The position numbers and the translations under genes were made by a program. A stretch of DNA of 64,000 nt from Halichondria panicea (Eukaryota > Porifera > Demospongiae > Suberitida > Halichondriidae): NCBI RefSeq assembly GCF_963675165.1, contig NC_087377.1, forward strand, positions 14,814,198 through 14,878,197, in the 5' to 3' direction. Positions 1 to 64,000 of the stretch are shown piece after piece. Each line of letters starts with the position of its first letter. Position 1 is the first letter of the stretch. Under the pieces are notes generated by a model. It saw only the letters and a list, made by a program, of their open reading frames with translations, searched no databases and was not told the origin of the DNA.

Positions 1-127
1 ACCATGCAAATTTGACAGGCAAACGGCTTTCACACTATGTGTTTAGTCACCATGCACCTTTCCTTTATTGATCCCGATAATTTTATATACTATTATAATC
101 TTGCCTCTCTTTAATTTACCGTGACAG

Positions 128-3100
128 ATATCCAGCTGGCGTTTGAAAAGGCCAGCTTCACTGTCCCTGAGCAAGATAGTGATAAAAATGATCTTGTATC
201 TATCGTGAAAGTAGATGGTCGAATTACTGAGCAAGAGTTGTCGGTCGTTGTACAGCTGACACCTGCATCGGGCGGAGATGGGTTGGCAGAAAATGGTAAG
301 TGAGAACAATTCTCTTAGAGAGCTTTAAATTGGCCGTAAGTTATTCAGAAGTCAGTGAAAAAAGATCAGTAAAATAGCCAATTACTATAGAATTGTGTTG
401 GGTTGCATGAGCTGAAGTACACTATACTATATAGTTATAATTATTATTACTGTTTGCACTGCAGGAAAGGACTTTCAAATAACTGAATTAAAGACTCTGA
501 CCTTATCTCCTGAGCAGCAGAGTGTGCTTGTGCCATTCTCTGTCATCGATGACGGCATAGCTGAACTCGCAGAGACATTCAATATATTTCTTGCCGTACC
601 AGAAGACACTACAGTTTACACGTTGAGTACGCCGGACAGTGCTACAATAACTATCAAAGATGATGAAGGTATATAATTCTCGTGATTTCATACAATTTTT
701 GCGATTTTATTTTTGAACACTTATTATGTTCGCAAGAAATAATATTATAGTAATAATTATGCAGTACACCCTGTCCTAAATCTGAATGTCAACATAAATT
801 CAAGGCAATCACGACATATACTTTTGTAGCTATTATATAGAACTAGAGCGGCTAATAATATTAGTATGATAATTATTACCAACAACTATTACAGATGTAC
901 GGGTGGGCTTCGTGACCACAGTGGTAACCGGGTCAGAATCAGAGCCAGAGCTGGATGTTTGTTTGAGTATCAGCAATGCTTTTGAACTGTTTCTTGTCGG
1001 GAGGATCGTAGTGGAAGGAAACACTGCCACAGGTATAATTTATGGACTACTAATTCTCATTATACTTTCCTATAATCATTGGTAAAATTGAACATACATG
1101 ATCAATCTATTTTTTGGACACAGAGTTCGTGGATTTCAACGGACTATTTGGAAATTCTGAGGTTTTCCTAGACAATAATTCCCCGGAGCAGTGCTTTACC
1201 TTTAGCATTATTGATGACTCTGTGTTTGAGGGAAACGAGAGTTTCACCATCACAGTGGTATTTCCTCCGGAGGATAATGAAGGGCTCGACATTGATGTGG
1301 ATCCTTCTGTCATCACTGTGGTCATTATCGACGACGAAACACGTAAGAAGTCACGGTTTATATAATTATTGTTTGATCAGTCATTGAGAATAGTTGTTGA
1401 GGTAATGACTAAATTCATTATAGCATATATACAGTTTTCTATATATACTTATGTGAAGCTCACTTATAGAATACTGATTGATCTCTTTTTCATTACTTCA
1501 TTAATTTGCAGCACCCAGAGATCCGTGTGATGATTGCTCACCAAATGCTGACTGCATTGTCTCGGATAACGAAGGGTTGTCGCAATGCATTTGCAGGTCC
1601 GGATACAGGGGAGATGGAAAGGAGTGCGAGAGTAAGTCACATCACCTCTTATAGATAATCTATGTGACAGCAGTATACTGCATGTGAGTATTGCTTCGTT
1701 GCTTTTTTAGTATCAACAATTGTGCGTTAACTTAGACCTATACAACTGTCTGCAAACTTCTAGAGGTTTATGTTATCGTTTTACATGTGCAGACATTAAC
1801 GAGTGCCTGGAAGGGACTGACAACTGCGATATCAATGCTGATTGTACTGATACTGAAGGCAGCTACACATGTGCTTGCAAAGCAGGCTACGAGGGGAATG
1901 GATTCATATGTCGAGGTGAGTTGGCATGATACAGCCATGTAAATGCTGCCTTTACTTGCATTTGCATGTATACTGAGTCAGCGGTGTTGCTTACATATAC
2001 ATACCACGCAATTTTGCAATTGGCGGCTCAAGGATATACTATATATAGGTGGATGTGTGATGTGTGTGATGTGTGCATGATGTGTGATGTGTAGTCAGTA
2101 TGTAGAGTCTGTACGCAGTGTGACCACTTCCAATTCAACACTTCATTCCTGGCAGACATTGATGAGTGCAGACTAGGAACACACAACTGTGACGTGAATG
2201 CTATATGCATCAACCTACCTGGCAGCTTCAGCTGCGCATGCAGACAAGGCTACACTGGAAATGGCTTCGTGTGTCAAGGTATACATACATATGCTACATT
2301 TGCATTATACTGAATATCAGCTGTGTTGCTTAGCTATAGACAACGTACGTCAACGCAATCTTGATGGCTCACAACCATCACTAACATCTGTACCTTAATT
2401 AGGCTAAAATTGATGTATTTGATCACATGCAACAATGGGTTTACTGTTGAATTTTGCACGTGACCAAGCCTATAAACTCGTGCATGTCGTACCTCCTCTG
2501 ATTGTATACATAATTGTAGGTGCATGTGTGATGTGCTGGGCAAGGAAAGAGAAGATGTATACTATTATAGTCTGTACAGTGTGACCACTTTCAACAATTT
2601 ATTCCTGACAGACATTGATGAGTGCAGACTAGGAACACACAACTGTGACGTGAACGCAATATGCATCAACCTACCTGGCAGCTTCAGCTGCGCATGCAGA
2701 CAAGGCTACACTGGAAATGGCGTCGTGTGTCAAGGTGTGTACACATGCATTCATTGCATGTACTGAAATCGACTGACAACTTACACACCACATAATATAC
2801 GTACTGTAAACGTATTTTTGTAAATGGTTTAGGAAAGAGAATTAAGGAACAGTAGTCCACATAATAGTGTGTACGAAATAATAACTTTCAGCACTTCATT
2901 CCTAACAGACATTGATGAGTGCAGACTAGGAACACACAACTGTGACGTGAATGCAATATGCATCAACCTACCTGGCAGCTTCAGCTGCGCATGTAGACAA
3001 GGCTACACTGGAAATGGCGTCGTGTGTCAAGGTGTGTACACATGCATTCATTGCATGTACTGAAATCGACTGACAACTTACAACACCACATAATACACGT

Positions 3101-4832
3101 ACTGTAAATGTATTTTTGTAAATGGTTTAGGAAAGAAAATTAAGGAACAGTAGTCCACATAAAATTAATTATAGTGTGTACGAAATAACACTTCATTCCT
3201 TACAGACATTGATGAGTGCAGACTAGGAACACACAGTTGTGTCGTGAATGCTATATGCATCAACCTACCTGGCAGCTACAGCTGTGTATGCAGACAAGGC
3301 TTCACTGGAAACGGCTTCGTCTTGTGTCAAGGTAAGCACAGGTATTATTATACGATGTACAACTTATAGCTATTTCTTGTGCATGCGTGTGTTTGGTAAT
3401 TGGTATCATATAGCATATTTCAGTTATGACAAATAACAACTCGAAAGTATAAAATAATACCTTCTTCTAGCAATACTAAAACATATAAGTGGGACACAAT
3501 ATACCGGGACATAATATATATACCCATGTGAGAACGAAGCCTATATAGAAAATATAGAGTAGGGATTTACGTATGTAACTGTCCACTATCATGCAGATAT
3601 AAATGAGTGTCTAAGTGGATCAACCAATTTTTGTGATTCGAATGCAATCTGTACCAACACCATTGGTAGCTACAGATGTAACTGCAGACCTGGCTACACA
3701 GGAAATGGATTCACTTGTATCGGTTAGTGTATAGGTCTATAACATATATACTAACCTTCCTTGTATTGATATGAACACTAGAAAAATATACGTCTACTCT
3801 ATAATCCGCCAAGGCCTATAGTTATTTGGCGAGTAGTCGAGAGTGTACGCTGTATACAGTTTGTACCTCACTGTATACCTATATAGTTCGCTATAATTTA
3901 CCTATTGCTTGAGACTGGGCTGGCACGTACAAATTATTATGTCCTTAATTCTTATTGACTCTTGTTGCCTCTTATTCTCCGCTACAGATATTAATGAATG
4001 TAGTAGAGGATTACACAACTGTGATGTGAACGCATTCTGTACAAATCTTCCCGGAAGCTTTGAGTGCAATTGTAGGCCTGGGTTTGAAGGGGATGGAGTC
4101 GAATGCACACCCCTACCCACAATCTCAATACCAGGTAAGTATTGTATATACCAGAATAAATGTTCTATTATACTGTTGCCATTGATATGAACTATAGCTA
4201 CTGCATGCATGCATCATGATTCATTTGTGAGTCAACATTCAGTGTGTTACAGTAATGTGTTACCTCTATTGAGTTTGAGCAACTTGTTAGATGAGTCTTT
4301 GCACAACCCAGTTATACCAAATGAGTGCCTCGATGGGACTCACGACTGTGACATCAACGCCATCTGCACGGACACCATGAGTGGGTTCACATGCACTTGC
4401 AGAACAGGCTACATTGGAGATGGAAGAGTTTGTGTATTACCTAGTAAGTTACGTACATGCATGTACGTCTGTCACCAAGCCACCATTATAGAGGCTTTAC
4501 AGTAGTCTTAGATTATCTGTTGATATAGTAGCTAGAACTAGCATCTAATTATAAGCATTGGAGATCCTGCATTGCTTAAACACACCTAAAGTTCATAATT
4601 ATCATGGGCATTACAGTATTGCTAATCGTGTGTCTATTATCAGCTAGTACTTGCAAAATCTCTACATGACGTCACGTATATAGATTAATGTGACTGCAAT
4701 AATTTCATTGCAGTAACTATTGGCAACCCAATCTGTATGGAGGACCTCCCTAGTGATGATGACGATGAAGACAGCAGTAGCAGCAGCAGCAGTAGCAGTA
4801 GCAGCAGTAGCAGCAGCAGTAGCAGCAGCAGT

Positions 4833-4863
<31 letters not shown>

Positions 4864-5725
4864 GTAGCAGTAGCAGTGGGACAACCGGGACAACCGGGAG
4901 TAGAACAAAGAGGAGTCATTCAAGCTCACGTAGAACCAAAACCAGATCTCGAACTGGAACAGGAACGAGTAACACTATGGCTGGAGCTGAAGATCAACCT
5001 CGACAATGTACACCCATTGGTAGGTATATAGCAGATGAAGATTGTAACATATTTGCGCGATCAAACTATCTTTCTGTCCTCTAATGAAAGTGCTGGCCTG
5101 TTGTCGCATACTTTATAGTTATTATTTTCGTTATATACTGTACCATGCAGCTTTTATAATTATAGACACTTTTAGTAGCTAGGTTTTATGGTGCACAAGG
5201 TAATGATATCATACCCCCCACAGTGACACCCCCACCTGTTGTATGTGACAATGGTAGCGAGGGAACATCTCGAAGTAGGTCTCACAGTAGTCGCAGAACA
5301 AGCAAGAGACGAGGCCGAAGAAGCAGCAGGTCTCGATCACAAGCAGCTCAGTGTGGTGGGTATACAATAACTGTCATGAATGTTTCATAAAATGTGTGTG
5401 ACCTGTTGGACTTATATATTAAATGCACACTATCATAAAAAAATGGGAACATTATTGACATCACACATGCATGCACTATATAGCTCTTGTACGAATGATG
5501 TAAAATTAATTGCCTTCAGAGTCTATAATTATCGTACAGTAGAATATACGACTTTGAACCTCAGTCTTAACAAGGTGTAAAAATAATGCAACTCTATAAA
5601 AATTATCTCATCATGTAATCCCCTTATGGTACACAGACAATGGTGGTGCTGATGATTCAAGCACTGGAACGTCAAGATCTAGAAGTACGAAAACGGGAAC
5701 TAAGACGACCAAGGGAAGGGGTTGA
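128..5725 (+). CDS. Secreted Calx-beta/EGF repeat protein with poly-Ser and RS-like tail (5' partial)
   Basis: Sixteen exons are visible: 128-295, 465-668, 895-1032, 1124-1342, 1512-1631, 1793-1915, 2156-2278, 2612-2734, 2909-3031, 3206-3331, 3597-3722, 3988-4134, 4312-4443, 4714-5019, 5224-5355, 5637-5725 (stop TGA). All junctions are phase 1, typical of shuffled extracellular modules. Exons 1-2 and 3-4 each encode a Calx-beta domain ([22 protein letters not shown]). Exons 5-13 each encode one EGF-like module; exons 6-12 open with the (D/N)I(D/N)EC calcium-binding signature. Exons 14-16 carry an acidic stretch, 35 serines, then a basic Ser/Arg/Thr-rich tail with repeated SRSRS and CDNG motifs. 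No membrane segment follows, so a secreted, Ca-binding matrix or adhesion protein is inferred. The 5' end lies outside the window. Calx-beta repeats also occur in sponge aggregation factors, but no diagnostic aggregation-factor domain is visible here. Confidence 0.88.
2156..3331 (+). repeat. Tandemly duplicated EGF exon array (four copies)
   Basis: Exons 2156-2278, 2612-2734, 2909-3031 and 3206-3331 encode nearly the same EGF module beginning [10 protein letters not shown]. Copies 2 and 3 give identical protein. The 174-bp introns after them (2735-2908 and 3032-3205) are almost identical too, so the duplication unit is exon plus intron and is recent or homogenised. The fourth copy has diverged: CD in the core became CV and one Leu was added before the last Cys. 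Confidence 0.9.
2401..2505. repeat. Foldback repeat fragment in EGF-gene intron
   Basis: The stretch aggctaaaattga ... cgtgaccaagcct matches the core of the element at 17629-17761. Its right edge, gtacctcctctg, resembles the terminus of the CCAGAGGAGGTC family at 14380 and 22522. It may be a composite of two repeats. Confidence 0.45.
4773..4877 (+). repeat. (AGC/AGT)n trinucleotide tract coding for 35 serines
   Basis: The run uses only AGC and AGT codons and encodes 35 consecutive serines directly after an acidic SDDDDED stretch in exon 14 of the EGF gene. It is a trinucleotide microsatellite inside coding sequence; length variation between individuals is likely. The other two frames give long Ala and Gln-type runs that are not genes. 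Confidence 0.95.
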
Positions 5726-6712
5726 TTCTCTCACCAACTCAATTCATGAAACTTTTATACTAGTTTTCTACCCCACATAAATTATTGTGATACCATTATT
5801 TTTCAAAATCAAGATAATTATTCGAATTATTAAATTTGTGCTGCAGTAATAATTTTATAACAACATGACTTCATTTTTTGTACAAACAACTTAAAGTGTT
5901 AATTAATAAGTGTTTTGGAATGGCAGGCTGAGCTAATTGCAACACATGATATCAGAATCCCATTGGTAGCTAAGTACGTAGCCGTAGAATTAACATAATT
6001 ATTATTCTCACGCTCAACAATGTCTGCATGCTTAGCAATAGGCCATCACCTCTGACACATGCATGAGGTCAACTATAGTTGGATCGAGTTGTTACAATTA
6101 AGCCATACATCACCCACATGCATATTGGAAAGTGTTGACAATTAAAGGCAAATTAATTAATTTTATACTGAGTTCGATCACACATGACACATACACCCGA
6201 CACCTATACCTGTATGGCAGTCACCTGTTGATGGCAGCAGGAGTATATTTATTCATTTAGGAAAAAATTTGATGGGGGATCGATTTTCCTAAAATTAATG
6301 CTATAATTTTACGCAACCGTAACAATAAGCAAGCACAAGTGGGCACATGCACCGGCCAGCTTTGCCACCATTTGTGTATCGATCTATATCTTACTTATTA
6401 TACTGTAGCATGCATGTGTGACCCATGTATCATCTACGTACTATATATATAGGTCAATAATAATTATGGTATATATACCTTATAATCTATATACTTTTTA
6501 TATGACTTTCTTACACATCTGACCTTTTCAAAACAAGCATGCGCACAAAGTCATGTGTCTTCACAAATATACCAACTATATATACACATGCAGCCGTGTG
6601 CAGCATGCATTTTCATAATTATACTAAGTGTGAATAAACATTTTTTTCCAATAAGTTACATGTGAAGACACAAATGTACAACTGCTATAATCTGATAGAC
6701 ACTAAAATAACA
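5726..6712. other. Intergenic: 3' ends of two convergent genes
   Basis: This 1-kb AT-rich stretch separates the stop of the EGF gene (+) from the stop of NOMO (-), so both 3' UTRs must lie here. No convincing ORF, RNA gene or strong canonical AATAAA site was recognised. Confidence 0.6.
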
Positions 6713-9700
6713 CTATCTTCTACGTCCGGTCTTTTTACGGTTCTCTGAACTAACACTGTCTCTTTGGGAGTTTCTTACGTTGCTAAGGAGAGTCTGTACC
6801 AGGCCGAATACCTGCAGGGAAGAACAGATCGATAAATTAACACGGAGCTCTTCAATAGTTTAGGAACAGTGGGAATAGGTCAAGCTGACTTAGCATAAAT
6901 ATTTTGCGACAATTGCATGGTAATAAAATTAAGTACGAACATCATTTTTAGTTTCAATTTTTATGAACAAGAGGAGCTAAAAGGATAACAGTACCTAATA
7001 GGTGTAGCATGATAAGGATTGTTATGAAATATATACAGGCACAAGACCCGAGGGTGAGCTGCCTGTACTAGTGTATAATTACTGTAGAGGATTATCAATG
7101 CTATAATTATGACGACGACCCCTTACCAAATTATGCCTCGAGGCTACACGACCGTGTAATAAAATAATATAACACACAAGGGACTGTATGACTTTAATAC
7201 ATGCTTTTGCTACTTTTCACAGCTTGATATAAACAAAAGATATACATTCTTTCTAAGTAATCAACATTGTCAACACCAGTTTGAGCGTACGTAAAAATAG
7301 GGCTTTTTGGGATGCGATAAACAATGCATGCCAAGATCTCTGCTTTGTAGCAACTGTATACATGCTGTGTAATACTGCACAACAGTATGCTTGCACAAAC
7401 CTTGTCCAAATTGAATATAGCGAATATGACAGCCACGGTGACAATCAGAGCAATCACTGATCCCCGTTGATAGTCGGGGATAGAGAGAAGCTCATCAGCA
7501 GAGAACGAAAGAGTGACATGGGAATCTCTGTTGCCAGGGACGACCATCTCCGGTCGAGTCAGGTTGTACGAGTAGGAAGAGAAGGTGGACTCCAGTGTGA
7601 CAACGTAGTCCTGAGAAGGGAGGGGTTTAAGGATAAGACACTGTGTGTAAAATTGGATCACATTGAGAAAATCGAATGTAATCACTGAATGTATACATAA
7701 AAGCATGCTTGTGCATTATCTCCGCTAAGAAGATATCTTATTAAAGTGTAAATCTTCAAAATTTAAAGTAGAACCTCTTTCTGAGTGGTGATGGGAGGGA
7801 AGTCAAAGAAGCCAGCTGTGTCGACAAGGACTGAGGTGAGCACTGAGCCAGCTCCCTGTGACAGCTGTGCCTGTGTGTGAGTGCATGCGTGTGTGTGTGT
7901 GTGTGTGTGTGTGCGTGCGCGCATCCGGGGAGGGGTCGATCCCAAACATACAATGTACATAGCACCATATATGGCACTATTGTTTTGTTTAACTGCCAAC
8001 CACTGCCAACAACCACTTCCAACCACTAGAGTGCAGATCATAATTCAATTGTGGTCACTTAAATGTAGTGTGGTACATAATGTACATGACATTGTACTCC
8101 ATTGCTAAGAGTTACTAGGCAACCAGGCTACTAGGCAATCGTCACAATGACCAAGTACTAAGATCATCAGCCACCAAAAACTATTAAGGTTAGGACTCAA
8201 ATACAGTTACATTGTACGTGTAACATGTACCTTGAGCATTGGGAAGTGCTTGTTGTCGGCCACAACATTCCCAGTGATGTACACGTGCATGGTTGTCGGC
8301 ATGGCAACAAACTCCACCCCCTCCACATCGCTATCGCTCACCTAAAGAAAGGAGGTACACACAATAAGATACAGTCATGGGAAAATATATATAATATTAT
8401 AGAGCTATAAGAAGTGCACACATACATAAATACTGAAGCTGTAATTAAACGTACTCAGCCACGATTATGTGTCATCAGAGGCAGTGTCTATACACGTACA
8501 TGTACATGACCTTGGCAATCACAGTTGAATTTATAGTGTCTGAGTATTTGTTAAACTGTGCTATTTTGGTAGATGGTGAGAATTGGCTGCACTTTACAAC
8601 AAGGGATGGGCGAGTGCTACAAGACACAATCGAATGGTGACACAGTTGAGACAATATCACAGCTAACCAGTGGCTAGGGTTCAAAGCTTTAGGACTTGGG
8701 TGATGAATACAAATTAGTACGTGTGACATTGGCTGCATAAAATTGTCACTTTACATGTGCTGGTGTTGTGCTTAGAGTTTACTAGATCAATAATTAAACC
8801 CCTGGATCCACTTCCTTGTCCCCCAAACCGTTAATCCTAGATCGAACCCTGACACGTACAGTACATGTATGAACATGTATGTGCGGTTTCACAACTTTAC
8901 AAACACTTAACTTATCAGCCACTTAGAGCGCCACGATATTTATGGCGCGGTCAACACAACTCTGTACGGTACCTGTAGACATGTTAGTTTCAACTCACCG
9001 TTATGCGTCTATTGACTGGCAGACTTCGATCGATATCTCCGCTCACCTCTATAGACACGGTGTAGCTGCAACCAGGCTGCAATGGAGAACAAACTAACTT
9101 AATTTCAATTAAATGGCATCCTACACGATACACTTGAGTATTTGTACTTAAATGTACTGTAGGAACATTTCTAGTGCTGATGCCATTTATGGTAATCTAC
9201 TCTCTAGACTGGATGCACTGTACATACATACTTGTATTATAGTGTACAGAGTTTCAGTTGGTCTGTGAACAATCGGTTTCTATGGTCACAGGGTCAGGTA
9301 ACTCCCGCTACTGCTGTATGCACACTCAGTAGTGCCTCAGGGTACAAAACCAACCCAGGCTCAATACATGTGCAATGATACGTACAGGTTGAACGTTATT
9401 CGTAACATACCGTATAGCTGGTAATTTTGTCTCTATACCGCATAGCGTGACATTTTCGAGGGCTTAATTTTGCGGGTTAGCAATCTTACACGAACATTAA
9501 ATGTAAATACTAAAGGCGCGGCTTCTGGTAAGCAGTCATTCCACGAATATTGTGCACTTTAGAGGCCATTCCACGAAATATTAGTACCTCGAAAATTTGG
9601 CGCTATATGGTACATACATGTATATACACTCACCATTAGTCCTCTCAGTCGATAGTCTCCGTTCTGATCTGTGGGTGTCTCCATTCCATACGACTCACAC

Positions 9701-12500
9701 TCCCCATCCCCGGTACCAAATGCCTACGTATAAGCATGGGGAGAATAAAAAACATAAATTTTGTCAACTTTTTCCTCTGCTCACCTTGACAACAACGCCC
9801 TCAAGGGGCTGCTTGTTTAGCGTCGTCACTCTACCAGAACAACTGTAATAATGACAAACATTCCATGTACATGTATGGTGATCAAATTAACCTCCTGATC
9901 ATCATCATGCTGTACACAAAGTGCAGCCAAAATTATGTGCACCTACATTGCTTGAATAGAAACTTTAATTTGGCCTCTGGCTAGACTGGAGGCACTGTAC
10001 ATACTTGTATTATAGTGTACAGAGTTTCAGTTGGTCTGTGAACAATCGGTTTCTATGGTCACAGGGTCAGGTAACTCCCGCTACTGCTGTATGCACACTC
10101 AGTAGTGCCTCAGGGTACAAACCAACCCAGGCTCAATACATGTGCAATGATACGTACAGGTTGAACGTTGTTCATAACATATCGTATAGCTAAAAGAATC
10201 CAGTGTTGCTAATTACCGGATGCGTGAAACACCCACCCTCACCTGAACGCCACTCTGGTAGCCGCAAACACTATCTCTTCACTACCTCCTTGTACCAGGT
10301 CAACGACCTACATGTGTACGACAGGGGTCAGAGATCAAAGGTCACTGGTCGTAATGGCAGCACAAACGAACGTTACCTTTGAAGACGGTTGAAACTCGTA
10401 TTCTCTCAGGAGAGTCTTAATAAAATATTGACCAGGATTCTAAAGAAACAAACCAGAAAATCACGTACAAAGTACATGTACGGAGAACGTACACTTGAAA
10501 CGCATCATTTTCAGACAAGTAATAAGTGTGTGGATTTGGGCCAAATGCAATCAGTACAAGTGTACTAATCATGTCCCCTAACGTGTTGTAACAAACTCAA
10601 ACTACTATAGGCAGTCTCAAAAATTCTGTCGATTGCATGGCAGCATTAGCGTACCAGTTTGGGAAAGTTCAGAGTTCCATCTTCTCCAGTGAAGTTATTG
10701 CTCCTGAAGTTAGCTCCGCTCAGTGACACGAGCACGTTGGACAATGGACCTCCGTCACTTGATACCACCTGCATAGTGGGTGTGGTCTAATATTTGAGCT
10801 AACAAAAAACTGCAAATTCAAATTTGCAAGATATTTTAATTAGTCCCTTCAATAACAATAGCTCTGGATATCAACAATGCTCATCTGAACTGGCTATTTC
10901 AAGATGAAACAGAAACTCTCAAAACACGAAAACGACACGTAATGGTTGGAAGTCGGTTAGCTTTCTCACCTTGATGACAATGTTTGACAGTTTAACGGCA
11001 GCGAAGGAATGAGGGTCATTGGGCAGCACCTCAAATGTGTAGCCATCTTTCTCAGCACTCTGGGAGGAAGGGAATCACTGTCACAAAACACACGAAGAAA
11101 ATCCAGGGAAAACTTAGTGAAATAGAACATTATTATACCGACTGCATGAAGAACTACAAATGTATTGTGTACTGAACTGCAAACTTGTGCATGCATGTAC
11201 ACTGTACTTACAACAGTCAGTCCTTTTCCTCCACGCAACGGCCCCACCCTGCGTACAAGGAGAAGCTATGTGTGAGCTTATACAAGAGCTAGATTGTACA
11301 TAAATGCATTAGTCACGACGGCCATACATGTTTTGTACGTGTCTTTTGTAACCTGCTACAATGACATCTATAGTTGGTTTCAGTTCAACTTCCGTATAAT
11401 TAGCTATAGTACATGCATTGGTACATTTTACTTATCTCTACCTGTATCGTCCTTGTTCGTCAGTGTTAGTGCTGACCAGTCCGTCCTCTTCGGTTGCTAT
11501 AGTGATGACCACACCCCCTAGAGCCGGCTCCACTCTACCTGTCACCATGAGCCCAGGACTACCCAGGAAAGAGGCAACCTCCTCAGGGCAATCTAGGAGG
11601 GGGAATGAGTGGGTACGTTTCAATTACTACTTTTGAGAACCCGTAACTTTTAATCAAAGTGTCCAATTCATAAAGTAAAAAAAAAAAAGCATTTTGTAAG
11701 TCCTACAATGTGCTTAGAATTTATATCACTAATATCTGATAGGCTGAATTTGACCAATTTATTGCTAATCAAAGCCTTGCTTTATTACTAACTTTGGTTT
11801 CCTCCCTCTATTTTTGAGAGATTCTTGTGTAGTGCGTGCATACAAAATACAAAAACAGAAATATTTTTTCTACCTTATTAAATCGCTAAGAAAACTGCCA
11901 AAATCAAATTTCAGCAATATTTCAGCATTTTATCACAATTACTACACTGTAGGTGTGAAAGAGGACCTGAGATTTCATACATGTATATTCAGCAAGCCAC
12001 TACTCACCATTGGACGTTGTGAACACTCGACTGTGTGGTGAGAACATGAGCTGAGTGGACGAGGGACTCACTTCCAGCTCATCTTGAGGTCTGTGAGAGT
12101 GGCGGAGGGAGGAAGGGGGTGTGGTCACATCATGTTACATTACAGGGTCGTCAGTGACGAGCACTTACTTTGCAAGAAATGAGAAAGAGTATTTCCAGTT
12201 GTGTGCTTGGTTTTCGGCAGTTGGTTGCCTAGCAACTCCAAGGGGTGTCAAAACTTGCTCTGAAGATCCAAATCTCAACGACCTACAGCACACGTAGGAA
12301 TAACAATAATAAATATACCAAATATTATATAAAGTCAAGAATCCAGTTTTCCAATAATAATGTTATCATGACTCGATCAGTAACTAACTCTTCAGTAGCG
12401 TACCGTACGGTGAGTAACAGGTCAGAGTCTTTCTGTTCAGCCATTACTGACGCGTTGACATAGTGATCCTTTGCTTCCAATACCAGTCGCTCAGGTAACG

Positions 12501-12536
<36 letters not shown>

Positions 12537-13457
12537 GTGTGGGGGAGGGGGAGTATAACAGAGAGTAGCTATATAAATATCCTCCTCCACCTTAACTCAG
12601 AATCGAGAGTTGAACAGCAGGGTACGCCAGGAATTAGCACGGATGCAGTGATAATCCCCAAGTACTGTACTTTAAGTGCTATTCATTGTAACTACAAAGG
12701 CTACAGCTTGTTTGTGCATGCATACAACAGCAGATCAAACTGTTGTATTGTTCTAAAGACAACATGCGTGAGTGGGTATATTTTCAGTTGCGTTTACTCT
12801 ACAATAAACAGCGATTGTGATCACTCTTGGAAGGCAGCCCAACAAGTGGTCGTAATAAAGGAGGCCTGCTAACACAGGTCCAAACACATGCTATAAAGAC
12901 TTTGGGGCCCATTAACTTGGCTGTGATACAGAATCACTCTTGAGGGCAGACCAACAAGTGGTCGTAATAAAGAGGAGGCCTGCTAAACACAGGTCCAAAC
13001 ACATGCTACGGAGACATTAACTTGGCTGTAATACAGAAGGTGACCTAACCACTTGGACAGGTGTCATTGTATTGCCAAATGGCTACTAGGTGACAGAGCA
13101 TGTATGGACAATGCACTTACGCCCACGCAACACCTCGTGGTTAGATTACACTTAGTTGCTATGCAATGAGTGTGTGTGCATCCAACCTGCACGACACTTA
13201 CGTATCAAAAGTGAACGAGTCTTTGTTGAATTTGTGGCACGTCCTCGGGCTAACAGTGTACACGCCTACACAGTGACCATAAGAGTGACAATGACCATTA
13301 GAGTGCTAGTTTAAAGGCTTTCTATTGGCAATTAGAGTTACGACTTGCTCACCTGACTTGTCCAAGCACAGGTGACCTTTCCCCGATAAAACAATTTCAA
13401 CAGCCGACTCATTTCCAGTACTGTACGTCTGAGTAGAAACAATTACAGTAACAACAC

Positions 13458-13506
<49 letters not shown>

Positions 13507-13595
13507 TACATGTACACATACACATACATGTACACATACACATACACATACACATACACATACATGTACACATACACATACACATACATGTACAC

Positions 13596-13626
<31 letters not shown>

Positions 13627-16600
13627 TACATGTACACATACATGTACATTAGAACAACAAACATTTAAATGGGACTCCAGTGTACAAAATAACTATTCAA
13701 AAGCCGTTTGTCAGACCAGGAGTGTATTAAGATAGAGTTACATACACTCCTGATCAGACCAAGCAACATAAATTATTATTGGTTGGACCAAGAGTTCATT
13801 AGAACTCTTGGTTGGACATATCACTAATTTGTTAGGACATGCACAGCACCATGTAACTACCGTATAGCTGGTAATTTTCGTGGGGCAAAATATTCGTGGT
13901 TTTCGTGGTTGGAGGTCTGACCACGAATATTTTACCCACGAATGAAGCGACCTTGCCTACCTTTACCTGCAGTGCAAGCAGCAACCACGAAAATATTATC
14001 CACGAAATGTCTCAATATTGCTGAACCACGAATATTTTGTCCCCCGAAAATTACCCGTTATACGGTATACTCTATGCTACCAGGAGTCATGCACTCCTGA
14101 TACTACTGCATGTATAAGATTCTTGGGTATTTATAATTTTATCATCAATATCATATCAATTTTTAACGTCCTTAGACTCAAGACTAGATTCTCAGCAATT
14201 TTTAGCCATGTGTTTGCTAACTCTTTTGCGCAATGCTTGGATAAATTGAGTCACACCTCAAATGATTGATCGGTCATAAGGGCTGACCAAGTGTACAAAA
14301 TACATGTAGCAAAACAGCACTGGGACCCATAGTGACAACCTTAATGTACACAATTTTAACGGTATCAATCAGTTCAGAGCCAGAGGAGGTCCGACATGAT
14401 TGCACGAATCACTACAAGTGCTAGTGCATTTGGCCTGGACGTTATCACGTGATCGCAATGACATCAATGCACTGAACTTGTAGTGATTCGTGCACGCATG
14501 TCGGACCTCCTCTGGTTCAGAGCCAACCTCACACACTCACACCCACCCACTACACACATACATACCACAGTGGTATCATGTGACACGGTGTACTGCATGG
14601 AGTAGCCCGTCTGTTTAAAGTTCATCTCTCTCTGTTTCTCCATAGTGACCTCAGCCTGAAGCCCTGCCTCCCTCCAGCACCACTGGGGGTAGGACACCGA
14701 GACTACACAGGGAGAGGGAGGGGGGACAAATGAGTTTGAAATACGCCAATCTTTTTTATGGTAAGCACAGTACAAATGTACTTGTGTGTGTTTGAAGAAG
14801 TCGAGACAATAGATATCGTATAGCTAGAAATTTATGCGGCCCAAAAATTCTGCGAATAGCTGTAAAAATCTTTTGCGGATAATTATTATTTCTGCGTTTA
14901 CTTATTCATTCGCAGAATTCGCAGAATTTTTGGGCCGCAGAAATTTCTAGCTATACGGTAAATTATACTTGTATTATAGTGTACAGAGTTTCAGTTGGTC
15001 TGTGAACAATCGGTTTCTATGGTCACAGGGTCAGGTAACTCCCGCTACTGCTGTATGCACACTCAGTAGTGCTTCAGGGTACAAACCAACCCAGGCTCAA
15101 TACATGTGCAATGATACGTACAGGTTCAGTGCATAATTACAATATACGTTGTTAGAACTCACTATTCACATTTCCAGGTAGTACTTCACTGAAGGAAAAT
15201 GTGCCTTTTCTTTCCTTTGCCGCCACCTAATTAAAGGAAAGTTTCGATATTACAACTGCTATAGCGACCAATTAAGCTGAGCTGCACACACGCGTACCTT
15301 TGCATTGAGCTCTTGACCTTGCAGACCCGTCACGACTGAAGACCTCCTCAAGTGTACACTGATATCACTCGTGCACTTGCCTACAGAATACAAAACTATT
15401 CTGTTAGAATGAAGAATGCAATACACATGCAGCAGGGTCAATCCTCAATCTCAGTCTAGAACACACATTTTCCTCTTTCATTCGTTTTTTATAGTATAAT
15501 TTATCTTGTCTGGATGTGGTTAGTACCAACCACCACTGACCAGTGTGGGATACTTACATGTACACTGTACGTATATAGAAGCCAGACATGCAGCAACCAG
15601 GAAAATAACCTTTGTGTTTAATATTATATTAAATAATCTGTTAAAAACTGTATTTTCAAAAGAATGTGATGTTGGCTTTCAATTTTCGATGTGTTTACAA
15701 AGTACACTTACAACAACAGACAATTTCAGATCAAAAACCACAGTGTGAAGATACGTTCACACCCTAAAAGTACCTAGTGATAATATTCATAATATATGTT
15801 ATTATACGCAATTGCGGTTTTGCCGTCTATAGTGTACACGTCACTCTGCTGCCGCTACCTCACCAAGACATGTGACTGAGCCAGTGAGAGAGGCGAGGAA
15901 CTGTTGGAACACAAGCGTACTGGCAGGTGAGGGGGGGTGCTCCCTCATGTCCAGACGTCTCTCAGGGGGCTCAATCACCAACCCCCCAGACCTCTCCTCT
16001 TCAGACACCACACTCTATATCATGGGGAGAGTAAAATCAACATTATTTTATATACACTCTTCTATTCGAGAAAAATTGTGCCAGTGAAAAACACGATACT
16101 TTGGTGCATACATTCAAATGGCTATATATATACACATGTAGTAGAACCACAAAAATGAAAGCACCGTGACCGCGGGTGCTGATACCTTGGTGGAGGTGTC
16201 AAAGCTACATACATAAAGTCGCTAATCTATTAGCAATAGCTTTTATACACACATTATTATTAATTTATAAATTTTGCTGCATCCAAATTCACAGAGAATC
16301 TCAAAGAGTGGGTAATGATCGACCATGATTGTTGCTAAAAAGGACCGATGCCAAAAGTCCAAGTCTAAAATGAATCAGTAGAGCCTTGCAGCTCTCTTCT
16401 CACTCTTGCAGCTACCAATAGCTAGCGTTCTAGTACAGAGCTAACTACTAAGTAGAGTAGCAACACTCGGTGAACAAGTTTTTTTCTATACACTCTTCTG
16501 AAAAGGCTGCAATGGAATTCCAAGTAAGCAAAACTAGGCATAACTCTGAACAAAGCATTATTTTGCAAATCCACGAATTAAAATCCATGACTAGAATCCT

Positions 16601-19600
16601 TTACTTACACTTCTTTGATCCTTGTGCAGCTGTAGCAGTCTACACACACACACACAAACCGCATACCTCGTTTGCGCATGCGCACCGAGGAGGCATAAAA
16701 ATGTTATACATGTACATGAAAAAATCATACCAGTGAACATTTTGCATAGAGTACTTCATTGATGTACATTTGCACTGAACATACCTCTACCCCAACACAC
16801 ACACACACCCCGTACCCTATACCCCAACACACACACACCCCATACCCTATACCCTAACACACGTACACCCCATACCCTAACACACACACACCCTATACCC
16901 TATACCCTAACACACGTACACCCCATACCCCATACCCTAACACACACACACCCCATACCCTATACCTTAACACACATACACCCCATACCTTAACACACAT
17001 ACAATACCCCATACCCCTCACACACACACACACACACACCTTGATTATGTACTCTCCAAGAGGCAGGAGGGTACAAAACTGAGACTTGGCATCAACGGTC
17101 ACTGTCTCCACGACAACGGGAGGGGAGGAGGTCGACAGGACTTGTACAGTACGAGGAGTCTGCAATACATAGAACACAAGACAATGCTGAGAGTAGGATT
17201 GAGTGGCCTAGTACAGCAACACACGTCTATTGTGGTCATACTAAAAGTACATGTACACGCATGTAAATATTTATAAATAATTATAGCTTGAACCTTGAAC
17301 CTTGAACCCCCCAATCCCTCGAATTTGTCAAATTAGTTAAAAAGGGATAACAGCATTTACTGGTATTACATACATGTACTGTACAATTGCTATACTACAA
17401 GCAACTTTTTTTCTACTGTTTTTGCTCCTAAAGGTTTCTCAGTAATGTATGTGTTAAACTAAGAAGTTTAGCACGTCAAATAGTCTAAAGCTGATTACAT
17501 GATTGTGATTATTGAACTGGTACGTGTTACCCAGAAAATAAAAAAACAAAAAACTCACTTTGGCTGTTGACACTGGACGGGTAATGATCACCTCCCCACA
17601 CACTCCAAACCTGTGTTGGTAAAGAATCAGGGGAGATAATTATGACACGTGTGCTTCAAGTAGGCTAAAATTGAAGGACTTGGTCACATGCAACAATGAC
17701 TTGACCGTTGAATATTGTACGTGACCAAGCCTACTCGAGGTATTCGTGTCATCTCCTTTGATAAAGAATCATACATGCAAACACACACCAGCTAGGACAT
17801 TACACGCACTACATCTTCAAAAAGTACTTAGGACAGTGAGTGAGTTATCCAAACAAATACACATGTACATAAAAGGATTACCCACTCACAACATAAACAG
17901 GAATGTACAGTAACAGTGTAGTGGCAAGCACACATAGAATGGTCAACACTAGTTTCGTGGTTTTAATAATCACTGTGCACATGTAGTGTACATTGTAAGC
18001 CCACTTCACACCTAAACAGTAATTGCAGTAACAAGCAAGTTATCAGTGTAGTGAAAAGTAGAATGGTCAACACTTAGTTCCGATGGTATTATATATTTTG
18101 CAACATCCAGCATATATACATAAAAAATTTCTAAATAGTGTTGCCTTCCATCTTCTACTGTATGTCTCATGACAATTAATTAGCTTACTTTGCCGGGATG
18201 ATGGTGGGAATGGTGGGGTCAGAGGGCGAGAGATACACTTGCAGCTCTTTAAACTCCAGCAGTGCCTCAGGCGCATCAATCTGGAGAGGGAGTTAGGTTA
18301 GACATGGCACTTGGAAATACTCACTATCAAACCATAAAATAAAAATAAAGAATTTGGAAATTACTGAGCACAAAACGGCTACCACACAACAATTGAAATA
18401 CATGCATCCTTTAAAAAATGTTCAGAAAATAATAAAATGGGGAGAACCTACAAGGACCAATGAGGTTAACTCATGCAGTCGTCTCTTACAGAGCCATGGC
18501 CACCAATGAGGTCAACCCTGCATCTGATTGGACCCACACAGACTAGTACAAATCACCACAAGCAGTCCCTGAGGCTGAGAGGGGGGCCACAGTGGGTACA
18601 ACAATCCTAGTATCTCAGTTGTACTATATATCTCAGTTCACAGAAAAAAATAAAATGGGGAAAGATCCTACAGGACCAATGAGGTTAACCAGGCCTGTCT
18701 CTTACAACTAGGCCTTGCCCAATTATGCTCAAAATTTTATTAGTCTAGTCTCCAAGTCTCATGCATTGTACCTATTAGTCTTTAATTCTTACCCATTAGT
18801 CTCAAAATCATCAACGAGAATTATACTGCAACATCACAGATGCTTCTATATAATCTTCTAAAAAAGTATTATTAGTGAAAGAAATCTTAAAAAAAAAAGT
18901 CAACTGATCTAGTAGTACTACTAGCACCTACCATAGGTATATACTCAGTCTAGCCACACAGTGGACCATGCATATGTGCTCAGAAGTACGTGTAAAGGTT
19001 AACTATTAGCATTATTCATGCTATTGAGCTTCTATAAATACTTTCTACCAAAAAGTTGGTAAAAATTGCCTAATAGGCTAATATTTTTTGCCTATTAGGC
19101 TGGCATAATACTCAATGCTCCACTGCACCTCAAAATTAGTTGGGCAAGGCCTACTTACAACAAGAATAATCTTATCTACTCTAGCTTACTATGATTGGAC
19201 ACCACACTGCTAGTACAGACAACCTCAAGCAGTCCCTGAAACTGAGAGGGGCTGTCTGGTTGTTGTGTGTACAACAATCCTAGTATCTCAGTTCAGATAA
19301 AAATAAAAATGGGGAGAGATCTACAGGACCAATGAGGCCTGTCTCTTACAACAGGAGTACTCTCGCTTACAATGATTGGACACCACACTGACAAGTACAA
19401 ACCACCTCAAGCAGTCCCTGAGGCTGAGAGGGGCTGCCGGGTGCATGGAAAGAAGGAAACGGAAACGGGAACGGAAATATTTTAGCTGTCTAAAGTTAAG
19501 GACCATTACCAATCTGTGTTTTTGACATGAATAAATAGTTGAGAGCAGAGTTGTAGGATGATGTATTTGTAAAGGTGTGCTTTCAGTGTGGGGAAGCTTT

Positions 19601-22600
19601 TCTAATCTATTTAGCTTCAAAGCAACTAGGTAAAGTAGCTTGAGACAAGGGAGTGTTTCATGTTTACTTCATTAACTCTCATCAGTGCTTTCATTGTTTA
19701 TTTACACTTTCATGTTCACTTTACTCTCATCAGTTTAATTACCATTCTGTGTTTTTTGCTGAATAGAAAAAATAAAAGCAAGTGAAAGAATGTGAAGTAA
19801 AACCGTCTATGGAGGACAATGTTTTAAAAAACACATGGTCGTTAACTTAGGAGAGATCCTACAGGACCAATGAGGCCTGTCTCTCATCTACTCTCCTTAC
19901 AATGATTGGACACCACACTGACTAGTACAAACCACAACCACAAGCAGTCCCTGAGGCTGTGTTGTATGGAGTGGCATTTGTGTTAAAAATAAAAATAAAT
20001 CTGCTTGGCAAAATCGATCGGAAAACAGCTGAAACGATCTGATCAAAACTGCAGTGTCAGCAAATCAATCTGCAAAATGCGAATCAATCAGAAAATTGAT
20101 GAAAAGAAATGAAAAGCGATCTGCTTTTGTACAAAAAGAGTTCCACTTGCAAACTGCATGTCTGACCTTTGAACCCAATGTAAGCAGCATTGTAGTGCAA
20201 TAATGCAAATGAAAAAAATCTGAAGAGTGTGAACTGTGATGGACACACCAATACTTTAAAGCTTTTTTTGGTGAAAAAGTGCTTTGAATGCTAAAATAGC
20301 GCTGTATTTATCTTCGTTGACAATGCACAATACAGTGCAGATTGATTTTTCTGGCATACACAATCACAATCGGTGCTGGCGCAGTTGACTTGCATTTGGA
20401 TCGATTTTAGCTGACAGTTTTTCCAATCGATTGCCAAGCAGATCTATTTTGATTTTTGACACAAATGCCACTGATAGTAGTGTTGGCATACATGCATGCA
20501 CCTAGTAGCTACATGCCGGTGCAGTGTTGTACAAGTAGCTAGGTGTACACACATGAAGGTGCAGTGTTGTACAAGTAGCTAGGTGTACACACATGAAGGT
20601 GCAGTGTTGTACAAGTAGCTAGGTGTACACACATGAAGGTGCAGTGTTGTACAAGTAGCTAGGTGTACACACATGAAGGTGCAGTGTTGCCACACAGTTA
20701 CAGGAACAAGGACACAACCTCTGCACCCACACAATAATACTGGGGAAGTTTTCCCATAGGACACAGGAAGACTGTCTGTGTTGGCTTATAGAGCACCCAC
20801 AAACTTACTCATTCATGAGATATCTCCATCCTGCATGAAACCTACACCTCTATACAGTTGTGTAACTAATCACTACTAGTAGCAATGGAAACACCTATTT
20901 AAACCCACTTCCTTTCACAGCACTATAAAGCTCACAGGAACAAACTCCACAGTCACTTACTAGACATCAATTTACTTGTACATGACTGTGTGTTAGTTTC
21001 AAATTGAAAATGAAAGTTCTAATAATTTTACTGCTAGTTGGATTATCCTCTACTTTTGATATGTTACGGCCATTGCCAGAGTCTCAAAAACTATCGGAGG
21101 TGAGGAAAAGAGCTGCAAACGATGAATCAAGTGGGGATGAATCAAGTGGGAATGATGATATCGGATCTGGGTCTGCTGAAATGACTACGGATATTACTAG
21201 CGCGGACGGGTCAGGTGACTTAGCTACTACTGACCCGATTTTGAGCACAACTGAATTACCAGAGAACACTACTGCATCTACGATGAGCACAACTGAGTTA
21301 CCAGAGAACACTACTGCATCTACGATGAACACAACTGAGTTACCAGAGAACACTACGGCATCTACGATGAGCACAACTGAAACTACAGTGGCAACACAAA
21401 CTGATTCTACAGCTGGATCAACTACTGTCTCAACTACAACTATGGAACCAACGACTGGCTCAACTACAACTATAGCGTCGACTACTGTCTCGATGCAATC
21501 AACTGAGATGAACGTGGGATCAACAACAGAGAATTCGAGTGGACTGTCCCTCACAGCAGTGCCTCTACTGACTCTAGTACTAGTAGCCATCTCTTTGTTA
21601 TAGCATCCATTGTGAAGTTATAGATATTTATTTGCAAACTCACTAGTCAATTTAGTAAATAATATCTACTATTAAGACAATTAACAATGTTTGATGTTAA
21701 TATTCAATGAAGCTTGTATGTACACTACAGTAAGTATTTATTTTAATGGTCAATTTTGCACTGCTTTTATTATGCCTCAGTGCGCATGCACAAGCGAGGT
21801 ATACGGTAGTGTGTGTGTCTGTGTCGACTGCTACAGCTGCTCAAGGATGAATCAAGTGCAAATAAGAGTTTCTATAGGCTTCTAGTCACGTTTACTTGGA
21901 TTTTAATTCGTGGATTTGCAAAATAATGCTTTGTTCTCGAGTTATGCCTAGTTTTGCTTACTTAGAATGCCATTGCACCCTTTTCAGAAGAGCACGTAGC
22001 CAAACTTGTTCACTGAGTGTTACTACTCTACTTAGTAGTTAGCTCTGCACTAGAATGCTAGCTATATTGGTAGCTGCAAGAGTGAGAAAAGAGCTGCAAG
22101 GCTCTAGCTCTGCAGCCTAGCCATTAAGTTTAGACTTGAACTTTGGCATCGATCGTTTTTAACAACAATCATGGTCGATCATTACCCACTCTTTGAGTTT
22201 GCATGCAGCAAAATTAATTATTGCAAAAAATAATGTTCTATCATGTGTATAAAAGCTGTTAGTAGCTTTATGTTATGTAGCTTTGGCATCTCCACCGAGG
22301 CATCAGCACCTGCGGTGCTTTCATTACATGTTGTACTGTGGTCACAGGTCCACCATCTAATAACTCCCCAAGTCATGTGTTTGAAATTTGAGCAGTCACT
22401 CTTGGCAAAAACGCTTATTAGCGGTGAAAACAGTCTCACTATTGTGGTCACTCATATTTAAGCCAGCCAACTTCTATAGGTTAAGGCCACACGAACTAAA
22501 TTACTTGTTTCTTGATCAGGCCCAGAGGAGGTCTGACAACTGTGCGCTTAGCATTAATATTTGCTGAATCAGCTCACCTTTACAGATGTTGTAGAGCTCT

Positions 22601-25155
22601 TATTACTAAAACTAGACCTAACAATACAAGACAGAGGGCTAAATCTAAGAAGAGTGCAACACCTACCTCTAAAGGCAAGTTTAATGAAAATATGCTGATT
22701 CAGCAAACATTAATGTTAGGCGCATGGTTGTCGGACCTCCTCTGGATGAGGCCAGCCCACTTCAGTTTATTTATTGACCCCTAGTATACAGTGAGACACG
22801 CCCACCTTTATGTTGTAGCGTCCAGTGGTGACGTTTAGTAGCTGATAGTTGCCACGGTGATCGGTAGTTGTCACCTCCTCCCCGTCCACGTACACTTTAG
22901 CACCACTCACACCTTTGCCCTACGAAGTATTAACAACCAACAAAAATAAAATAAAGTTACATAAAGTACAAGTGAGCGTGAGAGTGCAGCCATACAATGC
23001 TGGGAACAAACCAAGCTGAGGGGAACAGTTACACTGCACATGTGCACATGTAGCAAGTATAGTGGTTTGTGGTCACTGAAACTGACACTCAAATGTTGCT
23101 GTACACGTACATGTGCAAGTTACTTCAGGAAGTAATAAGTGTGTCTAGCACGTCACCGTAATACACATACAATATGTATAATACATGTACGACTGTACAC
23201 GTACATGCTTGGTTCATCAATCAGCCACAAAGTCTCCATAGCATAGTACATGTATGGTTTGGACATGTGTTAACAGGGAGCCACTATAATTATGCATGTG
23301 AGGTCACTCTGTTGGTCTACCCAGAGGTGGTCATAATAGACAATGTACAGTAGCTGTGTCAGGGTGTCATACAGGATTTTGAAGTAGAGGGGGGAAATAA
23401 GAAAAGTAACTTGCTAAAAAAAGGTCAACTGTTATTTCAATACCCTGTTAGTATGTAAAATTGCCAGCTATGGACCCCAACTAGTACCTGAATGCAAATG
23501 TTAGGGGGGGAAATTGGAGCTTGAGGGGGATATCCCCTCTTTCCCCCTCCCCTGTATGACACCCTGGCTGTAATTATACTTACGATGTAAAAAGCATATA
23601 AAAAGTCACTAAAAAGTACATGTTCCAATTAAAAGCAACACCTATATACAATATACAGTAGTACCTTAGTGGTTCTCAGCACTTGTCCCGACACAGAGAA
23701 GCCGTGAACCTCAAACGAGGGCTGTGGAGTGTATACAGAGATGTGTGAAGATGTACATCTAAGAGATGAAACTGTTACAGTAAACTGTTAAGAGTGACTC
23801 ACATCCACATTGACTGTATCATTAAACACTTCAACTTCAGTTTCTGTCGGGTGGACCTTGAAGTCTATTCCGTTTTGGCTGTAGTAGGGAACCTGTGAGG
23901 ACAAACATGTTTTAAGAGCTACATGAACATGTACATGTACGTCCCTATCAGTATAATTAGTTAGTTATTTTCGAGGTTTCGAGGATTGACCTTTAACCTC
24001 GAAAATTTATGTTTCAAACGATTATTTACTCTATTTCATTTCTCTACAGGGTCCTGGTTATATTCAAACAATGAACTCTCCTCTCGTTCAAGCGTCAAAA
24101 AGTAGAACAGACGTACACATCGTACAATGTAGGGAGGGGGGGGTATTGTGAATGGAGGTTTTAAGGCTATATCGTACATTAGGGGGTATTGTGAACAAAG
24201 GTCACAAGTTCAATAGAGGCCGGGTAAATTGCACATACATTGTATGGAAGGAATCACTAAAGACTGCATATACGTAGACATGCATTAATTGTAATACTAA
24301 ATAATTTTGTGCATTTAATTATTAACAAGTGCACAAGTAAAAGATCTAAAGGCACATACTTAGGAGTCATTGATTAATGTTTACATGCATCATCCATAGT
24401 GAATCCTATTTATTACTCATACGCAGAAAACCTGTAAGTACTTCCCTGAGGCATGCAGATGGTAGACACTTCCTTCAATGCTTTAACCAATACAATGTAC
24501 GTTTGATCTTTTGTTAGTGATAGATATATAATTATTAATAGTATCTTCAACAATATATCGGCCAGACTAAGTATCCCCCCCCCAGAACAAGGTACATGTA
24601 ATTCTGGTCATGAGCAAACGAGGCATACTGTTTGTGTCTGTCGAGCGAGGTATTCTGTTTGTTTCTGTGTCACTGTCCGTGTGTGTAGACGGCTATATTA
24701 TTTATAGCTGCTCAAAGTGCAAGTAAGAGCTTTATGTTTTCAATTTGCTTTGCAACTATAATACGCTTAAATATATGGATAGCCATCATCTCCTCATATT
24801 ACAAAAAAAACAGTAGGAATGAATCCACTGAGATCAATTCGAAAAATACACTACCCACTGAACGTAGTCACACACCCCCCCCACACACACACACACACTC
24901 GCGTACCAGCTGATAACGGCCAGGGGGCAGAGCCGGGAACACAAACAGTCCAGTCACATCAGAGACAGCCACACACGTTGGCCTCCGTACACTAACGGGA
25001 GGGTCACCAGCATCACACTCGATCTGGAGTGTGTGTGGACACAATCAATTAATTATTGTTCAATGAGAGTTTTCGCTGGACACCTTTTTTCCAGACTTTG
25101 CATAGAGCAAAAACTGCACTCCAGGTATGGGTTCTCCGTCACTAGCAACACCCCC

Positions 25156-25214
<59 letters not shown>

Positions 25215-28200
25215 TGTGGGATGTGTGTGTGAAGAATTGACTGTTGGGTAAAGAGTGTTACTGAAATAACCATATACTGATGAGTTAAAAAGAATATTGG
25301 GTAAAGATCACATCACTACAAACTGAAAGCTATGGACACCACATGATAAAGAGCATTAATGGTAAAAGCCACAAATTGATATGATTGATGAGGTAAAGAG
25401 CATTAATCAAACAACCACAAGTACAATATTATCCGTACAGCAGTAGAGCTGGACTGACTCACTCTGACATCAAAGCCTCCCACTAGTAGAGAATTGTCAG
25501 GCACTTCAGAAGATCCATCAGTCACCGTCACACTCACAGTAGCCTGTTGGGAATGAATGAGACAGTTAGATATTATAGTGACGTATCATCGGTATGGCAG
25601 ATATGATATTATATCAGTGTGGTGCTTCTTTGACCCTGTACAAGCAGGGAGTGAGATGACTACCACACACCAGCTTGCATTAGTCTAATGTAAATATGGC
25701 CGTATCAACAATAGAGAAACAAAAGCTACTGTACATGTTTGAAGGAGTCGAACTTTTTGCTTATTATTATTATTTTTATTAATTCTGTGGTGTAGCTCAA
25801 AAGAGCCAAAATAGTATTAATATCTTAACTACTGTACAGTTGTACCTTTGATAGTGTCCACTGCTGATGACTGGCCTCTAGCGTATATGTTCCAGGGGGA
25901 ACCCCCTCAAGCACGAACCTGGTAGGGTATAGGACAAACAAGCTGATAAACCTACAACTATATCACAAGGACTTTGCACAAGTGGGAGTTTCAACTATTT
26001 AAGCGGGTGATTGCATTTACTTTCTCCAAGCAGGTGGCAGAACATTTTAAAGCGAGTGAAAAAAAAACCCATTGATTCATCCTAACACACATCACACTAC
26101 AATAGTGAGGCTGACAGAGACAATGCGTGGCTACTCCAGTACTCATTGGACAATGCACCGCTAGCTAATCTACTATCGAGGCTACAGCACTGATTGTGTA
26201 AAAGTACAATAGAGCATTAGTTAACACGCATACGTACACACACACAGAACAATGCACATACTTACTTACTAGTACAGCCACAATGCGATTATCCTTTACA
26301 GCACATTATTATAGAACATAGCATTTAATTCAAAAGGGTTTTTGCTGAATTCAGCTACGCTGTACAGGCATGTATTTCAAAGGCTACATGACCAATATTA
26401 CAACACTAAGTAATACATGCATTAGTTTTGACTCAGCAAGTTATACTGTGAAAAGTGGAATTTCTTAAGGTTATGATGCAGTGTTTGCTCATGAATTATT
26501 CATGAGTTTTTATTTTTTTGTTTTTGTGAGAAAGAAAGACACTGTTTCTATTATTTTATGTGTCTATACTGTTGCACTGCTCATAAGTGACTATTACAGC
26601 GCTTGCTAGCTATCAGTACGCTAACTAGATGGCAAAAAATTTACCACAAAGATCATGTGGTCATTGCCGATTTTAGTCGTCAAATATTAGACAAAGAAAG
26701 GCTCTAACAAGAACTAAACAGTGACCTACCAGCAGTTTATGATATTCCTGAGGGCGGCTCGAAGAGTTCTTGCTCCTATCTATTTACAAACTGAAGAAAA
26801 ATACCATAGTTTACTAGCTAGCCGACTATTTTTCACTAATTTTCTACTTCTACACGAGCTAACTCGATGACTGTTTATTGTTTTCAAGAAATTGTTTCGA
26901 GCCGCCCTGCCCCTTTCCTTGTTTAAATAGATAATTGCCTTACTGGCAAAGAGCATGCAATATCTAGCATATAAAATGACGACTAGTGTACACAGTCAAA
27001 ACAGCTTGATTTACTACTGATAATCACTGCGTGGGCGAATACTGCATCGTAACCTGTAGCTCTGATCTGTGTTGAGAAATACTCACCTTCCCTCGTCTGC
27101 TGTGACGGTGGTGTGTGGGGTGGAGTCATCTTGCCTCAGGGAGAGGGTCACTCCACTCGGCCCAACCTTCAAACCATCACCAACTACCTGAGAGGGGGCC
27201 ACCCGGACACACCAATGTTGATTTCCAATATAAATAATACTAACTCCTTAATTTTTGTGCAACTTGGGTCTCATCAGAAGACACACTGTCAGGACGTATT
27301 AAAATTGTTAGTGAATAAATTGATTTTTCGGGTCTTAATTCTACGGGGGGGGGGGGGGGGGGGGGCTAACTCTCTCTCACCTGACCGAATACAGAGAATC
27401 CGAGCAGCTGGAAGTTGATGTCCTCTCCTCTACTACACAGGTCCGTCTCTCCATCCACAGTCACATGCACCTCTGACGGCTCTGTGGGGGGTATAAGTTC
27501 ATTGAGGGGGGTACAATAATTAGTTAGTACAAATACTATCACCAATGAGAGCCTGACTACAGTGGAACGTCTGCCAGGTAAACAAACATCTCAATAATGG
27601 ACAACATTTCCAGTCTTATTCTTAACCAACGGGCGATCCTATAGATGAGGGACAAAGAGGTCGCTTCCAAACTATATGCTTTAAGTTCACAAATTTTTGT
27701 AGTCAATGAATGCTTAATTAGTAGTGAATGATTCACTTCAGAGCTCTACTGTACTAAACTAAGTGTACACTGTATATATTACAATACCTGTTTTCCATCC
27801 TTGAGGTGCGTCCACTTTCAGCACAAATTCGCCCTGTAAGAAGATACATGTAGGTAGTTTAACAACTGTTGGTACCTAATTCCGAGCAAAGAGAGGTTAT
27901 GTTTGGGTACTATTGTCCGTGGCAAAAAGGAGGTCTACCTAGCTACCTAGACTCTGGTGGATATTTAGGCTTTGATGTTCGGCGGAGAGTGTTGGCATGT
28001 TCTGAATGACGTCAGCGCTTAGTTGTAGACCAGAGAAACGGTCAGGAGTGGCTAATCCAGAGCCTGGGCAGTCGCACTTAAACCAGTAGAGGAAAAGCTC
28101 TGATTTCAATTAAGATACTATTTCTAGTGTTAGGAGCATTAAAATGTGAAGGGAAATGCAAAAGCTTTGTGATAGCACTGCTCACTTTGTCGTAGGAGGG

Positions 28201-28636
28201 TATGAGATAGTAGCCGATGTTGGGGGCACAGTCGCTAGTATCTCTGAGGGAGCCACTCGCAGTGTACAGTTGGATCTGTGCCGTGTGGGGAGTGGGTGTG
28301 TGGTGTGGGGAGTGAGTGTGTGTGGTGTGAGGGAGTGGGTGTGTGGTGTGAGGGGGCATGTTATGCCTGGTTTATATACATGTACGTGTAGACAGGTAGT
28401 CATGCTGGTGTGTCCTGGTTCAAACAGAGTGGGCATGGGGTGGATACATGTACACAGTGTTTCCTAAATGTGTTAAGGCTTTGGCAATTCATCAACTATA
28501 CCTTTATCTTCGTAAAGTCCACAGGGAAGTCTGCCTTGATAAAGCCCCCACAGCCCACGGGTACACCCTCACCACCACTGGCTAGGCTCACTCCCAGCAC
28601 CAACAGCAGCACAGCAAACCAGAAGCTTCTGGACAT
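6713..28636 (-). CDS. NOMO: Nodal modulator (NOMO), ER membrane protein
   Basis: Thirty-six exons join in frame to 1133 aa (human NOMO is about 1220 aa). From the 5' end: 28502-28636, 28186-28275, 27788-27833, 27381-27481, 27087-27187, 25846-25918, 25463-25543, 24907-25023, 23803-23892, 23665-23721, 22806-22919, 18189-18280, 17559-17610, 17040-17159, 15864-16014, 15298-15380, 15163-15226, 14566-14702, 13353-13428, 13202-13265, 12404-12502, 12169-12282, 12008-12090, 11442-11592, 11212-11248, 10970-11059, 10655-10768, 10377-10439, 10243-10307, 9785-9842, 9634-9723, 8999-9076, 8231-8341, 7775-7870, 7401-7610, 6713-6811. It starts with a signal peptide (FWFAVLLLVLGVSLASG), then VGCGGFIK, SDCAPNIGYYLIPSYDK, FQQFLASLTGSVTCL and FKQTGY, all NOMO hallmarks. 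A run of Ig-like/carboxypeptidase-regulatory-type beta-sandwich repeats follows, then one C-terminal TM segment (GSVIALIVTVAVIFAIFNLDK) and a short basic cytosolic tail ending RKKTGRRR. In known families NOMO is part of the ER NOMO-NCLN-TMEM147 (BOS) complex at the translocon. Introns are swollen by repeats; one holds a nested gene. Confidence 0.95.
7889..7914. repeat. (GT)n microsatellite in NOMO intron
   Basis: Short GT run just upstream (on the minus strand) of the 7775-7870 exon, forming a CA-type tract next to its acceptor. It gives rise to spurious CVCV/HTHT reading frames. Confidence 0.9.
9237..9398. repeat. Interspersed ~160-bp repeat, copy 1
   Basis: Begins near attatagtgtacagagtttc and runs to tgatacgtacaggttgaacg. 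Nearly identical direct copies lie at 10008-10171 and 14973-15128, all in NOMO introns. No coding sense; reading frames through it are chance. Confidence 0.85.
10008..10171. repeat. Interspersed ~160-bp repeat, copy 2
   Basis: Direct copy of 9237-9398 in another NOMO intron, differing by only a few bases. The flanking bases cttgtattatagtgtac are shared as well. Confidence 0.85.
12504..12541. repeat. (GT)n microsatellite forming a splice-acceptor tract
   Basis: On the minus strand this reads as an alternating CA tract ending in CAG directly at the acceptor of NOMO exon 12404-12502. Phase 2 across this junction requires exactly this acceptor, so the microsatellite abuts the exon. Confidence 0.85.
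13456..13648. repeat. (ACATAC)n minisatellite
   Basis: About 190 bp of ACACAT/ACATAC units with interspersed acatgtac variants in a NOMO intron. The repetitive Met-Cys and Tyr-Val reading frames here are artefacts. Confidence 0.95.
13858..14067. mobile_element. MITE, TIR family TACCGTATAGCT (A)
   Basis: A 210-bp element with terminal inverted repeats taccgtatagctggtaattt and its near complement ending atacggta. The interior is itself built from inverted copies of accacgaatattttg. It lies in a NOMO intron and has no ORF. The same terminal decamer bounds the element at 14814-14960. Confidence 0.8.
14380..14515. mobile_element. MITE, TIR CCAGAGGAGGTCCGACATG
   Basis: A 136-bp foldback whose ends read ccagaggaggtccgacatg and the exact complement. 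It is flanked on both sides by TTCAGAG (14373-14379 and 14516-14522), a clear 7-bp target duplication. A relative with the same ends but a different interior lies at 22522-22745. Confidence 0.85.
14814..14960. mobile_element. MITE, TIR family TACCGTATAGCT (B)
   Basis: A 147-bp nearly perfect hairpin. The left arm holds gtatagctagaaatttatgc, then ggcccaaaaattctgcgaa, and the right arm is its complement. It shares only the outer terminus with the 13858-14067 element. Confidence 0.8.
14973..15128. repeat. Interspersed ~160-bp repeat, copy 3
   Basis: Third direct copy of the 9237-9398 repeat, lying just after the MITE at 14814-14960 in the intron between NOMO exons 15163-15226 and 14566-14702. 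Confidence 0.85.
16165..16695 (-). repeat. ~550-bp interspersed repeat, inverted copy
   Basis: This NOMO-intron stretch is the reverse-complement counterpart of 21775-22335; shared blocks include agagtgggtaatgatcgacc and gctaactactaagtagag. It ends near gcctcgtttgcgcatgcgca. No ORF of note. Confidence 0.75.
16796..17038. repeat. Minisatellite of (C)CCTA and CACA units in NOMO intron
   Basis: Imperfect units of the type accctaacacacacaccccat are repeated about ten times and end in a pure CA run whose complement is the donor-side start of the intron (GTGTGT) after exon 17040-17159. The CCCTAA words look telomere-like but are scattered, not a telomere array. Confidence 0.9.
17629..17761. mobile_element. 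MITE with 9-bp target duplication TAAAGAATC
   Basis: Ends aggggagataattatgacacg and cgtgtcatctccttt are inverted repeats. TAAAGAATC occurs immediately before (17620-17628) and after (17762-17770). The interior matches 2401-2477 in the EGF gene. Confidence 0.75.
18440..19960. repeat. Cluster of degenerate direct repeats in NOMO intron 11
   Basis: The motif tacaggaccaatgagg followed by cctgtctcttac and caagcagtccctgaggctg recurs about five times (near 18450, 18670, 19200, 19320 and 19860) with indels. It looks like a decayed tandem array or repeated insertions of one element. No coding sense. Confidence 0.65.
19972..20473. mobile_element. ~500-bp MITE-like foldback element
   Basis: The left end gtggcatttgtgttaaaaat...atctgcttggcaa is matched in inverted orientation by the right end ttgccaagcagat...atttttgacacaaatgccac. 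Inner regions are rich in inverted gatcgat-type words. Non-coding; lies in NOMO intron 11. Confidence 0.75.
20521..20690. repeat. 40-bp tandem repeat, four perfect copies
   Basis: The unit gcagtgttgtacaagtagct plus aggtgtacacacatgaaggt is repeated exactly at 20521, 20561, 20601 and 20641, followed by a partial fifth copy. It lies about 320 bp upstream of the nested gene. Confidence 0.95.
20924..20930 (+). promoter_or_regulatory. TATA box of the nested gene
   Basis: TATAAAG lies 80 bp before the ATG at 21010, at a plausible core-promoter distance, with a TATTTAAA word a further 25 bp upstream. It supports independent transcription of the nested + strand gene. Confidence 0.6.
21010..21603 (+). 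CDS. Nested Thr/Ser-rich mucin-like surface protein
   Basis: A single-exon ORF of 197 aa, ATG to TAG, lying wholly inside a 4.5-kb NOMO intron on the opposite strand. It starts with a hydrophobic signal peptide (MKVLIILLLVGLSSTF). A dibasic RKR site near residue 34, acidic Ser-rich SSGD repeats and three tandem 14-residue units (STTELPENTTASTM and variants) follow. A long Thr/Ser stretch with several N-x-T/S sequons comes next. The C terminus is a hydrophobic tail (LTAVPLLTLVLVAISLL) with no charged end, typical of GPI-anchor signals. A heavily O-glycosylated, GPI-linked surface protein is inferred. A TATA box lies upstream. I do not recognise an ortholog; low-complexity mucins diverge fast. 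Confidence 0.75.
   Translation: MKVLIILLLVGLSSTFDMLRPLPESQKLSEVRKRAANDESSGDESSGNDDIGSGSAEMTTDITSADGSGDLATTDPILSTTELPENTTASTMSTTELPENTTASTMNTTELPENTTASTMSTTETTVATQTDSTAGSTTVSTTTMEPTTGSTTTIASTTVSMQSTEMNVGSTTENSSGLSLTAVPLLTLVLVAISLL
21775..22335 (+). repeat. ~550-bp interspersed repeat, direct copy
   Basis: Begins gcctcagtgcgcatgcacaa and ends near ccaccgaggcatcagcacc. It is a reverse-complement match to 16165-16695. A shorter related piece lies at 24609-24745. It directly follows the nested gene. Confidence 0.75.
22522..22745. mobile_element. MITE, TIR CCAGAGGAGGTC family, second copy
   Basis: A 224-bp foldback with the same ends as 14380-14515 but a different interior, which contains an inner inverted pair built on ttgctgaatcagc. 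Flanks atcaggc and atgaggc look like a one-mismatch 7-bp target duplication. Confidence 0.8.
23360..23566. mobile_element. MITE-like element, TIR CAGGGTGTCATACAGG
   Basis: Perfect 16-bp inverted repeats (cagggtgtcatacagg and complement) bound 207 bp in a NOMO intron. Purine-rich gaggggg blocks inside each arm extend the fold. Confidence 0.75.
24609..24745 (+). repeat. Truncated copy of the ~550-bp repeat
   Basis: Carries the gcatactgtttgtgtctgt ... ctgctcaaagtgcaagtaagagc part of 21775-22335 with the first motif partly duplicated; the rest is missing. Confidence 0.55.
25160..25212. repeat. (GT)n microsatellite
   Basis: A pure GT run of about 53 bp in a NOMO intron. Confidence 0.95.
27345..27365. 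repeat. Poly-G homopolymer (21 G)
   Basis: An unbroken G run in the intron directly downstream (minus sense) of exon 27381-27481. It is a potential G-quadruplex and also a place where assembly length is uncertain. Confidence 0.9.
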
Positions 28637-28767
28637 GGCTTTATAGAGAAGTATAGTACTCATTAGCTCTTACCAAAATACTGTACATAATGATGCCAAC
28701 ACGTGGTTGTCCTCGAAAATTAACGACGCCCTCTTTTTGATTCTAGATGGTTGTGATAAAGGAGTGC

Positions 28768-29497
28768 TACAGTGCATCCAGTCTAGAGAGTAGAATACGG
28801 TAAGTAGTTGTAACTTAGATGTATCTCAAGATTGGAACATTTCTAAGAAATTGTGCTGATACCATTGTATAGGTAAAAGAATAAGCTACAACATGATTCA
28901 AAAATATTTCCCCAAAAGTTGTTATAGTGGGAAATAATTTTAGGAGATAATGGGGGTGATCATAAAAAAATGTACGTTAACATCAATTATCTCTGGAACT
29001 AAAGTATTTTTGGAAAAATTTTTCTTATCAAAAGTTAGACAATTTATTCAAGCTTACTCCGTGTAATTTTTAGACCTTAGCCGTGAGATTTTATTCAAAT
29101 CTCTCCCTAACCGAAACGGCACTAAAAACTAGCAATTTTGAGCATTGCGGAGGATGTGTAGATATTTAAGTAACATCGAATCTTTCATAAGATAGCCAAA
29201 CTATCTATAGATGTTGTGACAAAGTTCCAAACCTTAGCCGGAAACCGTTGGCCTTTTCTCTCCCTAACCGATTACCCACTATAACAATTGGGTACTGTTT
29301 TATTAATCACCACAAACCCACCACCTTATGTTATTATGGAAACAATTTTGGATATGTTGTAGCTTATTCATTCGCCTACACAATGGTATCAGCAGATTTT
29401 CTTAGAAATGTTCCAATCATAAGATATTTACATTTAAGAACAACTACTCACACATTTTTGGTATTCTACTCTTTAGACTGGATGCACTGTAAGTTTT
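28768..29497. mobile_element. ~730-bp foldback element, copy 1
   Basis: The left arm begins acagtgcatccagtctagag and continues with ttggaacatttctaagaaa and gctgataccattgta. The right arm is the inverted counterpart ending agactggatgcactgt. A related copy spans 41090-41800, and a short terminal scrap lies near 9195-9235. No transposase ORF. Confidence 0.75.
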
Positions 29498-29512
29498 TTC
29501 CGCATGCTCAAG

Positions 29513-29571
29513 CATAGTCTCATGAATCAGCCGGCCTTGGATAGTCCAGGCAGGCTGATTCATGAGACTAG
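29513..29571. repeat. Short perfect hairpin
   Basis: tagtctcatgaatcagcc and its exact complement are separated by about 20 bp. It resembles in size and make-up the 49-bp hairpin inserted at 40372-40420. Confidence 0.8.
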
Positions 29572-32021
29572 CTCAAGCAATGTTGGAACTCCAAATTAAA
29601 TTAGTGTTACACGTACGAGCAAACAGTGTGACTTGTCCAACGAATCAGTAGCTAATAATGTTATTTTGAGATTGTTTAACAATGCGGTTAATGTATACTC
29701 ATTTATGCAGTAATTCTATGGAACAAATTGGCATGGCAATAATATCGCGCCCTTGATAATAATTATGAACAATACACGTGCAGTTTTTTCGTTAGTACCT
29801 ATTATACTCCATAGCTACTAGCTAATTCTGTAAAGTAACGGCCAAAGTGTCACAGTCCAACTGGTCCGTATGCCTGGTTAGTGTTCAGTTCAATCTCGTC
29901 TTTGGGTGACACCTCCTCGTAAACAGGACCAGCTGGTGCAGCACCTGTGGGTCCTACGTTAGCTTTCCTTTCAGTTGCAGGGGAGTGCACTGCCTTCTTA
30001 CGAGAGCAAAGGTGCATCACTAGGAGTCCAGCGAGGAATCCAATAACAAGAGATAGGAATGAACTGATAACAACGCTGATCGCAACAGTTCCACCAGTAG
30101 ATAAGGGAGTGGCAGTAGGGCCTGTAAAAGGTATACGTATTTATATATGGGATGTAGTGAGGCCCACAAAATATCATGCACCTTCAGTCATTAGAACACA
30201 CATGATTGCAGTGCTCCAGACTCCAGCATTAGTGCAGGTGATGGTGTTGTGTCCAGTCAGTGAGAGTCCATTGTCACACTGGTAAGTCAGCACTGTTCCC
30301 TCCAACACTGTCTCCTTCAACCTATCATAGTCTACTATAGTTCCATTGGAGGGCTCAGCAGGAACAGTGCAGTTGACTGTGTACATGCATAATACACATA
30401 ATCGTAATAATTTTATGATGTGCTACATGTATTAGTGACTGGAGTTTGTACAGCAATTAATCCTGTATCACATCCGGTTCAGTAACTGCCCGTCGTCAAT
30501 GACAACGTATTGTTTTAATAACGGCCACGGCTGAGAAGTCAATAGCATAATTATGGTTATACTCGTGCAATAAGGATTAATAGCTCATAATAAGCACGGG
30601 CAAGGTTAACAGCACTCGGCTGCCACTCGGCTGCCCCTTGTGCAATCAGAAGCTTTGTCATTGCTTGTTTATTACTCGTGCTATTTTATATAATCTCACC
30701 ATTATTATTGCATTCTTAACCGTACTATTGAAAAAAGAGGATATAATCATGCTCACCAGGCATGTCTCTGCAAATGATATTCGTGCCCGGCTTCCAAGTT
30801 CCCACTCCACCCACACTCTCACATGTACTGGTCATATCACCAGCTGGGAACAGGCCCTCGTCACAACGAAAGTTTACCATCGAGCCCAATGAGAAGGGTG
30901 GTGTCCCACCATTGATGTTCACATTGCCATTGGATGGTGCAGCAGGGGAGTCACAAGAGATGTCTGAGAGGAGGAAATTGTAGTAACAGTCAATATAGTG
31001 ATTAACATACCTGAGGAACAGTTATAAGTGGTAGGTTCAGGTGACCATTGTCCATCATTCTCACAGGTTGCTGGCAAGTGAAGCTTAGTGCTGATCCTAC
31101 TAGTGCAGGCAGTGGTGGAGCACCATTGATGGTCACTCTGTTTGCAGGTGTTGGGTTGGAGGGGCAGGTAACTGCATTGAGATTGTTACAGTTGAGAATG
31201 AGGTTAAAAGTTCACTAACCAATAGGAAGAATCATCGTCATTACATCATCGCTATTGTCAGCACAGTTGACAGCTCTGATTGTCACATTGTAGGGAGTGT
31301 TGTAAGAGAGGGTGATCTGTGTGGAGGTGGTCTCCAAGGTGACTGGTGACCCAGAAAGAGGTGTTGGTGAGATGGTGAGGACATAGCTGGCAGACACACC
31401 ACCAGTAGAGGAGGGAGGGTCCCAGTCCAGAGTGATAATGGAGGAGTCAGTTTGATTTTGAATGGAGGATATTCTTAGATTAAGAAGAGAGGTTGGGCCA
31501 ACTATACAAGTTAAGATTAGCATCAGCACTCTTAGCTTCAAAAATCAACAACTCACCAGCAACTGTAATGGTCTTCTGTGACTCTATTGGCATAGCACCA
31601 CCACTAACAGTAACAGTACATGTGACATTGCTATCATCCAGTACAGACACTTCACTGAGGTTGATGAGAGTGGACGTCAGAGTTCCACCATCATTGCTCA
31701 CAAGAACAGCCTCAAACATGAGCACATCAGAACCAACTGTGGTCCTTCGACCAACTTGTGAGGGAAAGAATGCATCAGTTTGTACTACTGACGACAAGCT
31801 AGATGCTGTTGGAGGATTCACCGTCCATCTCAATGAGGTACCAGGCATAGAGCATGTGAAGAGAACTGCCTCTCCAGGACACGCCACACTTGTGTTGTAC
31901 ACTAGAGAGGCCTCTGTTGAAATGAAATGACAGTCAACCAGCTTCTGCTATATGTAAATTGAAAAAGCTAGCCATAATAATTATCAAACTAGGGATGAAA
32001 TGTAATACGTATGAACCTTAC

Positions 32022-32078
32022 CTCCGTTGACCAACAGCAGAGCTGTACAGAGGCAAAGCAGGAGATAAAACACTCCAT
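32022..32078 (-). pseudogene. Decayed alternative first exon (signal peptide)
   Basis: One frame encodes a convincing signal peptide (VFYLLLCLCTALLLVNG) ending at a good GTAAGG donor in phase 1, fitting the Ig exon at 31913. The only nearby ATG (32076-32078) is in a different frame and would lead to an early stop after splicing. It looks like a former first exon whose start is now out of frame by one base. Confidence 0.5.
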
Positions 32079-32187
32079 TGCTTTTTGGACAGTGCAATGT
32101 GTGAGCTTGAGTATACTAGTGTAGTACTAACTCACACATTGACAATAGACTAGACTGAGATAGAATGGGAAGTTGCTGCACTTTTAC

Positions 32188-32290
32188 CATAGATTGAAGA
32201 GTTAGAGGGATAGGAAACGGAGTGGTGCACGTGATGATTTTATTGAATCTGCAGTGGAGCCTCGAAAATTATCCGCGTTACGAGCTATTA
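32188..32290 (-). mobile_element. Decayed terminus of a P-element-like transposon
   Basis: 32188-32219 matches 27 of 32 positions of the terminal inverted repeat of the 52251-56906 transposon, and is followed by ggaaacgga, cacgtgatg and tatccgcgtt words also found next to that element's ends. No second end or transposase remnant was seen nearby, so it is a solo or internally deleted copy. Confidence 0.6.
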
Positions 32291-32614
32291 AGCACATTTT
32301 TGCCGGGTAACTCCCAAAGCTGTGTTTCCTCGAGACATCATCTCTTTCGTAACACCATGAGCCACGTACGTGTAGTACTTGCTAATGACTGACCACACCC
32401 AGTAAAAAGAGACTTTTTTCCATACGCTGTTTTAGAGCTATTAATTGGAACATATAACGTGTAAGCATGCTGCTACAATAGGTATAGACCTTGAAATATA
32501 AGTGAGTTGCACAGACTAAGCATAGTTACTTGTAGTTTATTATGCACTGAGTGTAGAAATAGATATACATGACTGCTACCATGATAAAAGAGAGAAGACT
32601 ACTTAATTACTTCA

Positions 32615-32815
32615 AGCCTAGTTTTTAGTGTCTATCAGTTTAAAACGTTATTTTTCAGGGGGGGTCAAATTTTTTTTTCGCCAATTTTGCTCAGAAGCAG
32701 AGATACAATCAAAGTCTTGCTCTTGTACTAGCCTTGATATCATGAGCGGCTTGTTCTCGAGGTCACTGCATTGCTGGCTTTGAGACTCTGCTTTTGAGAT
32801 TTGTAGCAAATTCAT
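32615..32815. mobile_element. Foldback element copy (partial), shared with 51345-51595
   Basis: The block aaaacgttatttttcagggg ... cgccaattttgct ... agaagcagagata ... atcatgagcgg is nearly the same as 51345-51595, where the right arm is complete. Here the right arm is degraded. Confidence 0.7.
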
Positions 32816-33152
32816 TGGCACAATAAATAATTATTATTTGTCAAAAGATTTGTGGAATGGAGAAGTTCGAGCCAGATATAGATGAAAAAGGTCCGGGCTA
32901 GCTTGCTTAGCACTCAAAGGTACAAAAAAACGTTGTTTTTTTAAAGTGGTAATTCTACATGGTAATTCAAGATCGTAGTGTTAGTTTGGGAAGGTTCCAC
33001 AGCAGTATATAGCATTCACTTTTGTACTAGATTGGGCTGGCTTGATTCTGATTAATAATAGGCTAATGGCATTAAAAATAATACATACCTGATTGATTCA
33101 CACACAAAAGTACCAGAAGTGTCTTGATCCACACATGAAAATCTATGTCCAT

Positions 33153-34207
33153 TGCAGCACTATACTCGAACTTATAGTGATACAGTATAACGTATGTAGT
33201 ACAGTAATATAGATAGATAATAGTTCATTATGATAAAAACTATGATAGAGTGTATAATTATAGAGTAAGACTATATTATTATAGTCTCTACAGTAATACT
33301 GATCTACTATAATCATAATAGTCTATGCTGCATGCTATAATTTACTGTACCGACTCTAGCTATGTCACTGTAAATTATAACCTGCTATATCGTGTTTAGA
33401 TATATATACTGTCTATGTCATCCAAACTGTTGGTGTAAACTTAGCCTTTGTGTATCTAGAAAGTGAAAGCATGCACTAAAGGATGCAGTGACATTATCTG
33501 CATTGTCCTGGTGCTTTTACTACTCATTTACATGAGCCCACACCACTTTGATTGTTCACTAAGGCTTATAAATTATAATTATAGGGTCAAGTTAGGTGTG
33601 CATGCAATGGCAGCATGTGGTGTCGATCTAGTCTTTGCTTCATTTGAGATTTTTCATGAGATTTCATGGAAGATTTTGGATTTCATGCTTGATTTCTGTT
33701 GATTTCTGCTGATTTAAAGTTGAACTGTACGAGATTTCACATTATTGCCAGCCCCTCGCAAGATTTGCAATGGCCAAAGAACGCTTTCGCTCATGTACCT
33801 TTTAATTACTGCATGATGTTCTATATGCAGGTATTTGGTGGAAATTGTCGTATTGAAGAGCATGAGCATCATACGAAAACTAACTTACGAAATTATTCTA
33901 CCGCAATAGATTCAACGTCCAGAAGTTATTAACTAAGTTAACATTGATGACAATAATAGTCTGGTAATGTTATTGTGGTTTTGTTGTTTGGAGCAGCGTG
34001 TCTTCTTTGCCACTGGCTACCCGGGCCAATGTGTAGATTAATTAAGCAGGTTGAATTAGTATACGCTATAATTATACTGACATGCAATTATCCAATGCAC
34101 CAACACTATATATAGCTGGTTTCAAAAACGGGTTCTCATAAGAGTCTCTGTTTGTTCTGACATCTTTTGATATAATTATGTACCAATCATTATTTTGCTC
34201 CCATTTC
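33153..34207. other. Intergenic between receptor and lectin
   Basis: AT-rich, with several short tata/ataat palindromes. A 79-aa reading frame at 33463-33702 has no recognisable features and is judged chance. It must contain the receptor promoter on the minus strand. Confidence 0.5.
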
Positions 34208-35185
34208 ATGAAGGAGGGAAATATCATTGCTTTTCATGGAGGGGCTGGAGACCTTCTCGATCGCATTGGATTCTACGATTTGGAAGATTTGACACGTAGT
34301 ATATGTCCAAGTCGATAATTTTTGGTGGATCTGGTGGCAGCACGTTTGACGATTTCACGACTAAATCCAGTATTGTTGGAATCCAGAAGATTTACATTCG
34401 TGCAGGAAATCAAGTAGACGGGATTCAGGTTGTCTATCGACTTGCCAACGGGCAGACTTGGACTAGCGGCCAACACGGTGGAGGCGGTGGAACAGACTAC
34501 TCCTTTTCTGTCGGAGAAGGCAAATTCATTTCCAAAATTGAAGGCAAGACAAACGAAACTCTGGTCGATCAGCTCACTTTTACTGTGACAAACGACAATG
34601 GCTCGACAACAATTCATGGCCCGTATGGCACTACTGGAAACACTCCTTTTTCTGTGGAAGGAAATGTTATAGCTGTTTGTGGTCGTGCGGACAATCTCCT
34701 TGATGGTGTCGGTTTCTATCTGTATGCGCCACTGAATAAGAGTAAACAATTCGGAGGAAGTAACGGAACTGCTTTTAACAATGACCCTAACACACACACT
34801 AGTGCTATGGCTGCATGGTCCTGGTTTGAAGATCTCCAAGCTATATATCAGATCTGGCGACCAAGTAAACGGTATTCAAGCCGAGTATGTTGCTCTCGGA
34901 GGATCTATTGTCAAGGGTCCTTCGTTTGGCGGCACTGAGGGATCTTCACATGTCATGGTCGTTGGACTGGACGAGGTCATCGAGAAAATGGAAGGAATGA
35001 CAAAATTGGAGCTCATTGATCAGGTCACCTTCACTATGAGGAACACCAAGGGAGTGAGACGCACTGCTGGGCCATATGGTAAGACTGGAAATACACCTTT
35101 TTCTGTTACTGCTCTTAATGGCATCCAAGGACTCTACGGCCGGGCAGGAGACCTTATAGATGCTCTCGGAGTTTATTACAACTGA
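34208..35185 (+). pseudogene. Jacalin-like lectin domains with frameshifts at both junctions
   Basis: Three jacalin-type units lie in a row. A C-terminal fragment (about 34208-34290) contains IIAFHGGAGDLLDRIGFY. A full domain starts at ATG 34303 (IIFGGSGGSTFDDF, GPYGTTGNTPFS, VCGRADNLLDGVGFYLY). A second full domain runs to TGA 35183-35185 (KQFGGSNGTAF, then KLYIRSGDQVNGIQ, GPYGKTGNTPFS, LYGRAGDLIDALGVYYN). The first and third units share one frame and the middle unit is in another, so a shift is needed near 34290-34303 and again near 34800-34830. No splice sites explain this. Jacalin folds bind mannose-type sugars through the N-terminal GG loop and the C-terminal GxxGDxxD loop, which are present. 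Either a decaying gene or two sequence errors; the well-kept domains argue for recent origin. Confidence 0.7.
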
Positions 35186-36188
35186 AGCTAGAGAAAAGAG
35201 AAGAGTTGAAAAGAATGAGCTATATAACTATAATTATAACTATATTGACTACCATTATGAGTACACTATACCCTCTAAACTAGCTTAATAGACAATAATT
35301 ATTGTGTCAAACTGAATTAAGAATACTGTCTTGCATGTATCGACTATAATTATATTCATTTATGTCTCATTTTCTTGTAGTGGGACAATGTCTCTAATTG
35401 TCTGCATAATACTAAATTGTTGTGCAATGCTATAGATAGGCAACATTGTATTAATACAATCTAGCTATACTAATAATCCTGTGTGTGACTGCATGAGCTA
35501 TTCTTCATTTTGGAGTATCGAAATTGAGTCTGCGAGTAGCTCGTCCCAGAGGGCATTCCCCCCTCCTGACACGTATCCTCAAAACGTGGGGACCTTTTTC
35601 TAAATCAGAGATTGTGTACGGAGAGAAGCCTGCAGTGCATGCATGTGGAGAGAACATGTGTATGACATGTACTATAACACTCTCATTCATGCATGCATGC
35701 TTGAATGTTAAATTAAAGCAGTGGAAACAATAATTATATGGAGTTGACCGTTCAGTATACTGTGGTAATCACAATCTTGTTTTTGCGTGGAACACATGCA
35801 CACACAATTGTCAAAGACATGCACTGAGTCTGTTATAATAATAGTGTTGTTTTTTGCGACCATGCATGCAACATACATCTTTTGCTAGGCTGAGAGTCCA
35901 GAACACAAAATGTTCTTCCCTCAATTCCCGGACCTGTCCACACCCACTGAAAGGTAGTGTCCCTGCTATGAACATCATAGTTGATTCCCTCATTAATCAG
36001 ATGGATGGAGCAGCGATCATGGCTTGCTGTGTGTATTAATGTATACTCAGTATGTATTATAGAGCATAATACTATAATAATTATATTATAATGAACTGAG
36101 AACTCCTAATATTATACTGTATGGAAGCTTGAGATGATTAAGAGATCACCATGCTTTTTATAAACCAATACAGAGAAGTTTAACTCAC
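35186..36188. other. Intergenic, nothing recognised
   Basis: AT-rich sequence between the lectin and the Calx-beta-like gene. A possible short last exon for the latter (minus strand, around 35930-35951, acceptor TTTCAG then an in-phase stop) was seen but is weak. Confidence 0.4.
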
Positions 36189-37250
36189 AAGTCCTGAATA
36201 TTCTGTTTGGGTCTTCATAAACCTCTTGCTGTCCTTGTAGATTGACTATGGTTATCCTCGGTTGATATGAATCCGTAATATCAGGTGGGAGAGTGAACTG
36301 TGCTAGGCCATTGCTACCTAAAGTAGATCAGGTTACATGATTATTGTTCAATTAGAAAAACAAACTTGACCCATCTATATTTACGTGTCATATAATTAGT
36401 ATTTTGTTGTAACATTTCTGAATGGGGACTCTGTTGTTCAATAAATTAACATTCNNNNNNNNNNNNNNNNNNNNNNNNNNNNNNNNNNNNNNNNNNNNNN
36501 NNNNNNNNNNNNNNNNNNNNNNNNNNNNNNNNNNNNNNNNNNNNNNNNNNNNNNNNNNNNNNNNNNNNNNNNNNNNNNNNNNNNNNNNNNNNNNNNNNNN
36601 NNNNNNNNNNNNNNNNNNNNNNNNNNNNNNNNNNNNNNNNNNNNNNNNNNNNNNCAATGAAGGCATTCACAGAGTCCCTAGTGATGAGGGGACTCCCCGA
36701 TATCCTCACTTCAAACCTCTCTGTACCCTCAGCAACCTCGTCCTCCAACACCTCCACACATGTGCACCTAGTGTCATTTCCTGGACCAGTCAGACTGAGC
36801 TGCTCACTGATGCCTGTGTAGTCCTCACCATCTGAATGAACAGTTATAGGCATTATGCAATTAAAATTTTGACTATACAATCATGCAAATGTGTGCCACA
36901 CCACAGTTTGCCATTAATCAATAGTAACAATGTCAGCTATATACACACGAGAGTAAATGTTTACCAATGGCAAAGCATGTACTTGCTTGCTCCGTCTTTA
37001 TCTGGACATCGTAAACCTTGTCTTCTAAATCAGCTCCTTCCACACACACTTTAAGCACCAACCTGTCCAGTGAAATGTTTTCTGGTACACGATACATAGG
37101 TCGTTGTAGCTGGATCTCTGAATCAAAATCATACATTATAATATAATACACATCAGATATTAAATCTACACAATATTTTGTACCTTGGCAGGATGTCTTC
37201 CCAAAGAATAGCATGGTAGAAAACAACACAAATGTTAACAAGTCCATCAT
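36189..37250 (-). CDS. Secreted Calx-beta-like protein, interrupted by assembly gap
   Basis: Exons from the 5' end: 37184-37250 (ATG, signal peptide MMDLLTFVLFSTMLFFG), 36965-37117 (MYRVPENISLDRLVLKVCVE), about 36655-36831 (VEVLEDEVAEGTERFEVRIS, a Calx-beta-type strand pattern, running into the gap), and 36189-36317 (FTLPPDITDSYQPRITIV). All visible junctions are phase 1. The IDDxxxEGxExF-like LEDEVAEGTERFEV is the Calx-beta core. The 3' end is not established; the last exon ends phase 1 at a GTGAGT donor, so at least one more exon follows. It is transcribed away from the beta-lactamase-like gene. Function unknown; an extracellular adhesion or matrix protein is inferred from the modules. Confidence 0.65.
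36455..36654. other. Assembly gap of 200 N
   Basis: A run of exactly 200 N, probably a fixed-size placeholder. It removes the end of one exon of the 36189-37250 gene and its donor, and all reading frames through it are meaningless. Confidence 1.
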
Positions 37251-37640
37251 TTTTGCAGCTACAATGACTTCTGGTATAAATGTAAATGTCCAAATGTATA
37301 ATTTAATAGCTGGACAACCACTAATATTGGTAGGAATTTATTGTGCCATGCTGAGATGTATCACACATTTTAATCTCACGGTCTATCCTTTTTTTCAGTC
37401 TACATATACATTCAGTATACAATACAGACTCTAGTTGTATAACTATATATAACTGCCAGTCCTAGGGCGCATGTCGTTGCGCAGGCAAAATGTTCGCTTG
37501 TTTGCTGCCAAAAAGAGCTCTGCGCATGTGCAATCCATAGAGGGCGGCTATAGAGAGAGGGCGTCGTTCCTGTATTTTACAATTTTGTGCTGACAAGTGC
37601 CTGCTACCATAGATGCTGCTACCCTAGTCTGAATAGAAGA
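37251..37640. promoter_or_regulatory. Shared upstream region of two divergent genes
   Basis: The ATG codons of the Calx-beta-like gene (-) and the beta-lactamase-like gene (+) are 390 bp apart. The region contains TGCGCATGTGCA at 37521-37532, one base from the palindromic NRF1 consensus, and a second GC-rich ggcgcatgtcgttgcgcagg at 37466-37486. No TATA box is visible. A bidirectional promoter is inferred. Confidence 0.4.
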
Positions 37641-40600
37641 ATGGCTACACTGTTTTATCTCCTCTCCCTCCTGGTAGCTATTCGTGGGCAGGCAAGTTAA
37701 TTGAATACAGAGTGACAATTTTATCAGATTGTGGGTCATGTTCACGTATACTAGAACGAGGTTAACGTGTCTATGTGCCTTAGAAGTTTTTATTATGCAG
37801 TGTTATCCTATATTTAGCAATGACAATTTCCTGCAGCTAGAACAACTGAGCCCTCTGGGGTTGCCTATTCTTTTTGACAACCTACCAACACCGACCGCAA
37901 CAAACTGTCCGTACCATCCGGCTACAGTGGACCTACCCAATCCACTCCCTGACTCGATTATAAACAATGTGACTTTAGGCCTGCAAATGTTAAAACAAAA
38001 TGTACTCAATTCGCAAACTTTGGTGAGCTGGATATTATATTATTTTATGATCATTAATTTTAGGTATTGTTATTCATTGTATAAGCGTGGACAATGCAAA
38101 CAGTAGTATGTAGTGTTTAACCGCAACCAAACATAGCACACACATTGTGTCATGCGTGCTGACTCATGATCATCTGACTTGTGATTGTGGAATAATTAAA
38201 TTACATAATATCGCTGCAATTGTTGGTTACCTGCAGCCTGGAATTGCATACAGTCTGACCTACAAGGACAAAGTGTTGTTCAGTGGTGGATTGGGAGTTA
38301 CGGTCAAAAACAAGAACGGAGAACCCAACGGGACCACAATCTTTAGGATTGGCAGTGTCTCTAAAGTATTTGCAGTGAGTTATTCAGTGATTGTCTATCA
38401 GTGTCATTTAAGTCGGTAACTTTCACCATTCATTTCTATAGATAGCCCTTACAACACATGCAGTCTGCATTAGTACTATAGCCTCGTCCCGGGGCCGATT
38501 TTTTTAGAAAGGAGAAAATAGGCTTGGAAAATAAGTATTTATAGCAGTAGTAAGCTGTATAAAACATGGAAATATACAGCTGTAACATTACTCCACGTAA
38601 TTAATGGTTGTCTGAGAGACCATGCATGCATGCATGGTGCATGTTCAAACCTCAAAAGGCCATCATTAAACATGTCACTCTGTCTAGATTGCCTCAACCA
38701 TGCACGTGGTACAAATGTGGCTGATCTATATACTAGCTGCATGACTATAGGCCAGTAGTCTTTTATCATGCAGAGAGAACTTTGTATACTGTGTTGTCAT
38801 GACAGTAAAGCTAGCTAGCTTGCTCGAATCAGTAAGCTAACTGAAAGGGTAGTTCGTACAAACCCAACGAACTGACCCTGAGCAGTGAACCACACAAGGA
38901 GTTTGCCATAACTAACCTGGACTTATCATTTAATTGAGTGACACCTTCTTGTTTGACACAGTGCAGTGCATGCTTAAGCTATAAAATTATAGTGCTTGAT
39001 AGCTATACCATGCACACTACCTAGCTAGCTAGCTTAGCTTTTGTCGTAAGACACGCCGTGTTTCACTGTCCCCCCTGTACATATAGGTGTGGCACATGTT
39101 ACAGAATGCTCGCTATGGTGAGAACAGCTATATAGTGCCCAACAAAGCTGCATGTTGTTGTGATTATAATTATACGGCAGCTTCCAGAGAAATATAGTAC
39201 GCCCCTACCAGATACAATCTTCCCGAGGCCTATTTTCCAACCTAATTTTGGAGAAAAATTGGCTTGGTGACGAGGCTACGCAGCATGGATTGAAATCAAT
39301 GATAATTGTATGTTCTTTCCTTCCATACTAAGGTAATGGTTCTTTACCAGTTGTTCGATCGTGGTGTGGTCAAGTCACTAGATGATGACATAAAAGAATA
39401 CTGTCCTGACTTTAAGATGCAAACACAGTACAATATCACTCTGAGGCAACTAGCCTCACAGGTATAATTATATTTTCACTGCATGCATGATGCTGTTAAT
39501 TATCCATAGTTATATAGTACCATGCAGTATTTTTAATTTATGGGAGTATAATTGTCCTTTAAATAATCGCTTTCAGCTGTCTGGTCTGCCGCGTGAAGCT
39601 CCTTGTGGGACACATAATAATTTGACCAGTTTCTGTGCCACTACCACCAAGAACGTTCTGAACAACTTGCAAACTGAGAGGACTCTTTTCCCTCCATGGA
39701 CTAGACCGTCATACAGGTATATACGTACCAGGCTTAATTGTTAAGAAACTATATTTATTGTGGGCCATGTATACTCTGAAGGGGATAATTATACTATATA
39801 ATTTATACATAGACCATTAAGACAATTATAATTACATTCCCCGGCCCGCGAGACTATATAGTTAGGGACACACAACATGCATAGTGAATTCAGTCAAATT
39901 TACTCACTTCATGGAGAACTTGATTGTAATACTTTCAAGGTAGTTTTACTTATCATGAGATCTTAGTATGAAGTTAATAATTACGTTGAGCGTGCTGAAA
40001 TTGTGTCAAACACATGCAGTCATTAACTTATAGTAATGTTTGTGAATTTTTACTGTGTTATATATATACAGCAACCTTGCGTACTCTCTCCTGGGCCACT
40101 GTCTGGTTGAGCATTATTCATCATCGATGACGTACGAAGACTACGTACAACAGAATATTCTAGCTCCTTTGAAAATGAGTGACACTGGATTCAAAATTAC
40201 AGATACGTGAGTATTGATCCTGACATAATTATAGGATACGTTATTTTGATCAATAAAATAATGCTTTAATGCCTAAAACTCACATAATTCATTGTATATC
40301 GTGTTTTTATGTGCATATTATATGCATGCCTTTCATCTAGGGTGAAAGCACGCATGGTGACAGGGTATGCACTAGCCTCGATTCCAGGCCGTATTTTAAT
40401 CGGCCTTGATTCGAGGCTAGGTATGCACCTGATGGTTCTGTGGCTTCACTGACTCACATAATTCATTGTATATCGTGTTTTTATGTGCATAATTATGCAT
40501 GCCTTTCATCTAGGGTGAAAGCACGCATGGCGACAGGGTATGCACCTGATGGTTCTGTGGCTCCACTGACTGACTTAGGGTGGTTAGCTCCTGCTGGGCA

Positions 40601-43102
40601 AATGTACTCCACAACAAATGATCTCAACAAGGTGTCCTCATAAATTCATGTGCACTGCATGCATGTATATAATAATTATTATAATACCTATATATCACAA
40701 CACATTTCGTTTCGCTATATACAGCTTGCCCAGTTTTTCATGGATGAATACGAGCCTTTGAAAGCGGTTCTTTCAACATCTGTTCGACAACAAATGCTTC
40801 TTCCAAGTAAGTGTATAATTATATTATACATGCACCAGTGACATGCAAGTAAATTTTGCAGTGTTTGTGAATCGCGATAGACTGTCAGGATTTGGCACTC
40901 CCTGGGAGGTATTATTCCAAAGCAACTACACAGTTTTAATCAAGGGTGGGAATGTGGGCGGCTATACTGCTCTGTTCAGCTTTATACCTGAGCTAAAACT
41001 AGGTAAGTGAATTGTTACCGAAATCAATAATAGTGAATTCCAAGTTTATGTTTTTCCCCTACCATGCATGGCTTGCATGTACAGGGCCTTTAGTCTATAG
41101 AGTAAATAAACGCAATTTGGTACGTGTTAGTACATAAATATTTGAGATTGGAACATTTCTAAGAAAATATGATGATACCATTGTGTTGGTGAACAAATTA
41201 TCTCCAAAAATATTTCCATGGCAACCAAAGGTGGTGGTGGGTATGTGGTGGTTTATAAAACACCAACATTTTTCTATAGTGGACAATCGCTTAGCGATGG
41301 AAAAGACCAATTGTTTTCGGCTAAGGTATGGAACTTTGGCGCAACATTCCTGAATAGTTTAGCTAACATATGCATGGTTACGTATAGCTTACATAAGTAC
41401 ACGTACTGATTAATGCTCAATTATGGGATATTTTAGGTGCCTTTTCGCTTGGCGATAGAACTCAAGCAAATTTGTCGGCTAAGGTCTAATTATTTTTGCA
41501 CATTAATTGTTAATAAATTTTCTATCTTTTGATACAAAAAAGTTGTCCAGAAATACTTTAGTTCCAGAGATATTTCATGTTACACATATATTTTACGATC
41601 ACCCCCATTTTTACCTAAAATGATTTCCCACTACGTACAACAACTTTTGGGGAACTGAATATTTTCAAATAAGGTTGTAGCTTATTTATTTACCTATACA
41701 CAATGGTATCAGCACAATTCTCCAATCTTGAGATACATTTATAAGTACAACTACTCACTCTGTGGTTAAATTTACTCTCAAAGCTGAAGGCACTGTATAA
41801 CTATATGAGTATATCAATTATTATTCTGATGGGTGATTGCATTATTACTATATATTATTTGTACAAAGTATACTTGTTCTGTTATAATGCTTATAATTAT
41901 GGATTACTTACATGCACTATAATTACGCCATGCATATATACATGCATAGGATTGAATGTGCTCCTGTCGGGACAAGCAGACGAATTTGGGCTGGCACAAG
42001 TTGCCCATGCTATGCTCATACCAGTTTTTGTGGAAGCACTTCGACCCCTGAAAACAACTTTCCCCTACCCACCCAACCCCAGTGTGTACGAGGGCACTTA
42101 CAAAGTGGAGGGTGACGGGATTGGACAGCTGCCTAATATCACCATAGGAACATTCAATAAGCATCTGGTGCTAAGCATGTTTGGAGTGGGTTACTATTTG
42201 TCGTACCAAGATAAATATCTTTTTCAGGTAAGAGTTAATCTACTGATAATTATATAATTATATAATAGGTATATCCATGAATTAAGGTATACCAGATGTA
42301 TAGCTGTCAATGTATAATCAAATGTAAAAGATCCACTTCTATACACTATTAAGTTCTCACAATTCAATTCAACAATCTTCAACAGCATCAATTCCACAAC
42401 ATCGCATAAACTTTAACATCACAAAAACAACTTAATTACTTGCTTCTATAAAAATGCAGGGTATAATTATGGCATCATGCATATTGCTATAGCTACTGTA
42501 TAGTGCTAGAAATTTAGGCGTGATACAGTTATTTATGCGAGTGCATACATAATTATAATCATGCATATAATTATCACAATTTTATTGTACAATGTCCATT
42601 GAAATCGCGGTGTTGTTATATTAGCGTCAATAAAAATTGCATAATAATTATTATTGTTTCCTTATAATTATAATTGGCCAAAACGCTGCTCACATACAAT
42701 TCTAGCACTATACATATACAAAGCCGTAGCAAGCGGTCATGATGACTGGTCAGGTTTTGGCCTGACAATTTTTGGAGCTAAGTTGGTAATGGGCGTCCGT
42801 CCATATTAAAATTATTGTTAAGCAAAATTTACCTTGGCCTGACCACTCTATAAACCTGCTTGCTACGGCCTTGGAATAGTATCAGTCAGAAATGAAAACT
42901 TTTCAGTTTATTAAAAATGTCCCCCCTATATATTAAACTGCAGATCCAATATGATGACAACCTCCAGCCATGCCTGATTAGTGAACTGACCGCTGCCAAG
43001 GGGGAGTGGCTGTACTTTTCTCCTGGAAAAAATAACGCACCATCCCCTCTTTTCACTATTCCTGGTCTATATGTTGGAATTAATTTTGTTAGGATTTCTT
43101 AA
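37641..43102 (+). CDS. Beta-lactamase-like serine hydrolase, LACTBL1 type
   Basis: Eleven exons join in frame to 518 aa: 37641-37691, 37837-38022, 38237-38374, 39333-39461, 39577-39716, 40072-40206, 40514-40631, 40725-40806, 40862-41002, 41950-42227, 42944-43102 (TAA). Signal peptide MATLFYLLSLLVAIRGQ. The class C/penicillin-binding-protein fold shows the SxxK motif (RIGSVSKVF, S119 and K122) and the YxN motif (Y214-S215-N216). At the third motif K354-G355-G356 replaces the usual (K/H)TG. The stretch LFDRGVVKSLDDDIKEYCP is typical of metazoan beta-lactamase-like proteins. It is probably a secreted or lumenal peptidase/esterase-like enzyme; the substrate is unknown. Intron 1 begins GC (CAG then GCAAGT), the only in-phase solution. 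The many introns show a long eukaryotic history rather than recent bacterial transfer. Confidence 0.9.
38476..39283. mobile_element. Possible ~800-bp TIR element in LACTBL1 intron 3
   Basis: Left tagcctcgtcccggggccga and right ttggtgacgaggcta regions, with matching ggcttggaaaata and attttccaacc words further in, form an imperfect inverted pair. Interior shows no ORF. Confidence 0.45.
40279..40450 (+). pseudogene. Partial duplicate of LACTBL1 exon 7 in intron 6
   Basis: The acceptor and first ~50 coding bases of exon 7 (from actcacataattcattgta to gttctgtggcttcactg) are tandemly duplicated just before the real exon at 40514-40631. The copy lacks the rest of the exon and its donor and carries a 49-bp hairpin insertion, so it is dead. 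Confidence 0.85.
40372..40420. mobile_element. 49-bp hairpin insertion with 7-bp target duplication
   Basis: The sequence is a near-palindrome bounded by ctagcctcg and cgaggctag, flanked on both sides by GTATGCA (40365-40371, 40421-40427). The undisturbed sister sequence at 40524-40560 has one GTATGCA and no insert, proving insertion. Confidence 0.85.
41090..41800. mobile_element. ~710-bp foldback element, copy 2
   Basis: Related to 28768-29497: ttggaacatttctaagaaa and gatgataccattgtgttgg at the left, and cctatacacaatggtatcagc at the right, in inverted arrangement. It fills most of LACTBL1 intron 9. Confidence 0.7.
42722..42875. mobile_element. MITE-like foldback, TIR GGCCGTAGCAAGC
   Basis: agccgtagcaagcggtcatg at the left and gcttgctacggcctt at the right, with further inverted tcaggttttggcctga / ttggcctgacca words. 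About 155 bp in LACTBL1 intron 10. Confidence 0.7.
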
Positions 43103-43218
43103 ATTTTTATTAGTTGCATACGACGAATGAAATTAATGCTGTGTGAGATAGTTTTATGGGTGAGCAAAGCGAGTCCTTTCCTATAGTGATGAACATTGCA
43201 GTCTGTCTGTCTGTACTG

Positions 43219-43220
<2 letters not shown>

Positions 43221-43304
<84 letters not shown>
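43221..43304. repeat. (TG)n microsatellite
   Basis: About 84 bp of pure TG dinucleotide downstream of the LACTBL1 stop codon. Confidence 0.97.
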
Positions 43305-43307
<3 letters not shown>

Positions 43308-44095
43308 ATACTTAGATCGTTTATCTATGCATACATGGTCAGCCATAGTCTCGCGAGTCCCGCCCCTTCACTCACTCAGGGTCTGGCAACAGTGTGCATG
43401 TACACGGAGTAGGCCCTGCTGCATGATAAATTATGCTTTTTTCCACCTATTATTCTATTCTTTAATTCTTAAAAAATGTGCTTATTATTCTTAGATTTTC
43501 TCCCAAAATGCTACATAATAATTATAAGATGTAGTCTACTTAAAACGTCGTTATGCAAAACTTAATGTAATGATCTTTACCAAACATGGACAAATTCCCC
43601 AAAATTATTACTCTTTAGGCACCTAACATGCTAAATAGTAGGTGCTTTCTCCCTATACTATGTTCCTTTTTGTTTTGTGCATAATAACTTTAGCCGCCGC
43701 TATTAGGGGTGCAAGGCCACCCCCATTAAATTGGACGTGCTGCCAATGGACCTATAGTAGCCCAAGAATCGAACCTGCTCATTCTCACCTAACGATATCA
43801 AAACTCTGAACTATGTATTTTTGCAATAACATATTTAAACTTCTACCTTTTGCTTATACAAAAAGAAAGCTATGGGTGGGGCTCATTTGTAAGGTAATTT
43901 ATGTAACTGGCTTTTGGGTGCACATTATTCTCTAATTATAGACCTCGAGTTAGTTACAGCTAAGTTTTGCAGTTTGTATACCATGCAGAGGGGCAATACG
44001 ATTATTTATACAGCGTTTTCAATGAAATTCGGTAATAATTATGGTAGAATAGTCTAGTCACTCTACTATCGCTCATTATAATTATGACAGCAGTT

Positions 44096-44297
44096 AGTAG
44101 TTGGGCGTGGCTCGACCGTCTCCTGACGGGAGGTCGGGTTGCAAGCCTATCTGGGATTTGTTCTAGCGCCACTATAGTGGCGCCCTATCAGATTGCAGCA
44201 TTTTTCACATGCTTGGTTACAGTTCAACAGAACAAATCCCAGATAAGCTTGCAACCCGACCTCCCGTCAGGAGGCGGTCGAGCCACGCCCAACTAAG
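44096..44297. mobile_element. Long near-perfect hairpin MITE
   Basis: A left arm of about 75 bp (tagttgggcgtggctcgacc ... aagc.tatctgggatttgtt) is repeated almost exactly in inverted orientation (aacaaatcccagataagctt ... cggtcgagccacgcccaact). The loop includes the palindrome gcgccactatagtggcgc. It lies about 280 bp upstream of the monooxygenase ATG. Confidence 0.9.
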
Positions 44298-44522
44298 CAG
44301 TTAGTTAATTTTACTGATATAACTTACAGTATAGATAGAGCTATAACGAAAAGCAATTTGGCCTGGACAAATGCCATTAAAAGGTCATAATTATGATGTC
44401 CGGCCCCTCCTCTGCTCTGCCTGTCATGCCAGAGCTGAATTAACTTTATTTCCTGTTTCATGCCAGGCTGTCACGATATTGGTTTGTTCCAAAAACAAAT
44501 CGCCCTCTAGTACTCTGCTCTG

Positions 44523-44530
44523 TATAAATA
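44523..44530 (+). promoter_or_regulatory. TATA box of monooxygenase gene 1
   Basis: TATAAATA lies 51 bp before the ATG at 44574, the only strong core-promoter word near the start. The paralog at 56970 has TATAAAAG at almost the same distance, so promoter architecture is conserved between the duplicates. Confidence 0.75.
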
Positions 44531-44573
44531 TAGGAAGCATGCAGTGGGGCTGCACAAAAGGTCAAGCCCAAAA

Positions 44574-47500
44574 ATGAATACTCTGATACTGTGTGTGTGC
44601 TTCCTCCCTGCTGCCCTAGCAGCTGTGGATCTCTCTTCCTACCCTCTCTCTCAAGAGCTAAGAGATGGGTACACTTTGCACTGGAGTTTTAATGTTGAGG
44701 AGCAGAGCATAAGGTTTGCAGTGAATGTGAGCACCACTGGATGGGTTGGACTGGGACTGTCTCCCACTGGAGGAATGCCTAACTCTGACATTGTCATTGG
44801 ATGGGTCAACGATCAAGGAAACATTTTTTTTCATGTAAGTAAAAAAATATTATCTGCAATTGCATTGCCCGGCATTACATGCGACGTTTAATGATTCAGG
44901 ATCGCTTTGCTACTGCACCAAGCCTTCCGACAGTAGATGTCAGTCAAGACTGGATCTTAGAGGATGGAACAGAACAAGATGGATTCACTGTCATTGCCTT
45001 TAGAAGAAACTGGGTCACTTGTGATCAACAAGACAGGGATGTAAAGGTCAGTGCTTATAACATAATTGTTATTGTTACTGCATGCATGTGTATGCAATTT
45101 GTATTGTACTACTGTATAGTGACTGTACTGTTCTAGCTAGTTAATTAGTTTTGTGGTTTTGTGGTGTCTATGACTTATTGTTACATTGATATACCCGTTA
45201 TTACAACTACACAACACAATACTACAATACAATACACTGCAATAACATTACAATACTGCAACAGGTGGAGACAGTTCGTGTGATCTTCAGCTGGAATGAT
45301 GCAGACCCTGTTGGTGATGATCCCGATCAAGTGATGTACCATGGCAACCAAAACCGAGGATCCTTCAGCCTTAACCTTCTCGGAATAGAGCAAGAAATTC
45401 CACCGGAGCCAGCTGATGTGCAAGTACTCACTACCACCGTCACTAATGTAAGGCTGTCACTAATGCATGCTAATTATAGGTCAATTGTCTAGAAGTATGC
45501 GCTCTGACTCATCTATATCAGCTAGAAGCCCATAATTATATTAAGCCGGATGGGCTCCTGCATGTCTATTTATTTAGATCTGCTGCATGTACGTGTACAG
45601 TATATGTGTATACTCTCGTTAATCCGGTCACCCCTGGGATGTGCAGCTTGGCCGGAATAGCGAAGTGGTTGTATATTGCAGGAAATAACCGCGGCTAAAG
45701 CAGTCCATACATCAAAATCTAATAACTAATTTGCAACTCTGTCTCGAATCATTAATGCTTCTCTATACTTAAGTGTAATCTACCAAACCCCCACACCTAA
45801 AACGTCCGTAATACTGAAAAATATCTAGTTATAGGGACAGCCAGAACTGGGGCCGGTATACGGAATAGCAAGTGGCTGCATTTCAGAGCGAGTTTTATGC
45901 AGTAAAGACCAAGCTAGCCAAACGAAACGATTGGTATATCGAGGTGACTGAACTTCGGAGAGCCGTCTGTGTACATGTGAATGAATGCGTGCATCACAGG
46001 AAATGCTATATTATGGTTTAGGGTTTATGCCACCATTATACAACTCAGCATATCGGGTTTCAAATGCAAGGTTAAGTGTAGTGTTTCCACCCACACATCA
46101 AATGAATATTATCAGTTAAAAATCATGAAACTAGAAATTTTCTCTCGGCAAAATTTTAATGTCGGTATAATTATAGGAAATATTGAGCTTTTTTCTTAAA
46201 AAGACGATTATATAGCATTCATACACAGTACACTTCTTTTGTAGAGAAAAGCTAGCTCATGACTGATATTCATAAGGCCACACCAAATTGAACCACAACA
46301 ACACACCACTTTAGTAAAACATTACAACATTTTGCTAGATCACATGGCTATTCGACCTCTGACCTGGACCACTAATTTGTTTATTTTTTTGGGCATTCTG
46401 CAAAAAATATGATCCGGAAATTCCGTGAAACATAAGATTAATTTGGTGTGGCCTAATCAATCACTATACCGTAACCTAGACACTGCATGTGTAACTATTG
46501 TGAATTGCATGCAAAGCAATAATTATAAGATACATGATATGCACTTGCATACAATTCGCCAATAATTAATCCCATTTTGCTGAGTTGTAGATGGTGACGT
46601 AAACGTGAGGCAATTATAGAAATCAACAGTTGATACAAACAAGTTATGAAACAACAGGTGTATCCGTTGTGAAGGTTTACGTAGCTTCTGACAAACAAAC
46701 TAGATCCCAACTGACAGTTTGTAAAATATCACAACACAAACAATAAGTGCATATTTTACTTTGTCCTGGTATGCAACCCACCACACACCACACACTCGTG
46801 TAGTGTTAATGAGATTCATAATGTTTATTAATGTTATTCATTGCACATGACGTTTTTTGCTTAGCTAGCTGCTAGAACTATTATAGATTATCTTTGGCTA
46901 CAAATACGGCAGACTTAAACAAGGTAAGAGTAGCTGTTTAGGCCCTCAAAAGATAGAGTATGTTGTTATAATTATGTTTCCTTGATGGGAAGTAAAAAAT
47001 GTCCAAAACTTTCTTAGCTATGCTAGCTTCTTTAGCTCTGACAGCCACTCTAGAGGTAAGCTATTTTTTGTGTATCTCAAGAATACAATAACTCTTACTC
47101 TTCCCATCAAGGATACTAGTACCTAGCTATGAGATGTTCATCTAGCCTTGTTTTTGAAGCTTGATCTTGGCATCTTCAACGCCGTATTTGCAGTTCTCTT
47201 TCTGAAAGTGGCATGACGTCATCATGGGACTAATTAGCATAATTGAATTAAGCTAATTAGTTTTTTGGAAAAAGAAAACATTGAGCTTAATTTGGATCAT
47301 TTTGATGCAGCATACACTGTATATTGCAAATAATACAGCAGTATAAACATAGTGTAAATTTTGGTGTTGAAATCTGGACCCGGGCCTTAAGTGCGCAGAG
47401 ATGTCTATTCATTTAGATCTGCTGCATGTACGTGTACAGTATATGTGTATACTCTCGTTAATCCGGTCACCCTTGGGATGTGCAGCTTGGCCGGAATAGC

Positions 47501-50500
47501 GAGGTGGCTGTATTGCAAGAAATAACCGCGGCTAAAGCAAGTCCATACATCAAAATCTAATGACTAATTTGCGGCTCTGTCTCAAGAATAATGAATCATT
47601 AATGCTTCTCTATACTTAAGTGTAATACCAAACCCCACACCTAAAACGTCCGTAATACTGGAAAATATAGAGTTATAGGGACAGCCAGAACTGGGGCCGG
47701 TATACAGAATAGCAAGTGGCTGCATTACAGAGCGAGTTTTATGCAGTAAAGATCAAGCTATAGCCAAACGAAACGACTGGTATATCGAGGTGACTGAACT
47801 TCGGAGAGCCGGATTAGCGAGAGTCTACTGTATTGGGCGCCTTGACTTTATCATAGTCTGTGTACATGTGAATGAATGCGTGCACCACAGGAAATGCTAT
47901 ATTATGGTTTAGGGTTTATGTCACCATTATACAACTCAGCAAGTATACCATATCGGGTTTCGAATGCGAGGTTAAGTGTAGTGTTTCCACCCACACATCA
48001 AATGAGTTAAAAATCATGAAACTAGAAATTTTCTCTCGGCAAAATTTTAACCTCGGTATAATTATAGGAGATATTGAGCTTTTTTCTTAAAAAGACGATT
48101 ATATAGCATTTATACACAGTAGACTTCTTTTGTACTGCAAGGAGAGAAAAGCTCTAGCCAAAAAATCTCATTACTGATATTCATAATCAATCACTATACC
48201 GTAACCTAGACACTGCATGTGTAACTAGTGTTGTGAATTGCATGCAAAGCAATATAAGATACATGATATGCACTTGTATACAATTTGCCAATAATTCATC
48301 CCATTTTGCTGAGTTGTAAATGATGACATAGCATTCCGTGTGGTGAATACATTCACACGCAGACTATGAATAATTATAATCAATGGTTCCTACGTGCACA
48401 AACTGCTGTCTGTTTGTCAACTATGCCATCATGATGGTTTTAGTCTTGTGCTAAAGTTACATCAACTTGTTATCAATCTTATCAACTGCTGTCTAGATTA
48501 ACATTTGTTAACTTAGTCTATGTCATCATGATGGTTTTTGTCTTGTGCTAAAGTTGCATCAACTTATTATCAACTGTTGTCTATTGTTATTAGATTAACG
48601 TGCCGACTGAAGTCACAACATACTGGTGTGCTGTATTTGAGCTTCCTAGTGAGATCCAGGCAGAAACACGTTACATTACTAAGGTGATTATACATGTGGT
48701 ATATGAATTGCTGCATGTCTATAATTATATAAAGAGTTATAGCATGCTCTCCACTATATATACAGATTTCTCCAACAATTTCTAAAGGCAATGAGGCTAA
48801 TGTGCATCACATTGTAGTGTACGAATGTGACACTCTCAACAATACTCATGTGGGAGAGAGTGGTGCTTGTAGAGGGGAAGTAAGTGATGCTGTGTCAGAA
48901 TGCACAGGAGGATTAGTGCTTGCAGCGTGGGCTATAGGAGGAGCTGTAAGTTGAATTTGTATATAGCTGTTTTAACACCTCTATACACGCATGCAAGAAT
49001 AATTATTGGCTGCAGTTGACTAATCTAATTATAGGACTTCTATTATCCTGCTAATGTTGGCTATCCTATTGGTGGAGGAGGACCTCGATTCATTGTTATG
49101 GAAACACACTATGATAACCCTGAAATGAGATCAGACATAAATGACAGCTCTGGAATAGCATTTTCATACACTGCTACAATTCCTGTTTACGAGGCTGGTA
49201 TTCTTACCGTTGGTCACCTAACAAGCTCAGGACATATTATTCCTCCGGGAGCTGCAGAGTTTAATTCCTTTGGAGACTGTGCTGCTGAATGCACTAATAA
49301 TGTGAGCTCTATAATTATTATAGCCAACCATGCAATCATGTAGTATTTTTATTCATATAATGTTTATACGTTCAGTATTTTCCGTCTAATGGCATTACAG
49401 TCTTCAGTAACTTTCTTCACACTCATCTTGCTGGTGAGAACCTAGCTGTTGGCTATAGAAATTGAAGTTGAGCTTTATATATAGGTTATGGAGTAACATT
49501 ACGTCACTATCGACCAACTTCAGAAGATAGCACTTGCAGTGCATTTGAAGAATTAGCACCAATTGAAGAGAACCCTTCGTACGACTTCAACTATCAACAG
49601 TATACTGTCCTTTCAAATCCTATCACAGTCCTACCTGTAAGTTCACCGCATGTGTTTGGTAAATCACTATGCGGAATGATGTGTATAGTTTTCATCCAAA
49701 GTGTGTGACCATTGTGGAACCTCCATTAACAATCACCTCTGAAGAGCAACCACACACTATAAAATAGCCAAGAGCTCAGTTCCGGATTGAAACTACAATG
49801 ACTTATATGTAAAGCAACCTCTCAGGAATTAACGGCCACCTCTCTACTCCGTATAACGAGCAGCTTTCTATATAGTCTCCAATTAGCTTTAGCACTGGAA
49901 AATAATCTCCCAGAATGGACAGCCACACTCAGAATTAGAAAAAAATTATGAGCATTATTTTGCACAATCGTGAAAACATAGCTGTAGCTTTTCCCTATTT
50001 ATACAGCCTTTTCAAAGCTTCTATGAGATAGAGAAGCAGTTATCAAAGCTCCCGAGATCCATTTGCAGCAGGAATACTCATGTGCATGGCTGGCAATCTA
50101 AACCTCCCAACAAAGACACCTCTCTATGTAACGGCCAAAAGGCTGTTCCCCAATGGTATCTGTTTTATGGAGGTTCCACTGTGGCAAATGTCAGTTTTTC
50201 CTGATAGTTGCCACAATTGTTATTATAATTATAATTAGTCATGCACTTGCGTGAAAACCACACGTACATCATTTTGTACAGTATATAGATCAATTTTCAA
50301 TCTAATTTTCACAGGGAGATACTCTTCGAGTGGAGTGTAACTACAGAACAGAAAACAGAAATGAGACGACGTTTGTAAGTTATTTATGAGTTAGGATGTC
50401 TCACACTATAATCCATATACCGTATATATATAGGGTGGACCCTCTACCCAAGATGAGATGTGTCTTTCATTTATCGCCTATTATCCTCGTGTAAACCTGA

Positions 50501-51097
50501 CTGGATGTTTTAGTACTCCCAATTTTTTCTCCCCCCTGTATCTAAGAAATTTCTTCAGTGGTAACCATGTTTCACAGTGAGCTGCAATAATTATACTAGT
50601 CAGTGGACTGAATTTATTTTTCTTCTGTCCCATGCAGAGAATTTCTAACCGAATTAGCACAAGCTCAAACCTTTAGTGCAAGGAGAGCAGCTTGGAATAA
50701 AGTGAATTGGACACCTGAGGCTATCGATACATTTGAAAACAACTTAATAAGCGGCCCCATTTTAGATATTTGCCTGCCACCTGACGTGAACCTCGCAGTA
50801 AGTGCATGTACTATAAACACTAAACGCATACATCCTTTGCTCACTGTGCATGTGTACGCCATATATCAGCTTTTTGATGCTCATTTCTCTCTGTAGAACT
50901 TTTTCAGAACAGCTCCTACTTTCTTCAAAAATGAGCTCCAGCAACCCAACTGTACCTACCAAGCAGCTGACCAGTGCACTGGTTCAGTTGAGCCAATGGA
51001 CTGTTGCTCTCGTCTAGGACAGGGTGCTGGTGAAATAATCTCCGGCAGTTTGGTGCTTGTCACCCTCTGTTTGGCTGCTGTTTTCTCCATGCTGTGA
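44574..51097 (+). CDS. MOXD1: DOMON plus copper type II monooxygenase, MOXD1/DBH-like, copy 1
   Basis: Twelve exons join to 633 aa: 44574-44834, 44900-45046, 45265-45447, 48594-48683, 48766-48945, 49035-49301, 49376-49433, 49485-49636, 50315-50374, 50434-50576, 50638-50797, 50897-51097 (TGA). Signal peptide LILCVCFLPAALA; DOMON domain (LHWSFNVEEQSIRFAVNVSTTGWVGLGLS); then the two catalytic PHM/DBH-type beta domains. All copper ligands of the family are present: H241-H242 (VHHIVVYEC) and H312 (METHYDNP) for one copper; H391, H393 (LHTHLAG) and M475 (DEMC) for the other. The C terminus is a hydrophobic tail without charged end (LVLVTLCLAAVFSML), suggesting a GPI anchor. The family hydroxylates at carbon using copper, oxygen and ascorbate; the substrate here is unknown. 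A tandem paralog follows at 56970. Symbol denotes family, not strict orthology. Confidence 0.93.
45560..46610 (+). repeat. Intronic segmental duplication, left copy
   Basis: Starts near tgtctatttatttagatctg and matches 47400-48330 through cgttaatccggtcaccc, aacttcggagagccg, aatgaatgcgtgca and ctataccgtaacctagacac. It lacks a short piece ending gattagcgagagtctac that is kept in the right copy, and has gained the MITE at 46276-46453. Confidence 0.85.
46276..46453. mobile_element. 178-bp MITE with TAA target duplication and preserved empty site
   Basis: Ends ggccacaccaaattgaa and taatttggtgtggcc are inverted repeats; TAA flanks both sides (46273-46275, 46454-46456). The other copy of the duplication reads ttcataatcaatcactat with no insert (about 48178-48196), which is the empty site. 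Confidence 0.9.
47400..48330 (+). repeat. Intronic segmental duplication, right copy
   Basis: Counterpart of 45560-46610 in the same 3.1-kb intron of monooxygenase gene 1. Its inner part is bounded by ctctcgttaatccgg and ccggattagcgagag, itself an inverted pair, so the duplicated unit contains an older TIR element. Confidence 0.85.
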
Positions 51098-52250
51098 AGT
51101 AAATGACATTCTGAACTTGAAACAATTTATTGTTTAGCATCGAGTGTAGTTTAGTTCTCGGTTTACTGTATTTGAGCTGTATTGTATTAATCAAAGTGAA
51201 TAGAGTATCAAGTCGCCCTAAAAAAACTCTGAAACAGATCCTCAGCTCTGCTCATACCCAGTAGAGCATTCAACATGACACACACTACATACATACAATA
51301 ATTTGCAATGAGCAAAAAAGGTATATGACCCTGGCATCGGTCTGGAATACGTTATTTTTCAGGGGGAGGGGGGTCAAATTTTATTTTCGCCAATTTTGCT
51401 TAGAAGCAGAGATATACAATCAAAAGTCTTGCTCTTGTACTAGCCTCGATATCATGAGCGGTTTGTTCTCGAGGTCACCGCACAGCTGGCTTTGATAACT
51501 TGTATCTCTGCTTCTGAGCAAAATTGGTAAAAATTAAATTTGACCCCCTGAAAAATAACGTTTTAAACTTACAGACACTAAAAACTAACAATATTCATAC
51601 TCTGTCTCAAGTACCAGTGGAACAAAACTGCTACATGTACTGATACCCAAACCAGAGCGCAGTGTTGGTTGGACTCCGCCCAACTAACAAATGTCACAAA
51701 TGATAATATGGGCAACAGATATATAAACTCAAAATAAATCAATTGTCTTGGGTGAGATCAGGAGCACATTACAGAAGGAGCGTCAAACTGTGCATGGGTT
51801 CGGAAATCGCATCTCGTGTCCTTTCCTAAACGCCGCATTGCGTAAGTACTATGTACATAAATTACAGACCAGCGGTCAGCCTGTGAATATCATTATGAAC
51901 GGATTTTGTATGTAGTTGCAGCAGCAGGAGAGCTAGGTTGAGCCAGAACGAGCTAAAATGAATAGCTAGGTCATCTTTGATGGATGTTGGTATACATCAT
52001 GGAAGAGACTGCATGCATGCATGTCATTTGTGAGGTACAGAAAGTTCTGAAATAGGAGCATATCCAGTCACTTTGTACATAGAAAGTTTGCTAGACTAGA
52101 CATAGACTAACACATACTGTAATGTGCTCCTGGTGAGAACCATATCCAGAGAGGGGCTTTTTGCTGCTTTCGACCCAACCCCCTATTAGCACTACTGTGC
52201 TAATGATTGAATACCATGATGCAATCATCACTCTGCTCTGTGCTCCGCAC
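51098..52250. other. Intergenic: upstream region of monooxygenase gene 2, cut off by the transposon
   Basis: Contains the foldback element at 51345-51595 and an inverted pair caggagcacattacag (51766) / ctgtaatgtgctcctg (52117). The original upstream promoter sequence of the second monooxygenase gene must lie here, now 4.7 kb from its TATA box. Confidence 0.55.
51345..51595. mobile_element. ~250-bp foldback element
   Basis: aatacgttatttttcagggg ... ccaattttgcttagaagcag at the left pairs with ctgcttctgagcaaaattgg ... ccccctgaaaaataacgtt at the right. A partial copy lies at 32615-32815. Confidence 0.85.
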
Positions 52251-52282
52251 CATAGATAAACGAGATAGAGGGATTGGAAACG
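52251..52282 (+). repeat. Left terminal inverted repeat of the P-like transposon
   Basis: 32 bp, exact complement of 56875-56906; pairing stops at the next base. Confidence 0.97.
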
Positions 52283-52343
52283 ACAAAACTCCTCGAATAC
52301 TATCCGCGTTTCGCTGCGGTTTAATCGAGGCTTACGTTTGATT

Positions 52344-53399
52344 ATGGCTGAGGCTCAGGCTAGGACAAAGACACCTTCAAACAAACCATCTATGAAGAAG
52401 CCATCGAACAAGAAAATAGAAGACGAGTTGGAAATTGTGTTGAATGCTATTGGATGTGTGTTAAAGACGGAAGAAGAAATTGATGTTAAAGTAGAAAGTA
52501 AAAGATCTATACAACAAGTTGTGGAATTGTCACAGTCAGCTGAAAAGAAGGCCATACTTCAAACATTTTGTCTGGAACTAGTAGCTGTGATAAACAAAAC
52601 ACTGAAGCACTTTGGGAGAGTCAGAGAACACACAGCAAAAGAGCGAGCTCAAACATTATTCTTCACGTCATCACAGCAGGAACTACCTGGTGTATGGAAA
52701 CATGGTTGTGCCCAGCTAGGAATATCAGTTGTCAGTGTACATCAACAGCAGTCAGTAAATCGAGTTTTGTTCGAAAAAGTTTTGGCTAGGAGTCTAAGTC
52801 ACTGTGAAGATAATTCAAGTAAGCTTACCCGTAAACGAGAAGATCTTTCATGTGACGAATGTAATGCTGTTAGATATGCAGCCGGCTATACAACAAAAAA
52901 GCTATTAGAAGTGTATAAAAAAGTTAATTCATGTACTGCTGCTAACTTTGTTGAATGTCTCTCTCAAATGAAAATGGTGGGTCATCGACATGGAAGTATT
53001 GAAGACTGCTCTTTTTACGACTTTTCAATGGAATGGATGGCAAACATTGACAGAGGTGGACTGTTCTACGTAGATGACAAAAGTTTTATGCTGTTTAAAG
53101 CTATTGAAATAAAAACACAAGAATTGCTCCCACAGCACTTACGAACACAACAAACGAGCAGTAAGGAGTTGATTGCTGAAGTAGTAGCCGATGATGATGT
53201 ACAATTTTGGTGGTCTATGATATCCATTGACATTGATTTAGAGATTGAACAATCACAATTGCTGGAGGAGATAATTGAAAAGTGGATAACTATGAGAGGT
53301 TTTTCAATGGTGTCTTCTTGGCTTGAGCAGTACAAGCTAGCCAAGCAAAAGAATGTCAAAAGATCAAAAAGTCTCAGAAAAGATCTCAGTACTGACTAG
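52344..53399 (+). CDS. Transposon-borne accessory ORF of unknown function
   Basis: An uninterrupted 351-aa ORF, ATG 93 bp inside the left terminal repeat, ending TAG. The start is lysine/proline rich (KTPSNKPSMKKPSNKK). A mostly helical, charged body follows, with CDEC next to NAVRYAAGYTTKKLLEVYKK, and the basic tail is KQKNVKRSKSLRKDLS. I do not recognise the family. The AGYxxxKL phrase is reminiscent of a motif near the C terminus of several DDE transposase groups, which is only a hint. It lies convergent to the transposase inside the same terminal repeats, with 171 bp between stops, so it is likely mobilised as part of the element. A DNA-binding or transposition-regulating role is speculation. 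Confidence 0.8.
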   Translation: MAEAQARTKTPSNKPSMKKPSNKKIEDELEIVLNAIGCVLKTEEEIDVKVESKRSIQQVVELSQSAEKKAILQTFCLELVAVINKTLKHFGRVREHTAKERAQTLFFTSSQQELPGVWKHGCAQLGISVVSVHQQQSVNRVLFEKVLARSLSHCEDNSSKLTRKREDLSCDECNAVRYAAGYTTKKLLEVYKKVNSCTAANFVECLSQMKMVGHRHGSIEDCSFYDFSMEWMANIDRGGLFYVDDKSFMLFKAIEIKTQELLPQHLRTQQTSSKELIAEVVADDDVQFWWSMISIDIDLEIEQSQLLEEIIEKWITMRGFSMVSSWLEQYKLAKQKNVKRSKSLRKDLSTD

Positions 53400-53570
53400 C
53401 TGTAGCTGTGTACATGTATTAATACTTTGGTGCAATATTATGTTTCTCTCGTTTTAGGGATATTACTTATCTAATTACAAGTATGTATTGAAGTTACGAT
53501 AGTAATTAATACAGTCATGGAATTATAGAGTTAAAAACAACATGAAACACAATAATACATACAACACACC

Positions 53571-56333
53571 CTACTTATGTCTAGGTCTCTTCTTAAGGGG
53601 AGTGTCATCAACTACTTCCTCTTCATTAAATAGCCTTCTCTTTTTAGACGAATTTCCCCTTACTGGTAGCATGGAAAGACTGCCTTGAACTCGAATTGAT
53701 TGGGAAGATTGCAAGCAAGATTGTAGAGTAGGGTTAGTACAAAATCCTCCTCTACTACGCAACTGTCCAAAATAGTTTTCTAATGGATCTTGAGAGAAAC
53801 ATTCGCTGAGTAAGTATCGACCAGACACACATGGTAGACTAAACAAGTATCGAATGACAGCCACAAATGATTTCACTGCAAAAATAGATATGCACATACC
53901 TATACATGTATGTATATGCTATATGTAATTACCAGTAATCCTTAATCCTTCCCTAGTTGCCCTGCTCAGAAGCATTGTTGGTTTTTCTGCCTTCGGTACA
54001 TCAGTTCTTGTTTCCACACTATCCTCCCATTCTTTGAGGTATCCTAGGAAATCTTTTTCCAACCACTGCAATAGAAGTGTGTGTACAGTGTGTTATAAAT
54101 GGTATGTTGCCATTTTAATCTTACATTTAGGCGTGCATCGTCAGCATCTTCATATGGCTTCAAGTTGTGTTTTCTCCGTTTTAAGTATACTTTTGGGTGA
54201 CGTACATTAAGACAGTCGAACAACTTATCCATCATGCGCACGAATCTTTGCGTTTCAAATGTGTCCACAGACCCTTGCATACACAATCCTTCAGCGACTG
54301 ATTCACTTAATACCTGTGCATAACGATGTATTAATTTAATAACAAGGCATTTCCTTACCTCGGCTGCAAGGCTCACTTTCATTCTTGAATACGAATTTAG
54401 ATCAACATGTTCTTTCGAAAGTTTTTTAAGAAGAAATAGTCCCTCTGACCTCTTTCCCATTGATACTTTGCCATTGTAGAGGGAGCGCAAATGATCCCAG
54501 CTAATATGTTTGCCATTGATCTGTGAACAGATTCATAATTTGAAAGAGCAAACAACCACATGATTTATACTCACCCACAGTTTTCTTGTCCATCCATGCC
54601 CAAAGGAATGTGACCAACAATTACGCGTTGTTTTAATAAGGTGAGGGATGTCTGAAAAGAAGTGAATGTATCGTTCTTCAGTAGTATATGGATTTTTAAC
54701 TCGGTGACAAACATCATCCTTACTAACAGAGTGTATATTAAATAGCTTTCGATTTGTTGAAGCGCCATCTCCGGTTACTGCTATTACTTTAAAACCAAGT
54801 CTCTCTAATCGTTCTATTGCCTCCCAGACCATGAAAAATAGCGATGATCCTGTTACTTCAGCTGTAGCAAAATGAGCATACGGAAAATGCAATCCAGTAA
54901 AAACACCTCTTACCATAAGGCAAAGCAAATGTGTTGCAACGCTATTATCGGAAATGTTGCTCTCGCTTAGTTGATTTTCTACATCACTCAAATGAACGAA
55001 ACCAATCACATTATGATGATGCTTATCATAGACCAAACTCTCTCGCAACTTCATTTCATCTATTAAAATTACAATGAACTTTTTCCACTCCAATAGTCCA
55101 TGTTTACTAGCTTCTTCCAGCAACATTTTATCAACTTCGGATTGGAAACCACACTTAACTTTGAATACATGAGAATAATCTCTAAGTGTTCTTTCTGATG
55201 GTAGTCTTATAAAGCCAGAAGAACGCAAGGAATGATAAGCAGCTGAGGAGAGATACTTTAGATTTAAACACCACCTTATCATTGTGGGATGCCACCTCAT
55301 TTGTGCAGCGTTCATCACTGTTGCTGCTTTCAGTTGTTGATCCCAGAAGAGCCTTTTAAAAGAACCTTCAGGATAAGCTTTCAAAATTGAATCACTTCTT
55401 TGTACCATTATACCACGTAGCTCTTGATGTAGAGGCTCATCTACACTAACTCCTTTTGAATCAGATGATTCCTGTATTTTAGTTTTTAACCGTTTCACTT
55501 CAATCTCCATAAATTTACAACGACTTCGTAGACTTTTTAGCTTCTCTGTTCTTTGAGGAGTCTTTAAATACCGATCGTTAGTATGCATGCTTGCATCCTG
55601 ATTTGCACTTGAATATCGGCTATGCAACGAACGTAAAGTACATCTGTACTTAGAGCAATTAATACATTTTTCACCATTCACTAACAGTTCGCAATTAATT
55701 GTTCGTACAGTTTTTGAGTACGTTTGCTTGCCATTTGCAACAGGGAATCCACTGTCTAACTGAGCTTTTATTTCTCCATTAGGACTCAATAATTTTCCTT
55801 TGCGTGACACAATCATACCCACAAAATGCGGATCAGGGTTACCAGTACACACAGTACTTGATTGAATTACATCCAAAAGCTGTCTGAAACTCGAAAAACT
55901 TATTAGCGTAAATGGAATTGATGACAGTACTTTGGTATTTCCTGCGTCAACTTTGTGACCGTGAACAAACAATTCCCAAGATAAATCAACATTTACTAAC
56001 AATGTATGTGTTATAACCAGAGGTTGACTTGAAGTAGAAGCTTCAGATGATATCTTACAGAGTTTGATTGCTGTTATTGGCCTTTCAGGTGATGTTTGAT
56101 TACTCCATGTCATATCAAGGGTAGGCACTACGCGATCATGAAAATCTTCCAGAGTATTAACCTCAACATTTTGTTCTTTATTAGATGTCGATGGAACAGC
56201 GGATATGCTTTCCTGTAGCAAGTTATTGACATTATCATTGTGTTTTTATACTTATATACTTGCAACATACTTTCTTTTTCTGTTTTTCACTTTCCCAATT
56301 TTTGGCTTGGTAGAATCTCAACTTTCGCGGCAT
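53571..56333 (-). CDS. P-element/THAP9-type transposase
   Basis: Five exons give 844 aa: 56271-56333, 54575-56212, 54125-54520, 53933-54065, 53571-53875 (stop TAG). A short basic N terminus (MPRKLRFYQAKNWESEKQKKK) is followed by a Cys cluster C-x8-C-x2-C-x4-C (KCINCSKYRCTLRSL) and a coiled-coil-like stretch (LKSLRSRCKFMEIEVKRLKTK). The P-element-type catalytic region comes next (MRWHPTMIRWCLNL, FIVILIDEMKLRESLVYD, VIAVTGDGASTNRKLF, FFSDIPHLIKTTRN). The family's C-terminal QDPLENYFGQLRSRGG is near 53770. Acidic residues at about 55058, 54767 and 53778 are candidates for the RNase H-like catalytic set. No C2CH THAP zinc finger is visible at the N terminus, unlike Drosophila P or human THAP9. 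All splice phases agree and no stop or frameshift is seen. Confidence 0.92.
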
Positions 56334-56874
56334 TTTACTTCTCTGATTTTCTAAGAAACGGATTATAACAAAACACAGTCATTCTCATTCAACAAATCCA
56401 CAGCTTTTAAATTGCCCAATATCATAGTAATAACTATTGGAGCACTTTAATAATAGGTACGGAAACATTACACACTTTTTATACAAAAAGTAACTGACAC
56501 AGGCAAGTACATTTCTTACTATAATTGGCTAACACAATATTCTTGTTCATTCAAGTGTAAATTAGTGCCAGATATATTTTCAGCCCATTTTACAAACTAC
56601 TTTATAAGTTATAGGAACAGAAACATGAAATTTACTGAAAAAACTGCTGTTACTCACCTATACTTGCAAAAATTTTACAGCTGCACTATACCAACTTTAT
56701 GACAGTGTATGCCACGTGGGTGAACACATTTTACCACTGTAAACGTCACTGATGAGACTTCCTAGCTTTGGTTAAACGATTTTTCACATAGCACAAAGCT
56801 ATTTCGAGGGCGAAACGCGGTTGTTATTTGGGGGTGTTACGTCACATAAGCAAATTGTGTAGCATCACGTGATC

Positions 56875-56906
56875 CGTTTCCAATCCCTCTATCTCGTTTA
56901 TCTATG
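56875..56906 (-). repeat. Right terminal inverted repeat of the P-like transposon
   Basis: Exact complement of 52251-52282; followed at once by the TCCGCAC target duplication. Confidence 0.97.
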
Positions 56907-56921
56907 TCCGCACGCACAGGG

Positions 56922-56929
56922 TATAAAAG
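56922..56929 (+). promoter_or_regulatory. TATA box of monooxygenase gene 2
   Basis: TATAAAAG lies 48 bp before the ATG at 56970, matching the paralog. It is only 15 bp beyond the right end of the transposon and 8 bp past the target duplication. Confidence 0.8.
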
Positions 56930-56969
56930 AAGTTCACACACAATGTAATCATCACTCACAGCAGAAGAC

Positions 56970-59900
56970 ATGAATACTCTGATACTGTGTGTGTGCCTCC
57001 TCCCTGCTGCCCTAGCAGCTGTAGATCTCTCTTCCTACCCTCTCTCTCAAGAGCTAAGAGATGGGTACACATTGCACTGGAGCTTTAATGTTGAGGAGCA
57101 GAGCATAAGGTTTGCAGTGAATGTGAGCACCACTGGATGGGTTGGACTGGGACTGTCTCCCACTGGAGGAATGCCTAACTCTGACATTGTCATTGGATGG
57201 GTCAACAATGAAGGACAAGCCTTTTTGAATGTGAGCAATAATGAATCTGCAATTGCATTGTCATTCGGCATTTAATTAACGATTCAGGATCGCTTTGCTA
57301 CTGCACAAAGCCTTCCAACAGTAGATGTCAGTCAAGACTGGATCCTAGAGGCAGGAGAGCAAGTGGATGGATTCACTGTTCTTGCCTTTAGAAGAGATTG
57401 GGTCACTTGCGATACGGCACAGGACAGAGATATTAGGGTCAGCCTCCTATTGCCCATTAATTATTGTCATTGATCTTGAAATCAACAGGTGGATACAGTT
57501 CGTGTGATTTTCAGTTGGAACGATGCTGACCCTGTTGGAGATGATCCAAATCAAGTAATGTACCATGGTAACCAAAACCGAGGGACGTTCAGTCTTAACC
57601 TCCTGGGTGGTCAACAAGACCCACCCCCTGACCCTGCCGACCTGCAAACATTAAGTATCACTGTGTCTAATGTAAGTGCTCCTCGTTTACTCATTATAGT
57701 CTATAAAGATATGTGACCTGAAAATATTATGTCTGCATGTATGCATGAATGTCTGAGTGAGGTGTTTGATGCATGGCCATTAATTACACTAACGTTTATT
57801 CATCCATTCATAGCATAAACAAAGTAAGGTTGTTCTATGTGTGTGTATGCTTAACCACCACCTATATATATACGCACCAACTTGTGGTTTGAGAGTGACG
57901 TATATAGTATGACATTATTATATACATGTTGTCAGCTTTAACGCAGATTCAACAACAATATAGCTTAGATTAGGCAACAAAGAGACACTGACAAAAAAAA
58001 CAATTAAGAGTAGCACATGGACAATACAGGAAACAGTCTCTAGAACATTCTATACACAAAAAATAGAACTACTATAAATAGCTATTACATAAACGTCCTG
58101 TTCAGTCAACCACCTGATTAACTATCTACTTCAACAGCACCAACTTGTGGTTTGAGAGTGACGTATATAGTATGACATTATTATATACATGTACCGTAAC
58201 ATGGTTTATACTACAACTGCCATAGTTGCAAACATTCGTTACTAGTTAATCTACTTGATATTAGTTCTCACCATGTATAGACTTTACAACACTCGATTAG
58301 GTTAGATTCACTTTCTCATTTATAATTTCATTGGGATTCTACCTCACGTGATAAGTGATAGGGTTACATAAGAGATAAACATAAAATGACGTAATCATAA
58401 GGTGATAAAGTTCCAACAATAGGTGCATGGATATATATACTCCTCTTTTATGAACTCCTGATGCCGCCACGGATGACACCATAATAAATTTATCTGGTAT
58501 AATAGCCATTTGAGTAATTATACACACAAGAGAAATGTCAGTATAAAGCAACTAAACTATACATGTATTATTTCGGCATGCTAAGTCAGCTGGCATTATT
58601 GACCTCTGCAATCTTACACTCAGCACATTTTTCAGTGCAATCAGTGCTTGGCTGGCTTTATCAGCCACATGTTTTGAAATTAGATCACATTCATGAACAT
58701 CTGCTATAAAAACAAACCAAACCCTTCCGATAATTATTCTTAGTGCTGATCACATGATCTCCAGCCAATCAGCTTTCTGAAAGTAGTCAGGTGACCATGG
58801 ATTAAATAACTTAATCCACACTTAAGTGTGCTTTAAGTTGGTTTGTTAAATGCACACTATTCAAACAATCATAATACAAGCAGATTGAATCTGAATGTCA
58901 TCATAATTATAATAATAATACAAGCAGATTGAATATGTACACAAGCAAAGCTGAAAAGTATTAGAAAGTTGAATGTTATTGTTTCGACTTGTTTCATGTG
59001 TAGTAAGTGTACCAAATTGCTAACTTGACCATATATAGCATCGCTTTTTCGTCTGGAGAAATAGGCTCAGCTTGCTTCGAAGATGTACGTACCTGTACCT
59101 AAGCCAGATCCATATAATTGTTTCATCAAAGGTGCTTCGAATATCATAGCTTTCCAAAAGAGCAAACCAGATACTCATTGCCATATAGTTTGCGCACAAA
59201 GTTTCCCATCCAGTAAGCCAGATCAGCTGGAGGCATATCCAGTAGTGGGATCGGGACTATTGGTCAGCAGGAGAAATAAGTCGAGAACATGCCCAGTCAG
59301 TCCAGATAGCTTTAGCTCCTTCTCCTTTGCATCAGTTACTGGATCTACAAACCTACTAAAACTTGCTATTATACGTCTAGCTAGCCATGGCACCAGCAAC
59401 TGATTTAGAATGTAGCTAGATCTAGCTGCCACGAGGCTAGAGCTCACGTGACAGCACTAAATTGTTTAGAATACACCTAGCCAAGTCATGTGTTTTAATG
59501 CTGGTGCACTCGGATGGCCTCTCGGTTACGTAATGCACTCGGCTGCGCCTCGAGCACCACGTTAACCTCGAGGCCATCCTCGGCATGCAGATTAAAACAC
59601 TTAATCTTGGCTAGGTGTGTTCTAAATAATACATAGATGCATGCTAATGAATAGTAGAATCTCAATATAGAGCCGGACCAGACATTTCCGGATTATAACG
59701 GATGTCATTAATTGCTTATTAACGAAGAAACTTGTGTTAACTTTCTCCAATCAGTCTCCCTTAAGACTCCCAAGTTTTCAGTACTTGCAAGACAAGACAG
59801 GAAATACATACCACAAGTATTTTTGCATAGTTTCACAAGGATGACATCACAAAAACATTGTTTCATTATAAGGAGTGCATAATGATGACACCCAACAACT

Positions 59901-62900
59901 CACCAGATTGTAGTGAAGGGCGATTTTTTTCTGGATTTCCAAAGCTCATAACACGGACCATTTACTGAACTAGAACTTGTTACTAGGAGACAAATTAGTT
60001 CAATATGGAATGTATTGACTCAGCAAGTTTGGACTAGATTGAGATAGTGTGAACAGCTTGCGCAAAAACTCAAAGTTAGCATTCTGAATAGTCTCTGTGG
60101 TTGGTGGAACTCATGGCTGCATATCTCAGATGTGAAAGGAACCAGTGACTGCCTAAAGTATCAACTATAGTGCATCTGATGCATGTGCATGCTTTGCAGC
60201 AAACTAGAAAGCTTGAAATCATTCATGATGTGTTCTATGCTATTGCCAAGTTGTGTATTTATGTCGAAGTTTGTGTAACTGCTTTGCAAACACTATCATT
60301 TGTATGGCATTTACCTTGAATATGTTGTTATTTAGAATTGTATGATATATAGAGACAATTCTCAATGTTCTGTTCGTCTACGCTACCTACCGTAAACATA
60401 ATAAATTATTTTTGTCTAAGTTTAGAGAATTACGTGCTATAATGTGCAGCAAAACTTTTATTTACACAGATCACCATTCCGGCTGTTGGTACGACATACT
60501 GGTGTACTGCATTTGAGCTACCTGCTGAGGTTCAGGCCCAAAAACACTACATTACTAAGGTAGTCCTTATATACACAATAAGTGCCTGATCTGCTCTCAT
60601 TAAATTACTCATTGACACATGCTTTGAAACTATAATCATACTTAATGAAAGCATAATGACAATGATTATTAATTGTGCGTGATTGTTGGCGTTCTGTATA
60701 TAATTATATAGGGTACTCCATTCATCACTGAAGGCAATGTGGCCAATGTTCACCACATCCTGATCTATGAGTGTGACACTCTTAACAGTACACATGTGGG
60801 AGAGAGTGGTGTGTGTAGGGGGGAAGTGAGTGACACTGTGGCAGATTGTAGAGGGACATCATTGCTTTCCGGATGGGCTGTTGGAGGAACGGTACGGATA
60901 AATACTTTCCTGTGCTAACTATAATTATAAGCTCTTGCAGGAGTTTTATTACCCATCTGGTGTGGCCTATCCAATTGGAGGAGGCGGTCCCCGTTTTCTT
61001 GTTATGGAAACTCACTATGACAACCCTCAAATGAGATCAGGTACATAATCATATGTACTTTGAAATTGAGATTATTAGTTGGGTATAAATTCATGCAGAT
61101 ATTGTTGATAGCTCTGGACTAGTGTTTTCGTACACCTCAACTGCCCCAACGTTTGAAGCTGGTATTCTTCAGATTGGTTATACAGTGAGCCCGAACCACG
61201 TCATTCCTCCGGGTGCGTCAATATTCAACACCTTCGGTGAATGCAACGAGAAGTGCACATCAATGGTATATGCCAATATATACAGCTATCTATTAGCTGC
61301 ATGCATGCATGGGGTTATAATAGCATGACAATTTAATAGGTATTCCTATACGGTGGCCCTGAGCGCTACTAGTATAGTTCACCTTAGCTATACTTGATAG
61401 TTCACCTACCTTATAGCTACTTGGTATAGTTCAACTGCCTAAATTGGTAGTTCAACTACCTTAGCTACTTGATAGTTGACCTACCTTAGCTAGATCTACT
61501 TAGCCTTTCGAAGTTGGTGTAGTTGGTGACCTTTAAACTATGCTTGGTGATCATAACTATAGCTACATGGTTTTGAGTATGACTTTGAGTGGTGTGCTGA
61601 AGGTGTGGAGCGTGCGTGTTCTGGGCTGGCCTATATATCTCCATCATGAGCCAGGACTGATTTGTCTCCATTGCCTGATCACTTTACACTTCACTCATTT
61701 GGAAATTACAGTTTCTGATTTGTGTTATTGTCTCCCATGCACTTTCATCACTTGATTCATTTATTAACAAATATCAATACATGCAGTTAAGTTGTCCACG
61801 TTTATATCTCTGTGTAGGTCTATGCCTAATCCTATTCTTACCAACGCAGCACAATTGTCAAAATTCTGTACTAAACAATGGTTCTGGTGTGGTACTCTTG
61901 TCTTAATTGCATTGCTGTTACCCATAGGGTAGAACTGACCGGCTGCAGATAGTCCTCAGTACCTGTATATCAGTAGTGTAGCTCTCATTACAATAATAGT
62001 CGCTATGTAGTCGAGCATGGCTACAGAATTAACATACAGTTCAAAGGTCAACTTTGAAGTAGCTAAGGTAGTATAGAACTATTAGGTATAGCTAAGGTGA
62101 ACTACTAGTAGTGCTCAGGGCCACCGTATATTATTTTATGATTGATTTCACAGTTTATCGTGAGTTGGTTGCACATGCAATGCCAATGTCATGCTTTGCA
62201 TCAATAATATGCTTTATCAGTAATAGATGCATGTACGCAATGGGAGGATGCATTGTCCCATAGAGCTCTTATAGTTGTAGTTTGTAAGCTTATTATAGCT
62301 TTAAATGAAAGTTTCTATTTCAATTTATTCATGTAGTATTTTCCAAGTACGGGCATCACAGTATTCAGCAACGTCCTCCACACGCATCTAGCTGGTGAGT
62401 TTTGTTGCTACATGCACGGAGATTACAGCTTCTCACGCAAGTCATGTGTCTATGCATTTGTTAAATTACCCCATGCACCTGGGGTCTGTATCATAGCAAC
62501 TGCATGATGGGGCTTAACTATCACATTCCTCATGCATAAACTCCCTTAAGAGCGCATAATTATACTAGCCTCACAGCCAATCGGTAGGGGCAGGGCAGAT
62601 GGGTGGGGCTCGCTAAACACCATGCATGCAGGAAGGCATGAGATAAGGGTGGGACAAATGGACAAATTAGTGCGTAGCTTTTATATAGAAGCTTATAGCA
62701 CTGGCTGGGTCATACGCACAAGCTTGTCATTTGTTTTAATATTATAGCTATAATTATGTGTACAAGGTGAGGTATTAAGCATTTCATTCCAGTGGGTATA
62801 TAACAGCTATTATCCACTTCAAATTTATGGTAGTGTAAACATCCTTGGCCAAAAGCGAAGAGCTTTATGCCATAAATTCTGATGTATATATATATATATA

Positions 62901-63765
62901 GTGGACACATGGACACAAAGAGTATAACATGCAGTCATAACTTTACACAAGGTGTTGGAGTTACTTTGCACCATTATCGGAGACTTGATCAAGACTCCAG
63001 CACTTGCAGTGCATTAGAGGAATTGGCACCAATTGAAGACAACCCTTCGTACGACTTCAACTACCAACAATCCACTCTTCTTCCAAATCCTATCACAGTT
63101 TTGCCCGTGAGTTTCAAACAATGAGTTCCTGACCAGTGAAGTACAATGCTATATAATTATGTCTTATATATACGAATACAGGATAATTATGACAACAATG
63201 ACGATCATATAATTTTTTATCTTGCTTATTTTCAGGGAGATAGTCTTCGTTTGGAATGCAGCTACAACACTGAGAATAGAAACTCTACTACCCTGGTATG
63301 CCAAATATGCATAAATCTTACTTGACATGCATACTGCATATTTTCGAACACTTTTTTAGGGTGGACCAGCAACGATGGACGAAATGTGCCTGTCTTTCAT
63401 TTCCTACTATCCTCGTATGGGCCTTGCTAGCTGCATTAGTGTTCCAAATAGTAACGACCCCACATTTTTGCAAAATTTCTTAAGAGACCATGTTCCCCCG
63501 TAAGTATAATAATACTTTTCTATACAACTCTGTTGCAACTTACCAGGCTATAACAATGCACATGAACTCAACCCATAATTATATATACATTTTACTGAAT
63601 TACAGAAATGTGCTACTGGCACTGTTACAAGCTTCAATACAAGGAAGAAGTGCCCTAACTAATGCTTGGAACATGATAAACTGGAGTTCGGATGCAATTG
63701 ATTCTTTTGAGAGTGACTATCTTAATGGTCCCTTGATTGATGTCTGTATTCCTGTTCTTGTACAG
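56970..63765 (+). CDS. MOXD1: DOMON plus copper type II monooxygenase, MOXD1/DBH-like, copy 2 (3' partial)
   Basis: Twelve exons are visible: 56970-57230, 57288-57437, 57489-57671, 60470-60559, 60712-60891, 60941-61040, 61099-61265, 62337-62394, 62952-63106, 63236-63295, 63360-63499, 63606-63765. The last exon with stop lies beyond the window. The protein closely parallels copy 1, nearly identical over exon 1, with the same signal peptide and DOMON domain and the same copper ligands (VHHILIYEC, METHYDNP, LHTHLAG, DEMC). One extra intron (61041-61098) splits the exon that is continuous at 49035-49301 in copy 1. It is a tandem duplicate; the duplication must predate the transposon insertion that now separates the genes. 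Probably an extracellular or lumenal copper hydroxylase of unknown substrate. Confidence 0.92.
57877..58192 (+). repeat. Duplicated 55-bp segment in intron 3 of monooxygenase gene 2
   Basis: caccaacttgtggtttgaga followed by gtgacgtatatagtatgac is present at 57877-57930 and again at 58138-58192. Confidence 0.8.
59467..59625. mobile_element. MITE-like foldback, TIR AGAATACACCTAGCCAAG
   Basis: agaatacacctagccaag ... tgttttaat at the left pairs with attaaaaca ... cttggctaggtgtgttct at the right; the centre holds inverted ctcgag/gaggcc words. 159 bp in intron 3 of monooxygenase gene 2. Confidence 0.8.
61349..62129. mobile_element. ~780-bp foldback element
   Basis: tatacggtggccctgagc ... actagtatagttcacctta at the left and its inverted counterpart taaggtgaactactagtagt ... 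gctcagggccaccgtata at the right bound a non-coding interior in intron 7 of monooxygenase gene 2. Inner arms contain short reiterated tagttcacctacc words. Confidence 0.85.
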
Positions 63766-63780
63766 GTATATAAATTAAAG

Positions 63781-63999
63781 TTCAAGATAATAGCAAGCGG
63801 TATAAAAGGCATGCAACAGCAAAAGAGCAGAGTTCAATCGTGGGCAGATGAATGTGCATGAAAAATAGACATTTCTATTTTTAGCATTTCATGCAAATTC
63901 ACACATTTCTCCGCCCACGTTTGAATTCTGCTAGCTAGTGTACTAGATAGTGAGTTGCATGCCTTCTCTTCTTTTATATGCCCTTGATAATAGCATATA
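63781..63999. mobile_element. Foldback element at the window edge
   Basis: ataatagcaagcggtataaa ... gcatgcaac pairs with gttgcatgcc ... cttgataatagcata, and inside them ttcaatcgtgggc pairs with gcccacgtttgaa. It lies in the last visible intron of monooxygenase gene 2. Confidence 0.65.
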
Positions 64000-64000
64000 A

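Follow-up and report, generated by a model that had tools for sequence, protein, structure and literature searches.

In the window analysed here, a 64,000-nucleotide stretch of the Halichondria panicea genome, positions 52251-56906 are a complete, apparently intact 4656-bp DNA transposon related to the Drosophila P element, in which a transposase gene on the minus strand converges with a second gene, P1, on the plus strand, the arrangement that an earlier sequence-only reading had described. From sequence comparisons we consider it rather probable that the element belongs to a branch of the P superfamily that has two genes and no THAP domain, and is an autonomous cut-and-paste transposon in which P1 would be a dedicated transposition subunit, most likely filling the role of the C-terminal domain in trans.

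The element is flanked on both sides by the 7-bp target-site duplication TCCGCAC (52244-52250, repeated at 56907-56913) and bounded by 32-bp terminal inverted repeats (52251-52282 on the plus strand, 56875-56906 on the minus strand) that begin with CA and are identical to each other at 32 of 32 positions. The left repeat is unchanged at the left end of six other full copies, the right repeat agrees with the left at 30 of 32 positions in seven other right ends (those of the six full copies and of one truncated copy), and the perfect match is a peculiarity of the window copy among the eight right ends read. Further inside, the 11-mer CCGCGTTTCGC is found 53 nt from the P1-side end (52304-52314, plus strand) and its reverse complement 86 nt from the transposase-side end (56810-56820, minus strand); pairs of this length are expected by chance about 0.003 times within 120 nt of both ends under a simple equal-base estimate, and the repeat is a candidate transposase binding site. 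The perfect terminal repeats, the 7-bp duplication and the 11-bp subterminal inverted repeats all stand as the sequence-only reading had given them. A motif related to CCGCGTTTCGC is also present at a similar offset in another family of the same genome (C16), and some short relatives show one by eye as well.

A search of the host genome for the element, which the same reading had proposed, shows that it is present full-length seven times, at as many sites, each copy (7/7) flanked by a perfect 7-bp duplication of a different sequence. Pairwise differences among six aligned copies amount to 0-5 substitutions over 4656 bp, the seventh (C9) shows 0 substitutions relative to copy C1a in the two stretches compared, 1150 and 3480 nt long, and both genes are open in four of the seven. 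Since these near-identical copies occupy different sites, each with its own duplication, activity has been recent, as had been suspected. A decayed relic is ruled out by the near-identity of the copies and their perfect duplications. No empty allele of the window site was present in the same assembly among 40 scored of 69 candidates, the matches being to both flanks themselves, to an incomplete copy, close by, of the start of the neighbouring gene, and to a flank repeat.

In the splice model the transposase comprises 829 aa in six coding exons, separated by five GT-AG introns of 45-59 nt and all on the minus strand; the unbroken frame reported previously is indeed open, but it is divided among six exons rather than five. 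Exon 1 (56271-56333) carries the start codon at 56333, while exon 2 (54575-56212) encodes a four-cysteine region, a coiled-coil-like stretch recognised by eye, a putative HTH, the N-terminal part of the RNase H core with D406 and D503, and the start of the GTP-binding insertion. The insertion is found again in exon 3 (54359-54520), followed by exon 4 (54125-54313), exon 5 (53933-54065) and exon 6 (53571-53875), which encodes the C-terminal part of the RNase H core with E761 and a 51-aa basic tail, with the stop codon at 53571-53573. Pfam families PF21787, PF21788 and PF21789 all match above cut-off (TNP-like RNaseH_N at 7.9e-25, GBD at 7.1e-17, RNaseH_C at 1.6e-7), and the P transposase structure 6p5a matches at 2.1e-16, with D406, D503 and E761 aligned opposite its chain residues 230, 303 and 531. 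D406 is kept in eight and D503 in seven of eight transposase sequences, and the RNase H core is split by a GTP-binding insertion, as defines the P superfamily.

The putative HTH (residues 320-365) matches the Pfam Tnp_P_element HTH with an E value of 0.058, below cut-off, and a Pfam search detects no THAP domain in the transposase at E<=1. None of the 14 THAP matches in the genome comes closer than 11.8 kb to a transposase or P1 cluster, and a THAP-type P element is accordingly ruled out. The unnamed N-terminal region contains four cysteines (C143, C195, C204 and C207) that are invariant in 8/8 sequences from seven families; it is probably zinc-binding, and we infer that it would bind DNA. At the other end, only 51 aa remain after the RNaseH_C match, and in 10/10 relatives the frame terminates at the same point to within 5 residues, so that, judged by length, the transposase of the window and of all ten relatives appears to lack room for the usual C-terminal domain.

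P1, a protein of 351 aa encoded by one uninterrupted frame in one exon (52344-53399, plus strand), belongs to no known family: none is matched in Pfam, NCBIfam gives nothing at E<=1, and solved structures give nothing either with the protein alone (E<=1) or with a profile (E<=10). P1 proteins of other families are 22-53% identical to that of the window (11 compared), with the N-terminal half conserved too. Four pairs at 53-58% identity show dN of 0.34-0.43 with saturated dS, which points to constraint over long times; in two pairs of nearly identical copies dN is about equal to or greater than dS on very few changes, and these pairs are uninformative. The idea that P1 corresponds to a C-terminal domain had been noted beforehand, and the conserved motif LTxxExNALRYVAGYV is indeed where Tnp_P_element_C (PF12596) matches, at E 0.18 in one member and at E 0.07 in a 12-row consensus, at nearly the same profile positions. 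The best score, 14.3 bits, is far below the 22.6 cut-off and does not place P1 in the family, and four unrelated families score about as well against the whole P1 consensus. The match is seen in one of 12 P1 members and in none of seven further pieces from five genes, the last 184 residues of the consensus, taken by themselves, match nothing at all, and a genome search with the Tnp_P_element_C family found nothing, its control included. P1 perhaps supplies the missing domain, and the short transposase of the window and of 10/10 relatives fits a C-terminal domain that has moved to another gene.

The pairing of the two genes extends well beyond the window element. A P1 relative lies within 8 kb of 35 of the 50 P-like transposase clusters in the genome, and all 35 pairs are convergent, with 0 divergent and 0 tandem; 15/50 transposase clusters and 16 of the 51 P1 clusters (window included) are unpaired within this distance. 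C16 is a second complete family of the same layout (4622 bp, 7-bp duplication GTTTTAC, 33-bp perfect terminal repeats). The two-gene lineage that had been suggested for one element thus proves to be a layout common to many diverged families of this genome, and its recurrence in many older relatives points to the two genes acting together as a two-part machine. No relatives were confirmed in viral and prokaryote collections.

In the mechanism that we propose, the transposase would recognise asymmetric subterminal CCGCGTTWCGC motifs through its N-terminal four-cysteine region and HTH, and would dimerise through its coiled coil. The ends would be paired with GTP, as by the P transposase, then cut and joined into GTNNNAC-like sites, the stagger being 7 bp. 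P1 would be the dedicated second subunit required for transposition and, encoded in trans, would most likely do the work of the C-terminal domain absent from the transposase, with tetramer formation or end pairing, target capture and nuclear import as candidate tasks.

Other origins for P1 have to be weighed against this proposal. One of them, a captured host gene carried as a passenger of one lineage, could draw on the missing Pfam family and on the 16/51 P1 clusters with no transposase within 8 kb; it is nearly refuted, because the same convergent pair recurs 35 times, in families whose P1 is only 22-53% identical to that of the window (11 compared), and P1 is therefore not the passenger of one element. 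P1 might instead be a regulator that the element carries outside the transposition machine, acting as a repressor or as an antagonist of host defence. The 66-kDa protein of Drosophila P elements acts as a repressor. This truncated protein is described as a splicing product of the transposase gene itself (PMC7776569), and a separate regulator gene would account for the conservation of P1 equally well; the retention of one orientation across very diverged families is nevertheless more than expected of a regulator, P1 has no known regulatory domain above threshold, and we find this explanation improbable.

A closer contender, which we regard as somewhat unlikely, is that P1 is a dedicated partner of independent origin rather than a split-off transposase domain. 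Such a partner would be an accessory that binds ends, target or chromatin, comparable to the RAG2-like protein of RAGL or to the Myb/SANT protein of PIF/Harbinger. Conserved convergent pairing is also reported for RAGL transposons (PMC7204232) and two-ORF layouts are described as usual in PIF/Harbinger and ISL2EU (PMC4482050); the conserved N-terminal half of P1 is more than a bare C-terminal domain needs, and its profile resemblance to the C-terminal domain of P is weak. Against an independent origin, the transposase has no apparent room for that domain in the window or in 10/10 relatives, and the best-conserved P1 motif coincides with the P C-terminal profile match. A role for P1 in place of the C-terminal domain remains the reading that we prefer. 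More tentatively, and as a single proposition, the whole branch may be an obligate two-subunit recombinase in which a new four-cysteine DNA-binding region replaces THAP and the C-terminal domain acts in trans, its build independent of RAG1/RAG2 but alike in layout, with copies in the host genome young enough to be still active.

If true, a lineage whose N-terminal region differs and whose partner gene is conserved would reveal which components of the machine can be exchanged, and would add a further example of the two-gene convergent layout, the supposed source of V(D)J recombination. With the young copies one could ask whether a second protein can be a requirement of a P-type transposase.

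P elements serve as the classic example of a GTP-using transposon that has one gene and a THAP domain, and those of Drosophila have terminal repeats that start with CA, as do the repeats of the window element. The likeness extends to an RNase H core interrupted by a GTP-binding insertion with an aligned DDE triad (PDB 6p5a/6pe2), and to terminal repeats accompanied by 11-12-bp subterminal inverted repeats at unequal spacing, the Drosophila element being described with terminal repeats of 31 bp, 11-bp inverted repeats in subterminal position and ends of unequal internal spacing (PMC7776569). The label P-element-like, given by the sequence-only reading, holds for the core but not for a canonical element: a four-cysteine region stands in place of THAP, the duplication is 7 bp (7/7 full copies and the C16 family) and not the 8 bp of canonical P and THAP9, and the transposase ends after the catalytic core, without apparent room for a C-terminal domain, beside a second gene. 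We found no description of a two-gene or THAP-less P element in a partly targeted literature search whose scope lay outside Repbase and most subscription journals, where such elements may be catalogued. Zebrafish Pdre2 and THAP9 likewise have a P-type core outside flies, and share inverted and subterminal repeats and internally deleted relatives (PMC10983969, PMC7776569), whereas THAP9 is described with THAP and C-terminal domains in one protein, 13-bp terminal repeats and 8-bp duplications, and the portions of these two sources drawn on here mention no second gene. PIF/Harbinger and ISL2EU also combine a DDE transposase with a second protein per element (PMC4482050), but the transposase is of a different family and the second protein carries Myb/SANT or YqaJ domains. 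Neither of these domains is matched by P1 in Pfam at E<=1, which sets it apart from both groups. Target duplications of RAGL transposons are 5 bp, and neither window protein matches a RAG1 or RAG2 family in Pfam at E<=1, which places the element outside RAGL. RAGL transposons nonetheless share the convergent transposase and partner genes inside terminal repeats (PMC7204232), whereas the window transposase is built on a P-type core with a GTP-binding insertion.

In the window the complete element spans 52251-56906 (4656 bp), and the sequence-only reading described its ends correctly: the 32-bp terminal inverted repeats are perfect in this copy, left matching right, the 7-bp duplication TCCGCAC flanks it, and the 11-bp subterminal inverted repeats are found at 52304-52314 and 56810-56820, 53 nt from the left (P1-side) end and 86 nt from the right (transposase-side) end. 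The second gene that it had proposed is likewise present and convergent with the transposase, where P1 is a single open frame on the plus strand (52344-53399, 351 aa), P2, the P-type transposase gene, lies on the minus strand, and the gene coordinates place the two stop codons 171 nt apart. The transposase frame is open, as had been claimed, but our splice model resolves it into six coding exons (829 aa) rather than five, with five introns, all GT-AG and 45-59 nt in length. By eye, a GTGAGT-like donor is seen upstream of the transposase start codon (56350-56660, minus strand), which suggests a possible 5' untranslated exon.

Searching the host genome (131 Mb, 39 contigs, spliced genes) for the element ends and both genes, the check put forward with the claim of recent activity, yielded many copies and relatives, seven of them full-length and near-identical. 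A 200-nt left-end query gave seven whole-length matches at 98-100% identity, and a right-end query gave eight together with one partial match on contig C17. The full-length elements are the window copy, those on contigs C12, C2, C3 and C9, and two further copies on C1 (C1a and C1b), each with its own perfect 7-bp duplication (GTGAAAT, GTAGAGC, GTCTCAT, ATGCAGC, GTTACAC, GTAAAAC and, for the window, TCCGCAC), while an eighth copy on C4 is without its left end and carries an internal deletion. Pairwise substitutions number 0-5 among the six fully aligned copies, with none between C9 and C1a over both stretches compared (1150 and 3480 nt). Four full copies out of seven, namely the window, C12, C9 and C1a, keep both genes open; the transposases of C2 and C3 have one nonsense codon each, and in C1b an insertion of 4 bp lies close to the P1 start. 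Near-identical full copies at different sites, each within a separate perfect duplication, are strong evidence that the element transposed recently in this genome. Across eight sites, these seven and that of a second two-gene family on contig C16, the duplications follow a GTNNNAC-like pattern, with G at position 1 in 6/8, T at position 2 in 7/8 (the window site being the sole exception), and, in all eight, a purine at position 6 and a pyrimidine at position 7. The C9 copy (fetched loci L010 and L040) additionally harbors a nested insertion immediately beyond the P1 stop codon. This second element, roughly 3.8 kb long, has inverted ends and long frames on both strands, of which, by eye, one shows an integrase-like motif and one a RING-finger-like motif.

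Perfect terminal repeats are a private event of the window copy rather than the family norm: the seven other copies with a right end that was read all carry a right repeat with two mismatches to the left one. Relative to the majority of six aligned copies, the window copy has only two substitutions, and both sit in its right repeat (56875-56906), where they make right equal to left; the likeliest account is that one end was copied onto the other during repair. Past the same right end come, at 15 bp, a TATA-like TATAAAAG (56922-56929) and, at 63 bp, the ATG (56970) that opens a DOMON-domain reading frame. P elements favor promoter regions, according to PMC7776569, and the window insertion, as one site, proves nothing about such a preference. 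About 12 kb to the left, a 94-nt stretch (44574-44667; C1:14858771) is 98% identical to the start of the DOMON-frame gene. An approximately 65-bp repeat in the left flank (52144-52208), apparently with no relation to the element, recurs at 87-92% identity in at least 37 other places of the genome, and elsewhere in the window a frame at 34300-34935 encodes a Jacalin-like lectin domain.

By its catalytic core, as read from the predicted protein, the element is a member of the P superfamily. Pfam recognizes in P2 the N-terminal part of a TNP-like RNase H (7.9e-25), the GTP-binding insertion (7.1e-17) and the C-terminal RNase H part (1.6e-7), with an HTH match below threshold, and the only relative found among solved structures is the Drosophila P transposase 6p5a (2.1e-16). 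D406, D503 and E761 align with 6p5a chain residues 230, 303 and 531, which make up the catalytic triad in Drosophila. No THAP domain is matched in P2 by Pfam at E<=1; in its place stands a conserved region where C143, C195, C204 and C207 are invariant in 8/8 aligned sequences, representing seven families since C9c and C6, at 98% identity, belong to a single family, and with the C9a row starting only at about residue 139. The THAP zinc motif is C2CH, spaced differently from these four cysteines, and the region suggests a putative new zinc-binding, DNA-recognition module. Beyond the RNase H C-terminal match only 51 residues remain, forming a basic tail. In tblastn the last-exon match extends to query residue 825-829 in 9/10 relatives and to 778 in C1e, and all ten have a stop codon within 5 residues of the window protein's end point. 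The P transposase has an acidic C-terminal domain (PMC7776569 and PMC10983969); judged by length, from the short remainder and the stops at the same place in 10/10 relatives, this domain is absent here.

Comparison of P1 with NCBIfam and with solved structures gives no match, and comparison with Pfam gives none above cut-off. The gene accompanies the transposase across the genome. We count at least 63 P1 matches in at least 51 clusters and at least 92 P-like transposase matches (90 from one search and two added from another) in at least 50 clusters, these counts being lower bounds because only the best candidates were scored. A P1 cluster lies within 8 kb of 35/50 transposase clusters, always convergent (35/35; none divergent, none tandem), these pairs being partly dependent in that eight are copies of the window family and some others are near-identical to each other. 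At this distance 15 transposase and 16 P1 clusters have no partner, one of them (C1:12625816) with a P1 match just past the limit. THAP matches number 14 in the genome: 13 are on contigs with transposase or P1 clusters, the nearest 11.8 kb off, and one is on a contig with neither. Eleven aligned P1 proteins share 22-53% identity with that of the window. Four pairs at 53-58% amino-acid identity (dN 0.34-0.43, dS saturated) point to long purifying selection on P1; two pairs at 41-43% give dN 0.55-0.61, again with saturated dS, and two nearly identical pairs, with dN near or above dS from a handful of changes, are uninformative either way.

We hold with good confidence that P1 would be a dedicated transposition partner, and our leading guess for its role is that it may supply the transposase's missing C-terminal domain. 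The best-conserved P1 stretch, LTxxExNAxRYxAGYV, is where the Pfam profile for the C-terminal domain of P transposase, PF12596, gives two matches: one member scores E 0.18 over profile 61-93, and a consensus built from 12 rows scores E 0.07 over profile 60-96. Both fall far below cut-off, and four unrelated families score alike. The same profile finds nothing in 11/12 members scanned, in 7/7 further pieces (from five genes, two already partly among the 12) or in the last 184 residues of the consensus, and a host-genome search with it returned zero matches, as did its control. We give the match some weight because the C-terminal-domain idea preceded the scans, and hold the role only as a guess because the matches are weak and sporadic.

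The C16 family is a second complete one with the same organization: its element (C16:4252551-4257172, 752-5373 of locus L046; 4622 bp) has a 33-bp perfect terminal repeat and is flanked by the 7-bp duplication GTTTTAC. Its P1 frame is open, as are the long and last exons of its transposase, which shares 42, 36 and 45% identity with the window transposase over three aligned segments. It alone was positive among ten relatives in an exact-seed scan for terminal repeats with 7- or 8-bp duplications, in which the fetched stretch may miss the ends of several relatives, so that the scan is no evidence of decay. Its subterminal motif CCGCGTTWCGC lies 100 nt from the transposase-side end, and a two-mismatch variant is seen by eye 53 nt in from the P1-side end, so that unequal spacing is kept. 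The end pattern CATAGATNNANNANNNAGAGGGATTGGAAAC has 68 forward and 69 reverse matches in the genome (backward control, 0 and 0), 15/137 of them in the eight copies and 122 outside the window family. Among the matches listed, at least 12 facing pairs of other ends occur, with spacings of 330-546 bp in ten and 1445 bp in two; these are short non-autonomous relatives, probably mobilized by this superfamily. In loci L017 and L019, paired ends are separated by about 500 and 750 bp. CCGCGTTWCGC is found at 1/9 short-relative ends under a one-mismatch rule, and looser variants are seen by eye at like positions in several others.

A canonical P element was considered and rejected, the THAP domain, the 8-bp duplication and the C-terminal domain each having been looked for and not found. 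In the open-access literature searched, no P element was described as having two genes or lacking THAP; PMC10027918 concerns transposon-derived transcription factors. According to PMC7776569, P elements likewise carry repeats in their subterminal regions, and the spacing of their binding sites differs between the two ends. A second protein is also found in PIF/Harbinger and ISL2EU elements (PMC4482050), and in RAGL transposons the RAG1-like and RAG2-like genes are convergent, a layout like that of P1 and P2 (PMC7204232).
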